Below, piece by piece: positions 1 through 64,000 of a stretch of DNA of 64,000 nt. Numbering within the stretch: position 1 is the stretch's first letter; the number at the start of each line of letters is the position of its first letter. The notes below the pieces were generated by a model. The model had not been told where the DNA came from. It did not search any database and worked only from the letters and a program-made list of their open reading frames with translations. The stretch comes from Opitutales bacterium (GTDB lineage Bacteria > Verrucomicrobiota > Verrucomicrobiia > Opitutales > JABSRG01): the NCBI GenBank assembly GCA_028280845.1, contig JANQKZ010000018.1, forward strand, positions 1-64,000, given 5' to 3'. The position numbers were made by a program, and so were the translations under genes.

Positions 1-275
1 TAGAGCAATCTGCATTTAAATTGAGGCGCTGGTGGGCTCAAACAGGGGAGCAGCGCAAGGCGGTTTGGCACGTAGCGCACGGGACGTGCGTAAGTGCCAA
101 ACTAACACCGCGATCTCCTCTGTTTCAGCCCATCCCTTTGGGACCTTGCGCTTTTGGCCGGCAACAGCGTTCCCTCCTTAGCCAAAGCCCTTACAGGGAT
201 TTCCGCTAAGGAGGCGCCTCGTTGAACGACCAAAATCGCAAGGCCAGCGCGTCAATTTAAATGCAGATTGCTCTA
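1..275. repeat. MITE/REP-like inverted-repeat element
   Basis: Terminal arms at 1-32 and 244-275 are inverted repeats with a single mismatch (25/251). Between them lie two more hairpins: 63-71 pairs with 94-102 (with 76-80/86-90 continuing the stem), and 173-182 pairs perfectly with 205-214. No credible protein is encoded. The right arm ends exactly on the TAG stop codon (273-275) of the response regulator on the minus strand. The left arm begins at the first base of the window, so the true left boundary is unseen. This looks like a small non-autonomous or structured intergenic repeat; no transposase is visible. Confidence 0.7.
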
Positions 276-938
276 GGAGTTAAGCCGGGTTTCGTGTGGC
301 TTCCAAAAGCCCGTATCGAGGGCGTAGCGGATGAGTTCCGGGGTGCTGTGGGTCCCGACCTTTCCCATGATGTTTTTGCGATGGGTCTGAACGGTGCTGG
401 AGCTCAGGCCGACCATCTCCCCAATTTCCTGATCTGAGTAACATCCCCCAATGAGCGATAGGATTTCCTGTTCGCGCGGGCTGAGTATTTTCTGGAAAGC
501 TGTCGGTTGGGAAATCAATCGCTCCCGGATGCTCAAGATTTTCTCAGAAAAGTAAGTTTTTCCTGCGGCCACCCGTTCAATACCTTTGGTCAGGGAGTCG
601 AGTGTCTGCGTGGATTTATCGATAAAGCCGTTGAATCCTATTTCGAACACCCGGTGAACTGTGAGGGGGTCCTCCTCAGACGAGATGGCAATCAATTTCA
701 ATAAGGGGAACTCCGCTCGCAAGTTCTCAGCTACGACCAGGCCGGACATTTTCGGAATGAGGAGATCCAATAACACCAGGTCCGGTTTCTTTTCCCGACA
801 TACCTGGATCGCCTCCAGGCCATCTGAAGCAATGTCGAGGATCTCGTAACCAAATTGCTTCGTGGCAATGGTGGCGAGCAACTGTTGGAAGAGGACCTGA
901 TCCTCGACGACGACGATTTTTAACTTCGGTGTTGGCAT
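273..938 (-). CDS. NarL/FixJ-family response regulator
   Basis: A 221-residue two-domain regulator. The receiver domain (about residues 5-125) shows the acidic pair E12-D13, the likely phospho-acceptor D58 in the stretch VLLDLLIP, and a conserved Lys in IDKST. A LuxR-type helix-turn-helix follows (about 150-212; LSPREQEILSLI, then SSSTVQTHRKNIMGKVG). It would act in the cytoplasm as a phosphorylation-controlled transcription factor. No partner histidine kinase is in the window, so its signal is unknown. The divergent intergenic region contains a perfect palindrome 37 bases upstream of the start, a candidate autoregulatory site. Its stop codon lies inside the terminal arm of the inverted-repeat element. 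Confidence 0.9.
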   Translation of the reverse strand: MPTPKLKIVVVEDQVLFQQLLATIATKQFGYEILDIASDGLEAIQVCREKKPDLVLLDLLIPKMSGLVVAENLRAEFPLLKLIAISSEEDPLTVHRVFEIGFNGFIDKSTQTLDSLTKGIERVAAGKTYFSEKILSIRERLISQPTAFQKILSPREQEILSLIGGCYSDQEIGEMVGLSSSTVQTHRKNIMGKVGTHSTPELIRYALDTGFWKPHETRLNS

Positions 939-974
939 CCCAATAAGGGAGACTGCTGGGAGGGAAAATGGGTT

Positions 975-992
975 CTACCTAAATTTAGGTAG
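975..992. promoter_or_regulatory. 18-bp perfect palindrome, candidate operator
   Basis: CTACCTAAATTTAGGTAG is its own reverse complement. It sits between the divergent starts of the response regulator (938, minus) and a hypothetical gene (1045, plus), a usual position for a dimeric regulator's binding site. Which protein binds it is inference; the adjacent LuxR-type regulator is the obvious candidate. Confidence 0.55.
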
Positions 993-1044
993 TTTTCAGG
1001 GGGGGCCGTCCAGAGAAAAAATACTAGGGTAAATCCCTCGCACC

Positions 1045-1482
1045 ATGAGTTTGTATTCCATGTCACCGCCGGAATTGGGGGAAATTCTCCCCTTGGCCCG
1101 GACCTACGCCCACACCCTAAGGCATAGCCATGCCCAGTGTGGATCTCATTGGACGGAAAACTCGGTACCCCTCATCCGCTCGTTCCGGAAAGGAAAGGTG
1201 GAAGGGGTGTTGTTCAATGAGCAGACGGTTATGATTTGGAGCCAGGAGTTTAGAGATTTCGTTAAATTCAACAAGGAAGACCGGGATATATACCTCCAGG
1301 GGGGATCCTGGATATACCTGGTCCTCGATATCGAGGGGATTTCGGCCAAACTGGAAGCGGTAGCGTTTGAGCAAATCGAGTTACAGGATTCATGGGTGAT
1401 TGGGGTTTCTCCAAATTGGTACCGCGCACTTTATCTGGCCATCCGGCATGAGGGACAACGAAAGCAGGTTTTGGCGGGTTAA
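1045..1482 (+). CDS. hypothetical protein, 145 aa
   Basis: I do not recognise the family. The product is soluble, 145 residues, with no signal peptide or membrane segment. It contains a Trp-rich beta-type stretch (WSQEFRDFVKF, then GGSWIYLVLDIEG) suggesting a small folded domain. It is divergent from the response regulator and shares with it the palindrome-containing promoter region, so joint control is plausible. The whole frame is open and the opposite-strand frames are shorter and less protein-like. It could be a small output or sensor protein of the two-component regulator, but nothing shows this directly. Confidence 0.6.
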   Translation: MSLYSMSPPELGEILPLARTYAHTLRHSHAQCGSHWTENSVPLIRSFRKGKVEGVLFNEQTVMIWSQEFRDFVKFNKEDRDIYLQGGSWIYLVLDIEGISAKLEAVAFEQIELQDSWVIGVSPNWYRALYLAIRHEGQRKQVLAG

Positions 1483-1532
1483 CGTCCAAAAATAAGGGAA
1501 TTTTTTCGTTTCGAATGTGGGGTTAAGCTTGC

Positions 1533-2696
1533 ATGGTTAGGCCCGTGGAAGCAAAAACAAATCTCCGGGCAGGGATAATAGGGAGCGGGTTCATCGGGCC
1601 GGTGCATGCTGAGGCTCTGAGACGAAACGGGATCGAGGTCCTCGCATGTTGTGGGTCGGACTCCGCTATTGAGATGGGAAAGCGCCTCAATATCCCCCAT
1701 GTATTTACGGGATATGACTACCGTTCCATGTTGGCCATGGATGAGCTGGACGCGATCCATATCACCTCCCCCAATCGGTTCCATCGGGAAATGGCCCTGG
1801 CCACCTTAGCGTCTGGCAAGCATTGTATTTGTGAAAAACCGCTCGCGATGAACGCTAAGGAGTCGGCCGAAATTTTAAAAGCGGCGGAGGAATCCGACCG
1901 TATCTTTGCGGTGAATTACAATATTCGGTTTTATCCGGCGGCCCTTCACTTGCGCGGGTTGATTCAAGATGGAGAGCTGGGGGATATCATTCATATTAAC
2001 GGGTCCTATATGCAGGATTGGCTGCTCTATGATACCGACTTTAACTGGCGTCTGCTTCCGGAGGAGGGAGGTAATCTCCGGGTGGTTGGCGATATCGGGT
2101 CCCACTGGATGGATTTGGTTACCTTTGTTACGGGTCTGTCTATTGAATCGGTTTATGCCAGTCTGGGGCGTTATCACGACACACGCAAACGACCGCTTGG
2201 CCAGGTAGAAACCTTCAGTGGGGAGGCAAAAGCCGATCAGAACTGGGAGCCCTATTCAGTTAAGACCGAGGATTATGGAACGGTGCTCCTTAAGTACGGA
2301 AATGGGGCTCTTGGCAATATGTCGGTGTCTCAAGTGGCTTGTGGTCGCAACAATTGTGTCCGACTCGAGGTGTATGGTTCCAAGCAATCGGCCTGGTGGG
2401 ATTCGGAGGATCCTGAACGAATAGTGCTGGGGCACCGGGGCCAGCCCAATGAACTTTACCTTCGAGACCCCTCTTATCTTCATCCCTCGGCCCGCCATCT
2501 GACCGATTATCCTGGAGGTCATACGGAGGGCTTTCCGGATACCTTTAAAATGCTATATCGAGAGATATATCGCGCGATCGCGGAGGGGGGGACCGGGTCT
2601 TACCTCTTTGCCGGTGCGAAAGCAGGCCATGAGGAGATGCTGGTCCTGGATGCAATTGAGGCCAGCGCTCGAGAGCAGGCCTGGGTCGATCTTTAA
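1533..2696 (+). CDS. Gfo/Idh/MocA-family oxidoreductase
   Basis: A 387-residue NAD(P)-dependent oxidoreductase of the Gfo/Idh/MocA family, which typically oxidises or reduces sugars, inositols or sugar acids. The N-terminal Rossmann fold has GIIGSGFIGPVHAEAL (about 13-28). The hallmark catalytic stretch CEKPLAMNAKES (about 100-110) includes the conserved EKP lysine. The C-terminal half is the usual alpha/beta substrate domain. It is cytoplasmic with no signal peptide. It leads a five-gene same-strand run (isomerase, CE15 esterase, beta-lactamase-like hydrolase, methyltransferase) with short spacings, so it probably works on a sugar released by that set. The substrate cannot be read from sequence. 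Confidence 0.9.
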   Translation: MVRPVEAKTNLRAGIIGSGFIGPVHAEALRRNGIEVLACCGSDSAIEMGKRLNIPHVFTGYDYRSMLAMDELDAIHITSPNRFHREMALATLASGKHCICEKPLAMNAKESAEILKAAEESDRIFAVNYNIRFYPAALHLRGLIQDGELGDIIHINGSYMQDWLLYDTDFNWRLLPEEGGNLRVVGDIGSHWMDLVTFVTGLSIESVYASLGRYHDTRKRPLGQVETFSGEAKADQNWEPYSVKTEDYGTVLLKYGNGALGNMSVSQVACGRNNCVRLEVYGSKQSAWWDSEDPERIVLGHRGQPNELYLRDPSYLHPSARHLTDYPGGHTEGFPDTFKMLYREIYRAIAEGGTGSYLFAGAKAGHEEMLVLDAIEASAREQAWVDL

Positions 2697-2742
2697 ATTC
2701 CTTTGTTTCAAATCCACTGTAATCCCCAAGAAGCCCCCCACT

Positions 2743-3651
2743 ATGAAATTAGGTTTTGTAAGTGCTATCTTGCCTGAGTTGAGTCTAGACGAGGTTTTAG
2801 AATTTGCCTCCAGGCATGAATATACCTGTGTCGAGGTCATGTGTTGGCCGGTAGGAAAAGCGGAACGGAAGTATGCCGGTGTGACGCACATTGATGTGGT
2901 CGATTTTGGAGAAAAAGAGGCTGAGCAGGTCCAAAGTCTGGTGGAGAAACACCAGGTCTCCATCTCTGGGCTGGGTTTCTACCCAAATATTTTGTCGGCC
3001 GATCAAGCCTACGCCCAGGATTGCGTGGTTCACCTGAAGCGGGTGATGGATGCGGCGAAGCTTCTGGGTATTCGAAATGTAAATACATTTATTGGAAATG
3101 AACATACCCTGGGAGTGGAAGACAATTTCGCCGCATTCCTCAAAATCTGGCCCGACATTGTGAAATATGCGGAGGATCTGGATTTGCTCCTGGGAATTGA
3201 AAATTGCCCCATGCTCTTTTCCGGTGACGAATGGCCTGCGGGAAAGAATCTGGCCTATTCGCCAGCCATCTGGAGAAGGATGTTTGAGGCAATTCCTTCC
3301 GATCATTTCGGGCTGAATTTCGATCCCTCTCACTTGGTCTGGCAGATGATGGATTACATTGGCCCGATCCATGAATTTGGAGATAAGATATTCCACTTTC
3401 ATGCCAAAGACATCAAGCTTGACTATGATCGTTTGGCCGATGAGGGCATCCTGGCGCTCTTCTGGAGCACGCCCAAAATTCCCGGCTATGGCGAAGTGGA
3501 CTGGGATAAGGTATTTTCGGCTCTCAGCGACACCGGGTTCGATGGATCCGTGTGTGTGGAAATCGAAGACGATGCCTTTGCTCCTGAGCTGGACAAGCGT
3601 AAACAATCGCTCCGTGTATCGCACGAGGTGCTGAAGCGGTATTTTGCCTGA
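2743..3651 (+). CDS. sugar phosphate isomerase/epimerase (xylose-isomerase-like TIM barrel)
   Basis: A 302-residue AP-endonuclease-2/xylose-isomerase-like TIM barrel, as in sugar isomerases and epimerases and inosose dehydratase relatives. I chose the ATG at 2743 (MKLGFVSAILPELSLDEVL) because the upstream extension of the open frame overlaps the oxidoreductase and is not protein-like. Likely metal-binding and active-site strands include GIENCPM, NFDPSHLVW (Asp and His), FHAKDIK (His, Lys) and VEIEDDAF near the C-terminus. The gene lies 46 bases after the oxidoreductase and 12 bases before the CE15 esterase, so co-transcription is likely. Pairing with a Gfo/Idh/MocA enzyme is very common and suggests one catabolic route. 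Confidence 0.88.
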   Translation: MKLGFVSAILPELSLDEVLEFASRHEYTCVEVMCWPVGKAERKYAGVTHIDVVDFGEKEAEQVQSLVEKHQVSISGLGFYPNILSADQAYAQDCVVHLKRVMDAAKLLGIRNVNTFIGNEHTLGVEDNFAAFLKIWPDIVKYAEDLDLLLGIENCPMLFSGDEWPAGKNLAYSPAIWRRMFEAIPSDHFGLNFDPSHLVWQMMDYIGPIHEFGDKIFHFHAKDIKLDYDRLADEGILALFWSTPKIPGYGEVDWDKVFSALSDTGFDGSVCVEIEDDAFAPELDKRKQSLRVSHEVLKRYFA

Positions 3652-3663
3652 TTTTAAGGTCCG

Positions 3664-4926
3664 ATGCATACCTTGCTGATTATTACAGGAATTGTGATGG
3701 CAGCTTCCAATGCTTCGGCTCTCCCTTATGATGGGGCGCAAGTTCCCGACTATTCTCTGCCGGACCCCTTGCAGATCCCCGGGGGGAATCCTGTTTCCAC
3801 CTTGGATGCATGGGAATCTCTCGTGAAACCTGCTTGGCGTTCCCTTTTTGAACAGGAGATGTATGGAATCATTCCTGCGGAGGGGGTACGCCTAACAGTT
3901 GACCTTGCTTACGAAAATCCGAATGCGATAGATGGGCTGGCTCACCTCCGGGAAGTGCGCTTGCGGCTGGAACGGAATGGAAAGGTTCAGGATGTCTACA
4001 TGCTGGTGCTCACACCCAAACAGAGTGATCGAGCCACGCCCGCTTTTGTTGGGTTAAACTTCGCGGGGAATCACACCGTGGTTGATGATCCCGGGATTCG
4101 TATACCCTCCGGGTGGGTTCCAAATCGGCGAGATTTGGGTATCGAGGATAATCGAGCCTCTTCCGCCCACCGGGGAAAGATGAATCGCCGGTGGCCGGTG
4201 AGGCAAATCCTGTCCAGGGGAGTCTCCCTTGTGACGGCCTATTCCGGAGATATTGATCCCGATTTTGATGATGGTTTTACCAATGGAGTTCATGGATTGT
4301 TTTCGGACCGGCCACGCGATCGGTCAAGCTGGGGAACCCTGGCCGCATGGGCGTGGGGACTGTCGAGAATGATGGATGCTTTGGAGGATCATTCCTGGGT
4401 AGATATCAGCCGAGTTGCAGTTATTGGTCATTCCCGTATGGGAAAAGCAGCACTCCTGGCCGGTGTCATCGACTCCCGATTTTCTTTGGTGATTTCGAAT
4501 CAGTCCGGATGTGGCGGGGCTGCCCTGTCCCGGCGTCGATTTGGAGAACGGTTGAAGCAAATCAACAGCAACTTTCCTCATTGGTTTTGTGAAGCCTTTC
4601 ACACCTATAACGCGAGGGAGTCCGAGCTCCCATTTGATCAGCACATTTTCGTTTCCCTGGTGGCGCCTCGGCCGGTTCTCATCGGGAGCGCTGAGGAGGA
4701 TCGCTGGGCAGACCCCCAGGGGGAGTTTCTTTCGCTATACCATGCAAACCCGGTATATCGTTTGTATGGCCTGGAAGGACTCCCTCATGGGCAATTTCCC
4801 ACGGCCAATGGAGAGGTAGCCGGACACAATTTCTACCATATCCGGGAAGGGAGACATGACCTCACCGAATATGATTGGGTTCAGTATCTATCCTTTGCAG
4901 GCTCGTTTTGGAATGAAGCCGACTGA
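3664..4926 (+). CDS. CE15-like glucuronoyl methylesterase
   Basis: A 420-residue alpha/beta hydrolase with a signal peptide (about residues 1-19, ending NASA). The nucleophile elbow GHSRMGKAALL (Ser257) and the following SGCGGAALSRRRFGE block are characteristic of carbohydrate esterase family 15, which cleaves ester bonds between glucuronate on xylan and lignin alcohols or simple methyl esters. The catalytic His is probably H398 in EGRHDLTEYDW. The length is usual for bacterial CE15. It is predicted to be exported. It overlaps the next gene by 14 bases, implying translational coupling. The substrate is a 4-O-methyl-glucuronoyl-type ester by family inference only. Confidence 0.85.
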   Translation: MHTLLIITGIVMAASNASALPYDGAQVPDYSLPDPLQIPGGNPVSTLDAWESLVKPAWRSLFEQEMYGIIPAEGVRLTVDLAYENPNAIDGLAHLREVRLRLERNGKVQDVYMLVLTPKQSDRATPAFVGLNFAGNHTVVDDPGIRIPSGWVPNRRDLGIEDNRASSAHRGKMNRRWPVRQILSRGVSLVTAYSGDIDPDFDDGFTNGVHGLFSDRPRDRSSWGTLAAWAWGLSRMMDALEDHSWVDISRVAVIGHSRMGKAALLAGVIDSRFSLVISNQSGCGGAALSRRRFGERLKQINSNFPHWFCEAFHTYNARESELPFDQHIFVSLVAPRPVLIGSAEEDRWADPQGEFLSLYHANPVYRLYGLEGLPHGQFPTANGEVAGHNFYHIREGRHDLTEYDWVQYLSFAGSFWNEAD

Positions 4927-6058
4927 ATACGGACTTCGATTGTTCAGACCTGACCGGCTGCTCTGCATGGTCCTGGCCGGGTGGCTTTTTGCTTTTTTCC
5001 CAGTAAGGGGAGGCCCCGGTGTCCCCGTGTACCCGGGGGATCAGTGGGAAGCCGCTACTCCGGAATCAGTAGGGGTGGACGCCGACTTATTGCAGGATGC
5101 GCTAGATTACCTGCACTCTAAATGCGGCCAGGATGGCTTGAGTGAGCTGCTCCTGGTACGACACGGCAAGGTGTTTTATGCCGGGGATCGGGTGGACCGG
5201 ATGCACAATGTCTATTCCTGCACTAAGTCCATAACGAGCACCCTTCTTGGGCTCTTGATCGCCTCCGGTCAGTGTGGGATTGATGATCCGGCGGCGAAGT
5301 ATGAGCCACTTTTGGAAGCATATTATGGTAAGGTGACTTTGCGGCATTTTGCCACCATGACTTCAGGTTATAGTGCCAAGGGTAGGAGCCGCTGGGGAGC
5401 GGACAGTGAGGACTGGTCAAAGACACCCTTTGCCCCAGATCATCCCCTGTTTCAGGCGGGGGAAGCTTATGCCTATTGGGATGAGGCACAAATGATGTTT
5501 GGGCGTGTGCTTACCCGGATTGCAGGTGAGCGGCTTTCCACCCTGTTCAACCGGGAAGTGGGTGCGAAAATTGGTTTGGGGGAATTTGAATGGTGGTATG
5601 AGGAAACCCTGAATGGGATTCCACTCGATAACGGGTGTAGCGGAATCTCAGTGACCGCGAACCAGCTGGCGCGCTTTGGGTATCTGTTTTTACGTCAGGG
5701 GAATTGGAAAGGGGAGCAGGTGATTTCAAAGGATTGGGTAAACCAGGCCACACGGCCCCAGGTGGGGTCTATGCACCCGCTGGCAGACACCGACCGGAAA
5801 TCGACTGACGGTCGCGGGCGCTATGGGTTTAATTGGTGGACGAATGGAAACCACCCGGATGGGGGGCTTTGGATGCCAAACAGTCCGGTTGACCTGTATT
5901 ACATGAGCGGTTTGAACAACAATATGTGTTTTGTGCTTCCTGGTTGGGATATGGTGGTGGTTCGCATGGGAGAGGATGGCAATCCTCCGGAAGGTAAACA
6001 CGTGGTTTACAACCGGTTCTTTGAGCTCTTGGGGAAGGCTCTGGTCGAAGGAAAATAG
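4913..6058 (+). CDS. serine hydrolase, beta-lactamase/esterase class C-like
   Basis: The start at 4913 is preferred over an in-frame ATG at 4856, because it begins a signal-like segment (LLCMVLAGWLFAFF, about residues 16-29). The mature protein is a class C beta-lactamase/DD-peptidase fold: the SxxK nucleophile motif is SCTK at 102-105, and the second motif region reads YAYWDEAQ rather than the usual Tyr-x-Asn. Such proteins in polysaccharide loci are commonly esterases or amide hydrolases rather than resistance enzymes. It overlaps the CE15 gene and is followed after 2 bases by a methyltransferase gene. The precise substrate is unknown. Confidence 0.82.
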   Translation: MKPTEYGLRLFRPDRLLCMVLAGWLFAFFPVRGGPGVPVYPGDQWEAATPESVGVDADLLQDALDYLHSKCGQDGLSELLLVRHGKVFYAGDRVDRMHNVYSCTKSITSTLLGLLIASGQCGIDDPAAKYEPLLEAYYGKVTLRHFATMTSGYSAKGRSRWGADSEDWSKTPFAPDHPLFQAGEAYAYWDEAQMMFGRVLTRIAGERLSTLFNREVGAKIGLGEFEWWYEETLNGIPLDNGCSGISVTANQLARFGYLFLRQGNWKGEQVISKDWVNQATRPQVGSMHPLADTDRKSTDGRGRYGFNWWTNGNHPDGGLWMPNSPVDLYYMSGLNNNMCFVLPGWDMVVVRMGEDGNPPEGKHVVYNRFFELLGKALVEGK

Positions 6059-6060
6059 CA

Positions 6061-6747
6061 ATGCTTAAAGAAAACCCCGAATCTGTGCGGGAACAGATCC
6101 ACCAACGTCGTTGGTATCATGCCTTTGATTTTGGAAATGGGCTTGAAGTCGACGGGGTAAAAAAGCTTTGGGTTCTGGAAAAAGAGTATGACCTGATATT
6201 TAAATACCCGGTTGAAAGAAAGACGGTTATTGATGTGGGGGCCTGGGATGGTGCATTCAGTTTTGAAGCCAAGAAACGGGGCGCGTTGCGCGTGTTGGCT
6301 ACGGACCATTATAGTTGGAGTGGACCGGGTTGGAGTGATCAGGACGGGTTCAATCTGGCCAGGCAGCTCCTCAATCTAGAGGTAGAGGATAAGGATATAG
6401 ATCTTCCAGATATCACTCCGGAGTCTGTCGGGATGTTTGATGTCATGTTCCTCCTGGGTGTGTTCTATCATCTGAAGAATCCCCTGGAGTCCATCCCGCT
6501 CCTTACCCAGGTTGTCAGCGAGCGCCTGGTTCTGGAAACGGTGATCGACCCGGAAGTGGAAAAACTGACCAGGCCGGCAATGGTCTACTATCCGGATGTG
6601 GAATTAAATCAAGATGTGACCAATTGGTGGGGCCCCAATTCCCTGATGGTCATACAACTCTTGAAGGGATGCGGTTTTCAGCGCATAGAATACTTCCCGT
6701 CCCCCATACATCTGGAGCGCGGGGTGTTCCATGCCTGGAAAGGGTAG
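6061..6747 (+). CDS. SAM-dependent methyltransferase, CmoB/DUF1698-like
   Basis: A 228-residue class I methyltransferase. The SAM-binding motif VIDVGAWDGAFSFEAKKRGA (about 57-76) and the post-motifs VLATDHYSW and FDVMFLLGVFYHL match the DUF1698/CmoB-like group, whose best known member modifies wobble uridine in tRNA. The N-terminus (WYHAFDFGNGLEVDG) also fits that group. It is shorter than E. coli CmoB (about 320 residues) and lies at the end of a sugar-related operon, so a role on a small molecule or glycan is as likely as tRNA modification. It starts 2 bases after the preceding stop codon. Confidence 0.78.
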   Translation: MLKENPESVREQIHQRRWYHAFDFGNGLEVDGVKKLWVLEKEYDLIFKYPVERKTVIDVGAWDGAFSFEAKKRGALRVLATDHYSWSGPGWSDQDGFNLARQLLNLEVEDKDIDLPDITPESVGMFDVMFLLGVFYHLKNPLESIPLLTQVVSERLVLETVIDPEVEKLTRPAMVYYPDVELNQDVTNWWGPNSLMVIQLLKGCGFQRIEYFPSPIHLERGVFHAWKG

Positions 6748-6765
6748 GTCGCCGGGGCGGCGACC
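6747..6765. terminator. hairpin between convergent genes
   Basis: GGTCGCC at 6747-6753 pairs perfectly with GGCGACC at 6759-6765 directly after the methyltransferase stop codon and before a convergent gene. There is no immediate U-tract on either strand, so it may act as a weak terminator or an mRNA 3' end stabiliser. Confidence 0.4.
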
Positions 6766-6809
6766 CTCCCTGAGCCATTATTTCTTATTGTGAGAGAGGG
6801 AAGACCGAG

Positions 6810-7223
6810 CTACTGCAGCTCTGACTTTTCGCCGTATTCGTAGAGACCAATGGCTGCCCCATGCGGATCGGTGATCATGGCAAATCGGCCTTCGGGGAGT
6901 GGGGTGGCGCCCATGATGATCTTCGCTCCGAGACTTTCCGCTTTTTGCAGGGAGGCCTCAATATTTTCCACAGTGACATAGTTCGTCCACACAGAACAAG
7001 GTGAGTCAAAGTCCGGGGGTTGAACTACCCCCGCAACGGGAACTTTGCCAACGCGGAACATCGTATAGTTGGTGTCGCCCATGGGCATCTCTTCCACTTC
7101 CCAGTCGAAAAGACCTACATAAAAGTCGCGGCTTTCCGCTGCATTAATCGATGAGAGCTCATTCCAGCTGATCATGCCGGGGATGCGGTGTTCGGGGTTT
7201 CCAGTGTATTCTTCTTCGCTCAT
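6810..7223 (-). CDS. VOC-family (glyoxalase/bleomycin-resistance fold) protein
   Basis: A 137-residue protein with two paired beta-alpha-beta-beta-beta halves typical of the vicinal-oxygen-chelate fold. The first half has ISWNELSSINAAESRDFYVGLFDWEVEEM and the second half ends with ITDPHGAAIGLYEY. This type (often annotated PhnB or glyoxalase-like) is cytoplasmic and metal-dependent or ligand-binding, and its reaction cannot be assigned. It is convergent with the methyltransferase and appears to be a single-gene unit. Upstream lies the remnant of a sugar transporter, so its original neighbourhood may have been altered by deletion. Confidence 0.85.
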   Translation of the reverse strand: MSEEEYTGNPEHRIPGMISWNELSSINAAESRDFYVGLFDWEVEEMPMGDTNYTMFRVGKVPVAGVVQPPDFDSPCSVWTNYVTVENIEASLQKAESLGAKIIMGATPLPEGRFAMITDPHGAAIGLYEYGEKSELQ

Positions 7224-7358
7224 GAGTGATAGAGGTTGGGGTTATTGTGAGTGAGGGTTGAACTATTAGGCTGAAATGAAGGAGCCGTCCATTCATAACC
7301 GATATCTGTTGCAAAAGATTTACAGGATGCCCCCGGCGCCTGACAGATTCGTCTAACG

Positions 7359-7744
7359 ATTTTGACCTTTTCCCACAGAGCCTGGGCAATGATTGCTGAT
7401 TCTGCAGATTATGGGCAATGGAAGCGTGGGCTACGCTCAACCGGGTTGATATCTTCTACTGGTATCTTTTCCATGAAAATTGGATGACCCATCGGTCTTG
7501 CCGTTTCGCTTGGGTTATTGGATGCCTTTGGACTTGTTGCCAATGTGGAACAGGGCCCCGAAACTATCCATGGTCTCCCATTGCTTATGAGCTGGATTCC
7601 CGCCGGGGTCGCAGTCGTCTCTGCTGCCGCTGTCCTGCTCTACCGTATCACGCCCGAGATGGAGAAAGAAATGGCGACCGCTTTCTCTACCGGACACAAC
7701 AAGGCAGACGACGCGAGAGAAGTATCCAAGGGCCAATACAGGTG
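7359..7744 (+). pseudogene. remnant of GPH-family sugar:cation symporter (C-terminal third)
   Basis: One continuous frame reads like the C-terminal part of MelB/GPH transporters. From 7380 it gives AWAMIADSADYGQWKRGLRS, then FSMKIG, an in-frame TGA at 7485-7487, and then PIGLAVSLGLLDAFGL. It continues with the typical last helix and tail LPLLMSWIPAGVAVV and YRITPEMEKEMATAF. The first roughly 300 residues of a normal ~450-residue transporter are absent, and 7224-7358 shows no recognisable remainder. The gene is therefore truncated and interrupted. It lies beside the GHL6-like glycosidase (convergent), whose product sugar it may once have imported. The frame runs past 7744 into the glycosidase's 3' end. 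Confidence 0.72.
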
Positions 7745-9784
7745 CTATGCTTCAATGACGATCAGTTCGTGTAAATCGAGCTTTTCGATTTCAATTTCCA
7801 GTCTTCCTTCACGATAGCGCCAGTCGAGCTCATTGTTTCCGTAGGCCGAGTAGACCTGCTTCGGCTCAGTCCGCAGGATAAGAAAAGCAGACACATTGAA
7901 GAGGGGCACCACATCTTCAATAATCTCAATCGGTTGGTTCCCTCGCCAGCCATTGACCTTGTGCCCGCGCAATTGGGGTTGACCATAAAGGAGGTGAAGC
8001 AGGTAGCGGCCTTTTCTATCGTCCCGCATGAGGCTGAGTCGTCCGCTAGAAGGCAACCCGGCTCCCACTCGGCGATGGGGCAATAAACGGTTGAGGGCCC
8101 CGCGAAAGGCATACTTGAGCAAGGGCTGCCCGGTATCCTGGTAGGATTCAAATATAGGGTGGGCGAAATAGAGGATGGCGTCGGTTGCGATTACAGGGTC
8201 AAAATCTGCATCTTGGGTGTCCCGGTAGGGCGCATGTTGATGAGAGCAGAAATGCTCCCACGTCCGATTAAAGTAGGGCGCAAAGCCATCGGCCAGGACT
8301 ACACTGCCTTCCTGAGCCTTCACTTGCACGGCCTGATGGTAAACGACGAATGGCGCCTCAACCAAATCCTGGTCAAACGCCGGCTCGAACTGGACAAAGT
8401 CCGGGACGTATTCCCGAACCCCTGAGCAGGTCGCAGGAAAGTTGAGGCCAAAGTTCTGCTCGTCCCGGCGAAGTAAGGACCGCCCCGAAGCAATTAACTT
8501 GCCCCCGTCAGCGACAAAGCGTGAAAGCTTGTTCTCCAAATTCTGGTCGAGGGTGATGGCATCTGGGAGAACAATCAACTTGTAGTGGGCAAAATCCTCA
8601 TCCACATCAATTACGTCAAACATCTCCTGAAGCTCGAGCAGCATGCGCGCCGCACCCGCATCCATGGAATCGACATCCCTCGTGTGGTGGATGCTTTCCG
8701 CGCTCAGGAGGGCAATTTCAGAAACAGGCCTGGCGTCTTTCAGGTAAGCTTCGATTTTGCTGATACGCTCATAGGCAGGCGCAATGATGTCATACGTGGC
8801 GGTTTCTAACGTTCCTCTTGGATGCAACTGATCTCCAATGGAGCACCGTGCGCCGAAGGCCACCATCTGCGCACATTCATACTCCAGGGCAATAGGGCGT
8901 TTATACCCGCCGAACTCTCCCCACATGGTGTGGAACTTCCCCGTCATTCCAAGGAAGGGCTTATCCATGGTCGCCGCATACTTTGCGCTGATAGGGAAGT
9001 GGTCGTAGCCCCATCCTCCCGTGGGCAACGATTCCAATTCAAAGTGGGTGAAACTTTCAAACCAATGCCGGGAGCCACGGGGAAGGTGGCCACTGTTGTG
9101 AAAGATGCGCAGATCCGGCTTCACGGCATGAAGGGCCTGCTCAAATCGCTTGAAGAAGGATAAAATGATCTCCCAGTCATTGGTTAACCGATCTTCCCGC
9201 TTCGATGGGTCTAAACCGGACTGCCGCATGCGAGTGAGTGATCGAGGACTCACGTCTTCCCATTGCAGGAGAATATCCATGAACAGGCCAGGGGGGGCGT
9301 AGCGTTCTACCACCTCAATCGATTGGGCGATGATACGCTCCACGAGTGCATCGTGAACGAGTGAAAGGGGGTGCCATTGCGGGCTGAATTGGTTCATATC
9401 GGCGTCTCCGCCGGATTCGCCCAGGGCCTGGAAGGGGCCATGCTCCGCCCGCATCACTCGCCACTCTGGATGCTCGTGTGCCGTTAGCTCATCCCATTGC
9501 ACCGTGATATAAACCGGGGTCTGAATCCCTCGTTCGGCGCAGGCTTGAATCATATCCCCCAATAAATCGGGTCGCTCCAGCTCGGGATGGGGTTTACCGA
9601 TTTGGGTGGGGTAGTATGACCAGCCATGGTGGCATTTCGCAAACAGTGTGACGGAATCCACGTTTCCGCGGACCAGGGTGTCGGCGAACTGATTAGCATC
9701 AAAGTCCGCCCCCACACCCTGGATAAACTCGGAAGTATGGAAATCCAAATGGATTTGGCGAAAGGGGAAGTGGGAATTCATCAT
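7745..9784 (-). CDS. GHL6-like glycoside hydrolase with beta-galactosidase trimerisation-type domain
   Basis: A 679-residue cytoplasmic protein with no signal peptide. The N-terminal TIM-barrel-like part (IHLDFHTSEFIQGVGADFD, then FAKCHHGWSYYPT, YITVQWDE and GLFMDILLQWED) matches the hypothetical glycosyl hydrolase 6 group often annotated as alpha-L-fucosidase or beta-galactosidase-like. A Rossmann-like domain follows at about 350-450 (IALLSAES, KLIVLPDAITLD, GGKLIASGRSLL), resembling the GH42-type trimerisation domain. The start could be either Met1 or Met2. It is the last gene of a minus-strand run after a beta-helix protein and a GH130-like enzyme, so it probably hydrolyses a rhamnose- or fucose-containing oligosaccharide. 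Catalytic residues are not established. Confidence 0.78.
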   Translation of the reverse strand: MMNSHFPFRQIHLDFHTSEFIQGVGADFDANQFADTLVRGNVDSVTLFAKCHHGWSYYPTQIGKPHPELERPDLLGDMIQACAERGIQTPVYITVQWDELTAHEHPEWRVMRAEHGPFQALGESGGDADMNQFSPQWHPLSLVHDALVERIIAQSIEVVERYAPPGLFMDILLQWEDVSPRSLTRMRQSGLDPSKREDRLTNDWEIILSFFKRFEQALHAVKPDLRIFHNSGHLPRGSRHWFESFTHFELESLPTGGWGYDHFPISAKYAATMDKPFLGMTGKFHTMWGEFGGYKRPIALEYECAQMVAFGARCSIGDQLHPRGTLETATYDIIAPAYERISKIEAYLKDARPVSEIALLSAESIHHTRDVDSMDAGAARMLLELQEMFDVIDVDEDFAHYKLIVLPDAITLDQNLENKLSRFVADGGKLIASGRSLLRRDEQNFGLNFPATCSGVREYVPDFVQFEPAFDQDLVEAPFVVYHQAVQVKAQEGSVVLADGFAPYFNRTWEHFCSHQHAPYRDTQDADFDPVIATDAILYFAHPIFESYQDTGQPLLKYAFRGALNRLLPHRRVGAGLPSSGRLSLMRDDRKGRYLLHLLYGQPQLRGHKVNGWRGNQPIEIIEDVVPLFNVSAFLILRTEPKQVYSAYGNNELDWRYREGRLEIEIEKLDLHELIVIEA

Positions 9785-9831
9785 GATAAACGTTGAACTC
9801 GATCAGTGGAGCAAGAGCAGGAGAAGGAAGC

Positions 9832-11064
9832 TCAGTAAACGAGATTATCCGCAAAAACAATGTCTTCGAATTCATAGCCGCCTTGAGCCTGCTTGCCCGG
9901 TTTGGCCATGATGACGTTGTCGATGATACGGGTTCCCTTGGTTCGGCCCAGTTCAATCTCATACTGACTATTGCCCCGCTGACTGTTGTGGATGAGGGTA
10001 TTTCCTACAATATCAATGGAGTTGCTTTCGTAGACATTGATGCCCCGGCCGCCGTTTTCAAAACAGATGTTATCCTTCACCAGGATTCGACCCGTATAGG
10101 GCTCCGTCCCGCCATCTTCCAGAATGGCTTGGTCGATGCGGAGGGCGTCGAGGATGATCCCATTGCCGTCGGAGTAGGTTTTCGTTATCCAGAAACGGAC
10201 TTTATTGTCATTTCGATAGCAGCGGTTGCGTTGAATGACAGTCCGGTAGACATCCTGGCGATGATCAAAGTTCGCGCTCTCCCAAACCGAAATACCACTT
10301 TCACCCCATGGAGAGAAATAACTCGTATTAAAGATTTCGTTATCTTCAATCAGGAGGTAGTCGCCTCGAGCCACCGCTATTCCACCCCCTGCAGTGTGAT
10401 AGATTCTACAGCGCCGGACGACGACATGGTGCGGGTAGCCTCCTCGGCCTTCCCCCGGCAAACCCTCTATCCTTATGCCTACCCCAAAATAGCGGTATTC
10501 CCGTTCCTCTGTGTTATCAAATCGCTCCCCATAGGCGATGGCCTCAGCGGGTTCAATTTTGTCGCTTTCTCCATAAAACTCGATGCCTTCCAGGATCAGG
10601 TAACGTACGCCTTGCAGGGAGAGCCCTCGTTGGCTGTTAAATTGAATGATCGGGCGCTCACCTGGGTAGTTGGCAATTCGAATCCAGTTCTCCGGAGTGC
10701 CATGGGCACGAATAAAAGCCAGGGCATCTGGATGGGTGCCTGTATATACACCCCCCCGGAGCAAGAGGGTGTCCCCGGGCTGGAGCCGTTTGGCGGCTTC
10801 CTCGATGCTGGCCATGGGCGCATCTTTGGTTCCAGGGGCGTCCGGTTCTCCGTCAGGGCTGACGAAGATAACCGCTCCGTGGATACCCTGAGGCTGAATG
10901 TCGTGAGTTAACAAGGATTCGCGAACGGCATCACCGCCTTCAAAGCTGATGGAAGGAGTAGACTCCTGGTTCTCAGCGTCCAGGAGGGCTGGACTCAGTC
11001 CCAGGAGCCACGAGGCCAACACCAGGATTCCGGTGGGAAACAGATTTTCGTTTTTCATATTCAT
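9832..11064 (-). CDS. secreted right-handed parallel beta-helix protein
   Basis: A 410-residue protein with an N-terminal signal peptide (hydrophobic run GILVLASWLLGLSPALLDA, about 12-30). Residues 68-95 (VSPDGEPDAPGT, then SIEEAAKRLQPGDTLLLRGG) are the usual entry to pectin-lyase-like parallel beta-helix proteins, followed by many short right-handed coils (VVVRRCRIYHTAGGG, LIEDNEIFNTSY, ILVKDNICFENGGRG, IDIVGNTLIHNSQ). Such folds carry polysaccharide lyase or glycosidase activity, but no family-specific catalytic set can be named here. It lies between the GH130-like and GHL6-like genes and is only 9 bases from the former, so the three are likely co-transcribed. Initiation could also be at the second Met. 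Confidence 0.85.
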   Translation of the reverse strand: MNMKNENLFPTGILVLASWLLGLSPALLDAENQESTPSISFEGGDAVRESLLTHDIQPQGIHGAVIFVSPDGEPDAPGTKDAPMASIEEAAKRLQPGDTLLLRGGVYTGTHPDALAFIRAHGTPENWIRIANYPGERPIIQFNSQRGLSLQGVRYLILEGIEFYGESDKIEPAEAIAYGERFDNTEEREYRYFGVGIRIEGLPGEGRGGYPHHVVVRRCRIYHTAGGGIAVARGDYLLIEDNEIFNTSYFSPWGESGISVWESANFDHRQDVYRTVIQRNRCYRNDNKVRFWITKTYSDGNGIILDALRIDQAILEDGGTEPYTGRILVKDNICFENGGRGINVYESNSIDIVGNTLIHNSQRGNSQYEIELGRTKGTRIIDNVIMAKPGKQAQGGYEFEDIVFADNLVY

Positions 11065-11073
11065 CGGGCTTGC

Positions 11074-12015
11074 TCAGAGGCGGTTATGGCAAAGGTCCAA
11101 CAAGGTTTGAACCTGGATCGTTCCAGCACACATGACCGTATCGGCTCCGCCGTAGTATACTTTGACTTCGCCATCGTCTTCGACCACGGCTCCGGTGATG
11201 AAGCAAACACTGGGGGTTTGTCCATGCAGCTCGTAATCAGCCATGGGGGTGAGGATGGGTTTTTCCGAAACGGCAATGACCCGGGTCGGGTCGTTCAGGT
11301 CGTGCAGGCACACGCCGGATTGGTAGACATAGTGAGATTTGCATTGAGTCCGGACCCCATGAAAGAGGTTGAGCCAACCCTCCGGGGTTTTGATCGGGGC
11401 ACATCCGCCGCCGACTTTGGCCCAGGCCCACCGAACCGCGGTATTTTTCAGGGCACACTCGCTCTGTCCCCAGTGGATCAAATCGGGTGAAAAGGAAATC
11501 CAGATATTCCCCCCATCCCAAGAGGTCATGGGGCGATCGAAGCGGGCGTAGAGGCCATTTATTTTTTCTGGAAACAGGATACCATTTCGGTTTCCGGGGT
11601 CGGAGACAAAGCCCAGCCATTCGAAGTCTTCGAAGTCGGTGGTTTTGAGCAGGCTTAGCCGGCAATCATATTCGCTATGGCAGGCGTGCATGATGTAGTA
11701 CGTCTCGCCGATCTGGGTGATACGGGGATCGTAGTAATTGATCGAGGCATACTTTTGAAAGCGGGGATCCTCCTCAGGCATCTGGATGGGCTTTTCACGG
11801 GGCGTGAAATCGTAGCCATCCTCGCTGTCGGCAATCCAGAAGTAGGGCTTGAGCGCGCTGTCCTCCAGACGGTTGAGCATGAGGTATTTCCCTCGAAAGC
11901 GGATCACTCCCGAATTGAAACAATGAAGGATATGATACTCATCGGGAAAATCTTTTCCGGTTAAAATCGGGTTGCCTTTGTAACGGCGAACAAAGGATGC
12001 GTTGCTGTAATTCAT
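11074..12015 (-). CDS. GH130-like five-bladed propeller glycosidase/phosphorylase
   Basis: A 313-residue protein of the GH130/GH43-like beta-propeller superfamily. The family pattern is visible: NPILTGKDFPDEYHILHCFNS at the N-terminus, a blade with YDPRITQIGETYYIMHA, and then the strongly typical ILFPEKINGLYARFDRP. GGNIWISFSPDLIHW and GGCAPIKTPEGWLNLFHGVR follow. GH130 enzymes mostly phosphorolyse or hydrolyse beta-mannosidic linkages, but diverged members act on other sugars. It is cytoplasmic. It is separated by a 232-base spacer from rhaA upstream on the same strand, suggesting either a second promoter or a long operon devoted to rhamnose-containing oligosaccharides. Confidence 0.85.
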   Translation of the reverse strand: MNYSNASFVRRYKGNPILTGKDFPDEYHILHCFNSGVIRFRGKYLMLNRLEDSALKPYFWIADSEDGYDFTPREKPIQMPEEDPRFQKYASINYYDPRITQIGETYYIMHACHSEYDCRLSLLKTTDFEDFEWLGFVSDPGNRNGILFPEKINGLYARFDRPMTSWDGGNIWISFSPDLIHWGQSECALKNTAVRWAWAKVGGGCAPIKTPEGWLNLFHGVRTQCKSHYVYQSGVCLHDLNDPTRVIAVSEKPILTPMADYELHGQTPSVCFITGAVVEDDGEVKVYYGGADTVMCAGTIQVQTLLDLCHNRL

Positions 12016-12247
12016 GATGAATGCCTATCCGGGAAGGGATGTCGGCGGTGTCGTGTCTAGTTCAGGGAATTGGATTCGGTTCCTGAAAAATTATTTGGAA
12101 ACCTATCCCAAAACCGAGCTTTTTACAGAAGTCTGCTGGACATGCGCAAGCGCCTTCGCAAGCTACAGCGAGACAGGAGCAGAGCCCCTACATAATGAAA
12201 CCTGAACTGATGCGAAACAGGACGACTGGGAAGTAGTTCCACCAGTT

Positions 12248-13504
12248 TTAGGAGCGTGAGCTGAGGATATCTCGCTCGTAGGCTTGAATCGGTTCCAGGA
12301 AGTCTCCATCGGCCGGGACGCCTTTCATCTCACAGTAATGGTTCCAGACGGCGCCGAAGGGGAGTGACTTTATGGATTCCTGTAGGGCGAGCCGAGCGCT
12401 GTAGTCGCCGGCATTTTCCGCCTCCCTTAATCTATCGGTGGGTTCGAGCAAGGCGATCATCAGGGCGCGTTGCATGTTGCGGACGCCGGTCACCCAGGCG
12501 GTGATCCGGTTGATACTGGCATCAAAGAAGTCGAGGCCGACATGGGTGCGATCAAGGAAGCCGTTGACAACCAGTTCCCGGGCGATGGCCAGGAGGTCGT
12601 CATTCAGGACGATGACATGATCGCTATCCCAGCGGACTCCTCGACTGACATGGGTGAGCAGGCGGGGGATGAAGGGCATGACCGCTGAGATCTTGTCCGC
12701 AATAGATTCGGTGGGGTGGTAGTGGCCCGCGTCGAGGCAGAGAACCGTCTGGTTTTTGACTGCATAGGCCAGGTAAAACTCATGGGATCCCACAGTATAG
12801 CTTTCTGCGCCCAGTCCGAACAGCTTGCTTTCAACTGCATCGAGCAGGTGGGCCTCATCGAAAGCCGGTTCCAGGCATTGGTCCAGCGAATCGATAAGGC
12901 GTTCCCGCGGGGCTAGCCGATCGGCCGGGGTATCTTTCATTCCATCTGGAATCCAGATATTATTGACGCAGGGGCTTCCCAGTTGTTCGCCGAAGAAGGC
13001 CGCAATTTCACGGCAGCGGTGGGTGTGGGCAATCCAGAAGTCACGGATTCCCTTGTCCTGGTGGGAGAGGGTAAACCCATCGGCTGCTTTGGGATGGCTG
13101 AAGTAGGTGGGATTGAAGTCGATCCCGATCCCTTCGTTTTTAGCCCAATCCACCCAGGTCTGAAAGTGTTTGGGTTCGATCGCATCCCGCTCCACCGGCG
13201 CACCGGCGTTGTCGAGGTAACTGCCGTGCAGATTAAAGCGGTGTTTGCCGGGGATGAGGCTCAGGGCCCTGGAAGCATCTTGCTGGAGCTCTTCGATGCT
13301 GCGGGCCTTACCCGGATAATTTCCGGTCGCCATGATGCCCCCGCCCGTGATACCATCAGCGTTTTCGAATCCGCCCACGTCATCGCCTTGCCAACAATGG
13401 ACCGAAATGGGGGTGGCTTGGAGTTGAGCCAAGGCGGCTTCTACATCGACGCCATAGGCGGCGTATTCTTCTTTGGCGAGGGAGTAGGAAGTATCCGAAT
13501 TCAT
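12248..13504 (-). CDS. rhaA: L-rhamnose isomerase
   Basis: A 418-residue enzyme, matching the ~419 of E. coli RhaA. It converts L-rhamnose to L-rhamnulose using divalent metal in the cytoplasm. Family-typical stretches are [16 protein letters not shown] near the N-terminus, the [12 protein letters not shown] segment, [12 protein letters not shown] and [13 protein letters not shown]. The start ([18 protein letters not shown]) is the normal N-terminus. It belongs to a minus-strand group with a DeoC/LacD-like aldolase, an NCS1 permease, a DeoR regulator and an FMN lactate dehydrogenase, divergent from the microcompartment operon. It feeds rhamnulose to the rhamnulokinase encoded at 26355-27833. 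Confidence 0.95.
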
Positions 13505-13628
13505 GGTACGATTTGATTATGAAAGGTGAACTGTTAGCTGTGAAATGTGGGTGTGGTGTATGAAAGTGAAATGTGAATTGGATTTTACTTCAAAGTGGGT
13601 GCTCTATTCACAGCTCACAATCCCGGTG

Positions 13629-14678
13629 TTAGCCGTATGTCAGTGCCTGTTCAGTCGTGCGCAGGTCGCGGTTCAGGGGGCGGTGTGGTTTAATGTTCTG
13701 GTTTTGGAGGACAGCGTGGTAGGCACGCACGGCCTCTTCGGGAGAGACTTCACCGTTCACGATGAGGCGCAGGAATTGAATAAAGGCGAGGGGGTGCTCA
13801 GATAGGTTGATTTTTCGCCCGAAGAGCGCAACCCGGGCTCCATATTTTCGCGCATCGTGAATGAGTTTAAAAGCATCGAGGGTAGTCCCCGCACTACCGC
13901 CCAAAATACCAACCACCAGTTGGGGATCATAGGCGACGAGCTCTTCGAGGGGACCGGGGCCATTGTAGGGAATTTTAAGAAAGACCGGTCGCCCGGCCTG
14001 AGTCACACCAGCCAGGCTGCGGATGATGTGGTCATTGAGGAACCCGGCGATCTTTTTGTCCGGGATTCCTGCATTCACATTGGGGTTAAAGACCTCGAGG
14101 AAATAACGGAATTGCTTTTGCTCCGCCTCGATCCGGAAATCATGGAAGGCCTGTAGTGAGCGGTAGTCCCATTCGATGTCATTGGTAAAGGTGATGGAGT
14201 ATAAACCGAGGTCTGCTCCGATGAAGGGTTTCGAGTGATCCGATTCGAGATGGCCGTATTTAATATGATCCAGAGTGGCAGACCGGAAGGACCGGGACGG
14301 ATGGTGGGTCGGATATTTCCCTCCGCGTACGACCCAGACGTCGGTGGTGTCATTGGCCCGGGCCGCCGGCGTGACAGGCGATCCCTCAAACAGCTGTTCC
14401 TGCATGGCCAGTTGTTCCAAGTTGGAGGCGGAGAGCAGGACAATATCGACAAGGCCCTGCTGAATTACCTCTCGAATTTGAACCCGATAATCTTCAAGGG
14501 TCTGAAAGCACCCTTCGGATTCGTTAAAAGGGTGAGGGCATTTCTCCCCACGAGTTGGCCCGGGGGCCTGGATGCCAAACGCCATATCCGCATCCTTCGC
14601 ATCGGCGATGATGAACTCCTTGCACCCATGCGGGTCGGCATGGATGGCGGCAAGTTTGGTGTCTAATGACTTCGTCAT
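13629..14678 (-). CDS. DeoC/LacD-like class I aldolase family protein
   Basis: A 349-residue TIM-barrel protein resembling class I aldolases of the DeoC/FbaB/LacD superfamily. The candidate Schiff-base lysine lies in the strand VFLKIPYNGPG (about residue 240). The phosphate-binding end of the barrel reads VGILGGSAGTTLDAF followed by GARVALFGRKIN. Other strands are DIVLLSASN and FRYFLEVFNPNV. It is cytoplasmic and lies just upstream of rhaA in the transcript. A class II aldolase already exists in the microcompartment operon, so this one may be a second, unencapsulated aldolase or act on another phosphate sugar. The assignment of substrate is open. Confidence 0.72.
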   Translation of the reverse strand: MTKSLDTKLAAIHADPHGCKEFIIADAKDADMAFGIQAPGPTRGEKCPHPFNESEGCFQTLEDYRVQIREVIQQGLVDIVLLSASNLEQLAMQEQLFEGSPVTPAARANDTTDVWVVRGGKYPTHHPSRSFRSATLDHIKYGHLESDHSKPFIGADLGLYSITFTNDIEWDYRSLQAFHDFRIEAEQKQFRYFLEVFNPNVNAGIPDKKIAGFLNDHIIRSLAGVTQAGRPVFLKIPYNGPGPLEELVAYDPQLVVGILGGSAGTTLDAFKLIHDARKYGARVALFGRKINLSEHPLAFIQFLRLIVNGEVSPEEAVRAYHAVLQNQNIKPHRPLNRDLRTTEQALTYG

Positions 14679-14754
14679 TGGAATTGTAAATTGTGAATTG
14701 TGAATTGGGGACTCATGGTTTCCCCCAGTTCACCCTCATATTTCACGAATCACA

Positions 14755-16275
14755 TCAATGTTTTCCCTCCATCCAGACGGGGACGGCCATGAACCAGACG
14801 AGGGTGGAGGCCAGGAGCAGGATCTTCATGGCGGGGTCGGCAATAACCCCGAGGGAGAAGAGGATAGGGGCGAGGATGGATCCCGCCCAGCCAACTATAC
14901 AGATGGGAAGGGCCAGGTGCTTTCCTTTTTGAAAGAAGGTGCTGAAAACCAGGAAAAGGACACCGCAGGCCAGCCATGCGGGGAAGGCCGTGAAAGCTGT
15001 AAAGACATCCGTTGTAGTCCAGATGTAGGCCGCACCCATGATGGGAAGCAGCCAAGCCCAGAGGACGGCCAAATTGAAGGCGGAACCAGTCTTTTCCGCA
15101 TAATCGGGTGAGAGACCCATCCGCTTGGTCACATAAAAATCGAAGAAGATAATGGCGCCTATCGGGGCTAGAATCGTTCCGTAGATTCCCACAAAATCGA
15201 GGAGCTTCATGGCGAAGGCCGGAAACATCCCTGCGACGGTCGCAAGGAGGCCGGCCATCAGGGTCATGGTGAAGCGTTTGGATTTGGGAAAGATTCCCTG
15301 AAAGGCGAGGCCTGCCCGGTAAATCGTAGGATTGGCTGTGGTCCACCCGGCAATGACCACGCAGACCAGACCGGCGAAACCCAGCGCGTCGTTCACCATC
15401 GGTCCGGGTGCATTGGAGGCTCCCTGCCCGTAGCGTTGCAGGGCGAGGGCAAAGAGCAGTGACGCTGCGACCCAGGCAATGTAGTGACCCAGGAACATGC
15501 CGGCGGCTGAGGCCCAACCATAGGAAGGTTTCTTCGCGAACCGGAGAATAGACAGGTCCGACATACCAATATGCATGGCGGCGTTAGCCAACCAGGAAAA
15601 GAAGATGACTCCCCAGAGTCCGATCTTACGTTGGCCTTCAACGGGGACCCCGGTCCAGATATCGTTGAGCGCGGTGGAATCCAACTTCGGCAGGGTGACC
15701 AGCCCGCATCCGATAAAGATGAGGATCATCCAGGGAGCGGCGAGGTTGGCCAGTTTGGCCACGGAGTCATACCCAAAGGCAGCAACAATGGCGACGACCA
15801 GGCCAATCGCTATCACCACGAGAACCCACGCAATACCCGTTGGGTAAAGATCACTCAGGCCCGGCATCTGCACATTGAAGAAGATGCCTACTGCTGTGGC
15901 AGAGACCGTAATCATGGCCCCGGCGAGGATGCAGAACAATACTCCATTGGCGAGGTTGTAGACCTTGACCAGGCCGGGCCCCGCAATCTTTTCCAGCTGA
16001 AAATATAAGGTCATCCGTTTGGCCGTCGCGATGGGTGCGCAGAGGTAGCGCCAACTCAAGACGGCCAGCAGGTTGCCAACCAAGAGGCCCACGAGCAGGT
16101 CGAAGGCACTGACTCCCCAGGCGACGAAGAGGGGGCCGATCATGAACTCGGTGCCGGCGGTATGTTCACCGGCATACATGCCCCAGAAACTTCCCGGGCC
16201 TTTCAGAGCTTTTTCCGGAACAGGCTCGCGTTCATATTCGCTGGTCGTGGGAGGTGGGGGTGTTTGAGGTTCCAT
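14755..16275 (-). CDS. NCS1-family permease (purine-cytosine permease-like)
   Basis: A 506-residue membrane protein with about twelve hydrophobic helices. The N-terminal loop and first helix (GPGSFWGMYAGEHTAGTEFM) and the repeated helices with small-residue-rich segments fit the NCS1 nucleobase:cation symporter family (CodB/PurP type). It is located between the DeoR regulator and the aldolase of the rhamnose cluster, where a sugar importer would be expected. Family membership alone would suggest cytosine, allantoin or hydantoin-like substrates, while context suggests rhamnose or a breakdown product. Both are inference. Confidence 0.82.
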   Translation of the reverse strand: MEPQTPPPPTTSEYEREPVPEKALKGPGSFWGMYAGEHTAGTEFMIGPLFVAWGVSAFDLLVGLLVGNLLAVLSWRYLCAPIATAKRMTLYFQLEKIAGPGLVKVYNLANGVLFCILAGAMITVSATAVGIFFNVQMPGLSDLYPTGIAWVLVVIAIGLVVAIVAAFGYDSVAKLANLAAPWMILIFIGCGLVTLPKLDSTALNDIWTGVPVEGQRKIGLWGVIFFSWLANAAMHIGMSDLSILRFAKKPSYGWASAAGMFLGHYIAWVAASLLFALALQRYGQGASNAPGPMVNDALGFAGLVCVVIAGWTTANPTIYRAGLAFQGIFPKSKRFTMTLMAGLLATVAGMFPAFAMKLLDFVGIYGTILAPIGAIIFFDFYVTKRMGLSPDYAEKTGSAFNLAVLWAWLLPIMGAAYIWTTTDVFTAFTAFPAWLACGVLFLVFSTFFQKGKHLALPICIVGWAGSILAPILFSLGVIADPAMKILLLASTLVWFMAVPVWMEGKH

Positions 16276-16327
16276 AACAGGGGTAGGGGGCTGAGGTATG
16301 TGAATGCGGGCAGGGGTGAGGGTAAAG

Positions 16328-17083
16328 TTAGGCGAGCACGACGTTGACGTTCTGTTTTTTGATGGTTCTGACCAGGTCTTTGTCCGCCTCCTTGTTCGTC
16401 ACCAGGATGTCTACCTCATCCCAAGGGCAGAGAAAACTGAACGACTGTCGTCCGATTTTAGTGTGGTCCATACAAAAGATAATGGTTTGGGCAGAGCGGA
16501 TCATGGCCTTCTGTTGTTCCACCATGAGAAGGTGAGAATTCATGATTCCGTCTGATGTGGCACCGCCGCCGCCCATGATGGCGATATCCGCGCTGAGTTG
16601 CTCAAATGCCTGTACTGCCAGGGGGCCGACCATCGTCTGCAGGCGGGGGTAAATCACACCCCCGCTGACAACCACTTCGATCTCTGGGTTCGAGGCGTAG
16701 AGGTTCGCCACAGACAGGCAGTTGGTGACGATGTGGGGGGATTTCCCTTCGAGTTCTTTGGCTACGAAAAAGACCGTAGATCCGGAATCGATGAACAGGT
16801 TCTGGTTGCCGGGAATCAATTCGGCGCAGGCAGCGGCGATGCGCTTCTTCGCCTCAGCTTCCACTACCGTCCGCTTATCAAAAACAAACTCTTCTCGCTG
16901 GGGATCGGTTAGTCTGGCCCCGCCATGGGTCCGCTGAATGCGCCCAGTGCCTTCCAGGTTGATCAAATCCCGGCGCACGGTCGACACCGAGGCGTCCACC
17001 CGTTCCGCCATATCCTCAAGGGAGGCAAACTCCACCTCATTGAGGTATGCCTCGATGATCTTCTGTCTTTGTTCTTGTTGCAT
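16328..17083 (-). CDS. DeoR-family transcriptional regulator
   Basis: A 251-residue regulator. The N-terminal helix-turn-helix (QRQKIIEAYLNEVEFASLED, then VDASVSTVRRDLINLEGTGRIQRTHGGA) is the DeoR signature. The C-terminal DeoRC ligand domain follows (IAAACAELI, FIDSGSTVFFVAKEL, VVSGGVIYPRLQTMVGP, then the terminal VDILVTNKEAD). Such regulators respond to sugar phosphates, here plausibly rhamnulose- or fuculose-1-phosphate or DHAP. It starts directly at the stop codon of the FMN lactate dehydrogenase, so the two are co-transcribed, and it is the only dedicated regulator in the catabolic region. It probably controls the divergent promoters at 18311-18510. Confidence 0.93.
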   Translation of the reverse strand: MQQEQRQKIIEAYLNEVEFASLEDMAERVDASVSTVRRDLINLEGTGRIQRTHGGARLTDPQREEFVFDKRTVVEAEAKKRIAAACAELIPGNQNLFIDSGSTVFFVAKELEGKSPHIVTNCLSVANLYASNPEIEVVVSGGVIYPRLQTMVGPLAVQAFEQLSADIAIMGGGGATSDGIMNSHLLMVEQQKAMIRSAQTIIFCMDHTKIGRQSFSFLCPWDEVDILVTNKEADKDLVRTIKKQNVNVVLA

Positions 17084-18310
17084 TCAGGAGAATCGTTTGC
17101 CCCGCGGGATACTCGGAGATCCCTCCTCAGGAGAGGGGAAGGCCGGCTGGGGGACCGTTTGTTCTCGAAGGAGGTGATGGGACAGGTCCTGCACCCGTTC
17201 GCAGCGCAATTGCATCATGACCTGGTAGAGCTGATTCTTTAAAATATTGATCGTGTGGTAGCCCCCATGTTTCCCCAGGGCCCCTACGCCGTACATGAAC
17301 GATCGGCCGAGGAAGGTGAAATCGGCCCCGCTGGCCAGGCTCGCGGCGATATCCGGCCCCGTCCGGATTCCGCTGTCCATCATGATGGTCAGCTTGCCTT
17401 TATATTTCGCCGATATGCGCTGTAAGGGCCGGATTGTGGATTCTCCTGCGTCGAGCTGGCGACCGCCATGGTTGGAGACAATGATTCCATCGAGCCCGAT
17501 TTCGATCGCCTTCTCGGTATCTTCTTCGCTGGCTACTCCTTTGAGCACCAGTTTGCCAGGCCACATGTCACGGAGCGCTTTGACTTTGTCTTCGTCGAGG
17601 ACTCCGGAGAAGGTTTTATTCATGAAGAGCCCCAGGTGTTTCAGGCTGAGCCCCTTTGGAATGTAGGGCGTCAGGGTTTTGAATTCGGGCTGACCGGCGA
17701 GGAGGGTATTCCAGGCCCACTTGGGGCGGCCCATGACCTGGATGATATTGCGCAGGGTCAACTTGGGCGGGATGGATAACCCATTTACAATTTCCTTGGA
17801 TCGGTAACCAAAAGCAGGCACGTCAGAAAGGATCACAAGGACAGGGACTTCGGCGTCTTTCGCCCGTTGGATTATTTTATTCCTCAGGTCTTCTTCAACC
17901 GGATGGTAGAGTTGAAACCAAGCGTTGCCCTCTGTAATTTCAGCTACTTTTTCGATGTCCGCTGTAGCTACGGTGCTGAGGCAAAAGGGAATATTTGCCG
18001 CGTGGGCGGCTTTAGCCAGAATTTCGGTAGCATGGGGCCAGATCAATCCCTGCAGGCCCACCGGTGCCATGCCGAAGGGGAGATCGTAGGCCTTGCCAAA
18101 CAGCTCAGTCTGGAGGCTGGGTGTTTCTATTTTACGAATATAGACCGGCTTCAAGCGCACTTCCCGGATCTCTTCGGTGTTCCGGCGGAGATTCGTTTCA
18201 GAATTGCAGCCTCCGTCCACATACTCGAAGGCAAAACGGGGAACCGTGCGGCGGGCTTTCTCCCTTAAGTAGTCGATGTCCGGGTAATCCGAGAAGGTTT
18301 TCTGTTCCAT
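17084..18310 (-). CDS. lldD: FMN-dependent alpha-hydroxy-acid (L-lactate) dehydrogenase
   Basis: A 408-residue TIM-barrel flavoprotein of the LldD/glycolate-oxidase family. I chose the start at 18310 (MEQKTFSDYPDIDYLREKA); the longer open frame to 18484 runs through AT-rich promoter DNA. Diagnostic stretches are FAFEYVDGGCNSETNL, GMAPVGLQGLIWP, LVLKGVAS with the catalytic-site Lys, and IIVSNHGGRQLDAGEST with the catalytic His and substrate Arg. It oxidises L-lactate to pyruvate, passing electrons to quinone or oxygen at the membrane. It heads the minus-strand transcript divergent from the BMC operon, so it takes the lactate made from lactaldehyde in the microcompartment. Confidence 0.92.
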   Translation of the reverse strand: MEQKTFSDYPDIDYLREKARRTVPRFAFEYVDGGCNSETNLRRNTEEIREVRLKPVYIRKIETPSLQTELFGKAYDLPFGMAPVGLQGLIWPHATEILAKAAHAANIPFCLSTVATADIEKVAEITEGNAWFQLYHPVEEDLRNKIIQRAKDAEVPVLVILSDVPAFGYRSKEIVNGLSIPPKLTLRNIIQVMGRPKWAWNTLLAGQPEFKTLTPYIPKGLSLKHLGLFMNKTFSGVLDEDKVKALRDMWPGKLVLKGVASEEDTEKAIEIGLDGIIVSNHGGRQLDAGESTIRPLQRISAKYKGKLTIMMDSGIRTGPDIAASLASGADFTFLGRSFMYGVGALGKHGGYHTINILKNQLYQVMMQLRCERVQDLSHHLLREQTVPQPAFPSPEEGSPSIPRGKRFS

Positions 18311-18510
18311 GTGGGGTGGGGTCTGGTTATGGGACGGGGTGAAGTTTAGGTAGGTTAGCGATTCGGATAAGGGATGAAAAGGGGCACTTTTCTGGAAGAT
18401 CCTTGAAACAAACTTGATACAATTTGGAATAAGATGAAAGGTTTTGCAAGAATTTGAATTGACCTGAAGGAAAATAAATCCCACATTCAGAATCCCTTTG
18501 AACTGTTTCT
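18311..18510. promoter_or_regulatory. divergent control region for lactate/rhamnose and BMC transcripts
   Basis: This 200-base AT-richer region separates the start of lldD (18310, minus) from the start of the microcompartment operon (18511, plus). It must carry both promoters and probably DeoR operators. Candidate TTGATA- and TTGACC-like hexamers occur around 18410-18470, but I cannot fix a -35/-10 pair with confidence. No Shine-Dalgarno sequence precedes the pduL start. Confidence 0.55.
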
Positions 18511-19176
18511 ATGAGCCAACCCCAACGCGCCACCGTCGAGCACCTCGTCAGGCAAGCTGTCTATAAGCAGCTGGGATTCGCCTTGCCCCGGCAAGCCGAG
18601 GGGCCCAACCCCCTGGTGGTTAACATCAGTGCCCGGCATGTTCACCTGACCCAGGAGGCGGTTGAGGTGTTGTTTGGAGTGGGTCACCAGTTAACCCCCA
18701 TGAAATGGCTTTACCAGGAGGGGTATTATGCTGCCAAAGAGACGGTAACCCTGGTTGGACCACGCAGTCGGGTGATTTCCAATCTTCGGATCCTCGGTCC
18801 CTGCCGGAGCGCGTGTCAGGTAGAGTTAGCCTATACGGATGCCGTGAGCTTGGGATTTGATATCCCGGTAAGAATTTCGGGGAACACGCAGGGTACACCG
18901 GCTTGTATGCTGATGGGCCCCAACGGCTTCTTTAGAATGGAGGAAGGCGTCATCCGGGCGGCGCCTCATGTGCATATGGGCTCGGCGGACTGTGCATTTT
19001 ATGGAGTCGACAATGGAGACATGATGAAACTGCGAGTCGGGGGAGACCTGGGGATGACCTTCGACCGCATCCAGGTCCGCGCCTCTGATGACGTGAAACT
19101 GGAGGTGCACATCGATACCGACGAAGGGAATGCATGTAACCTAGGGCCGGATACCCCGGTGGAGCTTTTGAAATAA
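18511..19176 (+). CDS. pduL: phosphate propanoyltransferase (PduL-type phosphotransacylase)
   Basis: A 221-residue PduL. It exchanges CoA and phosphate on an acyl group, here expected to turn lactyl-CoA into lactyl-phosphate inside the shell and recycle CoA. The zinc-binding histidine motifs are visible as ISARHVHLTQE (about 45-55) and APHVHMGSADC (about 152-162), and the family's PCR..CQVE region follows VISNLRILGP. An N-terminal amphipathic helix (VEHLVRQAVYKQLG, residues 9-22) separated from the core by a Pro-rich linker resembles an encapsulation peptide. It is the first gene of the BMC operon. Confidence 0.95.
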   Translation: MSQPQRATVEHLVRQAVYKQLGFALPRQAEGPNPLVVNISARHVHLTQEAVEVLFGVGHQLTPMKWLYQEGYYAAKETVTLVGPRSRVISNLRILGPCRSACQVELAYTDAVSLGFDIPVRISGNTQGTPACMLMGPNGFFRMEEGVIRAAPHVHMGSADCAFYGVDNGDMMKLRVGGDLGMTFDRIQVRASDDVKLEVHIDTDEGNACNLGPDTPVELLK

Positions 19177-19313
19177 ACACCCAAGGAACCCTCGAATCCC
19201 AAAACCGAGATTATAAATCTAAAATTCCAATGCAGGCGCTGCTATGGCAGCGAAAAAACCCTCTCCAAAACGAAGAACGAACAATCCCTAACGATTTAAC
19301 CAAAAAGATATTC

Positions 19314-19586
19314 ATGAGCGAATCCCTAGGTATAGTAGAAACCAAAGGTTACGTTGGAAACATTGACGCCAGCGATGCCATGGTTAAAGCAGCGAGTGTT
19401 GAACTCGCTAAACAAATCCAGATTGGTGGCGGCTATGTCACCATTCTTGTTAAAGGCGATGTCGGCAGTGTGAAAGCCTCGGTGGAAGCCGGAGCCGAAG
19501 CCGCCGACCGTGTAGGCGAACTGGTGAGTTCGCATGTTATCGCGCGACCCACCCCGGACTTGGCGAAGGCCTTTGGTTTAGCCTGA
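19314..19586 (+). CDS. BMC-H shell protein 1
   Basis: A 90-residue single BMC-domain protein that forms hexamers tiling the microcompartment facets. It starts MSESLGIVETKGYVGNIDAS; the ATG at 19314 is preferred over the longer frame because the family begins about five residues before the conserved IGxVETxG. Conserved elements are ASDAMVKAA, then VTILVKGDVGSVKASVEAGAEAA and the C-terminal VIARPTPDL. It is the most divergent of three BMC-H paralogues in the operon and lacks a clear Shine-Dalgarno sequence. Pore-loop properties cannot be judged reliably without a structure-based alignment. Confidence 0.95.
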   Translation: MSESLGIVETKGYVGNIDASDAMVKAASVELAKQIQIGGGYVTILVKGDVGSVKASVEAGAEAADRVGELVSSHVIARPTPDLAKAFGLA

Positions 19587-19625
19587 CCCTCAACCGACCT
19601 GAATTTCATATAAGGAGATCAAATC

Positions 19626-19904
19626 ATGGCAAAACAAGCGATTGGAATGATAGAAACCCGCGGCCTGACTACCCTGATCGAGGCGTCGGATGCTGCCCTG
19701 AAAGCGGCGGATGTCAGCTTCGGTGGATGGGAAAAAGTTGGTAGCGGCCTCGTAACCGCTTTCTTCCACGGCGATGTAGCCGGTGTGAAAGCAGCCGTCG
19801 ACGCCGGTGTTGAAGCCGCCAACCAGGTGGGTGAAGTCATCAGCTCTCAAGTCATCCCTCGTCCCCACGAGGATTTGAGCAAGTTGGGCCCTTGGGTGGG
19901 GTAA
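19626..19904 (+). CDS. BMC-H shell protein 2
   Basis: A 92-residue BMC-H hexamer protein. It begins MAKQAIGMIETRGLTTLIEA and shows ASDAALKAADV, LVTAFFHGDVAGVKAAVDAG and VIPRPHEDL, the standard BMC fold. A consensus Shine-Dalgarno AAGGAG lies at 19612-19617, eight bases before the ATG and much stronger than at most genes here, fitting high production of a facet protein. It is very similar to the third BMC-H, suggesting duplication followed by insertion of ackA between them. Confidence 0.96.
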   Translation: MAKQAIGMIETRGLTTLIEASDAALKAADVSFGGWEKVGSGLVTAFFHGDVAGVKAAVDAGVEAANQVGEVISSQVIPRPHEDLSKLGPWVG

Positions 19905-19984
19905 CCTCAGAAGTCAGAAATCGGAAATCAGAATTCAGAAATTTTGTTTCCCTAGACACTAGGCCTTAGACACTCATCACCCCC

Positions 19985-21205
19985 ATGAACATCCTCGTCG
20001 CCAACTTGGGATCGACGTCCTTCAAATACCAGCTGCTGCGGTTTGAAGAGGATGGAGCATCCCGTGTGCTGAGCAAAGGCGGTTACGAGCGCGTGACCGA
20101 CTTCGAAGAAGTCATTGAAGATGCCTTGGGAAAGTTGGTCGCCGAGGGCTTCCTCGCCTCTGTGGAAGACCTGGATGTGGTGGGCTTCAAGACGGTCCTT
20201 GGCGGAAGGGTCAGTGGCTGTTTACCGGCTGACGACCGGGTGTTACAGGCATTAGATGACACGGCCTCCCTGGCTCCAGCCCATAATCCTGCTTACGCGG
20301 CCGGGATTCGGGCGTTTGAAAAGCGGGCTCCCGGGACCAAACGGGTGGCTTTGTTTGAAACGGCATTTTTTCAATGGCTCCCCGAACCTGCGCGCCGGTA
20401 TGCCGTTCCCGAAAGCTGGTATCAGGCGGGGATTCGCCGTTATGGCTTTCACGGAGCCAGTCATAAATTCATCGCTGAGCGGTCTGCTTATCTCTTGGGA
20501 GCATCCGATTTGTCCCGGGGGATCGAGGCCCTTTATATCGATGGGCCGCCTATTCAGGGAGATATCCCGATCCGTGTGATTTCTTGTCACCTGGGGGGGA
20601 GTAGCTCTGTCGTAGGAATCCGAAACGGGATCGCCATCGGGAGTAGCATGGGGATGACTCCGCAGTCCGGGTTACCTCAAAACAATCGGGTAGGGGACCT
20701 GGATTCGGGGGCGATCCCCTTTGCAACCCAGCACTTCGGGATCGATCCCGGGGAGGCTCAGCGAGTTTTAAGCCAAGAAGGAGGCCTTCTTGGACTGTCG
20801 GGGATCAGCAATGATCTGCGCGATATCATTGAGGCGGCTAAGGGAGGGAACGTCCGCGCGAAGCTGGCCCGGGATTTCCTGGTCTGGAGTATTCGCCAGT
20901 ACGTAGGGCAGTTCTTTATGGAAATGGGAGGGGCTGAGGCGATTGTCTTCACGGGAGGTATTGGAGAGAACAACCCGGAGCTGCGGTCCGCGGTTCTCGC
21001 GGGATGGGACAGGTTTGGAGTCCGTCTGAATGAGGAACAAAATGCAAAGGCGGGGGGAGCGGAACAGGAAATTTCATTGCCCGGAGGAACGCGGGTCTGG
21101 GTTATCCCAGCGAATGAAGAACTTGTGGTGGCCCGGGAAGCTTACCGTCTCGTCCAGAGTGGGCGCTACGTCACCCTTTATCAGAACACAGCAGTTAATT
21201 CTTAA
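19985..21205 (+). CDS. ackA: acetate kinase-family (acyl) kinase
   Basis: A 406-residue acetate/propionate kinase. ATP is formed from acyl-phosphate, here probably lactyl-phosphate from PduL. Family motifs are the N-terminal [12 protein letters not shown], the central [14 protein letters not shown] and [18 protein letters not shown], then [21 protein letters not shown], and near the C-terminus [13 protein letters not shown]. The length is typical. It lies between two BMC-H genes in the operon, and has no obvious encapsulation helix, so it could act inside or just outside the shell. The start ATG follows a spacer of short quasi-repeats and lacks a Shine-Dalgarno sequence. Confidence 0.95.
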
Positions 21206-21218
21206 TCTCATAATTATT

Positions 21219-21527
21219 ATGGCACAACAAGCAATAGGACTACTGGAAACCAGGGGGCTGATCGCCCTCGTCCAGGGAACGGACGCCATGCTCAAAGCCG
21301 CCAATGTGCAGCTCATGGGTCCCATGAAAGGTGTGGGCAGCGCCCTGGTTACCGCAATGGTGATCGGCGATGTCGCCGCAGTGAAGGCTGCGACGGATGC
21401 AGGTGCGCAAGCCGCCTCCGAAGTCGGTGAAGTGGTCAGCGTGGAAGTGATTCCCCGTCCGCACGACGAAGTGTTTGAAATCCTCCCCAAGGCAGCGACG
21501 AAAAAAGCGCCTGCGAAAAAGAAGTAG
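21219..21527 (+). CDS. BMC-H shell protein 3 with Lys-rich tail
   Basis: A 102-residue BMC-H protein starting [20 protein letters not shown] at 21219; the longer upstream frame overlaps ackA and is not real. It contains [32 protein letters not shown] and VIPRPHDEV. After the BMC core it has a short basic, Ala/Lys-rich tail ([11 protein letters not shown]) absent from the two other BMC-H proteins; tails of this type would face the outside or the lumen, possibly for interactions. It is followed by a BMC-P gene 9 bases later. Confidence 0.95.
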
Positions 21528-21536
21528 GAGGCTATC

Positions 21537-21851
21537 ATGTTTCTTGCACGCGTAATCGGATCGGTTGTTTCGACCAAAAAGGATGAGGCCATGACAGGAC
21601 GGAAGCTCCTGCTTATTCGCCCCATGCTGATTGATGGAGATAACCCGAAAGCATTCAAATCGGGCCAGAACACGATTGTGGCAGTGGATACGGTGGGCGC
21701 GGGCAAGGGGGATCTGGTCATGTTTTGCCAGGGCAGTTCCGCCCGGCAGGCCTCGAATTTGAAAACCCTTCCGGTCGATGCGGCTATCACGGCGATGGTA
21801 GACTCTGTCGAAGTGGAGGGGAACACCGTCTACCGAGCTAAGGAGGACTAA
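21537..21851 (+). CDS. BMC-P (EutN/CcmL) vertex protein 1
   Basis: A 104-residue EutN/CcmL-type pentamer-forming protein that caps shell vertices. The signature N-terminus FLARVIGSVVSTKKDE is followed by LLLIRPMLIDG, then VAVDTVGAGKGDLVMFCQGSSARQA and the closing VDAAITAMVDSVEV. A strong Shine-Dalgarno sequence (AGGAGG) lies just before the ATG. It is one of three BMC-P paralogues in the operon, which together replace the BMC-T proteins that are absent here. Confidence 0.96.
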   Translation: MFLARVIGSVVSTKKDEAMTGRKLLLIRPMLIDGDNPKAFKSGQNTIVAVDTVGAGKGDLVMFCQGSSARQASNLKTLPVDAAITAMVDSVEVEGNTVYRAKED

Positions 21852-21856
21852 ATCGG

Positions 21857-23350
21857 ATGAATCGAACACCCAGCCTGGACGAAGCTGCCTTGAAGCAAGT
21901 GGTCAATGACGTACTTGCGCAGTTAGGGCAATCGAACCCTGCGCCTGCAGCCAAACCTGCTCCGCAGGCAGCGCCCGCTTCCTCCGGGAAAAGCTGCAAC
22001 TGTCCGCCGAATGGCGGGCAGGATGGAGTGTTCTCCTGCGCTTGTGAAGCCGCGGAAGCCGCCAATTCTGCCTATCACCAGTTGACGGAAGGTGGCATGG
22101 CTGCCCGTCGAAAGGTGGTCAACATCGTCAAGACGCTCTGCAAAACCCACGCCAGGGAGTGGGGCAAGCTGGAGTTGGATGAGACCAAAATCGGTCGTTA
22201 CGACCACAAGATCGAAAAACTCGAGATCATTGAAAATATCCCCGGTGTGGAGTGGCTAAACCCCTATGGCATGAGCGGCGACCATGGAATCTCCATGGAA
22301 GAACAAGCTCCATTTGGAGTGATTGGAGCGATCACTCCATCCACTCACAGTGTTCCTACCCTTGCCTGTAATTTGATCAACATGGTAGCGGCAGGGAATG
22401 CGGTGGTCATCAACCCGCATCCGAGCGCGGCAAAATGTGCGGCTGAAGCGGTCAAGGTGTTTAATCGGGCCATCATGCGGGAAACCGGTATTCGCAATCT
22501 TGCCACTATCGTGGAGCAACCGACCTTGGAGTCATTTGATGCCATAGCGGGAAGCGAGCATGTCAAATTACTCTGCATTACGGGAGGTCCGGTTGTCGTG
22601 AAAGCCGCCCTGAAATCGGGGAAACGGGCTATTTGTGCCGGACCCGGAAATCCACCCGTAGTGGTGGACGAGACGGTCGACCTGGACCGGGTCGCCGCCA
22701 ATATCATTCAAGGGGCCTCTTATGATAATAACCTGCTTTGTATCGGGGAAAAGGAAGTCTTCGTGGTCGAAACGGTGGCCGACGCCCTGCTTCAGGCCAT
22801 GGACGCTGCGGGCGCGACCCGATTAAATGATAACCAGGTCGCCCGGCTGACCGATGCCGCGTTTAATATCAAACCTGGTGAGGGCGGAGGCTGCGCCAGC
22901 GCGAGCCTGAAGCGTGACCTAATCGGTAAAGATCCGAAGGTGCTGGCCGACCATGCCGGTGCCTCGATTCGATCGGGCAGCCCGTTGTTGTTTGCTGAAA
23001 CCGCCGCGGATCATCCGTTTGTCATGGAAGAGCAGATGATGCCCTTTGTACCCTTCGTCCGGGTGAAGTCCTTCGAAGAAGGGGTCAAGTTGGCTCTTGA
23101 GGCTGAGCACGGGTACCAGCACAGCGCGATTGTCCACACCATGCGGGTCGACCGCATGACCCATATGGCCCGCGAGCTGAAGCCCACCCTGTTTGTGAAG
23201 AATGGACCTTGCGTGGCCGGTTTAGGAAACGGGGGCGAAGGCTATCCGAGTTATTCCATTGCCACCACGACGGGTGAGGGGATTACCACGCCGAGCACCT
23301 TCACCCGGGTTCGTCGCTGCGTGATGGTTGATAACCTGAAGATTTATTAA
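21857..23350 (+). CDS. CoA-acylating aldehyde dehydrogenase (EutE/PduP-type) with encapsulation peptide
   Basis: A 497-residue enzyme expected to oxidise L-lactaldehyde to lactyl-CoA with NAD. The catalytic Cys is in NNLLCIGEKEVFVV (about residue 295), and the cofactor-binding segment includes GVIGAITPSTHSVPTL and ITGGPVVVKAALKSG. An N-terminal amphipathic helix (LKQVVNDVLAQLG, about 12-24) plus Pro/Ala linker is a typical cargo-targeting peptide. The linker unusually holds a CxC-x11-CxC pattern (C47, C49, C61, C63). The Shine-Dalgarno AGGAGG overlaps the stop of the preceding BMC-P gene, and a BMC-P gene follows after 3 bases. Confidence 0.95.
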   Translation: MNRTPSLDEAALKQVVNDVLAQLGQSNPAPAAKPAPQAAPASSGKSCNCPPNGGQDGVFSCACEAAEAANSAYHQLTEGGMAARRKVVNIVKTLCKTHAREWGKLELDETKIGRYDHKIEKLEIIENIPGVEWLNPYGMSGDHGISMEEQAPFGVIGAITPSTHSVPTLACNLINMVAAGNAVVINPHPSAAKCAAEAVKVFNRAIMRETGIRNLATIVEQPTLESFDAIAGSEHVKLLCITGGPVVVKAALKSGKRAICAGPGNPPVVVDETVDLDRVAANIIQGASYDNNLLCIGEKEVFVVETVADALLQAMDAAGATRLNDNQVARLTDAAFNIKPGEGGGCASASLKRDLIGKDPKVLADHAGASIRSGSPLLFAETAADHPFVMEEQMMPFVPFVRVKSFEEGVKLALEAEHGYQHSAIVHTMRVDRMTHMARELKPTLFVKNGPCVAGLGNGGEGYPSYSIATTTGEGITTPSTFTRVRRCVMVDNLKIY

Positions 23351-23353
23351 ACC

Positions 23354-23611
23354 ATGATGCATTGCCGGATAGACGGGACCGTGGTCTCCACCGTATGTCA
23401 TCCCTCCTTGAAGGGTTGGCGGCTGGTGATTTGTCAACCGGTCGACGATACCGGCAAAGACCAGGGGCAGCCCGTCCTTGCGATTGATCCCTTCCATGCA
23501 GGGCTGCATCAGCACGTGTTTATAACCACCGACGGCATCGGCACCCGGCACCGGGTTCACGATGATCGTTCCCCTCTGCGAAATATGGTGATGGGTATCA
23601 TCGACGACTGA
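23354..23611 (+). CDS. BMC-P (EutN/CcmL) vertex protein 2
   Basis: An 85-residue short EutN/CcmL-type protein. It begins MMHCRIDGTVVSTVCHPSLKG, has WRLVICQPVDD and AIDPFHAGLHQHVFITTDG, and ends VMGIIDD, corresponding to the closing strand of the pentamer fold. It is shorter than the other two BMC-P proteins in the loop regions. It lies three bases after the aldehyde dehydrogenase and two bases before the next BMC-P gene, so the three are translated together. Confidence 0.93.
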   Translation: MMHCRIDGTVVSTVCHPSLKGWRLVICQPVDDTGKDQGQPVLAIDPFHAGLHQHVFITTDGIGTRHRVHDDRSPLRNMVMGIIDD

Positions 23612-23613
23612 TC

Positions 23614-23910
23614 ATGCGCCTAGGGAAAGTCATCGGAAAATTGGTGCTCAGCACTCAGGAGCCAGCCTATGCAGGGGGTCGCTGGCTGATTGTCAGCCCG
23701 CTCGGTAAAGACCAATACCAGAATCCCCGGATCCGTCGGATTTCGGAAATCTATTCCGTAGTGGTTTATGACAATCTGGGCGCGCGGGAAGGGGACATCG
23801 TTGGATTTGTGGAAGGGACTGAGGCCACAGCTCCCTTCGAGCATCCGATGCCTATCGATGCGATCAATGCGGCCATTATCGATTCCTTTCAATATTCACC
23901 TTTGACATGA
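23614..23910 (+). CDS. BMC-P (EutN/CcmL) vertex protein 3
   Basis: A 98-residue pentameric vertex protein. It has RLGKVIGKLVLSTQEPAYAG at the N-terminus, then WLIVSPLGKDQYQ, VVVYDNLGAREGDIVGFVEG and IDAINAAIIDSF, matching the EutN/CcmL fold. Its TGA stop overlaps the ATG of the aldolase (ATGA, 23907-23910), so shell and cargo translation are coupled. Confidence 0.95.
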   Translation: MRLGKVIGKLVLSTQEPAYAGGRWLIVSPLGKDQYQNPRIRRISEIYSVVVYDNLGAREGDIVGFVEGTEATAPFEHPMPIDAINAAIIDSFQYSPLT

Positions 23911-25004
23911 AGAAGCTTTATACCGCTCAAGACATAGAAGCCATGATTCGGGATGGGGCGGACCTCTCCCGGATCCAGGAGGGGGCCCTGCTGACGCCCT
24001 CGGCCAAAGATTTGATTCGCAGTTCCAAGCGAGTGGCAAAAAGCCCTCTCCGCGCATCCCGGAGTAGCTTTATCCCACCGAAACCGGCCCCTCCCATGGT
24101 GCCTGATTACGAATACAAATGGGAGCCGGGATCCGACCCGAAAACCCCTCAGGAGATTGAACGGTTCTTTCATTCCGGACCAATCGAAACCATCAAAGCT
24201 CGCATGGCGGATATTGGCCAGCGCATGTGGCAGCGGGGGTATACCGACGGCAATGGCGGAAACCTGACGGTGCGAGTGGGCGACAACCTGTTCCTGTGTA
24301 CACCCACCCTGATATCCAAAGGGTTCATGACAGCTGAAGATATGGCTTTAATTGACTGGGATGGAAAACAGCTGGCCGGTGCCAAAAAACGCACCAGTGA
24401 GGCCCTGACCCATCTGGCTATCTACAAGCGGCAACCCAAGTGCAAGGCCTGCTGCCATGCTCATCCCCCCCACGCCACGGCTTTTGCTGTAGCCGGGGTT
24501 CGGCCGCCCACTTGCTTAATTCCGGAGGCGGAAGTCTTTCTGGGGCCCATTGGGATGGCGCAGTACCAGACACCGGGAACACCGGCCAACGCTGAGGTGG
24601 TCGGTGAAGCTGCGGTCGAACACAACTCCGTGCTCATGGTCAACCACGGGGTTATCACTTGGGGTAAAGACATCGAGGACGCTTACTGGAAAATGGAGAA
24701 CACGGATGCTTACTGCCAGACCATCTGGATTGCCTCCTTCTTAAAGGGCGGCCAAATGAGCTCTATTACCGGAGGTCAGGCCAAGGAGTTGATCGACATC
24801 CGGAAAACCCTCGGCATGGATGATCCGCGTGAAGGCTTGAAAGAGTGTGAACTGTGCGATTCGGGTGACTTCCGCCCAGGCGTGATGTGTCCCATGCCCA
24901 CCGAGGGGAATACGGATCGTGCACCCTCCACAGATCCTGATGTGGAAGCCATTGTGAAAGCGGTGACCGACCAGATTATGGCCTCCCTCGGTGGACAACC
25001 CTAA
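23907..25004 (+). CDS. class II aldolase for L-fuculose-/L-rhamnulose-1-phosphate, BMC cargo
   Basis: A 365-residue class II (zinc) aldolase. The aldolase/adducin core (about 90-280) has DGNGGNLTVRV, the zinc-binding CCHAHPPHATAFAV and MVNHGVITWGKDIEDAYWKME. It should cleave fuculose- or rhamnulose-1-phosphate to DHAP and L-lactaldehyde. The core is flanked by extensions: an N-terminal YTAQDIEAMIRDG...LLTPSAKD segment seen in BMC-associated proteins, and a C-terminal linker ending in the amphipathic helix VEAIVKAVTDQIMASLG, a likely encapsulation peptide. That puts the lactaldehyde-producing step inside the shell. Confidence 0.94.
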   Translation: MKKLYTAQDIEAMIRDGADLSRIQEGALLTPSAKDLIRSSKRVAKSPLRASRSSFIPPKPAPPMVPDYEYKWEPGSDPKTPQEIERFFHSGPIETIKARMADIGQRMWQRGYTDGNGGNLTVRVGDNLFLCTPTLISKGFMTAEDMALIDWDGKQLAGAKKRTSEALTHLAIYKRQPKCKACCHAHPPHATAFAVAGVRPPTCLIPEAEVFLGPIGMAQYQTPGTPANAEVVGEAAVEHNSVLMVNHGVITWGKDIEDAYWKMENTDAYCQTIWIASFLKGGQMSSITGGQAKELIDIRKTLGMDDPREGLKECELCDSGDFRPGVMCPMPTEGNTDRAPSTDPDVEAIVKAVTDQIMASLGGQP

Positions 25005-25046
25005 ATTCTAATACCTAAATCCATTATTTCCCAAAAACTAACAGAT

Positions 25047-25127
25047 CCTGTGGGAGCGACCTTGCGTCGCGACAGAGCCCTTGAGCCCACTGCGATTCAT
25101 CGTGACGCAAGGTCGCTCCCGCACAGG
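25047..25127. repeat. REP-like inverted repeat, copy 1
   Basis: The left arm CCTGTGGGAGCGACCTTGCG (25047-25066, continuing to 25072) pairs with the right arm at 25100-25127, which carries GACGCAAGGTCGCTCCC, giving a stem of about 24 bp with two irregularities. The same sequence recurs at 26244-26323. It lies between the aldolase and the lactate/malate dehydrogenase and could stabilise or terminate the upstream shell transcript. Confidence 0.8.
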
Positions 25128-25180
25128 GTGGGCGTGAAGACCTCGGCGCGCTGTATTTCTTCAATTTTGAGTTAGCAACC

Positions 25181-26113
25181 ATGAAAACCACCATCATCGG
25201 CGGCGGGGGCCGCGTCGGATCCAATGCTGCTTTTGCCCTGCAGTGCGCAGGGATTGTATCGGAAATTCAAATACTGGACGCGAACACGGACCTGGCTGAG
25301 GGGGAGGCCCTGGACCTTTTACATGGAGCGTCGGTGTTCGGTGGTCAGAAAATCTACGCCGGAGGCTATGCCCGGGCCGTGGATTCGGATGTATTTATTA
25401 TTACAGCCGGGCTTCGGCGTAAACCCGATGAATCCCGCTTGGATCTGATCAACCGTAATGTCTCGCTCTTTGCCCAGATTCTCCAGTCGATCCAGACGGC
25501 GGGGCATAAGCAGGATGCGATCATCTTCGTGGTGTCCAACCCGGTGGATATATTAACACATCTAGCGGCCTCATTCTTGGACCTGCCCTGGCAGCAGGTG
25601 ATTGGACTGGGAACCATGTTGGATACGGCCCGTTTCCGGTCCCTGATCGCGGAAGCGCATGGGTTGGCCGCAACTCAGGTGAAGGCGCTCATCCTAGGTG
25701 AACATGGTGATTCCATGGTTCCCATCTGGTCCTCAGCAACGATTGGTGGATTGCCCTTGAGTGGATTGAAGAAGTGCAGCCCGGCTTTGCGTAACAAGGT
25801 GTTTGAGCGAACGAAAGGGAGCGGTGCGGAAGTGATCCGCCGAAAGGGGGGCGCCGGCTGGGCTGTGGGGGCGACCATTGCTGAAGTCGTCCACGCTATT
25901 GCCCTGGATAAAGGGGAACTGCTTCCCGTTTCATCAGTGCAACAGGGATGCTATGGGCTGCGCCATGTCAGCTTGAGTGTGCCAACGGTCCTCGGGCGCC
26001 AAGGAGTGCTGGAGCACCGGGAAATTTCGCTTACTCCCAAAGAAACCCAAGACCTCAAACGCTCCGCCCAGGCCTTACAGAAGACAATGGCGCAAGTGGC
26101 GGGGAAGGTTTAA
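25181..26113 (+). CDS. lactate/malate dehydrogenase family protein
   Basis: A 310-residue NAD-dependent 2-hydroxy-acid dehydrogenase. It has the Rossmann motif IIGGGGRVGSNAA at the N-terminus, the substrate-binding DTARFRSL and the active-site GEHGDSMVPIWS with the catalytic His. At the specificity position of the mobile loop (TAGLRRKPDESRLDL) the residue is Arg80, as in malate dehydrogenases, where classical lactate dehydrogenases have Gln. It may therefore act on oxaloacetate/malate, or on another acid, and regenerate NAD for the aldehyde dehydrogenase. The gene is bracketed by two copies of the same REP-like repeat and has no Shine-Dalgarno sequence. Confidence 0.88.
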   Translation: MKTTIIGGGGRVGSNAAFALQCAGIVSEIQILDANTDLAEGEALDLLHGASVFGGQKIYAGGYARAVDSDVFIITAGLRRKPDESRLDLINRNVSLFAQILQSIQTAGHKQDAIIFVVSNPVDILTHLAASFLDLPWQQVIGLGTMLDTARFRSLIAEAHGLAATQVKALILGEHGDSMVPIWSSATIGGLPLSGLKKCSPALRNKVFERTKGSGAEVIRRKGGAGWAVGATIAEVVHAIALDKGELLPVSSVQQGCYGLRHVSLSVPTVLGRQGVLEHREISLTPKETQDLKRSAQALQKTMAQVAGKV

Positions 26114-26243
26114 AATCCTAAATGCTTATATCTAAATATGTATGTCGCTTTGCCCGGTCCCAAATAAACCCGAAACTACCGAACGAAGCGAAACGTGACG
26201 ACAAAGTAGTTCAATTCGAAACTTTAAATTTGAATAAAACCAC

Positions 26244-26323
26244 TCCTGCGGGAGCGACTTTGCGTCGCGAAAGAAATCCTAAATCTCCAACCATCCCTTC
26301 GCGACGCAAGGTCGCTCCTACAA
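26244..26323. repeat. REP-like inverted repeat, copy 2
   Basis: The arm TCCTGCGGGAGCGACTTTGC (from 26244, to 26270) pairs with GCGACGCAAGGTCGCTCCTA (26301-26320) across a short loop. It is the same family as 25047-25127. It lies just upstream of the rhamnulokinase start, and with copy 1 it frames the lactate/malate dehydrogenase gene. Confidence 0.8.
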
Positions 26324-26354
26324 CAAAATATCTTCTGATTTCCGATTTTCTACC

Positions 26355-27833
26355 ATGCCTCAAAACCCTGTCTACCTTGCAATTGATTTAGGCGCCACGA
26401 GCGGCCGGGTCATGGCTGCGGCGTTGGAGGAGGGGAGCTTATCGTTGCAGGAAGTGCATCGCTTTCCGTCGTCCTTTGCTGAGTTACCGAGTGGAAGCCA
26501 CTGGGATGTGCTTCACATTTTTAACCAGATTTTAGATGGTTTGACCGAGGCTTCCCGGCGGTTCGGAGATCGTATAGCGGGAATCGGAGTGGATACCTGG
26601 GGCGTAGATTATGCCTTGTTGGATAAACGTGATCGCCTCTTGGGAAACCCCTATCAATATCGCGACGATCGCACCGACAAAGTGGAAGACAGCCTTTACC
26701 AGAAGGTGTCCCGGGAAACCATTTATCAGGAAACGGGCATCCAGTTCATGTTCTTTAACACGATCTTTCAACTGGGTGCGGAAATGCGGGACAACCCGGA
26801 TCGGGTCAGGATGGCAGGCTCCCTCCTTTTTCTTCCCGATTTAATCAGCTTCTGGCTGTCCGGCGTAAAGGTGCAGGAGCGTTCAATTGCCAGTACAAGC
26901 CAGATGTGGAATCCGGTTTCAGAGGCCTGGTCCGGGCCCATCCTGGATGCGCTTGAATTGCCGATGGATTTATTCATGCCGTTAACCGAGCCCGGTACGG
27001 TGCTGGGGCCACTCACCGAAAAGATTCAGTCCCGTACCGGCTTGGGTGAAGTTCCGGTCATCTGCGTAGCGGGGCACGATACGGGGTCGGCGGTGGCCGG
27101 TACTCCGCTAACTCAGGACAGTCCTGTTTTTCTCAGTTCAGGAACCTGGTCGATCATGGGTATGGAAACGTCTGCGCCGATCATCAATGATCTCAGCCTG
27201 AAATTTGGATACTCCAATGAGGCCGGGGTGGAAGGGACGACCCGCTTCTTGAAAAATATTTGCGGGATGTGGCTGATCGAGCAGTTGCGGGCTAACTGGG
27301 TAAAGGAAGGAACGGAGTATAGCTATGAAAACCTGCTTGATATGGCCCGCGAGGCCCGTCCCTTTCTTGCCGTCATCGACCCGGATGATCCCAGTTTTGC
27401 GAAGCCCGGCAATATGTCCGAAGGGATTCGGGACTATTGCCGAAATACCGGGCAAGCCGTCCCGGAGACCAAAGGGGAATTGGTCCGTGTGGCGTTTGAA
27501 AGCCTGGCCTGCAAGTATCGTATTGTTTTTGAAAAGTTGGAGGAGTTGGCCGCAAAACCATTTGCTTCCCTTCGGATTGTAGGAGGCGGCAGCCAAAACA
27601 CATTTTTAAACCAGTGTACCGCTAACGCTTTGGACAAACCCGTTTTGGCAGGGCCAATCGAAGCCACTTCCATTGGGAATGTGCTGATGCAGCTGAAAGC
27701 CACGGGGGTCATTTCCAGTCTGGCTGATGGAAGGGCCTTGGTGGAAACCTCGTTTCCTTGCCGACGCTTTGAGCAGGAGCGTTCCGAAGACTGGGAAACC
27801 CCGATTAAGCGGCTCAACCGCATTCTATCCTGA
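26355..27833 (+). CDS. rhaB: rhamnulokinase (FGGY family)
   Basis: A 492-residue FGGY carbohydrate kinase. The N-terminus AIDLGATSGRVMAAALEEGS and the HRFPSSFAELPSGSHWDVLH region are typical of rhamnulokinases. IGVDTWGVDYALLD carries the active-site Asp pair region, and GHDTGSAVAGTPL and the C-terminal GGGSQNTFLNQ form the ATP-binding side. It phosphorylates L-rhamnulose, and in this cluster possibly also L-fuculose, since no separate fuculokinase is present. It is cytoplasmic. A 241-base spacer with a REP element separates it from the upstream dehydrogenase, and a secreted sulfatase gene follows after 71 bases. Confidence 0.94.
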   Translation: MPQNPVYLAIDLGATSGRVMAAALEEGSLSLQEVHRFPSSFAELPSGSHWDVLHIFNQILDGLTEASRRFGDRIAGIGVDTWGVDYALLDKRDRLLGNPYQYRDDRTDKVEDSLYQKVSRETIYQETGIQFMFFNTIFQLGAEMRDNPDRVRMAGSLLFLPDLISFWLSGVKVQERSIASTSQMWNPVSEAWSGPILDALELPMDLFMPLTEPGTVLGPLTEKIQSRTGLGEVPVICVAGHDTGSAVAGTPLTQDSPVFLSSGTWSIMGMETSAPIINDLSLKFGYSNEAGVEGTTRFLKNICGMWLIEQLRANWVKEGTEYSYENLLDMAREARPFLAVIDPDDPSFAKPGNMSEGIRDYCRNTGQAVPETKGELVRVAFESLACKYRIVFEKLEELAAKPFASLRIVGGGSQNTFLNQCTANALDKPVLAGPIEATSIGNVLMQLKATGVISSLADGRALVETSFPCRRFEQERSEDWETPIKRLNRILS

Positions 27834-27904
27834 TGGGATTTGATCAGCCGCTACCTCAGAAAGTGGAGTAGAATTCCAAAAAGCTAAATGATCTATTCGT
27901 AAGC

Positions 27905-29320
27905 ATGTCAAAGATACCCATAGCCTTTTCTCTCATCCTTTTGGTTGGAGTTGGTTTCCTAAAGGCTGCGGAGCGGCCAAACATCCTGTTCCTGTTTGCA
28001 GATGACCATACTTATGAAGCGCTGGGCGCAATGGGTAATAAGGAAGTCCGGACCCCTAACCTCGATCGGCTGGCCAAGCGTGGAGTCGTCTTTTCCAATG
28101 CCTATAATATGGGGGGTTGGAATGGCGCAGTTTGCATTGCGAGCCGGACGATGATCCAGACGGGTCGCTTTCTCTGGCGGGCCATGCGCCTGGAGAGCCG
28201 TCTCGATCAGGAAGTCCGGAATGAGCGAACCTGGCCTCAATTGTTAGAGAACGCCGGGTATACGACCTATTTGACGGGGAAATGGCATGTGGAAGCGCAT
28301 GTGGCCAAGATGTTTAACCATGTCTCCCACGAGCGGCCGGGGATGCCAGGTCCCATCTGGTATGACGAAGCCTACGGACGCCCTATTGAGGGGCAGCCTG
28401 ATCCCTGGGACCCAACGGAGCCGCGCTTCTCAGGATTCTGGGCTGGTGGCCAACATTGGAGTGAGGTGTTGGCCGATGACGCCGAGATGTTCCTCTCCCG
28501 CGCCGCCAAATCGGAGAGCCCGTTCTTCATGTATCTGGCATTCAATGCTCCCCACGATCCGCGGCAGGCCCCGAAGGAATACGTGGATCGGTATGACCCG
28601 TATGAAATTGCGGTTCCTGAAAGTTTTATCCCGGAATACCCCTATAAGGATGATATTGGCGCGAGCGCGGAACTCCGCGATGAGGCCCTCGCCCCTATGC
28701 CCAGAACCGAATATGCCATCCGCAAACACCGCGCTGAATATTATGCGATTATCACCCACATGGATACCCAGATCGGACGTATTCTGGATGCCCTCGAGAA
28801 GTCTGGGAAGGCGGACAACACCGTCATTATTTTTTCAGCAGACCATGGCTTGGCGGTGGGCCATCATGGATTCCTGGGAAAGCAGAATATGTATGAGCAC
28901 AGCTTGAAACCTCCTCTGATCGTAGCTGGCCCCGGATTACCGGCGGGAGCGGTGATCGAAACCCGGGTATATTTTCAGGATCTCATGCCAACTACCCTGG
29001 AGATGGCAGAAGTGGAGATTCCGGACTATGTAGAGTTCAAGAGTTTGCTGCCCCTCATACGGGGTGAGCGCGATGAGCAATACCCGAGTATCTACGGAGC
29101 CTACCAGTTGGAGGATCAGCGGGCTATCATTGAGGATGATTACAAACTGATTTTATATCCGCGTATTGACACCTTTCGCCTTTACCACCTCCTGGACGAT
29201 CCCAGGGAGTTGAAGGACTTGGCTAATGATCCGGATTACGAAGGGGTCGTCAAACGACTGCAATCGAGTTTAGTTTCTTTGCAACACGAGATGGAAGATC
29301 CCCTGATTGTCGAGGAGTAG
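27905..29320 (+). CDS. secreted S1-family sulfatase (CxAxR type)
   Basis: A 471-residue sulfatase with a signal peptide (about 1-21). The metal-binding start is PNILFLFADDHTYEALG, and the formylglycine motif is C77-I-A-S-R81 followed by TMIQTG, a Cys-x-Ala-x-Arg variant of the usual CxPxR. The second metal site reads VIIFSADHGLAVGHHG, typical of choline-sulfatase-like relatives. It probably removes sulfate from fucose- or rhamnose-containing polysaccharides such as fucoidan or ulvan in the periplasm, judged from its position between rhaB and fucI. Maturation needs a formylglycine-generating enzyme or anSME encoded elsewhere. Confidence 0.92.
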   Translation: MSKIPIAFSLILLVGVGFLKAAERPNILFLFADDHTYEALGAMGNKEVRTPNLDRLAKRGVVFSNAYNMGGWNGAVCIASRTMIQTGRFLWRAMRLESRLDQEVRNERTWPQLLENAGYTTYLTGKWHVEAHVAKMFNHVSHERPGMPGPIWYDEAYGRPIEGQPDPWDPTEPRFSGFWAGGQHWSEVLADDAEMFLSRAAKSESPFFMYLAFNAPHDPRQAPKEYVDRYDPYEIAVPESFIPEYPYKDDIGASAELRDEALAPMPRTEYAIRKHRAEYYAIITHMDTQIGRILDALEKSGKADNTVIIFSADHGLAVGHHGFLGKQNMYEHSLKPPLIVAGPGLPAGAVIETRVYFQDLMPTTLEMAEVEIPDYVEFKSLLPLIRGERDEQYPSIYGAYQLEDQRAIIEDDYKLILYPRIDTFRLYHLLDDPRELKDLANDPDYEGVVKRLQSSLVSLQHEMEDPLIVEE

Positions 29321-29416
29321 GGGTTCCCCGAAGCTCTTTGAAAAAGTGTCGCTTCTTTATTCCAAATCGTGTGCGGACCTGTTGTTATCAGTACTAAATC
29401 TCAAACGATTAGCCGA

Positions 29417-31219
29417 ATGTCTGAATCTACCCCATCTCCCTCTCCCTGGTCTGGAACCCTGCCCGCAATCGGGATACGCCCCACCGTGGATGGCCGCCTC
29501 GGCGGAGTCCGTGAATCGCTGGATGCACGCTGTATGCAAATGGCTCAGTCTGCGGCCGATTTATTGACTGCGCATATACGCTATCCCAATGGCGAGCCCG
29601 TCCGCTGTGTGATCGCGGACACGAATATTGGGGGAGTGGCCGAGGCTGCGGCTTGTGCAGAGAAATTTGAGCGGGAAGGGGTTGGGGTCTCCCTGACGGT
29701 GACGCCTTGCTGGTGTTATGGCTCGGAGACGATGGACATGGATCCGCTCATCCCTAAGGCAGTGTGGGGATTTAATGGGACGGAGCGGCCCGGGGCCGTC
29801 TACCTGGCAGCCGTCCTTGCCGGGCATGCCCAAAAAGGGCTACCGGCTTTCGGCATTTATGGGCGGGATGTTCAGGATCTGGACGACACGAGTATTCCCG
29901 ACGATGTGCAGGATAAACTGTTGCGTTTTGCCCGTACAGGTCTGGCGGTCGCCCTGATGAAGGGCCGATCCTATTGCTCCATGGGGGGGACCTCCATGGG
30001 GATTGCGGGCAGTGTGGTGGATTCTGGGTTCTTTGAAGACTACCTCGGTATGCGCGTAGAAGCCGTGGATATGGCGGAGTTTGCCGGACGGATGAAAACC
30101 GGACTGTATGATGAAGCTGAATACAAACGGGCCCTGGAGTGGGTGAAGACGAATTGTAGCGAAGGAAAGGATTATAACGAGACGGAAAAAACACGCAGCC
30201 GCGAACAGTTGGACTCGGAGTGGGAAGACAGTGTGAAGATGGCTCTGATCGCGCGGGACCTGATGGTCGGTAACCCTCGACTGGCGGAGATGGGGTATGC
30301 TGAACAAGGTTTGGGCCACAACGCGATCTGCGGAGGGTTCCAGGGGCAACGGCAATGGACCGACTACTTCCCCAATGGCGATTTCATGGAAGCCGTTTTG
30401 AACACGACCTATGACTGGAATGGGCAACGGGCTCCCTACATCCTGGCGACGGAAAACGACGCTTTAAACGGGGTCACCATGTTGATGGGACATTTACTCA
30501 CCGGAACGGCCCAGATCTTTGCGGATCTGCGAACGTATTGGAGTCCTCATGCGGTGGAACGTTTAACGGGTCACCGCTTGGAGGGAGAGGCGGCCTCCGG
30601 GCTGTTGCACCTGATTAATTCGGGTCCTGCGACCCTGGATGGGACCGGGCAACACAAAGATGCCGAGGGTAACCCCGCCATTAAACCGTTCTGGGAGGTG
30701 GCGGAAGCGGAAGCCAAGGCCTGTTATGCGAACACAACCTGGCATCCATCGGTCACGGAGTATTTCCCCGGAGGTGGCTGGTCTACCCGCTATCTGACGA
30801 AAGGTAAGATGCCCGCGACCATAGCCCGCCTCAACCTGGCGAAAGGAATCGGACCTGTTCTCCAACTGGCTGAGGGATGGGCGGTCGATTTGCCGGAAAA
30901 TGTGCATGATGTCCTCGACCAACGGACAAACCCAACCTGGCCCACAACTTGGTTTGCGCCCCGCACTGGCGGAGATGGCGTATTCCGGGATGCCTACTCG
31001 GTCATGAATGCCTGGGGAGCCAATCACTGTGTCATGAGTTATGGCCACATCGGAGCGGACCTGCTGTCTCTGGCAGCGCTGCTACGTATCCCGGTTTACA
31101 TGCATAACTTGCCGGACAAGGCCGTATTTCGGCCCAACGCCTGGAACCTGTTTGGCACGGTGGACCTCGAAGGAGCCGATTTCCGTGCCTGCAAGAATTA
31201 TGGTCCCCTCTACGGATAA
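29417..31219 (+). CDS. fucI: L-fucose isomerase
   Basis: A 600-residue enzyme (E. coli FucI 591) converting L-fucose to L-fuculose with manganese. The start at 29417 ([22 protein letters not shown]) is taken because the family begins just before the conserved [10 protein letters not shown]. Characteristic stretches are [30 protein letters not shown] (here abbreviated by its first and last motifs [12 protein letters not shown] and [11 protein letters not shown]), [17 protein letters not shown] and EGDAASG-like [15 protein letters not shown]. The C-terminus has the final AFRPxAW-like stretch [11 protein letters not shown] hairpin overlaps its stop codon. The fucose permease gene follows. Confidence 0.95.
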
Positions 31220-31236
31220 GGGCGTTACCCTTATCC
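31214..31236 (+). terminator. hairpin overlapping the fucI stop codon
   Basis: GGATAAGGG (31214-31222) and CCCTTATCC (31228-31236) form a perfect 9-bp stem with a 5-base loop. The TAA stop of fucI (31217-31219) lies within the 5' arm. No U-tract follows, so it may be an mRNA 3' stabiliser or a weak or factor-dependent terminator rather than a strong intrinsic one. Confidence 0.5.
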
Positions 31237-31558
31237 GAAATTACTGGTTCGAAATCCGAATTATGACCAACATGTATGAGAGGGTAAAACTCTCGACTGA
31301 GCCAAGTCTGCCTTTTCTGTGGTGATGACCGGTGAGTTAGCTAAGTAGGGGAATATTCTTCTCATTAAAGGAGTTACCCCTGCGGCTAGCTCCTGAATGG
31401 CGCTAGCCGGAATGGCCCATGTTCAATGCGCAAATCCCAAGGAACGACCAAATTTGAACCCCCCAATAATTTCCAAGACCTGAATAAATCAAAAATTTTG
31501 TATCTTGAACCTTAGTCACTCTTTGGACCTTAGTCATTGGGTCCTTTAATTTTTCCCC
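31237..31558 (+). other. fucI-fucP intergenic spacer
   Basis: There is no gene in this 322-base spacer. It holds a second hairpin, GGCTAGC (31384-31390) with GCTAGCC (31402-31408), and a run of short quasi-repeats with CCTTAGTCA-type words at about 31500-31555. A promoter for fucP is likely here, but I cannot place one. Confidence 0.5.
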
Positions 31559-32962
31559 ATGTCTGATACCCCCACTCACCCCAAAGTCGTTCCCACCGAA
31601 TACATCTGGCCATTTATTATGGTGACCTCGCTGTTTGCCTTATGGGGGTTTGCCAATGATATTACCAACCCCTTGGTGCGGGCCTTCCGGGAGATTTTTT
31701 TGATCTCGAACGCTCAGAGCAGCCTGGTGCAGGCAGCCTTTTATGGGGGCTATGCCACCATGGCGATTCCGGCCGCCCTGGTGATTCGAAAGCTATCCTT
31801 TAAATGGGGGATCATGGTGGGTCTGGCGCTTTACGCGATTGGTGCGCTGCTGACCATCCCGGCAAGCCTGTTTGCCCAATTTAATATCTTTCTGGTCGGG
31901 TTCTATGTGTTGACCTTTGGTCTGGCCTTTCTGGAGACCAGTGCGAATCCCTACATCCTATCCATGGGGCCGGCCGAGACCGCAACACGGCGATTAAACC
32001 TGGCCCAAGCTTTCAACCCCATGGGATCCCTTTCCGGGATGCTAGTCGCCAGTATGCTGGTCCTCCCCAATTTACAAGTCGCCGAGTTTCGTGAAACCGA
32101 ACGGGCCGCTCATCCGGAATACGCTGACATGTTGCCGAGTGAAGTGGATGGATTGCTCCTGCAGTCCTTGGAAACCTTCGCCGAGACGGAGCCGGAAGCC
32201 CATGCGGATATGGTATCGGCGGATCTTACGACTGTGATGATTCCCTATGTGGTCATCTCTATGGTTGTCTTGCTGGTACTGGTCTTATTCATCGTGAATA
32301 AAATGCCGGATACCGGAAAGGAGGAGGAGCAAATCAAACTGGGGGTGCTCATGAAGCACCTGTGTAATGTCCATTATCTGGGTGGGGTGGTAGCCCAGAC
32401 CTTTTACGTGGGAGCGCAGATCATGTGCTGGACGTTTATTATCCACTACGGCATGACCTTGCTCGGCTTGTCCGCAGCCCAAGCTCAAAACTATAACATC
32501 CTGGCGATGGTCATCTTCCTCACCAGTCGCTTTATCTGCACCTTCTTCCTGAAATACGTCAGGCCAGGGCTATTGTTGGGGCTGCTGGCTATCGGGGGTA
32601 TGGTTCTGACACTGGGCGCCATTTTTATCCAGAACATAGTGGGGCTTTACTGTCTGGTTGGCGTCTCTGCCTGTATGTCGCTCATGTTTCCCACCATTTA
32701 TGGAATCGCGTTGGACGGCCTTACTCCCAATGACGCCAAGCTGGGGTCCGCCGGGCTGATTTTTGCGATCGTCGGAGGCGCGCTCATGCCTCGTTGGCAG
32801 GGCAGTATCATTGACGGAGAAGGGATGACCCTCCTCGGCATGGATCTGGAATCGGTCCGTGTCTCCTTTTTCCTGCCGGTGTTCTGCTTTATCGTGGTGG
32901 CCATCTATGGTTTCCTGTCCAACCGGCTCGAAAATAAACAGGGCCTGGAGCGTCCGGAATAA
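31559..32962 (+). CDS. fucP: L-fucose:H+ symporter-type MFS permease
   Basis: A 467-residue inner-membrane transporter with twelve hydrophobic helices. The N-terminal helix has FIMVTSLFALWGFANDITNPLVRAF (key motif LWGFANDITNPL), followed by AFYGGYATMAIPAA, and FLETSANPYILSMGP, which are strongly typical of FucP. An extra hydrophilic stretch at about 180-225 between helices 6 and 7 is rich in Glu. Close to the C-terminus YGIALDGLTPNDAKLGSAGL is also family-specific. It should import fucose with protons for FucI. It has no Shine-Dalgarno sequence and is convergent with an oxidoreductase gene 14 bases downstream. Confidence 0.93.
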   Translation: MSDTPTHPKVVPTEYIWPFIMVTSLFALWGFANDITNPLVRAFREIFLISNAQSSLVQAAFYGGYATMAIPAALVIRKLSFKWGIMVGLALYAIGALLTIPASLFAQFNIFLVGFYVLTFGLAFLETSANPYILSMGPAETATRRLNLAQAFNPMGSLSGMLVASMLVLPNLQVAEFRETERAAHPEYADMLPSEVDGLLLQSLETFAETEPEAHADMVSADLTTVMIPYVVISMVVLLVLVLFIVNKMPDTGKEEEQIKLGVLMKHLCNVHYLGGVVAQTFYVGAQIMCWTFIIHYGMTLLGLSAAQAQNYNILAMVIFLTSRFICTFFLKYVRPGLLLGLLAIGGMVLTLGAIFIQNIVGLYCLVGVSACMSLMFPTIYGIALDGLTPNDAKLGSAGLIFAIVGGALMPRWQGSIIDGEGMTLLGMDLESVRVSFFLPVFCFIVVAIYGFLSNRLENKQGLERPE

Positions 32963-32976
32963 GCCTGGAAGCTCAA

Positions 32977-34146
32977 TCAAAACGATGCTTCAAAATCCTT
33001 CAGGGAAGCTCGTGGCTTATCAGCCTTCCGGACCGTAGAGTTGCGTATCAAACTGTCCAGTTTCGCAGCGTAGGTCGAAGCATTTAAGGGCAGGTCCAGG
33101 GGTTCATTTTGAAAGTGGGAAAGGAGCATGGCGTTCGCCAGTTCTATGCTGTGCAGTCCCTCTTCTGCGGGAGCGATCAGCGGGGCCCCGGTTAGAATCG
33201 CATCGACAAAATTGCTTAAGATCCGGTCATGACCGGGGCCCGTGTCTTCAAAGGAGGTTTGCTGTAGCGAGGTGGGCGGTTTACTGAATCCGCCAGAGTG
33301 GCTTTGACTGAATTGTCGGGCAGGGGTGTCGTTTCTTAAAAACTCGAGACCGCTGGCGTGAACAGTGACGAGGCCATGGTCTGCTGCAATTTCGAGACGA
33401 TTGACCCCGGGAGCCTCGCCGGTTGTGGTGGTGAACACCCCGGTCGTTCCCTGATCGTATTCCAGGTAGGCCGTCACGGCATCTTCGACCTCAATGTCGT
33501 GGAAACGCCCCAGCTGACAAAATGCCCGGACTTGTTTCGGCATGCCAAACAGCCAGGCCCAGAGATCGAGCTGGTGTGGACATTGATTGAGGAGAACCCC
33601 GCCGCCTTCTCCCTTCCAGGTGGCTCGCCATTGGCTGGATTGATAATAGGCTTCTGTCCGAAACCAATCCGTTATGGTCCAATGAATGCGGTGAATGCTG
33701 CCCAGCTCTTTATCGTCGATCATTGCTTTTAGCTGTTGATAGCGAGGATCGGTGCGCTGGTTAAACATAGCGGCAAAGACCAGGCTCTTGCCCGTATGGG
33801 CGGCGATCAATTGTTCGGCCTCCGCTTTGTGGACGGCGATTGGCTTCTCGAGGAGGACATGTTTGCCTGCTTCCAGGGCTGCTATCCCCTGGGGGACATG
33901 ATCGAAATGCGGCGTCGCAATCAAGACCGCATCGACCTCTCGGCATTGGAGCAAAGCCTCGGCCTCCTGAAAGTGCTTCGCCATAGGAAAAGGCTGCAAG
34001 CGCTCGGGGGATCGGTTGCAAACAGCAGACAGCACTGCTCCCTTCACCTTTCCCTCCAGAATGGCATTCGCGTGCGCGGTACCGATATTTCCCATTCCAA
34101 TGATACCTATTCTGACCTGATCCATGTTCCGAAAGTAGGAAGCCAA
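32977..34146 (-). CDS. Gfo/Idh/MocA-family oxidoreductase
   Basis: A 389-residue NAD(P)-dependent oxidoreductase. The Rossmann motif is RIGIIGMGNIGTAHANAI, and the catalytic lysine is in LLEKPIAVHKAEAEQL. The substrate-domain motif GGGVLLNQCPHQLDLWAWLFG carries the usual QxxHxxD His-Asp pair. Initiation may be at 34146 (MASYFRNMDQ) or at the internal Met, 34125. It is convergent with fucP and divergent from the tRNA-bearing spacer, apparently monocistronic. Fucose or rhamnose derivatives, or sugar acids, are possible substrates by context only. Confidence 0.9.
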   Translation of the reverse strand: MASYFRNMDQVRIGIIGMGNIGTAHANAILEGKVKGAVLSAVCNRSPERLQPFPMAKHFQEAEALLQCREVDAVLIATPHFDHVPQGIAALEAGKHVLLEKPIAVHKAEAEQLIAAHTGKSLVFAAMFNQRTDPRYQQLKAMIDDKELGSIHRIHWTITDWFRTEAYYQSSQWRATWKGEGGGVLLNQCPHQLDLWAWLFGMPKQVRAFCQLGRFHDIEVEDAVTAYLEYDQGTTGVFTTTTGEAPGVNRLEIAADHGLVTVHASGLEFLRNDTPARQFSQSHSGGFSKPPTSLQQTSFEDTGPGHDRILSNFVDAILTGAPLIAPAEEGLHSIELANAMLLSHFQNEPLDLPLNASTYAAKLDSLIRNSTVRKADKPRASLKDFEASF

Positions 34147-34215
34147 ACCAAAAATGGAAAATGGAAAATTGCGTCCCGGCGTCGTTTACTACATCGGGGC
34201 AATGGCGTGCCATCC

Positions 34216-34343
34216 GAAGCTGGAGCGCCTGGAGTCGTTCGGCCCCACTTCGCTTGCGTTCCAGCAAGCTACGGCTTGTCCGCCGGAGCCTTGGCGTAGG
34301 CGGGAGGGGCATCCTTCGCATTTCGCTGCGCTTCAGCGTAGGA
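34216..34343. repeat. GC-rich dispersed-type repeat next to tRNA-Arg
   Basis: This stretch has a strongly patterned composition with short inverted words, e.g. TCCGCC (34279-34284) with GGCGGGA-like partner words around 34300, and CTTCGCATTTCGCTGCGCTTC further on. It encodes nothing convincing. It lies immediately downstream (in transcription sense) of the tRNA. It resembles the small hairpin-rich intergenic repeats common in verrucomicrobial genomes; a copy count in the whole genome would be needed to confirm this. Confidence 0.45.
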
Positions 34344-34418
34344 TGGTACTCCCGCCGGGAGTCGAACCCAGATCTTCGGCTCCGGAGGCCGATGTTCTAT
34401 CCATTGAACTACGGGAGC
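34344..34418 (-). tRNA. tRNA-Arg (anticodon CCG)
   Basis: The minus strand reads GCTCCCG at the 5' acceptor arm (34412-34418), pairing with CGGGAGT near the 3' end (one G-U pair). The D-arm includes GTTCAATGGATAGAAC. The anticodon stem TCGGC/GCCGA encloses loop CTCCGGA, giving anticodon CCG. The T-arm has GGGTTCGACTCCC. The 3' CCA is encoded (34344-34346 on the plus strand as TGG). It decodes CGG. tRNA-Arg genes are frequent integration sites, but I see no duplicated tRNA end in the window. Confidence 0.93.
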
Positions 34419-34616
34419 AGGGTTTCCTGCAGGAAACTCGCCATGAAGGCCTAAAGCGTTCCCCGAGTCAAGCCGAAGCAACTGCTACCCGCAGGAGGTG
34501 TATATACACAGTGTATTGACACACCGGGATGTGGACCTGCTTTTCCATTTCCAACTTAAGGTTGAGGGAATTCGAGTTGCAGAAGGAAGTGTGGCCAGAA
34601 GAATTGGAAACACGCC

Positions 34617-36479
34617 ATGAGATATCCTTTCCTGTTGCTCCTTCTTGCCCTGCTCACCCCTCTTGCCGTGTGCGGATTAGATCGCCCGAATGTGCTGTGG
34701 ATCACCTGCGAGGACATCACCACCATGCTCGGGTGCTATGGGGATCCGAATGCGGAAACCCCCCACTTGGACCGTTTTGCCGAGAGAAGCATCCGATTCA
34801 CCAACGCGTATGCGACGGCGCCGGTCTGCGTCCCGGCCAGAAGCGGGCTCATCCTGAGTCAGCAGGCCTCCAGTATGGGGACCCAACACCTGCGGGGGGA
34901 AGCAGCTATCCCGGATCGTATCCGGCCCTACCCCAAATATCTCAGGGAGGCTGGGTATTACGCCACGAATAACGATAAAGAGGATTACAATTTTGAGGAT
35001 TCAACGATTTGGGACGATTCCTCAAAGTCCGCCCATTGGAAAAATGGCCCTGTTGGAAAGCCTTTCTTTGCGATATTCAATTTAGGGATTACGCACCAGA
35101 GCCAGATATTTGGTGATGAGACCCTCTACAGCCGGCGTATTGAACGTTGGGCGGATAATGTAGACAGAGTGGATCCCCAGGACCTGAAGCTGCCGCCCTA
35201 TTTCCCCGATACTCCGAAAGTCAGGGAGTTGTGGGCCAGGTATTATACGAATGTCCGCATTATGGATTTTCAGTTTGGTCGGATGCTGGAGGAATTGGAA
35301 AAGGCCGGCCTGGCGGAGAATACCATTGTTTTCTTCTACTCCGATCACGGAACGGGGATGCCCAGGGCGAAACGCGCCCTTTACGACTCCGGGCTGAAGG
35401 TCCCCCTGTTGGTCCATATACCTGACCGATGGGCTGAGCGTTGGGGTTTGCAAATGGGAAGCACAGACGAGCGAATGGTGAGTTTTTTGGATTTAGGGCC
35501 AAGCCTGCTTTCGCTGTGTGGAGTGACTGTTCCGGAAACCATGGCGGGTCGGGTATTCATGGGAGAACAAGCGGAGGAGATGAAGCCATACGTCTATGGG
35601 ACTTCGGATCGGGTTGATGAGGCTTTTGAAATGTCTCGAACGGTCAGGACCGCCAGATACCGCTACATTCGAAATTTCTTTGCGCACCTGCCCTTGCTTC
35701 AACCCAATTTTTATACGGATCAGTCCGAAATCATGGCAGAGTTATTTCGGGTTCAAGCTGAAGGGATTGAGATGGAGCATCTTTTCATCCAAGGGAGACC
35801 TGTCGAAGAACTCTACGATGTAGAACAGGACCCATATGAGTTAAACAACCTGGCGGATGATCCTGCTTTTGAACCCATTCTCGATCGGCACCGGGGAATG
35901 CTGGTCCAGGAGATCCTGGAAAGTCGGGATACCGGATTTATGATGGAGCCGGAGATGTTACGGCTTGCGAACGGAACGACCCCCTATGATTTAGCCAGGG
36001 ATAACTCCATTTATCCTCTGAGCGCAATTCTCGACGTTACTGAGTTGATGGTAGACCCAGGGGAGTCCATGGAAACCGTGGTGAAAGCGCTCCAGCACGA
36101 AAATGGTTTTGTTCGCTTCTGGGGAATCATCACGGCAGAGGTGCTCAAACTAAATCATCCGGAAATTCTCCGCGCACTGACCGAGCTGACCGATGATCCC
36201 TTTCCTACCGTTCGTGTGGAGTCGGCGAAGTATTTAGTCGAACTCGGCTTCCCTGAACACCTTGATGTCATTCTGAATGAATTTGAGTCCGACGAAGACC
36301 CGATGATTCTCTATGCTGCGAGAGCCTTTCAATTGGTCGCACCCCACCTCGAGCAGATACCTTCCAAGGTGAAAGAGAAACATGCCGAGTGGGAGGCGGA
36401 TATGAAAGGGCAATGGCAGGGGCATAAGTTGTATGCCGCTTGGGCCCTGCGCAGCCTCGACGTGAGAGGAAAGGAGTAA
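34617..36479 (+). CDS. secreted S1-family sulfatase with C-terminal helical-repeat extension
   Basis: A 620-residue sulfatase with a signal peptide (about 1-20, ending AVCG). The metal site begins PNVLWITCEDITTMLGCYG, the formylglycine motif is C71-V-P-A-R75 followed by SGLIL, and the second half has VFFYSDHGTGMPRAKR, as in heparan N-sulfatase-like (S1_8-like) enzymes. After about residue 480, helical repeats similar to HEAT units (VVKALQHENGFVRFWGIITAE, ALTELTDDPFPTVRVESAKYL) extend the protein beyond the ~480-residue norm. It probably desulfates an extracellular glycan. The gene is the first plus-strand gene after the tRNA. Confidence 0.9.
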   Translation: MRYPFLLLLLALLTPLAVCGLDRPNVLWITCEDITTMLGCYGDPNAETPHLDRFAERSIRFTNAYATAPVCVPARSGLILSQQASSMGTQHLRGEAAIPDRIRPYPKYLREAGYYATNNDKEDYNFEDSTIWDDSSKSAHWKNGPVGKPFFAIFNLGITHQSQIFGDETLYSRRIERWADNVDRVDPQDLKLPPYFPDTPKVRELWARYYTNVRIMDFQFGRMLEELEKAGLAENTIVFFYSDHGTGMPRAKRALYDSGLKVPLLVHIPDRWAERWGLQMGSTDERMVSFLDLGPSLLSLCGVTVPETMAGRVFMGEQAEEMKPYVYGTSDRVDEAFEMSRTVRTARYRYIRNFFAHLPLLQPNFYTDQSEIMAELFRVQAEGIEMEHLFIQGRPVEELYDVEQDPYELNNLADDPAFEPILDRHRGMLVQEILESRDTGFMMEPEMLRLANGTTPYDLARDNSIYPLSAILDVTELMVDPGESMETVVKALQHENGFVRFWGIITAEVLKLNHPEILRALTELTDDPFPTVRVESAKYLVELGFPEHLDVILNEFESDEDPMILYAARAFQLVAPHLEQIPSKVKEKHAEWEADMKGQWQGHKLYAAWALRSLDVRGKE

Positions 36480-36592
36480 GGTGTTGGATTTGAAGCCTAT
36501 ATCGTGCAAGAGAGGGTTTCCCCCTCGACCTTTCTTTTCATGTCCCTAGGCTTTATAGACGAGGCATAAAGCCCCCCTGCAAAACATCACTT

Positions 36593-37597
36593 ATGGATTG
36601 GGAACGTGTTCGAACATTAATCCTTCAGCTTGAATCCGCGATTTTGCATAAGTTGCTCCAAATGCGGTCCAGAGGAGAGGGGAAATCATGGGCTTCTGCC
36701 GTTCGGGTTGAAGCGTCGGATGTCATTTATCAGATCGATGATCAGACGGAAGCAATCATCCTGGACTGGATGGAAGCCCATTGGCCAGCGACTTTTCCCT
36801 GTCTGCTGGTTATGGAGGGTTTAGAGAACCGGGGCCGGGTGACCTTTCCGGAAGGAGTCACGGATTCGCAGTTGAAACTGACCCTCATCATCGACCCTAT
36901 CGACGGGACCCGGATGATTATGTTCGATAAGCGGTCGGCTTGGATTCTGGCCGCAGTCGCTCCCTACAAGGGGCCGGGCACCACCTTGGAAGACATTGAA
37001 GTGGCTGCGATGACAGAGATTCCTCCCTCAAAACAATGGCAGGCTGATCAAGTGAGCGCGATCAAGGGAAAAGGGCTACCGGGGATTCGGGCAGAGGGGA
37101 TCGATGTGCGGGGAGGGATGGAGCGGTTTCCCATCCCGCTTCTACCATCCCGGGAGCATGTACTGGAACACGGGTTTGCTTCTTTCGCTCAGATGCTGCC
37201 GTTTGGAAAAGAGGAGATATCCAAAATCGAGATGGATTTCTGGCGTGATCTGTACGGGGAGGGGACCCTTCCGGATTTAGCTGTGTTTGAAGACCAATAC
37301 ATATCCGCAGGGGGACAAATTTATGAAGTAATCTCCGGGCGTGATCGAATGGTATGTGACTTAAGAGCGATCGTCTTTCCAAGGATTGGTGAAGGGCTGG
37401 GTATGGCCTGCCATCCCTATGATATTTGCGTGTTCCTTATCGCCCGGGAACTCGGATGCGTGTTCGAGACGCCCACAGGTGGACCGATGGACTTCCCGCT
37501 AGATACCACTACTTCAGTCAGCTGGGTGATCTATGCCAACTCCGACCTGGCGGATCTGGTAAGGCCGAGGTTGAAGAGGTTAGTGTCTAGTGACTAA
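36593..37597 (+). CDS. inositol monophosphatase-fold protein
   Basis: A 334-residue protein with the central signature LIIDPIDGTRMIMFDKRSAW (about 102-121), the metal-binding motif of the inositol monophosphatase/FBPase-like family. The upstream acidic motif normally reading GEE is here MEGLEN, so one metal ligand site is altered. The C-terminal half has DLRAIVFPRIGEGLGMACHPYDICVFLIARELG, which corresponds to the usual second half with the substrate-binding Asp (HPYD). It is cytoplasmic with no signal peptide and longer than the ~260-residue norm. Its substrate is unknown and it may act on a sugar phosphate. Confidence 0.8.
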   Translation: MDWERVRTLILQLESAILHKLLQMRSRGEGKSWASAVRVEASDVIYQIDDQTEAIILDWMEAHWPATFPCLLVMEGLENRGRVTFPEGVTDSQLKLTLIIDPIDGTRMIMFDKRSAWILAAVAPYKGPGTTLEDIEVAAMTEIPPSKQWQADQVSAIKGKGLPGIRAEGIDVRGGMERFPIPLLPSREHVLEHGFASFAQMLPFGKEEISKIEMDFWRDLYGEGTLPDLAVFEDQYISAGGQIYEVISGRDRMVCDLRAIVFPRIGEGLGMACHPYDICVFLIARELGCVFETPTGGPMDFPLDTTTSVSWVIYANSDLADLVRPRLKRLVSSD

Positions 37598-37649
37598 TGT
37601 CTGGTGGATTGGATTTATTGTCCCTTAGTCCTTAGACACCCGACACCAG

Positions 37650-40595
37650 TCACTCATGGCGCAACGCGCCATAGAGCACCTCCACCGGGTGTTTGGCTTT
37701 TCGGCCGGTGCCGTCCAGGATCTGGTGACGGCAGCTGGTTCCGGAGGCAGCGATGACGGTGCTGGGGGGGGCGGCGGTGATGGAGGGGAAGAGGATCAGG
37801 TTGCCGACTTTCATGGATAAGGCGTAGTGCTCTTTTTCATAACCAAAAGATCCGGCCATACCACAGCATCCGGTGGGTAGGGTTCTTGTCGAGTAATTCA
37901 CCGGGAGATTCAGGAGCTGCTCAGTGGGGGCGAGTGAGCTGAGGGTTTTCTGATGGCAATGTCCGTGCAGCAAAATTTCGACGGATTCCGTATGAAAGGC
38001 ATCAGGGCCAATACGCCCTGCTTCGACTTCGCGGCTCAGGAATTCCTCGATTGTGAGCGCGTGCTTGGATAGGGTTCGCGCGGCGGCGACCAGACCGGGA
38101 TCGACAAGGTCTTCGGCTTCATCGCGAAAGGTCAGGATAGCGGACGGTTCAATACCGACGAGCGGGTTGGATTCGGATACCAGGGGGGCCAGGGCATGGA
38201 CATTGGCGCTTACTTTTTCTTTCGCAAAGCGAAGCAAGCCCTTGGAAAAGGCGGCCCGACCGCTTTCCTCGTGCTCCGGGGTTTCCACCTCGTAGCCCAA
38301 GGCGGTCAGGAGTTGAATGGATTTTTTTCCAAGTTCAACATCGAGGCGGTTGGTGAACTCGTCGACGAAGAGGAGGAGCTTCCCTTTTGCGGCCCCTTCC
38401 GGCTTTAAATGCTCGGGGTGCTTCTGGACCCAAGCCCTTAAGCTCCGGGCCGGGGTGTGGGGGATGGAGCGTTTCCCATGAATGCCCAGAATGGTTTTCG
38501 TGAGTTGATTGATGACCGGGACCTGGGTGGCCAGGTTCGTGAGCGGGGCCACGGCAGAGCCCAGTTGCTGAACCCTGTCAAAGTGGGCAAAGATCCAGGA
38601 CCGGAAAGGGATTCCCTCTTGGTCGTAAGCCTGCTGGTACACCTCCGTTTTGAGTTTGGCCATATCCACATTGGACGGGCATTCGGCTTTGCACCCTTTG
38701 CAGCTTAAGCAGAGGTCGAGGATCTCTTTGATTTCGGGTGCGGCAAAGGCGGTGGAGTCTTGGCCACGGGTCAACACTTCTCGAAGGACGTTGGCTCGCG
38801 CCCGGGTAGTGTCCTTTTCCTCGCGTGTGGCCATAAAACTGGGACACATCGTCCCTCCAATCAGATGCGACTTTCGGCAATCCCCCGATCCGTTGCAGAG
38901 TTCGGCGGCACGCAAGATGCCATTGTCGCGCTCCCAGCGGAACACGGTATGATAATCGGGAGGATGTTGCCCTGCCTTATAGCGAAGGGCCTGATCCATG
39001 GGCGGGGCGTTTACGATTTTACCCGGATTGAGGAGGAAGTTTGGATCCCATGTGGCCTTTGTGGCCTTGAACCATGAATAGACACGATCTCCTACCTGGT
39101 CGGGAAGGAACTCTGCCCGCAAGCGGCCGTCTCCGTGTTCCCCGCTCAGGGAGCCTTTATATTTTTTTACCAGGGCGGATACGTCTTCCGCCACCGCTCG
39201 GAATTTCATCTGCCCCTCTTCGGTTTTTAAATTTACGATAGGTCGAATGTGGAGCTCACCAGATCCCGCATGGGCGTAATAGACGGACTCCAGGCCATGC
39301 TTATCCAGAATTTGCTGATACTCGGCAATGTATTCGGGGAGCTCGGTCGGGTCCACTGCGGTATCCTCCACCACGGCGACCGGCTTAGCGTCTCCGGGGA
39401 TATTGGAAAGGAGGCCAAGTCCGGCTTTTCGAAGGTTCCAGACCTTGGATTGGTCGGCTCCTTTCAGCACCGGGTAGTGATACCCGAGCTCTTCTTGCTG
39501 TAGGTCGGCCTGAAGCGCAACCATGGCTTGGTCCAGTTCAGCTTCGGAATCTCGGGCCAATTCTACGACAATGATCGCCCCCGGATCTCCCTGAATAAAA
39601 AAGCGGTTTTTACTCTGAGCGATGTTGGCTTTGGTGCATTCCAGGATGATGTTATCAATCAGCTCAGAGGCGCGGGGCTGATGTCGAAGCGCTACGATAT
39701 TTCCCCGTAAGGATTCAATGATATCGTGAAAGTGAATGCACATCAGCCCGACATGGGCAGGGGGAAGCGAGACCAGGCTGAGTTTGATTGCCGTGATAAA
39801 CATGAGGGTTCCCTCAGACCCGGCAATCAGAGGGCTCAGGTTGAATGCAGGTCCATCGGTGCAAAAGGGTTGTTGTTTGGCAATGCTATCCAGCGCGTAG
39901 CCCATATTGCGTCGCTTGATCGTGTCTGGGGGAAGGTGTGAGGCCAGAACCTGCCGATTGTCCTCGATCGACAGCAGGTTGTGGATCTGCGTGTAAATGC
40001 GGCCTTCCAAGGTCGTTGGGGTGTTGAGCTTGGTCTGATACTCCTCAGGGGTAAGGGATTTGATATGAATGGGAGATCCATCGCTCAGATACCCTTTGAT
40101 TTCGAGAACATGATCGCGCGTAGTTCCATAAGCAGGTGAGTTGGACCCACAGGAATTGTTACCTACCATTCCGCCAATCATGGCCCGATTTGAGGTGGAG
40201 GTTTCCGGGCCAAAGAGTAGACCATAGGGCTTGAGGAATAAGTTGAGCTCGTCGCGAACGACACCTGGCTGCACCCAGACGGTTTGAGCCTCCGCATCCA
40301 GCTCGAGGATCTGAGTAAGATAGCGGGACACGTCGACAACCAATCCGTGCCCCACAACTTGCCCAGCCAGAGAAGTCCCCGCGGTTCGGGGAATAAGCGA
40401 TATCCCTGCGGACCGGCTGAACTGCAGGATTTCCTCAATATCCTTTTCCGTTTTGGGATAGACTACACCAAGGGGAATCTCCCGATATACAGAAGCATCC
40501 GTGGCGTAGATCTGCCGCTGGGCAGCACCGGTGTCCAAATGTCCATCGATCCTGGATTTGAGGTGGTTTAAGTCGGGATTAACAGTTGCGACCAT
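37650..40595 (-). CDS. fused FAD-linked oxidase / Fe-S protein (D-lactate or D-2-hydroxy-acid dehydrogenase type)
   Basis: A 981-residue fusion. The start at 40595 (MVATVNPDLNHLKSRIDG) is preferred over an AT-rich 11-residue upstream extension. The N-terminal FAD_binding_4 domain has IPRTAGTSLAGQVVG and IGGMVGNNSCGSNS; the FAD-linked C-terminal domain ends GEHGDGRLRAEF. Two ferredoxin-type cysteine clusters follow, CNGSGDCRKS...MCPSF and CLSCKGCKAECPS, and then a GlcF-like domain with CCGMAGSFGYE. Such enzymes oxidise D-lactate, glycolate or 2-hydroxyglutarate and deliver electrons to quinone. With lldD it would let the cell use both lactate enantiomers. It is convergent with the phosphatase-fold gene. 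Confidence 0.9.
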   Translation of the reverse strand: MVATVNPDLNHLKSRIDGHLDTGAAQRQIYATDASVYREIPLGVVYPKTEKDIEEILQFSRSAGISLIPRTAGTSLAGQVVGHGLVVDVSRYLTQILELDAEAQTVWVQPGVVRDELNLFLKPYGLLFGPETSTSNRAMIGGMVGNNSCGSNSPAYGTTRDHVLEIKGYLSDGSPIHIKSLTPEEYQTKLNTPTTLEGRIYTQIHNLLSIEDNRQVLASHLPPDTIKRRNMGYALDSIAKQQPFCTDGPAFNLSPLIAGSEGTLMFITAIKLSLVSLPPAHVGLMCIHFHDIIESLRGNIVALRHQPRASELIDNIILECTKANIAQSKNRFFIQGDPGAIIVVELARDSEAELDQAMVALQADLQQEELGYHYPVLKGADQSKVWNLRKAGLGLLSNIPGDAKPVAVVEDTAVDPTELPEYIAEYQQILDKHGLESVYYAHAGSGELHIRPIVNLKTEEGQMKFRAVAEDVSALVKKYKGSLSGEHGDGRLRAEFLPDQVGDRVYSWFKATKATWDPNFLLNPGKIVNAPPMDQALRYKAGQHPPDYHTVFRWERDNGILRAAELCNGSGDCRKSHLIGGTMCPSFMATREEKDTTRARANVLREVLTRGQDSTAFAAPEIKEILDLCLSCKGCKAECPSNVDMAKLKTEVYQQAYDQEGIPFRSWIFAHFDRVQQLGSAVAPLTNLATQVPVINQLTKTILGIHGKRSIPHTPARSLRAWVQKHPEHLKPEGAAKGKLLLFVDEFTNRLDVELGKKSIQLLTALGYEVETPEHEESGRAAFSKGLLRFAKEKVSANVHALAPLVSESNPLVGIEPSAILTFRDEAEDLVDPGLVAAARTLSKHALTIEEFLSREVEAGRIGPDAFHTESVEILLHGHCHQKTLSSLAPTEQLLNLPVNYSTRTLPTGCCGMAGSFGYEKEHYALSMKVGNLILFPSITAAPPSTVIAASGTSCRHQILDGTGRKAKHPVEVLYGALRHE

Positions 40596-40658
40596 AGGTA
40601 GAAACGGAATGATGAGGATTCTAAACAAAAATGTTATTCTAAAGGTAAGGCTGTGTCT

Positions 40659-41096
40659 ATGACATCTTCCATCCCATCATTGAATCAAGTGATTGAGTCC
40701 TGCATTTATGTGGATGACCTGGACGCGGCTCTACCGTTTTACCGCGATCTTTTGGGGCTGGAGTTAGTTACCGCCGAGATGAGTCGTCACCTCTTTTTCA
40801 AGTGTGGGAATAGTATGGTGTTGGTTTTTAAGCCGGAGGCTACTTTGCAACCAGGATGTCGGGGAGAGGGACATGTTGAAGTGCCCACGCATGGAGCACA
40901 GGGGCCCGGGCACCTGGCCTTCGCGGTGACGGAGGATGAACTTGAGGTCTGGCGAGCTCGTTTCCAGGAGTTTAATTGTCCGGTCGAGATGGAAATTGAA
41001 TGGCCGGGTGGGGGGCATTCCCTCTACGTGCGGGATCCCGGGAACAATAGTATAGAAGTGGTCACTCCCAAGCTTTGGGATTTGCAGCGCATATGA
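40659..41096 (+). CDS. VOC-family (glyoxalase fold) protein
   Basis: A 145-residue glyoxalase/dioxygenase-superfamily protein. It has LNQVIESCIYVDDLDAALPF leading to YRDLLGLELV, then PGHLAFAV, with a likely metal His, and the closing YVRDPGNNSIEVVTP containing a likely Glu ligand. The ATG at 40659 is preferred to a GTG six bases upstream. The reaction is unassigned; relatives include fosfomycin-resistance-like and glyoxalase-I-like proteins. It is divergent from the FAD/Fe-S dehydrogenase, and its stop codon overlaps the start of the next lipoprotein gene by ATGA. Confidence 0.88.
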   Translation: MTSSIPSLNQVIESCIYVDDLDAALPFYRDLLGLELVTAEMSRHLFFKCGNSMVLVFKPEATLQPGCRGEGHVEVPTHGAQGPGHLAFAVTEDELEVWRARFQEFNCPVEMEIEWPGGGHSLYVRDPGNNSIEVVTPKLWDLQRI

Positions 41097-41719
41097 GAGC
41101 GTGCCGTCTCAACGCAGCCGTTTGGGTTTTAGTGGTCTGGTTTACTGCTTGTACCTCAACGCCTGAAAATGCGGAGGTGGCTGCACCGACGGAGCTCACC
41201 TGGGAGACAGTATATACTTTTACTCAGGTACGATTTGATTCGGAGCGGAATGAAAACTGGATTATGAGTCCGCCTTACTTCCTTCGAGATCGCCTGGGGC
41301 CCCAGGCGACATTGGTGGCGCGGTGGGAGCCAGGTCATGCTCCAAGGTACCAGCTATATTTTTTTCACGCTTTGAACGCCTGGGCCTATTATGAGCGGGC
41401 TTTAACCGAATTCGGAAATGAGTTGGATTTCGAGTTTTTCGGTCGGACTAAAACGGGGCCGGATGTCTATGAGGAACGGGTGGGGGCCTGGGTGACCCGA
41501 GAGATGATGGAAGCCGCCGCGGCTGACCGGTTTGTGGTGATCATTGCTGGCCGAAACAACCGGGAGGATGTAGTCCTTCCCGGATTTTTCGTAGAGGGGT
41601 TTGTTCGCAAGGTGGATAGAATATTAAGAGACCGCGGTAATGCCGGTCAGGTCGATGCGGAGGCTCGAGAGATCGAAGAGGAGAATAGGAAGCGGAATTC
41701 CAACACCGGAGGGGGTTGA
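41093..41719 (+). CDS. putative lipoprotein, 208 aa
   Basis: The start at 41093 (ATGA overlap with the preceding VOC gene) gives MRACRLNAAVWVLVVWFTAC, a type II signal peptide with lipobox FTAC. The mature part begins TSTPENAEV. I do not recognise the family. It includes TLVARWEPGHAPRYQLYFFH and a C-terminal charged helix (VDAEAREIEEENRKRNS). It probably sits in a cell-envelope membrane. The overlap implies co-translation with the VOC protein, although the two have no obvious functional link. Confidence 0.75.
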   Translation: MRACRLNAAVWVLVVWFTACTSTPENAEVAAPTELTWETVYTFTQVRFDSERNENWIMSPPYFLRDRLGPQATLVARWEPGHAPRYQLYFFHALNAWAYYERALTEFGNELDFEFFGRTKTGPDVYEERVGAWVTREMMEAAAADRFVVIIAGRNNREDVVLPGFFVEGFVRKVDRILRDRGNAGQVDAEAREIEEENRKRNSNTGGG

Positions 41720-41827
41720 AACAGATCTCCACCAGGCCGGTATTTTGGGCTGGAAAGACGGGCTAATAGGAAACATAATATTTTCACCTCCTGTCGCCCA
41801 CCCATTACAGCTTAAACGTCCTCGCTC

Positions 41828-42304
41828 ATGAAACTTCCCACTCTCCTTGTTTTTCCTCTCCTCATTCTCCTCCTTTCCGGCTGTTCCAGCGTTATGGTAG
41901 AACGGCAAGCCGGTTACAAAAATAATTTCGGCCTCCCCCCAGTTTTCGGAGTAGAATGGGAGCGCAGTGATCTCGATGTTTACCCCGGCCTCAAAATGGG
42001 CCAACCTCCCCCGTACCCTATCGGGATGAAGTCCGTTGGTGGCTATGCTACCATTCAATTTACCGTGAATGAGAAAGGTCGGGTGGAGGAGGCGCAGGTG
42101 CTCGATATGTCGCATCCCTATTTTGGGGGGAATGCGGAATGGGTGACGCAGTATTGGCACTTTCATCCTGCGGAAAAAGATGGAGAAGCCATCCCTGCCA
42201 CGGGCGTGATTCGCTGGCAGTTTGCTCCCATGTCTCGCTGGGTCAAAACCAGTGTACAGGAAGAACTGCGGGAAGCGGAAGAACGGAAGCGTCGCGGCGT
42301 TTAA
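41828..42304 (+). CDS. lipoprotein with TonB-C-like domain
   Basis: A 158-residue protein with lipoprotein signal LLVFPLLILLLSGCSSVMVE (lipobox LSGC). The rest has the TonB C-terminal-type pattern: GGYATIQFTVNEKGRVEEAQVL, then WVTQYWHFHPAEKDGEAIPA and a final VIRWQF. It lacks the N-terminal transmembrane helix and Pro-rich linker of a true TonB, so it is more likely an envelope protein with an energy-transducer-like fold. It lies 108 bases after another lipoprotein gene and may be co-transcribed with it. Confidence 0.8.
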   Translation: MKLPTLLVFPLLILLLSGCSSVMVERQAGYKNNFGLPPVFGVEWERSDLDVYPGLKMGQPPPYPIGMKSVGGYATIQFTVNEKGRVEEAQVLDMSHPYFGGNAEWVTQYWHFHPAEKDGEAIPATGVIRWQFAPMSRWVKTSVQEELREAEERKRRGV

Positions 42305-42482
42305 TCGGCCCGGCATTCAACGCTCGGTAAACATCTTCCGAGTCCGGGTGAAAAACGATTTGTAAAATCGTTAAAGGCTCCTTTGAATCCAGCCCACTTT
42401 GTTCAAAAGATCCCCAATCCTGTTTTCTGGACAGCCATGAGGCTTCATGGGTTCAGAGAATGATCTATTCACTATCCCAATT

Positions 42483-43733
42483 ATGAGTAATTCCCAATCG
42501 ACTAAGCTATTCACCGCCAGCTGCTTGGCCCTTGTGGTTACGGCCATGACCTTTGCCATTCGCGCTGGTATCCTAACGGAACTCAATGAAACCCTTGGCT
42601 TAACGGATACCCAACTTGGTTGGGTAAATGCGATGGCCTTTCTTGGCTTCCCCGTAGCCATGATGGTAGGGGGGCTTTTGTATAATTTCATTGGTGCAAA
42701 GATCATGATGTATGTGGCCTTCGTCGGCCACGTCCTGGGGTTAGTCCTCACCATCACAGCCGGAGGGTTCTGGGGTCTGATCATTTCGACCTTCTGTATT
42801 GGTTTCGCTAACGGCGCGGTAGAAGCAGCCTGTAATCCATTGATTGCCGATATGTATCCCAAAAACCAGACCACGATGTTGAATCGCTTTCACGTTTGGT
42901 TTCCTGGGGGCATCGTGATTGGTGCCTTGGTTTCCTTTGGAATGACGGAAGTGAATTTAGGCTGGCAGCTACAAATCGCAACCATGTTGGTTCCGACTGC
43001 AATCTACGGTTTCATGATCTTCACTACTGATTTCCCTGAATCCAAACACATTGAGACGTCTACGGTGACCAACATCAAGAGTCTGGTCGCCCCCCTATAC
43101 ATATTCATGATTGTCTGCATGACGCTGACCGCAACGACCGAGTTGGCCACTCAACAGTGGGTCGGGCGCATCCTTCAAGAGAGTGGGGCCCATCCCATGA
43201 TTATCCTTGCCCTGGGGACGGGCCTGATGGCCGTTGGGCGACAATTTGCGGGTCCTTTGGTCCATCGCCTTCACCCTGTTGGTGTCCTGTTGGCCTCCGC
43301 CGTGGTTTCAGCCATCGGCCTCTTCCTTCTCAGCATCACTACTGGCGCTGTGGTGTATCTGGCTACGATCGTGTTTGCGCTCGGAGTCTGCTATTTCTGG
43401 CCCACCATGATTGGATTTGTATCGGAGTACTGCAGCAAAACCGGTGCCCTGGGCATGTCCCTTATCGGTGGAGCTGGCATGTTTGCTGTCAGTATTTGGA
43501 ACCCCATCATCGGTGGATGGATTGACAGTAATCGTGAAGCTGCAGTGGCCACCAACCCGGGCTTAGATGAGTCTGCGATCGAGCTAATTGCCGGTCAGGC
43601 GACCCTGACCAATATGACGGTCTTTCCCATCATCCTGATTGTTGCTTTTGGTATTCTGTTTGCCCTTCGGTCCAAATTTGAAAAGGGGGCGCACACCAAG
43701 GGTGATGATTCGCCCGCTCCGCAGGAAGGCTGA
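42483..43733 (+). CDS. MFS transporter
   Basis: A 416-residue membrane transporter with about twelve helices. The start at 42483 (MSNSQSTKLFTASCLALV) is taken, since the 12-residue upstream extension is hydrophilic and unlike the family. Motifs include LGWVNAMAFLGFPVAMMVGGLLYNFIGAK (motif A-like GGLLYNFIGAK), a central PESKHIET loop and FALGVCYFWPTMIGFVSEY. It resembles sugar permeases of the FucP/nucleoside-type MFS groups only distantly and its substrate is unknown. A strong intrinsic terminator follows the stop codon. Confidence 0.85.
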   Translation: MSNSQSTKLFTASCLALVVTAMTFAIRAGILTELNETLGLTDTQLGWVNAMAFLGFPVAMMVGGLLYNFIGAKIMMYVAFVGHVLGLVLTITAGGFWGLIISTFCIGFANGAVEAACNPLIADMYPKNQTTMLNRFHVWFPGGIVIGALVSFGMTEVNLGWQLQIATMLVPTAIYGFMIFTTDFPESKHIETSTVTNIKSLVAPLYIFMIVCMTLTATTELATQQWVGRILQESGAHPMIILALGTGLMAVGRQFAGPLVHRLHPVGVLLASAVVSAIGLFLLSITTGAVVYLATIVFALGVCYFWPTMIGFVSEYCSKTGALGMSLIGGAGMFAVSIWNPIIGGWIDSNREAAVATNPGLDESAIELIAGQATLTNMTVFPIILIVAFGILFALRSKFEKGAHTKGDDSPAPQEG

Positions 43734-43754
43734 TCGGATTACCCATTTCTTGGC

Positions 43755-43784
43755 AAAAGCCCGCGGTAACGCGGGCTTTTTTTT
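43755..43784 (+). terminator. intrinsic terminator after MFS gene
   Basis: AAAAGCCCGCG (43755-43765) and CGCGGGCTTTT (43770-43780) form a GC-rich stem with a GTAA loop, followed by a T run to 43784. The sequence also works in the opposite sense (A-tract upstream), serving the convergent glycosyltransferase gene. Confidence 0.92.
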
Positions 43785-43870
43785 GGACTAGGGCGATGTC
43801 TCCTGACTGGTTTTCGTCAGCTTCGGCTGGACGGGTCGTAGCCCTACCTAGCCTGATGGCTAAATGTGGC

Positions 43871-44614
43871 CTATCGGTATAGCCCTCGCCAGCGGTTGAG
43901 GAGGATCTGCAGCATGGTGGCCACCCCGTTAAACGCTTCGTAAAAAAAGCGGACACGAGGAGAAGGGTGGTGGTGCCACACGACGGGGAGTTCTTTGACT
44001 TCGATATTCTGGGATTCGGCAACGACCAGCCATTCGACATCGAAGCCGCTATTTACGCTAGGTCCGGCGGCGGTTTTAATGCGTTGGGGGGAGAATAATC
44101 GGAGTTTCTCCATAACTTGATCCGCAGCTTGCCGTCTGCCCATTTTAAAGCCGCACTGGGTGTCCGTGAAGTGTCCCAGGCCCAACAGGGTTCTTAGCAC
44201 GGTGTGTCCCAGGCCGAGAAATTTTCTACGCAAGGGTGCGCCTTCCCGATGCCACCCCCTGGAGCCGATGACCATCCCAGTGGATGCATCCAGGGTAGCC
44301 AACAATCTCGAAGCTTCGGAAATCGGAGTAGCCAAATCCATGTCGGTCCACAGCCAGAGCTCTCCCCGGTAGGCCTGCATGCCATGGAGGATAGCCCCCG
44401 CTTTTCCGGAATGCTGGGAGCTGAGGACCCGGTCGGCTTCCTTTTCGGCGAGAGCCTTCGTCTCGTCGGTGCTCCCATCGTCAACCACGATCAGTTCGGT
44501 CTCAAAGGCTTGTTCCGACATCCATTGACGGATTTGTTTTAAGTTCCCTGATCGAATAGCCTGAGCTTCATTAAAAGCAGGGATGATGATAGAAAGCCTG
44601 GGTTTGGATGACAT
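43871..44614 (-). CDS. family 2 glycosyltransferase (dolichyl-phosphate mannose synthase-like)
   Basis: A 247-residue GT-A glycosyltransferase. It starts RLSIIIPAFNEAQAI, has LIVVDDGSTDETKALAE, and the metal/nucleotide motif LWTDMDLATPI. The segment GHFTDTQCGFKMGRR is typical of polyprenyl-phosphate mannose/glucose synthases. The protein is cytoplasmic, with no transmembrane helix. It would charge a lipid carrier with a sugar. The divergent neighbour is a GT39-like membrane glycosyltransferase (44669), the natural acceptor enzyme for a lipid-linked sugar. The pair therefore probably works together in envelope glycosylation. Confidence 0.9.
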   Translation of the reverse strand: MSSKPRLSIIIPAFNEAQAIRSGNLKQIRQWMSEQAFETELIVVDDGSTDETKALAEKEADRVLSSQHSGKAGAILHGMQAYRGELWLWTDMDLATPISEASRLLATLDASTGMVIGSRGWHREGAPLRRKFLGLGHTVLRTLLGLGHFTDTQCGFKMGRRQAADQVMEKLRLFSPQRIKTAAGPSVNSGFDVEWLVVAESQNIEVKELPVVWHHHPSPRVRFFYEAFNGVATMLQILLNRWRGLYR

Positions 44615-44668
44615 GAAGTGGAACGATTGCCAAAAGAGAATTTCCTTGTCATCTCATAGGGTGTGATC

Positions 44669-46198
44669 ATGAAACGCGAGGTTTACTTCATTTTGAGCGC
44701 GCTGCTGCTTGTACTTACCCTTTGGATACGGATTCTCGATTTGGGGGAACGTTCCATGCATACGGATGAAGCCGTGCACGCTATGCGGTTGGCCAATTTT
44801 AAAGAAGAAGGTCGAGTCGTTTATGATCCGCTGCACTTTCATGGACCCTGGCTCTATCAGGTCAGTCTGCTGCTTACCTCCGTGGGCCCTGAGGATTTTC
44901 TTGATCGTATATCAGAAACCCAGGTCCGTTGGTTTGCCGTGCTCGGCGGCCTGCTGACCTTGTGTTCGGTGTTTCTATTTGCCCGGGAGTGGGGACGGAT
45001 AGCCTCCCTGGTGGCTTTAGCACTGGCGGGATTCTCCCCGGGTCTGGTATATTATTCCCGGTATTTTATCGCCGAAATCTGGTTGGTCGGGCTGGTTTGG
45101 CTGGCAGCCTGGGCCGGTTGGCGATACTTCCAGTCGGGGAAGCTGCTTTTTGCTGGAATGAGTGGTCTGTGTGTGGGGATTGCCCATGCCACAAAAGAGA
45201 CCGTCATTATCTCTATAGCCGTGGCGATCATCGCGGTCGTCATACTGGGGGTGGGAAGGAAATTGGGATGGGTCGGTTCGACCACCGATGGCTCTCTTTC
45301 CGGATCACGACTTCGATACCTGCTTATCGGGAGCGCCGTTGCCCTCTTGAGTTCCGTCCTGTTGTATAGTCATTTCTTCACCCATTTGCCCGGGATTGTG
45401 GATTCGGTCCGGACCTATTTTCTCTATGAGGTGACGGAGGGGCATGAGAAGCCGATCTGGTATTACGCCTGGTTTCTATTCAGCCCGGAGGCAGGATTCC
45501 TTGAAACGGGATTAGGTTTAGCTGCCTTGCCAGGGGTTGTGCTGGTGCTGGTTGGGCTTATGAGAAACAAACCATCTGAACATGGAGGCCTACTCCTGTT
45601 TGTTCTGCTGATTACGATCGGTCACTTTTGTGCCTATTCTTTAATTGGATATAAAACGCCGTGGCTGATCTTAACCCTGCTACCAGGGTTAGCCATTCTC
45701 GGCGGGGTAGGGGCTGCTAAGGCCTTAGCCCACCTGAATACTTCAGGGTTTGCCTGGGCGGGATTGGGTTTGATCGCTGTTGGCATCCTCCTCGGGCTGG
45801 GATCCAGTTTGCGGATCAATTTTAAGGATCCGACGAATAAGGCGGACTCAAATTACTACGCCTACGTCCATACCGACCCGGGCATCCGGAAGCTTGTGGA
45901 CATGGTCGACGCTCAGGCGGAGCGCTGGAATTTTGGAGATGCGATGGAAATCGTGGTTTTCGGTTCGGAGTATTGGCCGCTTCCGTATTACTTGCGCCAC
46001 TATCCGAATGCCGGGTTCTGGGCAGAAAAACCGGAGGGACTCGATGCCCCCTTCATTGTTGCTTCCACTCAGGGAGCAGAGGGGTTTGAATTTGAGATTA
46101 TTGGTTTGGATTATTCGCTGGATATTAAGGAACTGCGATACGGGGTTTTCCTGATCATCCACCAGAAGCGACTACCAGAACCACGTGGAGACAAGTAA
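44669..46198 (+). CDS. GT39-like/TIGR03663 membrane glycosyltransferase
   Basis: A 509-residue multi-spanning protein starting MKREVYFILSALLLVLTLW; I prefer the ATG at 44669 to the GTG at 44663. The first extracytoplasmic loop HTDEAVHAMRLANF contains the acidic pair expected in PMT/GT39-like enzymes, and about eleven hydrophobic segments follow. The C-terminal soluble part (from about residue 395) has VDMVDAQAERWNFGDAMEIV. The overall plan matches TIGR03663 proteins. It probably transfers sugar from a lipid carrier outside the membrane. It is 2 bases upstream of an ApbE gene. Confidence 0.83.
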   Translation: MKREVYFILSALLLVLTLWIRILDLGERSMHTDEAVHAMRLANFKEEGRVVYDPLHFHGPWLYQVSLLLTSVGPEDFLDRISETQVRWFAVLGGLLTLCSVFLFAREWGRIASLVALALAGFSPGLVYYSRYFIAEIWLVGLVWLAAWAGWRYFQSGKLLFAGMSGLCVGIAHATKETVIISIAVAIIAVVILGVGRKLGWVGSTTDGSLSGSRLRYLLIGSAVALLSSVLLYSHFFTHLPGIVDSVRTYFLYEVTEGHEKPIWYYAWFLFSPEAGFLETGLGLAALPGVVLVLVGLMRNKPSEHGGLLLFVLLITIGHFCAYSLIGYKTPWLILTLLPGLAILGGVGAAKALAHLNTSGFAWAGLGLIAVGILLGLGSSLRINFKDPTNKADSNYYAYVHTDPGIRKLVDMVDAQAERWNFGDAMEIVVFGSEYWPLPYYLRHYPNAGFWAEKPEGLDAPFIVASTQGAEGFEFEIIGLDYSLDIKELRYGVFLIIHQKRLPEPRGDK

Positions 46199-46200
46199 CG

Positions 46201-47046
46201 ATGACGGATAAACCATCAGTGCATGTTTTCGAGTGGGAGGCCATGAACGCCACCTTCTTCGCCAAAATCTGTCATGAGGAGGGGAATTATGCGAGGCAGG
46301 GCGCTCATGAAGCGTTTAAGGAATTGAATCGGATCGAGGAGGAGTTCAGTCGCTTTATTGAGTACAGCTACATTTCTCAGTTAAACCGGGCGCCTGCGGG
46401 TCAGCCGGTGCGGGTCAGCCGGGATGTGTTTTTCTGTCTGTCTCTGTCGGAAATTCTCGCCGAGGCCACCAATGGCATGTTCCGCGTGACCTGGAAGAGT
46501 TCGCCCGAGGCCGGAATTTTCCCCCTGGAGCTAGACCCGGAACAATTGACGGTGACGAAAACTCATGAAGATGTGTCTGTCGACCTGGGTGGGATCGGAA
46601 AAGGGTTCGGGCTCGATGTTATGCGCGAGGTCCTCTACGACTGGGACCTGGATTCAGCCTTGTTGATCGGAGGCGGAAGTAGTCTCCTCGCTTTGGATCC
46701 TCCGGCAGGGAAACCCGGTTGGGAAGTGAATCTGTCCGCTTACGGCGGGGATCGCCGGCACAACCTGTCACACCATGCCCTGAGTGGGTCCGGCCTCTCA
46801 GTCAAAGGGGCCCATATTGAAGATCCGGATACCGGGGAGGCTCCCAGTTCGAACAAGCAGGCCTGGTCGTTTTCTGCGAATGCAGCGGAGTCCGACGCGC
46901 TCTCCACTGCGTTTCTGATTCTGGAAGAGGATTCCATTGCCCAGGTTTGCGAGCGCTCCCCTAAAATTGGAGCGGTCTTGTGCTACGATAGCCAGGATGG
47001 GCCGGTCTGGCGGAATTTCGGAGCTCCGGTTCAGGAGATAGATTAA
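46201..47046 (+). CDS. apbE: FAD:protein FMN transferase (ApbE family)
   Basis: A 281-residue ApbE-family protein that attaches FMN to Ser/Thr residues of redox proteins. It shows FSRFIEYSYISQLNRAPAGQ, the flavin/metal motif VDLGGIGKGFGLDVM, LLIGGGSSLLAL, and SANAAESDALSTAFLIL, which holds the conserved Asp and Thr. No signal peptide or lipobox is visible, unlike classical exported ApbE, so it may act in the cytoplasm. It starts 2 bases after the GT39-like gene. No flavinylated substrate protein such as an Nqr/Rnf subunit is in the window. Confidence 0.9.
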   Translation: MTDKPSVHVFEWEAMNATFFAKICHEEGNYARQGAHEAFKELNRIEEEFSRFIEYSYISQLNRAPAGQPVRVSRDVFFCLSLSEILAEATNGMFRVTWKSSPEAGIFPLELDPEQLTVTKTHEDVSVDLGGIGKGFGLDVMREVLYDWDLDSALLIGGGSSLLALDPPAGKPGWEVNLSAYGGDRRHNLSHHALSGSGLSVKGAHIEDPDTGEAPSSNKQAWSFSANAAESDALSTAFLILEEDSIAQVCERSPKIGAVLCYDSQDGPVWRNFGAPVQEID

Positions 47047-47216
47047 TTTTTCAACGGTGACAGCTTTGAGCTTGATCCATAATGTTGGTCTTTCGCAATA
47101 TAAACGCTGCTAATCCCCTTTCTGTTGCTGTTTATCTGGATTAACCACGGATTCTCGGTCTGAATTTGGATTCTTTGTTCTGATCAAAACAACACCAACC
47201 TAGATTCCCCATTTCT

Positions 47217-47687
47217 ATGAGTGAAGTAGCCACCGCCCCTGAAAGTAAACCAAAACTAGGCCTCCTTGAGGGCTGGACTGAAGAAGTCTTCAGTTTCATG
47301 CTCCTGAGGATTTGGATTGGCCTGCGGCTTTTCCTGGCCGGCTTGGAAAAATTCCAAGGCGAAGATGGATTCAGCCTCGAGAATTATTATGAGAAGATGG
47401 GTCGTTTTGTGACCTACTTCACAGAAAACACCTATCTGCCCGGTTGGATGGCCAAGCCCTACTGCTATTCCCTGGGTTACGGGCTGCTGTTGTTCGGCGT
47501 GCTGGTTTTGGCCGGAATCAAGCCCAAGTTCTCCCTGACGCTCTCCGGCCTCATGTTCATTAGCCTGAGCTTCGGTCTCATGGTGGACAACGAAGCCTCC
47601 GGCATAGCCTGGTTGGCAGCCCACATGGTATTGACGGTAATGGCCTTACTGTTATGTAAGCATAACCGGCTCGCAATTTTCGGATAA
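47217..47687 (+). CDS. DoxX-like small membrane protein
   Basis: A 156-residue membrane protein with about four hydrophobic segments. RIWIGLRLFLAGLEKFQG is the typical first helix of DoxX/TQO-like proteins (R-x-x-x-G..F..G..K). Helices around 75-95, 100-118 and 125-145 follow. Its function is unknown; DoxX relatives are linked to redox and thiosulfate:quinone activities. It lies 170 bases after apbE and 38 bases before a Tat-exported oxidoreductase. Confidence 0.75.
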   Translation: MSEVATAPESKPKLGLLEGWTEEVFSFMLLRIWIGLRLFLAGLEKFQGEDGFSLENYYEKMGRFVTYFTENTYLPGWMAKPYCYSLGYGLLLFGVLVLAGIKPKFSLTLSGLMFISLSFGLMVDNEASGIAWLAAHMVLTVMALLLCKHNRLAIFG

Positions 47688-47725
47688 TCGGGGATCTTTT
47701 TCCCATAACCCATGTTTGAAGTAAT

Positions 47726-49108
47726 ATGATGGACCAGCAAAAACAAGGCACCCCATGGGAACATGGGCTTCTTCGCCGTGACTTCCTCAAAACGGGCCTG
47801 GCAGCTGGTGCCGGCCTGGCGATGAGCCAAGTCACGCCACTTCGGGCTCAGTCTTCAGGGAAGGAGGACCCGATTCGTCTCGCGATTATTGGGACGGGCA
47901 GTCAAGGCCGGGTCCTTCTGGATGCGGCGGCTAACATTCCGAATCTGGAATGGAAAGCGGTGTGCGATGTGTGGAATTACTCCCGTCGTTATGGTCAGGG
48001 CGTCCTCCGTAAGATGGGCCACCAGGTCAATGCGTATGAGGACTACCGCGAGATGCTGGACAAGGAGCCCGATCTCGACGCCGTTATCGTGGCATCCCCT
48101 GATTTCTGGCATGCCCCGCATACCATCGCGTGCCTGGAAGCCGGCAAACATGTATATTGCGAAAAGTTGATGTCCAATTCCCTGGAGGATGCCAGGGATA
48201 TGGTCCTGGCATCTCGAGAGACCGGGAATCTTCTACAAATCGGACACCAACGCCGCAGCAACCCTCGCTACCATTTCGCGCGGGATAAGATCCTCAAGGA
48301 AGCGGAGCTGTTAGGCCGGATTACAGTGGTCAATGGTCAGTGGAATCGCTCAGCCTCTGAAGATATCGGGTGGCCGAAAAAGTATGAATTGGATTCCGAG
48401 TTCCTGGCTAAATATGGCTACAAGGATATGCACCAGTTTCGGAATTGGCGCTGGTTCAAGGCCCTTGGCGGTGGACCGATTTCCGATCTGGGGGCTCACC
48501 AGATCGACGTGTTCAGCTGGTTCCTCCAGGGCGACCCCGTCGCTGTGATGGCCGACGGTGGAGTCGATTACTATGACAACCACGAGTGGCAGGATAACGT
48601 GATGGCGATTTACACCTTCAATACGCCGAAGGGAGTGGCTCGTGCATTTTATCAAGTCCAGACCACGACCAGTGCCGGTGGTGGTTATTTCGAATACTTC
48701 ATGGGAGACGAGGGCGCCCTGAAAATGTCCGAAAATCCCAAATACACGAAGATCTTCCGTGAAAATAATGCTCCGGACTGGGGTGAATGGCTCTCCAAGG
48801 GATACATTATGCAAGAAGGGGAGACGACTGCATCGTACAAGCCCTGGAAGAAGCAGGAGGCTGCGCAGAGCGATACGGTCGACGTGCGTGAAACGGCCGC
48901 CCTGAGTGCCTGGGATATGCCGGTAGCCTTGGACAAGGCTATTCACCAGCCGCACCTGGAGAATTTCTTTGATGCTATTCGCCATGGCACTCCTTTGACT
49001 TGTCCGGGTGAAGAAGGGTATAAATCCGCCGCCATCGTTCTGAAAGTTAATGAGGCGATGGCCGCCGCTAAACAGCTTGAATTTAAACCGGAGGATTTCG
49101 TAGTTTAA
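47726..49108 (+). CDS. Tat-exported Gfo/Idh/MocA-family oxidoreductase
   Basis: A 460-residue oxidoreductase with a twin-arginine signal, LLRRDFLKTGLAAGAGLAMS (RRDFLK motif at about 17-22). The Rossmann motif is LAIIGTGSQGRVLLDAA and the catalytic lysine region is CEKLMSNSLEDAR, where the usual EKP is EKL. The substrate domain has GGGPISDLGAHQIDVFSW. Such periplasmic members carry a tightly bound NAD and are common in PVC and Bacteroidota polysaccharide loci. It is followed 79 bases later by a secreted F5/8C-like protein. Confidence 0.92.
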   Translation: MMDQQKQGTPWEHGLLRRDFLKTGLAAGAGLAMSQVTPLRAQSSGKEDPIRLAIIGTGSQGRVLLDAAANIPNLEWKAVCDVWNYSRRYGQGVLRKMGHQVNAYEDYREMLDKEPDLDAVIVASPDFWHAPHTIACLEAGKHVYCEKLMSNSLEDARDMVLASRETGNLLQIGHQRRSNPRYHFARDKILKEAELLGRITVVNGQWNRSASEDIGWPKKYELDSEFLAKYGYKDMHQFRNWRWFKALGGGPISDLGAHQIDVFSWFLQGDPVAVMADGGVDYYDNHEWQDNVMAIYTFNTPKGVARAFYQVQTTTSAGGGYFEYFMGDEGALKMSENPKYTKIFRENNAPDWGEWLSKGYIMQEGETTASYKPWKKQEAAQSDTVDVRETAALSAWDMPVALDKAIHQPHLENFFDAIRHGTPLTCPGEEGYKSAAIVLKVNEAMAAAKQLEFKPEDFVV

Positions 49109-49187
49109 TTCATCCGTTTTTTGATACCTGCCTAGACAACCAACCTCTTGTCATTCGTCGGAGTGATGAGAACCCCTTTTTATAATT

Positions 49188-49847
49188 ATGAAGAAAAATC
49201 TCCTGATTCTTTTATCCGCGCTCATGATCAGCGGTGGCGTTGCCACTGGTGAAGATCTTGTCAAACTGGAGCTGGAATACCCGAAACCCATGTTTCCGGG
49301 AACTCCCAAGCCAATTAAAGTACCGAATCTGGAACCCCTGGTGCATGGTCAGCGGCCGTTCATCATGGTGCCTCCCGGAACGGTAAATCTGGCTGAAGCG
49401 AAGGAAGTCACTTCCAGCGATGACTGGCCCGTTATCGGTGAACTTGAATATGTGACGGATGGTGACAGGGACGGCGGTGATGGCTACTTCGTTGAGCTTG
49501 GCCCCGAACTCCAGTGGGTGCAAATCGACCTCGATGAGGAAGCTGAAATCTATGGTATCCTCATGTGGCACTATCACGCACAACCCCGGGTGTATTTCGA
49601 CGTGATCGTGCAGATTTCCAACGATCCTGAATTCAAAGAAGGGGTCATTACCCTGTTCAATAACGACTTCGACAACTCCGCCGGGATGGGTAAAGGCGAG
49701 GATCCTTCCTTTATCGAATCCTACGAAGGCCGCTACGTTGAAGCGCAGGGGCAGAAGGCCCGTTATGTCCGCCTGTATAGCGCAGGCAATACCAGTGATA
49801 CGATGAACCACTACATCGAAGTCGAGGTCTACGGCCGCGAAAACTAA
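49188..49847 (+). CDS. secreted F5/8 type C-like carbohydrate-binding protein
   Basis: A 219-residue protein with a signal peptide (about 1-21). The mature part begins with a Pro-rich segment (KLELEYPKPMFPGTPKPI). It then has a galactose-binding-like (discoidin/F5-8C) pattern: VNLAEAKEVTSSDDWP, LEYVTDGDRDGGDGYFVELG, WVQIDLDEEAEIYGILMW, and YVRLYSAGNTSDTMNHYIEVEVYG. These folds bind glycans. It is probably periplasmic or surface-attached and co-transcribed with the Tat-exported oxidoreductase. An intrinsic terminator follows. Confidence 0.85.
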   Translation: MKKNLLILLSALMISGGVATGEDLVKLELEYPKPMFPGTPKPIKVPNLEPLVHGQRPFIMVPPGTVNLAEAKEVTSSDDWPVIGELEYVTDGDRDGGDGYFVELGPELQWVQIDLDEEAEIYGILMWHYHAQPRVYFDVIVQISNDPEFKEGVITLFNNDFDNSAGMGKGEDPSFIESYEGRYVEAQGQKARYVRLYSAGNTSDTMNHYIEVEVYGREN

Positions 49848-49871
49848 TCGGATTTTTTCCCTTTGAACCAG

Positions 49872-49901
49872 AAAGGCAGGACCCAAGTCCTGCCTTTTTT
49901 T
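49872..49901 (+). terminator. intrinsic terminator after F5/8C-like gene
   Basis: AAAGGCAGGAC (49872-49882) pairs with GTCCTGCCTTT (49887-49897) around a CCAA loop, and a T run extends to 49901. It closes the plus-strand gene group before the minus-strand RHS region. Confidence 0.92.
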
Positions 49902-50041
49902 ATGCATATAAAAAATCCTCGGGGGCAGCAACCGCCTTTGACAATCTATGGCCTACACAAAGTCGCATATCCATTATCAAGATAGGCCGCTTCCAGTCCC
50001 TTAAAATACGCAGGATGACCCCTTTTACTTTTTTTTGCGCT

Positions 50042-50347
50042 TTAAATATCCCCAAAGAACAACGCCCAGAAAACAAGTATAGTATCCCAATAGGCAAGAA
50101 TACAACCAATAGCCAAAATTAGAATTGGTACGAATTTATTTCTTTTTATCGCAATGTGAAGAACCTTTGAAAATGCTAAGGCTAGGAATAGCCATACTAA
50201 AAATGGCCGAGCAAAGTAGTAAAAGTTGAACCCGAAGGAAGATAACTCTTCCCCAAAAAGCTCGACCAACAAAAAACTCAGCCCAAAACAAAGAAACGGG
50301 AATCCTAGAAATAACTTTAGGTTAAATTTCTCTATTGTAGCTTTCAC
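50042..50347 (-). CDS. small AT-rich membrane protein, 101 aa
   Basis: A 101-residue protein using a GTG start (MKATIEKFNLKLFLG). It has three or more hydrophobic segments (about 11-28, 45-62, 70-95) and is rich in Phe, Leu and Ile. I do not recognise the family. Its base composition is clearly more AT-rich than the surrounding genome, as is that of the lipoprotein and the RHS tip upstream. It may be a second immunity or orphan protein of the RHS locus. It is separated from the lipoprotein gene by 443 bases. Confidence 0.5.
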   Translation of the reverse strand: MKATIEKFNLKLFLGFPFLCFGLSFLLVELFGEELSSFGFNFYYFARPFLVWLFLALAFSKVLHIAIKRNKFVPILILAIGCILAYWDTILVFWALFFGDI

Positions 50348-50790
50348 TTAATGAAGAAACCCTTTCAAAGGACCCGTAGGCGATCCCGTTTGTAACATTA
50401 ACTCCAAAAAACTCCATCTATGGCTCCTGCGAAGTAGAAGTCAAATTTGTGAAAGTTTCACCAAATTTGCTCAGCAAAGTTCCATATTCAACACCGAAGG
50501 TAAATTCGCCCTCAAATTTGTGACCATGGGTAAAGAGTAAATGATTGACCCTTTTCCCTCTTTTCGTGGTGGCCCATCATAACTACCCCTCACAGCGTAT
50601 CACATGCCAATCTCCACAATTGCACCTTATTTGGGCCACATCTCCTCTACGTTTGATCCCTTCCTGCCCCTTTTCAATGGCAAGCACAAAAAACATGAGA
50701 CATTCGGCCCTGACCTACTATTAATAATTTAGCCAAATAACTTAAATAGACGATCGCAACGAGTAGAGAATTTAGGTTATCTAACAAATT
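50348..50790. other. AT-rich spacer with possible gene debris
   Basis: No intact gene is visible in these 443 bases. On the minus strand a stretch of about 40 open codons ending at the stop 50418-50420 (it includes FEGEFTFGVEYGTLLSKFG) reads like protein but has no usable upstream part. This could be debris of an earlier toxin or immunity gene. The composition is AT-rich, like the genes on either side. Confidence 0.4.
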
Positions 50791-51201
50791 TTAATTCTCG
50801 CTGATACTTGCTTTTGAATAAGCATAAGTAGGTTCATACCTAATCAAGTTATGAGTTACGAAATCAATTATTAAATTTCCTTCATAATAAATGTCACTTC
50901 CAGCCTCGTAAGCCCTAATCATACTACTTTTTTCTATTAATATTTTACCAGTATCCCACTCAACAATTTGATAATCGCATTTCTGGAGATCACCATCAAC
51001 GATAGGGCCAAGTTCTAAAATAAGATACTGGGTTGGTGAGAAATCTACTCTAGTCTGACCAGATTTAGGTAAAGCAACCAATCCTTTAGACTGATAAACC
51101 TCAACCTCTGATTCCGGAATAGCAACTTCCTCTAAAGGGCCTTGTGAGCAACTTGGAAATATCACAAGAAGTGAGATAAGAATTTGTGTCAATGTTTTCA
51201 T
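50791..51201 (-). CDS. small lipoprotein coupled to RHS protein, candidate immunity protein
   Basis: A 136-residue protein with a lipoprotein signal (TLTQILISLLVIFPSCSQG; lipobox FPSC). The mature part begins SQGPLEEVAIPESEVEV. I do not recognise its domain. Its start codon overlaps the RHS stop codon by one base (TAATG arrangement, 51199-51203), which couples its translation to the RHS gene. Small genes directly downstream of RHS C-terminal toxins are commonly immunity proteins, and a lipid-anchored one would fit a toxin acting in the periplasm or at a membrane. That role is inference; it could equally be an accessory export protein. Confidence 0.65.
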   Translation of the reverse strand: MKTLTQILISLLVIFPSCSQGPLEEVAIPESEVEVYQSKGLVALPKSGQTRVDFSPTQYLILELGPIVDGDLQKCDYQIVEWDTGKILIEKSSMIRAYEAGSDIYYEGNLIIDFVTHNLIRYEPTYAYSKASISEN

Positions 51202-54200
51202 TAAATGTCATTATCAGGTGTATAAAATGTTCCTTTATCATTTTTAATAATTGTTTCCGGTGGTTCCATATTTAGAAAACTCATCTTGGATATTGTTATC
51301 CACCGAAATTTCTGATAAACTTTATAATCCACTAAGACGGACTCAATATATGGCCCATCAGGACCATAAAAAACTTCCGGAGCGTAATGCTCAACATGTT
51401 CCAAATAGGGTTGCCCATAGATTGCTAGTATATCAATTGCTTCAAGAATTTTCAAGGTGCCCTTTCCAATTTTCATAATCTTTTGAAATTTACCTTTGGA
51501 AAAAATTTCAAAGGCATCAATTGAAGATTCAGCAAACTCAGGAAATTTCTCCGGGATCATATCTCGTCGAATGTATAATGACTCATCCACAACCTCTTCA
51601 GTCCAAGATACACTAGAAGGAAATAAATTGTGACCTTCTGCATTATATAGGTGAACAAAGGCGGCAGAGATAGCCCCGTTTGCGAACTTGCCCCCACCTA
51701 TTGAGGCAACTGTACCTCCTACTGTAGCGGCCACCATGGTCCTTGCGACCATTTTCACGTTATTGCCATCCTGAGGAGTTCCCAACCCCTTAATCTGGAA
51801 CTTGCTGGTCATATGGCTGGCCAATCCTCCAAGGAACCCGGAGGTAAAGTCCCCTCCTCCAAGTTCATTGATTCCTCCCTGAGTGACTCCATGAAGGAAG
51901 GCCTTTGCAAGAAACTCTATATCTCCTCCAATTCCAAGGTCCAAGCTACCGATTCCATCTGCTACACCCATACTGATGGCTGAAAGAGAAGTGCCGACTA
52001 CTCCCCCGATTATTGCATCTTTAAATGATGCCCCCATAAGCATACTCTGCACGGTTGAGGCAATAAAGGTGGTAACAATAAATTCCGCGAAATTAAGTAG
52101 ACCGATCTTGAACAGCACGGCCGGAACTAATGGCAAGAAGAAACCACTCGGATCCGTATAGCTTAGCGGATTGTTTAAAACATAAGAATACCGATTATAG
52201 CTTTGCGGGTTGTCGGGGAATTGAACGAATGGGTCTGCGGAGAGGAACCGGCCGAGGAACGGGTCGTAAATCCGGCCATTCATGTGGACCAGCTTGAGAT
52301 CATTCAGGAGCTCATGACCGGTGTAACCACGATCTCCGGACTTCCAACTGTTGCTCCAGGTGGAATAGAGGGAATCCCAATCGTTTGGATTCACTTTCTC
52401 TCCCCACGCGTTAAAGAAAAATTCTTCTTCAACGTTATAGCTGTCATCCAGCACAAAAAGCACCGAACCCAAATGGTCTTTAAGAAAATAGTAAGTTTCG
52501 GCTCCACCAACTCCAGCATCCATCACGGTATAGGAACCCACTACTCCTGTGGGTGTGGGAATCAAACACCGCTCCCGCAGGGTCGTCCCATCATCTTCTT
52601 TCTCATAAAGACCAACGATGATCTTTGTTCGAGTAGTAGACCCTTCCTTGAACTTCTCTACGGTGCGATGGTGGTTCGCATCATAGAGAAATTCCACGTA
52701 ATCGCCCGAGCCGGATTGGGTAATTCTGGAAGGCTTGTTAAAGGCTGTCCAGGTAAGGGTATCCCCCGCTCTGGAGGTCATATTCCCATTGGCATCATAG
52801 ACGTAAGATTTGCCCCGGAAGGAGGTAACTTGATTAATCTTACTGGAATGGTAAGTGTAGGAATAACCACCCCGGGTGGCGATATTTCCATTGGCCTGGT
52901 AAGTGGCATAAGTCGTCATCCCCCCGGTAATTGAAGATTGGATAAGTCGGTTCAGATCATCGTAGTAGAGAGACTCCGCCTGACTGGTTCCGGTACTTTT
53001 CGAGCGGCTGGTGAGATTGCCTAAATGATCAAACCCGAAAACCATGTTTTGGATATAGCTTCCCGATCCGGAGACTTGCGCTTTTATCGTTTCAGTAAAG
53101 CCTGTCCCTTCCTCATATGCCTGACTCACCACTAATGGAGAAGCAGCTGAGCCAATTTGGTATTCCTCTATTTGTCCTCTGCCATTGTACTTGGGAGCGG
53201 ACCAATGGGTGGTCCCAAATTTGTCTTCCACTTCAATCAAGGCACCGGTACCCCCTGAATCGTAAACGTTTTCGATCCAATAATTATTGGGATAGGCGAT
53301 GGTGGCTACCCGTCCATAGAGATCATAGGATGTGTCCGTATGGTAGGTCTCGGCCTGGGCCGGGCCGGCACCGTCAGCATCGATGGTGGTTGCCTCCGTG
53401 ATCAATCTCCCAAGGGAATCATAAGTAAAGGCTTTAGAATAATTGTCCGGGCCCGATTCTGTGGCAATCTGTCCAACGCCTTTGCCCCCTGCGGTATCGT
53501 AGCCCCAGGAATAACTCAAGGAACCTATGGTTCTCGAGGTCATCCGGCCAAGGGCATCATAAACAAGGGTGGTTACATTACTCTTGGCATCGGTCTGGGT
53601 TTTTAATCTCCCCAAAGCATCGTAAGTGTATTGCCAATTCCCCATGTTGGGGTCGGACATACTGGTCTTATTGCCACGAACATCATAATTCATGGTGACC
53701 ACCAGGTTGCCCGGGCTGGTGGTTGATTTCAGGTTGCCGTAGCCATCATAGTCCGAGGCTACCGTGTTGCCATCATCGTCTGTCGTCAGGACCGTGTCAC
53801 CTGCAGCATTTACCTGTTTCTTGGAAATCTGGCCCTTGGGATTGGTGGTCGTGACTTCAAATTTGTTATAGCTGATCAAGGTTACGAGGTCTCCTCGCTC
53901 ACTCCCCTTTCTGATCTCCTTGGGCCTGCTTAACTCGTCAAATACACTATTCGTGGTCCACCGAATGGTTTCCCCTGAAACATAGGGATCAGAGGTGCGG
54001 CTAGTCCGACCAAAAGCGTCATATTCAATTTCAGTGTATACCGTGCGCCCACCGGGAGTGCCGGCATAATACACCTGAGTATCCGACCCGATTTCACGGC
54101 CTAACCTGTCATAATAGGTATAAACCGGAGCCGCATAGGATTGGCCATAGAGGAGGGACTCGGATACTAGCGCATACTTGGCCCCGGAAAATTTCACCCA

Positions 54201-57200
54201 ATCCCCATTCCCCTCTCCATTCGGGATTCGGTAGGTACGGCTGTAGGTGCCATCGGGTCGTTGTTCGCGATAGGGTCGCCCAAAGGCATCGTAGGAAAAA
54301 TCGACCACGAGGTCGTTTGGATCCGTCATGCTGGTTGCCACTCCAAACCCCGCCCGGCCAAAAGCCTGCTCTACCTCATGGCTCAGGGCATTCGTGGTTT
54401 TGATATTATATCGGTAAGTTGAGTCATACAGGTAGGTAGTGGTTGCGGAAGGGATGGCGGATCCTCCAGATCCTCCGGTCACCGTTTTCGTTGAAATATT
54501 ACCCTTCGTATCATAGGCATAGGTTGAGGTGAGGGCGAGACTAGTTCCCGGCTCAAGGGTCTCTGTCTGGAGCATCCCATGGAAGGATGAAGCGCTCGAG
54601 TAGTAGGTAAACGTGGATTTCCGCTTCTGGCTCTCTTGGCTGGTGCCGTCCCAGAACGTAACTTCTGTTTGGGACAATCTGGAAAGCACCCAGGCATCTT
54701 GGGCGGTATAAGGGGTGTAGAAGGAGTTGACCGTTTTAATTTTCCGATCAGTCGTCGCACTGGTCCCATCGTACTGTTGATACTCAATGGTGATTTCGGT
54801 GTTATTCCCCCAGTGATCCCCAAAAGTATTGTCGGTCTTTACCCGCTGGTACGGATTAGAGTTGGCCAACTCATAGGTATCGGTGGTGGAATTATCGATG
54901 AAAGGAAAAAAGGATACGGAGTTTCCTCGCTCGGTCGTTATCGTGTTCTCCGTCAGGGTATTGGTGGTTCGGGTCACATAGTACCAGTTCGCACCTACTT
55001 TCACCTCGGTCTCGGACTCTTTGACCATACCGGTGTAAGGGAATTCTTGCTCCAGCACTTGTGTTTTGCGGTGATTCTTTTGTTCGTCCAGGGAGGTGAA
55101 GATGCGGAATCCCTGGAAGCCCCTTCCCCACAAATCCACCTGACCACCAGTGTAGGTGTAAGAGGTGCGATAATTTGTATTGGGGAGGCCCAACCCATCG
55201 TCCTTTCCAACATATTCAGCGGCATACATGGCAGCCTGAAGTTGCATGATGGGGTACTCCGTGGCCACCTCCGCATCTTTCACATAAATGTTGCCGGTAA
55301 GGGGGGCATAAGAAATTTCAGTTTGGGCCCCAAGTCCGTTGGTGACATGAGTGAGAAGGTCATGGACGTTCCCCCCAGAATACCAGGGCTTTATCAAAAC
55401 AGCATTGCTAGCGCCCTCTGAACAGACCAGGAAATCGGCCTTACCATCGCCGTCGAGTTCAGTGGGGAGAAAGAAACCTGTAGTAGGCCATACACCCATG
55501 TCTAATTCGGTATATACCGCTAAATCGTCGAAATCCTTGCCGGTGGAACGATAGATCCTGGCTTGAACATCCCCGCTTCCCTTAAAGATGTGGATGATAT
55601 CTCCACGACCGTCTCCATTGATTTCGGTGGGATACACATAATGTTCGGTCGCCCAGTTGACAGACGCAGTAAAGCTGTGGGTCCCGGTGTATTCGAAACC
55701 ACTCCCCGTGCCTAAATAGTATTTGTCAAAGATGGTAGAGCCCGTCTTATACGAATACACGAGATCGGTATTGCCATCGCCATTCATATCGACAGGAAAG
55801 ATGGTGCTGTCATTCATCCAGGTCCCTAAATCATAAGTCAGGGTAGCGGTTTCGAATGCCGGTCCATAAGTGGTGGGTTGAAATCCATTAGATATGAGGA
55901 CCTTCACATACCGCTTATTCGTTGAGTCATCCTTCGAGGAAAACAGATAATCCGACATACCATCCGCATTCATATCCACGAAATAGCCGGAGGAGATGGT
56001 GTAATCCGCACAGTTTTCCAGGGCTACCGATGCTCGAGAAAGAAGCGATATTGCATTGGTAGAATTATTAGTTATCTGGTAAAAACGGTAGGATATGGAA
56101 TCGGTACCACTTCCATGGGAATCGTTGCGGTAGAAGGCACTGAACTCTGAGCGTCCATCTCCATTCAAGTCAGAGATTTCTAAAGTATAATCGGGAAATT
56201 GGGGCCCCGGGTCACCAAGACCTAGAGGGGCAGAAAAAATGTCCCCATTCAACGTTTTCTCGATGAAACCATTATTCCCGTCCGATAAATAGACTTTAAA
56301 GATTTCCTGCCATAAAAATGTAGGAGGAATAGTATCCAGGTATTCTGCATCCCAAGTCACGCATACAAAATCAGTCAATCCATCACCATTGAAATCTCCT
56401 TCCCGAATTAGATTAAAGTCCCATACCCCGGTGATGGTTTTACTCGCAATTTCCTGCCAGGTTCCTCCTCCCTGAACCCCAGGGTTCGCACTATGCTTAA
56501 AGACTTTGACCTGGTAAGAGCCGCCATCCCTATAGATTTGGAGTAGTTCCATCCGGCCATCCCCTTCAAAGTCTATTGGGCGCAGCTTACAGGGCTCCCC
56601 GGTGGAGCCATCATAGTTGGATATCGTTTCATTTGCAAAAACATGCAGGGTCAGGTCGTTCGACCCCCCATTTTGGTAAGCAAAAGTTGTCGCAGGAAGG
56701 TTCTTACCGGATGAGGTAAGTTGAACCGAAGTCAGCAGGCTCTTTTTCGTTTGTGAACTATTCGCGTAGTTCAATGTATATTGCTTTATCTCAACCCCAT
56801 TTTCCCTGATGGATATCGACTTTAAGCGGTTTTGAATCTCAATCTTCCCCCCATCGATATACCGGGTAACGTAATCACTGAGTGTCCGGCTCTCATAGTC
56901 GAAATGGACATTACAATGGGTGTAAGAGGATCCATTAAAGCTATAGTGTATATCTGTAAGCTTTTGCTCTCCAGTAGAGGAGTTTGTGGTATAGACAAAA
57001 GTCATTTGGTTCCCCAGGGAATCTTCCACTTTATCCAATGACCAGGACAGTACCTCCGATTTGCCGGCTGGTTTTAGTTGGGCACTAGGTGTCTGCCCAT
57101 AGGTCATTTTCAGCCCATCTTTGGTTTCGACTTCAAAATATTGGGGACCATTTCCCTGAGTCCCTACGGCTGTGATTCGTGAGAATGAATCAATTTCTGT

Positions 57201-58085
57201 TCGGTATTCTGAATTGGCCGCCCCATAGATACCATGGTAGAGCATCAACCGTTGGCCATCCAAGGCGAAGTGGTCACTTGAATCAAAGTGAACTCCCGAT
57301 CGGGCAAATTCAGAGCCTGAGGTAGCCGAGTAACCATTGTCCAATGCCGTGGTTGTGGGGATTCTAGTAATCGCAGAAAGGCCCGAAAGGTTCCAACCTT
57401 GACCAAGAAACCCGGATCCTCCCTGGCTGCTGTATGAAAGAGCGAGCTTGGGTTGCACGCCTCCAGTCCCCGGTATAACTTCAATTGGAATGGAGTAGGA
57501 AGAGGCCCCACGGTTATCAACAGAAAGCTCGCCAGGTAAGGATCCCACCGGGGAATAGTTCACACCTGGATCAGAAAAGGCCTGGAGCTCGCTGGAATTG
57601 AGAATTCCGTCAAAATCCCAGTCTTCGCCCGCATCCGCGGCATTATTGGGGTTCATCCCAAAATGAATTTCTTTGGCATCAAATATTCCATCTTGATCGG
57701 TGTCAGTTTGCTCCTCCTGTCGGGAAAAAACCAGGGGAGAACTTCCTGAGGTAATCATCGCCTTAAAAAGACTCCCAGACTTTGCGTGAAACCCGGGAAG
57801 CAAAGAGATGGAATCTGTTGCATAAAAAATAGAGTCTCCTCCACTCTCGATTACTACATTTCCAGAGGTCTCCACGTTCTCTTCAAATCCTGCCTCCGGA
57901 TAATCATAGACCTGCCCGGATTGAACTGTGACGGGCCCCACGGCCGCCCCCCATAGATGCCCTACTGCTAAAGCGGGAATAATAAAGGGTAATACCAGGT
58001 GTTTTAGCCCCAGTTCACCTTCTCTGCGAATCGCTCTGCGTTTGATTCCGTTCCATGACGCTTCAAGTTTGCTTTTACCCTTCAT
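51201..58085 (-). CDS. giant RHS-repeat/FG-GAP protein with variable C-terminal tip
   Basis: A 2294-residue secreted protein. A hydrophobic signal segment lies at about 29-47 (HLVLPFIIPALAVGHLWGA). Then comes a coathanger-like repeat (SISLLPGFHAKSGSLFKAMI, about 90-110), calcium-type DxDxDG repeats (DTDQDGIFDAKE) and an SpvB-like domain (VDNRGASSYSIPIEVIPGTG). About six FG-GAP motifs follow (DFNGDGLTDFV, DLNGDGRSEF and others, about 560-900), then many YD/RHS repeats and the RHS core end GRFLSADPF...NRYSYVLNNPLSYTDPSG at about 1980. The last 312 residues hold a Gly-rich hydrophobic part and an AT-richer tip of about 140 residues without a recognisable toxin motif. The gene has a GGGAG Shine-Dalgarno sequence. 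Confidence 0.92.
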   Translation of the reverse strand: MKGKSKLEASWNGIKRRAIRREGELGLKHLVLPFIIPALAVGHLWGAAVGPVTVQSGQVYDYPEAGFEENVETSGNVVIESGGDSIFYATDSISLLPGFHAKSGSLFKAMITSGSSPLVFSRQEEQTDTDQDGIFDAKEIHFGMNPNNAADAGEDWDFDGILNSSELQAFSDPGVNYSPVGSLPGELSVDNRGASSYSIPIEVIPGTGGVQPKLALSYSSQGGSGFLGQGWNLSGLSAITRIPTTTALDNGYSATSGSEFARSGVHFDSSDHFALDGQRLMLYHGIYGAANSEYRTEIDSFSRITAVGTQGNGPQYFEVETKDGLKMTYGQTPSAQLKPAGKSEVLSWSLDKVEDSLGNQMTFVYTTNSSTGEQKLTDIHYSFNGSSYTHCNVHFDYESRTLSDYVTRYIDGGKIEIQNRLKSISIRENGVEIKQYTLNYANSSQTKKSLLTSVQLTSSGKNLPATTFAYQNGGSNDLTLHVFANETISNYDGSTGEPCKLRPIDFEGDGRMELLQIYRDGGSYQVKVFKHSANPGVQGGGTWQEIASKTITGVWDFNLIREGDFNGDGLTDFVCVTWDAEYLDTIPPTFLWQEIFKVYLSDGNNGFIEKTLNGDIFSAPLGLGDPGPQFPDYTLEISDLNGDGRSEFSAFYRNDSHGSGTDSISYRFYQITNNSTNAISLLSRASVALENCADYTISSGYFVDMNADGMSDYLFSSKDDSTNKRYVKVLISNGFQPTTYGPAFETATLTYDLGTWMNDSTIFPVDMNGDGNTDLVYSYKTGSTIFDKYYLGTGSGFEYTGTHSFTASVNWATEHYVYPTEINGDGRGDIIHIFKGSGDVQARIYRSTGKDFDDLAVYTELDMGVWPTTGFFLPTELDGDGKADFLVCSEGASNAVLIKPWYSGGNVHDLLTHVTNGLGAQTEISYAPLTGNIYVKDAEVATEYPIMQLQAAMYAAEYVGKDDGLGLPNTNYRTSYTYTGGQVDLWGRGFQGFRIFTSLDEQKNHRKTQVLEQEFPYTGMVKESETEVKVGANWYYVTRTTNTLTENTITTERGNSVSFFPFIDNSTTDTYELANSNPYQRVKTDNTFGDHWGNNTEITIEYQQYDGTSATTDRKIKTVNSFYTPYTAQDAWVLSRLSQTEVTFWDGTSQESQKRKSTFTYYSSASSFHGMLQTETLEPGTSLALTSTYAYDTKGNISTKTVTGGSGGSAIPSATTTYLYDSTYRYNIKTTNALSHEVEQAFGRAGFGVATSMTDPNDLVVDFSYDAFGRPYREQRPDGTYSRTYRIPNGEGNGDWVKFSGAKYALVSESLLYGQSYAAPVYTYYDRLGREIGSDTQVYYAGTPGGRTVYTEIEYDAFGRTSRTSDPYVSGETIRWTTNSVFDELSRPKEIRKGSERGDLVTLISYNKFEVTTTNPKGQISKKQVNAAGDTVLTTDDDGNTVASDYDGYGNLKSTTSPGNLVVTMNYDVRGNKTSMSDPNMGNWQYTYDALGRLKTQTDAKSNVTTLVYDALGRMTSRTIGSLSYSWGYDTAGGKGVGQIATESGPDNYSKAFTYDSLGRLITEATTIDADGAGPAQAETYHTDTSYDLYGRVATIAYPNNYWIENVYDSGGTGALIEVEDKFGTTHWSAPKYNGRGQIEEYQIGSAASPLVVSQAYEEGTGFTETIKAQVSGSGSYIQNMVFGFDHLGNLTSRSKSTGTSQAESLYYDDLNRLIQSSITGGMTTYATYQANGNIATRGGYSYTYHSSKINQVTSFRGKSYVYDANGNMTSRAGDTLTWTAFNKPSRITQSGSGDYVEFLYDANHHRTVEKFKEGSTTRTKIIVGLYEKEDDGTTLRERCLIPTPTGVVGSYTVMDAGVGGAETYYFLKDHLGSVLFVLDDSYNVEEEFFFNAWGEKVNPNDWDSLYSTWSNSWKSGDRGYTGHELLNDLKLVHMNGRIYDPFLGRFLSADPFVQFPDNPQSYNRYSYVLNNPLSYTDPSGFFLPLVPAVLFKIGLLNFAEFIVTTFIASTVQSMLMGASFKDAIIGGVVGTSLSAISMGVADGIGSLDLGIGGDIEFLAKAFLHGVTQGGINELGGGDFTSGFLGGLASHMTSKFQIKGLGTPQDGNNVKMVARTMVAATVGGTVASIGGGKFANGAISAAFVHLYNAEGHNLFPSSVSWTEEVVDESLYIRRDMIPEKFPEFAESSIDAFEIFSKGKFQKIMKIGKGTLKILEAIDILAIYGQPYLEHVEHYAPEVFYGPDGPYIESVLVDYKVYQKFRWITISKMSFLNMEPPETIIKNDKGTFYTPDNDI

Positions 58086-58121
58086 CGTAACTCCCTTTAA
58101 ATTTTTTAAAGATACAGTTTC

Positions 58122-58562
58122 CTAGTCCTTCTTCTCACGTTTCATTTTGTTCGTGGAAGCACGTGATTTTACTGCCTCTTTCAGCTCTTGAGTTCTATCT
58201 GTGTCTAACTCCTTAGCTGCCATCCGTTGACCTTGCCGTTCTTGAAGGTCCGACTTATTCCCTTTTTGTTGCCCCTCCTTCAAGCTGAAGCTGTAGTTTT
58301 TTTTGAGATACTGAAAAGAAACGCTCTCATCAGTAATTTGGACTACCTTTACGTCAGTGGCGGCTAGGTCGCCTTCCAATTTGACTAACTTTTTCCGGTT
58401 CCGGTCCCAAAGCACAAGGTAGGTTTCTCCCGATTCTCGATCGTGGAGATGTTTCACCTCCAGCCCATCATTTAGGGTTCTTCCCTGAAAGTCTTGGGAA
58501 TAGCCTTCAGTTGTCAGGCAAGCCGCCAAGACAAACATGGTGTATAGAATGTGTTGCCTCAT
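58122..58562 (-). CDS. secreted hypothetical protein, 146 aa
   Basis: A 146-residue protein with a signal peptide (about 1-23, ending EGYSQ). The mid part KLVKLEGDLAATDVKVVQIT, followed by SVSFQYLKKNYSFSL, is beta-rich and faintly resembles the small GspC/PilP-type domains of secretion systems. The C-terminal 50 residues are strongly charged and probably helical (ELDTDRTQELKEAVKSRAST). I do not assign a family. It has a GGAG Shine-Dalgarno sequence overlapping the end of the last fibre gene (one-base gap) and lies 36 bases before the RHS gene, so it belongs to the same transcript. It may help export or anchor the fibres or the RHS protein. Confidence 0.7.
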   Translation of the reverse strand: MRQHILYTMFVLAACLTTEGYSQDFQGRTLNDGLEVKHLHDRESGETYLVLWDRNRKKLVKLEGDLAATDVKVVQITDESVSFQYLKKNYSFSLKEGQQKGNKSDLQERQGQRMAAKELDTDRTQELKEAVKSRASTNKMKREKKD

Positions 58563-58563
58563 T

Positions 58564-59631
58564 TTATTTCTCCTTTAATTGGCTGAGTATCGTTCCGAGG
58601 TACTGCTCCAACTCTTGATTTTTGGTTTTGAGTTTTGAAATTTCCTCCTGGTGTTTTTTGATAACCGAATCCTGTTCAATCAGGTAGAGGGTCAACTCCT
58701 CCACCTTCTGCAGCAGCATCGTCTGAGTTTCGCCGACCGATGCCCCTCGGGTCTGCACCTCCTCGGCTGTTGGCACACCGGGCAGGCGTTTCTCCTCAGA
58801 AATGAAGTCCGCCACCTCCTCCAGGGGCATGAGCTCATAGTCCTCCTCGAAGACAAAGTCTGCCCAGTTGGATTCGACGATGATCTCTTTGGCCCGGACC
58901 GTCCCGGCAACATCCAATCGATAAGCCGGGTTGCTAGTCCCAATTCCAACAGCATTTTCTGACCCATCGACCATAAACACCGCTTGGTTCTTTCCATTTC
59001 CCACATAGAAATCTCGGAACCGGGTGTCTCCCGCCAAGTAGCCTTGCCAGTTTATCCAAAAATTTGCGTTGTCCGTGTCATTTCCATAAGCCACCCCTAA
59101 GGTGTGACCAGTAATGTAGGTGTTATATCTCCCCATATTTGCATCTCTACCTCCAAAAAATGCGGCGATATCACTTGAACTTCCGGTCCCCCAAGGCTTC
59201 TCCACTTCTAGTTTGACTTGAGGGTTGGTTGTTCCAACTCCCACATTCCCAGTATGCTCGACGGTAAAAAAAACTTTGCTACTCCCGTAAAGATCAACGT
59301 CCTGAGCAATTTCAAACGAGTTATCAATATTGTTGAGCCCTATAGCCCAAGTACCTGCGGTTGAATAATCAGTAAAAATAATCTCGGGGTTGTTTGCCGC
59401 TGCGCCCAGTTTAATCTCCGCCAAAGCACTACCAGTTCCATTATCACGAATAAATTTCGCTAACGGAGAGCCACTCGTACCACCTTCGACAAGGAGGGTG
59501 GTATCTGCGCTATTCTGGTCCACCGTGAGTTTCCCCGTTACTGTTTCGTCGACCCCTTGGAGCTGAAAGGATAGGGCCAAAAACAGACATAGATTCGCAA
59601 GTGCCTTGGGAAAAGTGCTTTTCATTTTCAA
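58564..59631 (-). CDS. fibre-like secreted protein 5 (conserved C-terminal module)
   Basis: A 355-residue protein with a signal peptide (about 1-26). The N-terminal part (TVTGKLTVDQNSADTTLLVE) differs from its four paralogues. GVGTTNPQVKLEVE and GIGTSNPAYRLDVAG are fibre-type repeats. From about residue 245 comes the conserved module: VRAKEIIVESNWADFVFEED, ELMPLEEVADFISEEKRLPG, GASVGETQTMLLQKVEEL, then a long coiled coil (EQDSVIKKHQEEISKLKTKN) to the end. This end module is known from fibre-like proteins of Bacteroidota and PVC bacteria and probably trimerises. It is the last of five tandem paralogues. Confidence 0.88.
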   Translation of the reverse strand: MKMKSTFPKALANLCLFLALSFQLQGVDETVTGKLTVDQNSADTTLLVEGGTSGSPLAKFIRDNGTGSALAEIKLGAAANNPEIIFTDYSTAGTWAIGLNNIDNSFEIAQDVDLYGSSKVFFTVEHTGNVGVGTTNPQVKLEVEKPWGTGSSSDIAAFFGGRDANMGRYNTYITGHTLGVAYGNDTDNANFWINWQGYLAGDTRFRDFYVGNGKNQAVFMVDGSENAVGIGTSNPAYRLDVAGTVRAKEIIVESNWADFVFEEDYELMPLEEVADFISEEKRLPGVPTAEEVQTRGASVGETQTMLLQKVEELTLYLIEQDSVIKKHQEEISKLKTKNQELEQYLGTILSQLKEK

Positions 59632-59636
59632 ATGAC

Positions 59637-60467
59637 TTAGGGGGTTGAATTGATGAGGGTTTCCAAGGTCTCAATGCGTTTCATCAATTTTGCATTTTCC
59701 GCCTCTTGTTGAATAAGATAAAGCGTCAGCTCCTCGACCTTCTGCAGTAGCATCGCCTGGGTTTCGCCGACCGATGCCCCTTGGGTCTGCACATCCTCGG
59801 CTGTTGGCACACCGGGCAGGCGTTTCTCCTCAGAAATGAAGTCCGCTACCTCCTCCAAGGGCATGAGCTCATAGTTCTCTTCAAAGACAAAATCGGCCCA
59901 ATTGGATTCAACAACAACTTCCTCTGCCCGGATCTTCCCCTTAACCTCAAATTTGTTTGCTGGGGAATCCACTCCGACTCCCACATTTCCTGAATCTTGT
60001 ATAGTGAACAATTTACTCCATGATACGGTGTCCCCTGCGGTTCCCCCGGCGCCTCGAAAAAAAGCAAACACATCTCCTGTGACATGCATCGCTAGTTTCA
60101 ACGCAGGTTCGTTGGAAACCAGGTATGTATTGGGAGAGGGCGTGGCATTCCAGTAGTGTTGAATGCGGCCGGTACTGTCCTGTAGAGAAATGATGTAATC
60201 ACTGGTATTGGCACTCATTCTGAAATACTCATCTCCATCATAGGTCCCTCTCGGATTATAGGGGCTCTTCCGGATTACGACGGGAATATTTCCATTGATA
60301 TCCAATGCGCTCGATGGGTCCGCGATACCAATCCCCACTTCTTCACCAATAGTATAGAGATCGGAGCCTGTATCTATCCAATCGGCTGAAAGGGGGGATG
60401 AGGTGCTGGTCAACAGCCAAAGCAGACCCGTAAGCAATGTGGCCTTAGTTTTTATTTTCCAAGTCAT
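59637..60467 (-). CDS. fibre-like secreted protein 4 (conserved C-terminal module)
   Basis: A 276-residue secreted protein with a signal peptide (about 1-28). The conserved head is DWIDTGSDLYTIGEEVGIGI. A variable centre (about 60-165) follows, and then the VGVDSPANKFEVKG repeat and the conserved end module (IRAEEVVVESNWADFVFEEN, LPGVPTAEDVQTQGASVGET) with a coiled coil, QQEAENAKLMKRIETLETLI. The start overlaps the end of the preceding paralogue by 23 bases, with a GGAG Shine-Dalgarno sequence inside that gene. Its DNA is nearly identical to paralogue 5 over part of the end module, which suggests recent exchange. Confidence 0.88.
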   Translation of the reverse strand: MTWKIKTKATLLTGLLWLLTSTSSPLSADWIDTGSDLYTIGEEVGIGIADPSSALDINGNIPVVIRKSPYNPRGTYDGDEYFRMSANTSDYIISLQDSTGRIQHYWNATPSPNTYLVSNEPALKLAMHVTGDVFAFFRGAGGTAGDTVSWSKLFTIQDSGNVGVGVDSPANKFEVKGKIRAEEVVVESNWADFVFEENYELMPLEEVADFISEEKRLPGVPTAEDVQTQGASVGETQAMLLQKVEELTLYLIQQEAENAKLMKRIETLETLINSTP

Positions 60468-61320
60468 GAATCCGGTTCTCCAATTGAATGATGTATAAAG
60501 TCATTTCCTCGATTTTCTGTAGCAGCATGGCTTGGGTTTCGCTTACCGATGCCCCTTCAACTCGGATCTCCTCAGCAGACTTCACCCCAGGTAACCGTTT
60601 TTCTTCAGAAATGAAGTCCGCCACCTCCTCCAGGGGCATGAGCGCATAGTCCTCCTCGAAGACAAAATCCGCCCAGTTGGATTCGACGATGATCTCCTTT
60701 GCCCGGGCCGTGCCGTTGACGTCTAGAGTATAGGACGGATTGGTCGTGTGGATTCCGATAAAGCCATCCTGATTGATAACGAATTTATTTCCTCCTCCGG
60801 ATTGATGGAACCCCACTCTACCGGTTGAGTCGGCAAATAGCATAATATCATTACCACCCGTATACGCTAGGTTCCTCAGCCTCATGTAAATGTTGGAAGC
60901 CGTCCGTCTGGATTCAAAATTAGCAATCAAATTGGCGGCCCCATCAACGGGATTGATAACATGCAAAAAAGATGACGGATTCGTCGTTCCATGACCAATC
61001 CACCCGGTATCCTGCATAATAGTGAGATAATTTGCCTCAAACGCTCCCGAGTCGGACATGCGCTGAAAGGTCATTCGGTCATTATCAAAAGCAAGCCGCA
61101 TGGCTTGCTCACCAACGGTGTTGGCACTATTGGTAAACAGCACACCAAAACTGCTGGTGGTACCGTTCAGGTGCAGGGGAGCCACTGGATTGGACGTCCC
61201 AATCCCCACATCATCAGTGGTCGTATACAGGTCATTCCCCGATTGAACCCAGTCGCCCTGAACCAGATTCCCTACAATAAGCAGGCTAAAACACACGCTG
61301 AAAACTTGGCGTAAATTCAT
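60445..61320 (-). CDS. fibre-like secreted protein 3 (conserved C-terminal module)
   Basis: A 291-residue secreted protein with a signal peptide (about 1-22). The conserved head reads DWVQSGNDLYTTTDDVGIGT, then NPVAPLHLNG. The centre (about 50-190) is unlike its paralogues, with asparagine- and glycine-rich strands. The end module starts ARAKEIIVESNWADFVFEED, with LPGVKSAEEIRVEGASVSET, and ends in a short coiled coil, LENRIHDLENKN. It has a GGAGG Shine-Dalgarno sequence and a 4-base ATGA overlap with the preceding paralogue. Confidence 0.88.
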   Translation of the reverse strand: MNLRQVFSVCFSLLIVGNLVQGDWVQSGNDLYTTTDDVGIGTSNPVAPLHLNGTTSSFGVLFTNSANTVGEQAMRLAFDNDRMTFQRMSDSGAFEANYLTIMQDTGWIGHGTTNPSSFLHVINPVDGAANLIANFESRRTASNIYMRLRNLAYTGGNDIMLFADSTGRVGFHQSGGGNKFVINQDGFIGIHTTNPSYTLDVNGTARAKEIIVESNWADFVFEEDYALMPLEEVADFISEEKRLPGVKSAEEIRVEGASVSETQAMLLQKIEEMTLYIIQLENRIHDLENKN

Positions 61321-62291
61321 CTCGTTTCCTCCAATTCTCTTATCCGTTGCTTCAATGTCTGGTTCTCTTCGTGAACTTGAATGACGTAGAGTGTCAGCTC
61401 CTCCACTTTCTGCAGTAGCATGGCCTGGGTTTCCCCGACAGAAGCCCCCTCAGCATGAATTTCTTTAGCAGATTTAACCCCCGGTAAGCGTTTCTCCGCT
61501 TGAATCACGGCCGCCACTTCCTCCAGCGGCATCAACTCATAGTCCTCCTCAAAGACAAAGTCCGCCCAGTTGGATTCGACGATGATTTCTTTGGCCCGGG
61601 CCGTGCCGTTGACGTCAAGCTCATAGTCCGGGGTTGTGGTATTCACCCCAATAAATCCAGTGTTTCCAATAAATAGAACATCGGATCCGTTAACAACGGA
61701 ACCAGCCACGTCACTTTCACCCATACGAAAGCGGAGAGCGCCTGCATATGAATCCCACATGATTTGTGCGTTGAAGCCATCTGTCTGCCTCAGCCAGTTA
61801 CCCCCCTGAAAAAAAGCATTAAAGGAAAAACCTTCCCAACCTCCATCATGGAAAAAGAATCTATCTCCAATTCGAAATCGTTCCTTGGGTTCAGTAGAAT
61901 AAATTGCAAGTTTACCCGTAGAAGAAAGAAATAACCCCGGGGTATTCCCACCCCCTCCTCGGGCTTCAATTATCATCCGAGCATCACTACTATCCTTATC
62001 GACGATCTTTAGCTGAGGACTCCCACCTGTGATGGTACTCTCTATCCAGAGCATAGTGTCGTTGAAATGGTAATTACTGTACGGGCTTTGGAAACGAGCT
62101 ATATTAGAATAAGTTCCCCCGCTGTCGTGGTAAACATGCAGAGCTTGAGTGGGATCCGTAACCCCAATTCCCACTTGTTCCCCAATAGTATAGAGGTCGG
62201 TGCCGCTATCTGTCCAACCAGCGATAACCACTCGAACCAGTGATATGAATGCCAGGGTATAAATAGGAAAACTCTTTTGCCAAATCTTCAT
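61317..62291 (-). CDS. fibre-like secreted protein 2 (conserved C-terminal module)
   Basis: A 324-residue secreted protein with a signal-type hydrophobic start (about 8-24). The conserved head is GWTDSGTDLYTIGEQVGIGV, then DPTQALHVYHD. The variable centre extends to about 210 and is followed by GVNTTTPDYELDVNG and the end module (ARAKEIIVESNWADFVFEED, KRLPGVKSAKEIHAEGASVG), with a coiled coil, HEENQTLKQRIRELEE. Its start overlaps the previous gene's stop by ATGA. Confidence 0.88.
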   Translation of the reverse strand: MKIWQKSFPIYTLAFISLVRVVIAGWTDSGTDLYTIGEQVGIGVTDPTQALHVYHDSGGTYSNIARFQSPYSNYHFNDTMLWIESTITGGSPQLKIVDKDSSDARMIIEARGGGGNTPGLFLSSTGKLAIYSTEPKERFRIGDRFFFHDGGWEGFSFNAFFQGGNWLRQTDGFNAQIMWDSYAGALRFRMGESDVAGSVVNGSDVLFIGNTGFIGVNTTTPDYELDVNGTARAKEIIVESNWADFVFEEDYELMPLEEVAAVIQAEKRLPGVKSAKEIHAEGASVGETQAMLLQKVEELTLYVIQVHEENQTLKQRIRELEETR

Positions 62292-63304
62292 TTTGTTTCC
62301 AGTTCTTGAATTCGATTTTCCAGCTGAATAACATACAGAGTCAGCTCCTCCACTTTTTGCAGAAGTAAAATTTGTAGTTCCCCTATGGATACACCCTGAT
62401 CTATCATTTCCCGGGCGGGGGGAATGCCTGGGAGATGGCCGTTCTCTGCAACGTAGGCCTCGATTTTATTCAACGGTTTCAATGGGTAATCGGGCTCAAA
62501 AACAAAATCTGCCCCGGTAAAGGTCTCTACAATGACTTCCTCAGCCCGAATGGTTCCGTCTACATCCAGTTCATTTTGGGGTTCCTTCGTCCCGATCCCC
62601 ACCATCCCATTGCCGTTACCATCAATGGTCAGGACATGTTTACTCCCTATGGTTTCGGCAGAGTCTACGCCGTAATCCCAAACGAAGAAGTCTATGGCAT
62701 TTCGGGCATCCTGACCGCCGTGGTGACGAGTCCGGATGGAATGGGAATAATTGGGAGAGCCCGAATACCCCATTCGGATTTGAGAACTACTCGAGCCCAA
62801 ATTTGTATTTCCGGATCTTAAAAGCAGTGAATTCGTACTTGAAGAACTGCCATAAACATCGAGATATGCTAGGGGAGAAGAAACGCCGATTCCCACATTG
62901 CCTCCCTGTTGGATTCGCATCCGTTCGGCAAGAGTGGCTACGGTTCCTGCGGTTCCCGAGGGGCTGGTGAAAAACTGGAAGTCTCCTCCGGTACCATGGC
63001 GAATGACCCACCCGGAGTTCGTTGAGCGATACTTCCACCCTTCACCGGATTTCCAATACAGATTTGAGCCAATGTAAGACCCTGTTCCATCAATTTCCAA
63101 GTGGGCTCCACCGATACCTCCATCGACCTCCAGGTCCCAATAGGGCGAGCTGGTTCCGATTCCAATCTTATCTCCCGTGTAGGATACTGCTCCAGTATCC
63201 GTCCATTGAGCGCACAGAGGGATCAAGGGCACAAGGGTAAACACGAAATGCCACTTCAGACATTTGCCCATTAACCGTGAAAATCGATTCCAACCCATTT
63301 TCAT
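62288..63304 (-). CDS. fibre-like secreted protein 1, first gene of the array
   Basis: A 338-residue secreted protein with a hydrophobic segment (WHFVFTLVPLIPLCA, about 18-32). The conserved head is QWTDTGAVSYTGDKIGIGTS, and two more GIGxxxPxxxLDVxG units follow. The end module is the most divergent copy (IRAEEVIVETFTGADFVFEP, LPGIPPAREMIDQGVSIGEL) and closes with the coiled coil LENRIQELETK. A strong AAGGAG Shine-Dalgarno sequence stands just upstream (from 63311 on the plus strand as CTCCTT). It leads the gene train that ends with the RHS protein and lipoprotein. Confidence 0.88.
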   Translation of the reverse strand: MKMGWNRFSRLMGKCLKWHFVFTLVPLIPLCAQWTDTGAVSYTGDKIGIGTSSPYWDLEVDGGIGGAHLEIDGTGSYIGSNLYWKSGEGWKYRSTNSGWVIRHGTGGDFQFFTSPSGTAGTVATLAERMRIQQGGNVGIGVSSPLAYLDVYGSSSSTNSLLLRSGNTNLGSSSSQIRMGYSGSPNYSHSIRTRHHGGQDARNAIDFFVWDYGVDSAETIGSKHVLTIDGNGNGMVGIGTKEPQNELDVDGTIRAEEVIVETFTGADFVFEPDYPLKPLNKIEAYVAENGHLPGIPPAREMIDQGVSIGELQILLLQKVEELTLYVIQLENRIQELETK

Positions 63305-63566
63305 AAATCTCCTTTTCTTGAAACCAGTAATGCAGTATCGGCGAAATGGGTAAAGAAAAACTTATCCACACGCATTAATGAAATTAGATGAACTAATCTT
63401 AATTGTATTACTGATGAACCACTTAAGGGATTGTGACGGGGGTAGAAAATCATCCCGACTTATACGCTCTATTAATGAGAACGCGTAATCTCCGCTTTGC
63501 CCTTGGCAGACGGATATTGCCGAACTTCGCTCGCCGTGAGAGCTCAAGGAGCTCGTGACCTGACCA
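63305..63566. other. promoter-bearing spacer upstream of the fibre operon
   Basis: No gene is visible here. The part next to the fibre gene is AT-rich and must hold the operon's promoter, but no confident -35/-10 pair can be placed. The part next to the gluconokinase gene is GC-richer and contains the repeated word GAGCTC (63540-63545 and 63549-63554). Confidence 0.45.
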
Positions 63567-64000
63567 TTAGGACTCCGCGACAGCAGCCAGGGCTTTCCGC
63601 AGCAACGCTTCAGGTGAATCTTGAAAGTCAAGCGGGATGGCGTATGCGGGGACTTCAAGATTGTTCAACTGGTCCTCAATCTGGCTCACCGGCATGTAGT
63701 GGTCTTTTCGTTGTCGCATCCGCTCCTTGAGCACTTCTGTTGATCCGGTAAGGAGTAACCAGACCGGTGGGGGAAGGCCATGCATCAAGATTTCGCGGTA
63801 GCGTTCCTTCAGGCTTGAACAGGCCAAGACGACCTTGCCTCCTGGATCCAGTCGTGTCCGGGCCTCCTGGTTTAGCCGATGGAGCCAGGGTTCCCGGTCG
63901 GCATCGGTCAGGGGGATCCCTTGCGACATTTTTTCGATGTTGGAGGTGCTGTGGAACTCGTCCGCCTCGATGAACTGCGCATTGAGCTGTCGGGCGAGGG
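63567..64000 (-). CDS. gntK: gluconokinase, partial (N-terminus beyond the window)
   Basis: The frame stays open from the stop at 63567 to the window edge, giving about 144 residues without the N-terminal P-loop. The order of motifs is FIEADEFHSTSNIEKMSQGI, then PLTDADREPWLHRLNQEA, VLACSSLKERYREIL and the C-terminal MRQRKDHYMPVSQIEDQLNNLE. All are typical of thermoresistant-type gluconokinases (about 170 residues), which phosphorylate D-gluconate to 6-phosphogluconate. It is same-strand with the fibre operon but separated from it by 262 bases, and is not obviously related to it. Confidence 0.92.
   Translation of the reverse strand, partial: LARQLNAQFIEADEFHSTSNIEKMSQGIPLTDADREPWLHRLNQEARTRLDPGGKVVLACSSLKERYREILMHGLPPPVWLLLTGSTEVLKERMRQRKDHYMPVSQIEDQLNNLEVPAYAIPLDFQDSPEALLRKALAAVAES

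What the first reader, a model, noticed from the sequence alone, without database searches (positions are those of the whole stretch)
58564..63304. Five-gene tandem array of mosaic fibre proteins with fixed ends and variable centres
All five genes share a secreted architecture. Four share a head of the type W-x-(D/Q)-(S/T)-G-x-D-L-Y-T. All share an end module (ESNWADFVFEED-type, LPG, GASVGET, coiled coil), with near-identical DNA in several copies, while the central 100-170 residues are unrelated. Fixed ends around variable cores is the pattern expected from diversification by recombination between paralogues, as in phage tail fibres and polymorphic adhesins.
Basis: partly seen in the sequence, partly recalled or inferred. 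Interest (0 to 1): 0.7.

Follow-up and report, generated by a model that had tools for sequence, protein, structure and literature searches.

The report
Shuffling phage-fibre-like adhesin gene array
A Verrucomicrobia genome carries a row of five genes for phage-tail-fibre-like surface proteins whose ends stay constant while their middles are swapped by recombination, and the row sits directly upstream of a giant RHS toxin-like gene, an arrangement that recurs in distant bacteria and resembles the prey-recognition fibres of predatory Bdellovibrio.

Summary
The observation largely holds. Five co-oriented fibre genes (58564-63304, minus strand) form one operon with a small secreted protein and a 2294-aa SpvB/TcdB-mid/RHS protein. 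'Near-identical DNA' is overstated: end modules are 69-85% identical; only a 48-nt core is homogenised. The shaft is the MAT (mosaic adhesive trimer) beta-helix type of Bdellovibrio: PDB sequence hits E=1.5e-5, Foldseek E=1e-6, and the published capping-loop motif repeated 2-3 times per fibre. The constant end module has no Pfam, NCBIfam or PDB match; it recurs in at least 351 stretches of public genomes, mostly Bacteroidota. The genome has a second, homologous six-gene array, also before an RHS gene. Recombination is supported here (PHI test; homogenisation across two loci between saturated flanks) and is explicit in Elizabethkingia, where sister-species arrays carry reassorted heads, cassettes, ends and tails. 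End modules are nearest within a genome (74/98), centres are not (26/96). Arrays of two or more fibres precede RHS genes more often than single fibres (12/22 vs 4/37). Unlike Bdellovibrio MATs, the C-terminal end is constant and the head/centre varies. New variant of a known kind; ligand and link to the RHS protein are inferred.

The parts
62288..63304 (-). A1, first fibre gene, 338 aa; three capping-loop hinges (aa 47, 137, 235); divergent end module
   Evidence: PDB hit 8ond Bd2133 E=1.5e-5
61317..62291 (-). A2, fibre, 324 aa; WTDSGTDLYT head; hinges aa 40, 128, 214
60445..61320 (-). A3, fibre, 291 aa; WVQSGNDLYT head; hinges aa 38, 108, 188; modelled as beta-rich shaft
59637..60467 (-). A4, fibre, 276 aa; WIDTGSDLYT head; hinges aa 44, 162
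58564..59631 (-). A5, fibre, 355 aa (TTG start, ATG two codons in); no DLYT head; hinges aa 130, 228; longest coiled coil
58567..58950 (-). A5 last hinge, end module and coiled coil (same parts in A4 59640-59984, A3 60448-60759, A2 61320-61652, A1 62291-62602)
   Evidence: AF2 pLDDT 90: hinge strands, helices 60-70, 79-85, 89-144 of the modelled piece; positions
58816..58863 (-). DNA-homogenised core of the end module (ADFVFEEDYELMPLEE) in A5
   Evidence: normalised codon identity 0.55-0.66 against about 0 in hinge and coil
63305..63425 (-). 5' leader shared with array B on contig C44 (74% over 159 nt including the first codons of A1/B1)
58122..58562 (-). small secreted-looking protein, 146 aa, no family; lies between fibres and RHS gene
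51201..58085 (-). secreted-looking 2294-aa protein: 3-coathanger stack (GCX_COOH) at aa 77-112, SpvB, FG-GAP, TcdB_toxin_midN, RHS/YD repeats, RHS core, unassigned ~310-aa C-terminus

Best explanation
The five genes encode secreted, trimeric, phage-tail-fibre-like adhesins of the MAT type. Each has a signal peptide, a short head, one or two exchangeable beta-helix cassettes of about 70-120 aa bounded by capping-loop hinges (the presumed ligand-binding faces), and a constant C-terminal end module that continues into a coiled coil. The end module probably folds/trimerises the fibre and attaches it to a common partner, most plausibly at the cell surface or on the co-transcribed coathanger/RHS protein. 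The repertoire diversifies by recombination between paralogues: DNA homology in the end module and hinges lets cassettes, heads and tails be swapped inside and between arrays, which keeps the ends alike within a genome while the centres stay diverse. Shown: operon, shared parts, MAT-type shaft by sequence and fold search, second array, recombination signal, mosaic exchange in Elizabethkingia, statistical linkage to RHS. Inferred: trimerisation, surface display, ligand binding, attachment by the C-terminus, functional link to the RHS protein.
For: Operon with overlaps. Shaft: A1 and A5 to Bd2133 (8ond) E=1.5e-5 and 2.1e-5, A3 to Bd3182 (8ojn) 8.4e-4; A3 model (pLDDT 81) has Bdellovibrio MAT chains as its 12 best PDB matches, best E=1.2e-6; hinge fits the MAT capping-loop consensus; phage tail-fibre PHROGs. 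End module AF2 pLDDT 90 with long coil. Second array of six fibres before an RHS gene with shared leader. Recombination; Elizabethkingia mosaics with flanks at 83-87%; internal cassette duplication and shared 549-nt 3' block with unrelated 5' parts in G001. End modules nearest within genome 74/98 (shuffle mean 5), centres 26/96. Partner: coathanger/T9SS/RHS gene within 5 kb downstream on the same strand in 36/78 loci, upstream in 8/78, coathanger 21 vs 0; RHS after arrays of two or more 12/22 vs single 4/37, Fisher p=5e-4.
Against: No ligand, localisation or trimer was measured. The monomer model of a presumed trimer overlays poorly (TM about 0.2-0.4). In the window most of the end module is conserved only at protein level. 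PHI on A2-A5 alone is not significant (p=0.21). No strain-level comparison for this species; G001/L066 are short-contig assemblies prone to repeat misassembly. Elizabethkingia array 2 is not fully static (6 switches against 24 in array 1).
Confidence: 0.72

Rival explanations
1. Ordinary paralogue family: old tandem duplications followed by fast divergence of the centres and purifying selection on the end module, with little recombination.
For: dS between window end modules is high (0.6 to saturation) with dN/dS around 0.1, so conservation is largely at protein level; centres are distantly related rather than unrelated.
Against: PHI p=0.0005 across arrays; codon identity above random only inside the end module, peaking in 16 codons also between unlinked arrays; cassette and tail exchange in Elizabethkingia; centres' best matches mostly in other genomes, ends' in the same genome.
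Confidence: 0.17
2. The array is a remnant of a prophage or tailocin tail-fibre module.
For: PHROG tail-fibre matches; some phage and viral-contig relatives of the end module.
Against: Only 2 of 50,697 phage records match and 29 viral stretches against 351 bacterial ones; the sampled window neighbours are mostly metabolic genes; hydrophobic N-termini of secreted type; repeated co-occurrence with secreted coathanger/T9SS/RHS proteins.
Confidence: 0.05
3. Programmed switching: a dedicated recombinase, invertase or diversity-generating retroelement shuffles silent cassettes into an expressed gene.
For: Orphan end module C1 without signal peptide beside a transposase (C44:47138-48460) could be a silent cassette.
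Against: All array members have their own start, signal-like sequence and closely coupled genes; no recombinase among the ten Pfam-scanned window neighbours and no long near-perfect inverted repeats in the array; exchanges follow homology. A reverse transcriptase was not sought specifically.
Confidence: 0.06

Closest known systems
MAT (mosaic adhesive trimer) superfamily of Bdellovibrio bacteriovorus (PMC10769870; PDB 8ond, 8onc, 8ojn, 8oml, 8onf)
   Same: Secreted fibre genes in large paralogous sets; beta-helix shaft and capping-loop motif V-G-G/N-pi-X-X-P-X-X-X-L; mosaic architecture; best PDB matches by sequence and fold
   Different: No ~130-aa conserved N-terminal domain; short (276-355 aa against typically about 1000); constant end is C-terminal, variable part is head/centre; tandem operon with an RHS gene; different phylum
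Phage tail fibres/tailspikes ending in a peptidase S74 intramolecular chaperone
   Same: Beta-helix shaft followed by a C-terminal module in the position of the S74 chaperone; PHROG tail-fibre hits
   Different: No S74 Pfam match in 107 members; SDxxxK present in 2 of 107; signal-like N-termini; bacterial operon
RHS/TcdB-type polymorphic toxin loci (PMC3482391)
   Same: Downstream protein has SpvB, TcdB_midN, RHS repeats and RHS core; tail-fibre repeats are listed there as repeats of polymorphic toxins
   Different: Fibres are separate, multi-copy upstream genes with their own constant end module; toxin activity and immunity gene not shown here

Membership tests
MAT superfamily | Signal peptide and secreted fibre | tested here: inconclusive
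   Hydrophobic N-termini in all five; AF2 helix 3-16 in A3; no signal-peptide predictor was available
MAT superfamily | Beta-helix shaft homologous to Bd3182/Bd2133 | tested here: met
   phmmer E=1.5e-5, 2.1e-5, 8.4e-4; Foldseek E=1.2e-6 to 2.7e-4
MAT superfamily | Capping-loop motif V-G-G/N-pi-X-X-P-X-X-X-L | tested here: met
   2-3 per window fibre; 242 against 2.8 expected in relatives
MAT superfamily | Conserved ~130-aa beta-rich N-terminal domain after the signal peptide | tested here: not met
   First hinge starts at aa 38-47 in A1-A4, leaving about 15-25 aa after the presumed signal peptide
MAT superfamily | Variable C-terminal tip on a constant N-terminus | tested here: not met
   C-terminus constant, centre and head variable
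MAT superfamily | Trimer | not testable with these tools
   Only monomer prediction available
Peptidase S74 proteins | S74 domain with SDxxxK dyad | tested here: not met
   No peptidase S74 hit among 107 members at E<=0.01; motif in 2/107
RHS/TcdB-type polymorphic toxin locus | SpvB, TcdB mid, RHS repeats and RHS core in one protein | tested here: met
   (window 51201-58085)
RHS/TcdB-type polymorphic toxin locus | Recognisable C-terminal toxin domain with adjacent immunity gene | tested here: inconclusive
   No known toxin domain above cut-off in the last ~310 aa; immunity gene not sought further
Phage/tailocin tail module | Neighbouring phage structural genes | tested here: not met
   The ten neighbouring proteins scanned are mostly metabolic, none is a phage structural protein

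The most novel reading that the evidence does not exclude
The shuffling fibre array is the recognition arm of the downstream secreted RHS protein: a widespread two-part system in which interchangeable fibres, all carrying one docking end module, give a coathanger/RHS surface complex a recombining set of target specificities for contact with other cells.
Probability: 0.25. Interest if true: 0.82.

Novelty: new variant of a known kind. Interest (0 to 1): 0.6.

Why it matters
It extends the Bdellovibrio MAT-type fibre principle to many non-predatory phyla, with reversed polarity and an end module that no family library or solved structure describes. It offers a natural system for watching cassette shuffling of adhesins, with sister-species pairs at hand, and ties expanded fibre sets to RHS proteins, whose target recognition is poorly understood.

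Tried and rejected
No Pfam/NCBIfam domain in the fibres. Phage collection nearly empty. S74 membership rejected. Foldseek of the end module alone matched only through the hinge. Promoter/terminator scan no better than shuffles. No inverted repeats suggesting a shufflon. The 48-nt core is not a universal DNA element: in Pelagicoccus the raw codon identity of that block (0.51) is about what two-fold codons give by chance (expectations computed only for the window genome). G001 against L066 (same species, 99.5%) suggested rearrangement, but both are fragmented assemblies in which repeats may be misjoined, so it was not used as evidence. Literature searches found no description of this end module or of the fibre-RHS arrangement, within a partial open-access library.

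Full report
WHAT IS THERE. The window is contig C42 of a 4.8-Mb, 62-contig genome. Its one family-level relative, G001, is the same species as Puniceicoccaceae MAG ALOHA_ZT_54 (99.5% over 1994 nt), so the host is a Puniceicoccales-type verrucomicrobium (inference). Five minus-strand ORFs at 58564-63304 (A1-A5 in transcription order) overlap or abut (-4, -4, -23, +5 nt), followed 1 nt later by a 146-aa secreted-looking protein and 36 nt after that by a 2294-aa protein with a 3-coathanger stack, SpvB, FG-GAP, TcdB_midN, RHS repeats and RHS core. None of the five fibres has a Pfam or NCBIfam match above cut-off; all have phage tail-fibre PHROG matches, from weak to E=1e-11.

ANATOMY. Each fibre has a hydrophobic N-terminus, a short head (WxDSGxDLYT type in A2-A4, WTDTGAVSYT in A1, none in A5), two or three hinges of the form VGIGTxxPxxxLxV, cassettes of about 70-120 aa between hinges, the end module (W-[AS]-D-[FY]-V-F ... 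LPG ... EELTLY) and a coiled coil. In 107 relatives D, V and F of the signature are invariant and W is in 103. AF2 models the end module at pLDDT 90 as hinge strands, two short helices and a 56-residue helix. A3 as a whole models as consecutive short strands followed by the helical end (pLDDT 81).

WHAT THE SHAFT IS. PDB sequence searches with A1, A5 and A3 return Bdellovibrio MAT fibres (E 1.5e-5, 2.1e-5, 8.4e-4); Foldseek with the A3 model ranks MAT chains 1-12 (best E 1.2e-6). Caulton et al. (PMC10769870) describe a capping-loop consensus V-G-G/N-pi-X-X-P-X-X-X-L at both edges of the Bd3182 binding cleft; our hinge fits it, and A3 aa 93-206 aligns to Bd3182 from one capping loop to the next. 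The variable centres therefore correspond to the beta-helix segment which in Bd3182 carries the presumed ligand cleft. Membership of the MAT superfamily is only partial: the conserved N-terminal domain is absent and the polarity is reversed.

SECOND ARRAY AND SPREAD. The genome holds 14 end modules: five here, six on C44 (57736-63422) followed by a coathanger protein, a 219-aa protein and a 2192-codon RHS frame, two more near a transposase, one alone on C22. Arrays A and B share a 159-nt leader/first-codon stretch at 74%. G001 has fibre-fibre-coathanger-534 aa-RHS. In the window's class only 5 of 286 sampled genomes have the module, but 351 stretches in GTDB species genomes do, mostly Bacteroidota among the 78 loci kept; a Pelagicoccus MAG has 20 and Agaribacillus 18 copies.

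RECOMBINATION. In the window the end modules differ at dS 0.60 to saturation with dN 0.04-0.14 among A2-A5, so most conservation is purifying selection. Yet 50-nt-scale identity is patchy: A4/A5 are 66% identical over the hinge block and 98/92% further on, A2/A3 are 94% over the hinge-RAKE block and 74% later. Against codon-usage expectation, synonymous codon identity is nil in the hinge and coil and 0.53-0.68 in 16 codons of the core, also between arrays on different contigs. PHI over A2-A5+B3-B6 gives p=0.0005; A2-A5 alone p=0.21; B3-B6 p=0.009. In G001 one fibre has a tandemly duplicated 280-nt cassette (88%) and two fibres share 549 nt of 3' sequence at 94% with unrelated 5' parts. The clearest case is Elizabethkingia: E. 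occulta fibre 1 has the head of E. miricola fibre 1 with a cassette and the end of fibre 2; fibre 2 has the head of fibre 3 and the last cassette of fibre 2; fibre 4 has a private head on cassettes of fibre 1. Painting three species gives 24 donor switches in array 1 and 6 in a second, nearly colinear array; flanks are 83-87% identical. Over all genomes, 74 of 98 end modules have their nearest relative in the same genome (shuffle mean 5), whereas only 26 of 96 centres do.

PARTNER. Fibre genes tend to lie directly upstream of large secreted proteins: in 36 of 78 loci a coathanger, T9SS or RHS protein lies within 5 kb downstream on the same strand, against 8 upstream on the same strand and 0-2 on the other strand; coathanger 21 against 0 (NCBIfam checks). 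The detectors for these counts were home-made HMMs, so absolute numbers are rough; the asymmetry is the point. RHS follows arrays of two or more fibres in 12 of 22 loci and single fibres in 4 of 37 (p=5e-4). Loci are not phylogenetically independent, so the p-value is indicative.

MECHANISM. Most likely: Sec-exported trimeric fibres with exchangeable ligand-binding cassettes on a common C-terminal trimerisation/docking end; paralogue recombination through the ends and hinges keeps the ends alike and the centres varied. Display on the cell surface and docking to the RHS/coathanger partner are inferences from position and co-occurrence.

NOVELTY. Mosaic adhesive fibres are known (MAT) and RHS loci are known; the constant C-terminal module, the reversed polarity, the tandem shuffling operon and the linkage to RHS genes were not found in the libraries or papers searched. 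Supplementary tables of the MAT paper, which list examples from other bacteria, could not be read, so part of this spread may already be noted there.

Noticed in passing
L020 11139-11504 (G000:C44:47138-47503): Orphan end module, 121 aa, without signal peptide, beside a REP-type transposase-like gene (L020 11526-12455): pseudogene or silent cassette.
   Followed up: partly
L187, L186, L189: Elizabethkingia has a second three-gene fibre array that is nearly colinear between species, followed by a 581-aa secreted-looking protein: a natural control for the shuffling array.
   Followed up: partly
L025 2376-3269: G001 fibre whose end module is broken by a frameshift; a REP-type transposase-like gene lies directly downstream, as at the end of the RHS locus on L024.
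   Followed up: no
window 51201-52160 (C-terminal ~310 aa of the RHS protein): C-terminus after the RHS core has no recognised toxin domain; no immunity gene was identified next to it.
   Followed up: no
Persicobacter plasmid CP012864: 18 places on one 110-kb plasmid match fibre A2: a very large fibre repertoire on a plasmid.
   Followed up: no
Thermus phage phiFa MH673672 45147-46175: A phage 'distal tail fiber protein' matches A5 over 72% of its length at 33% identity.
   Followed up: no
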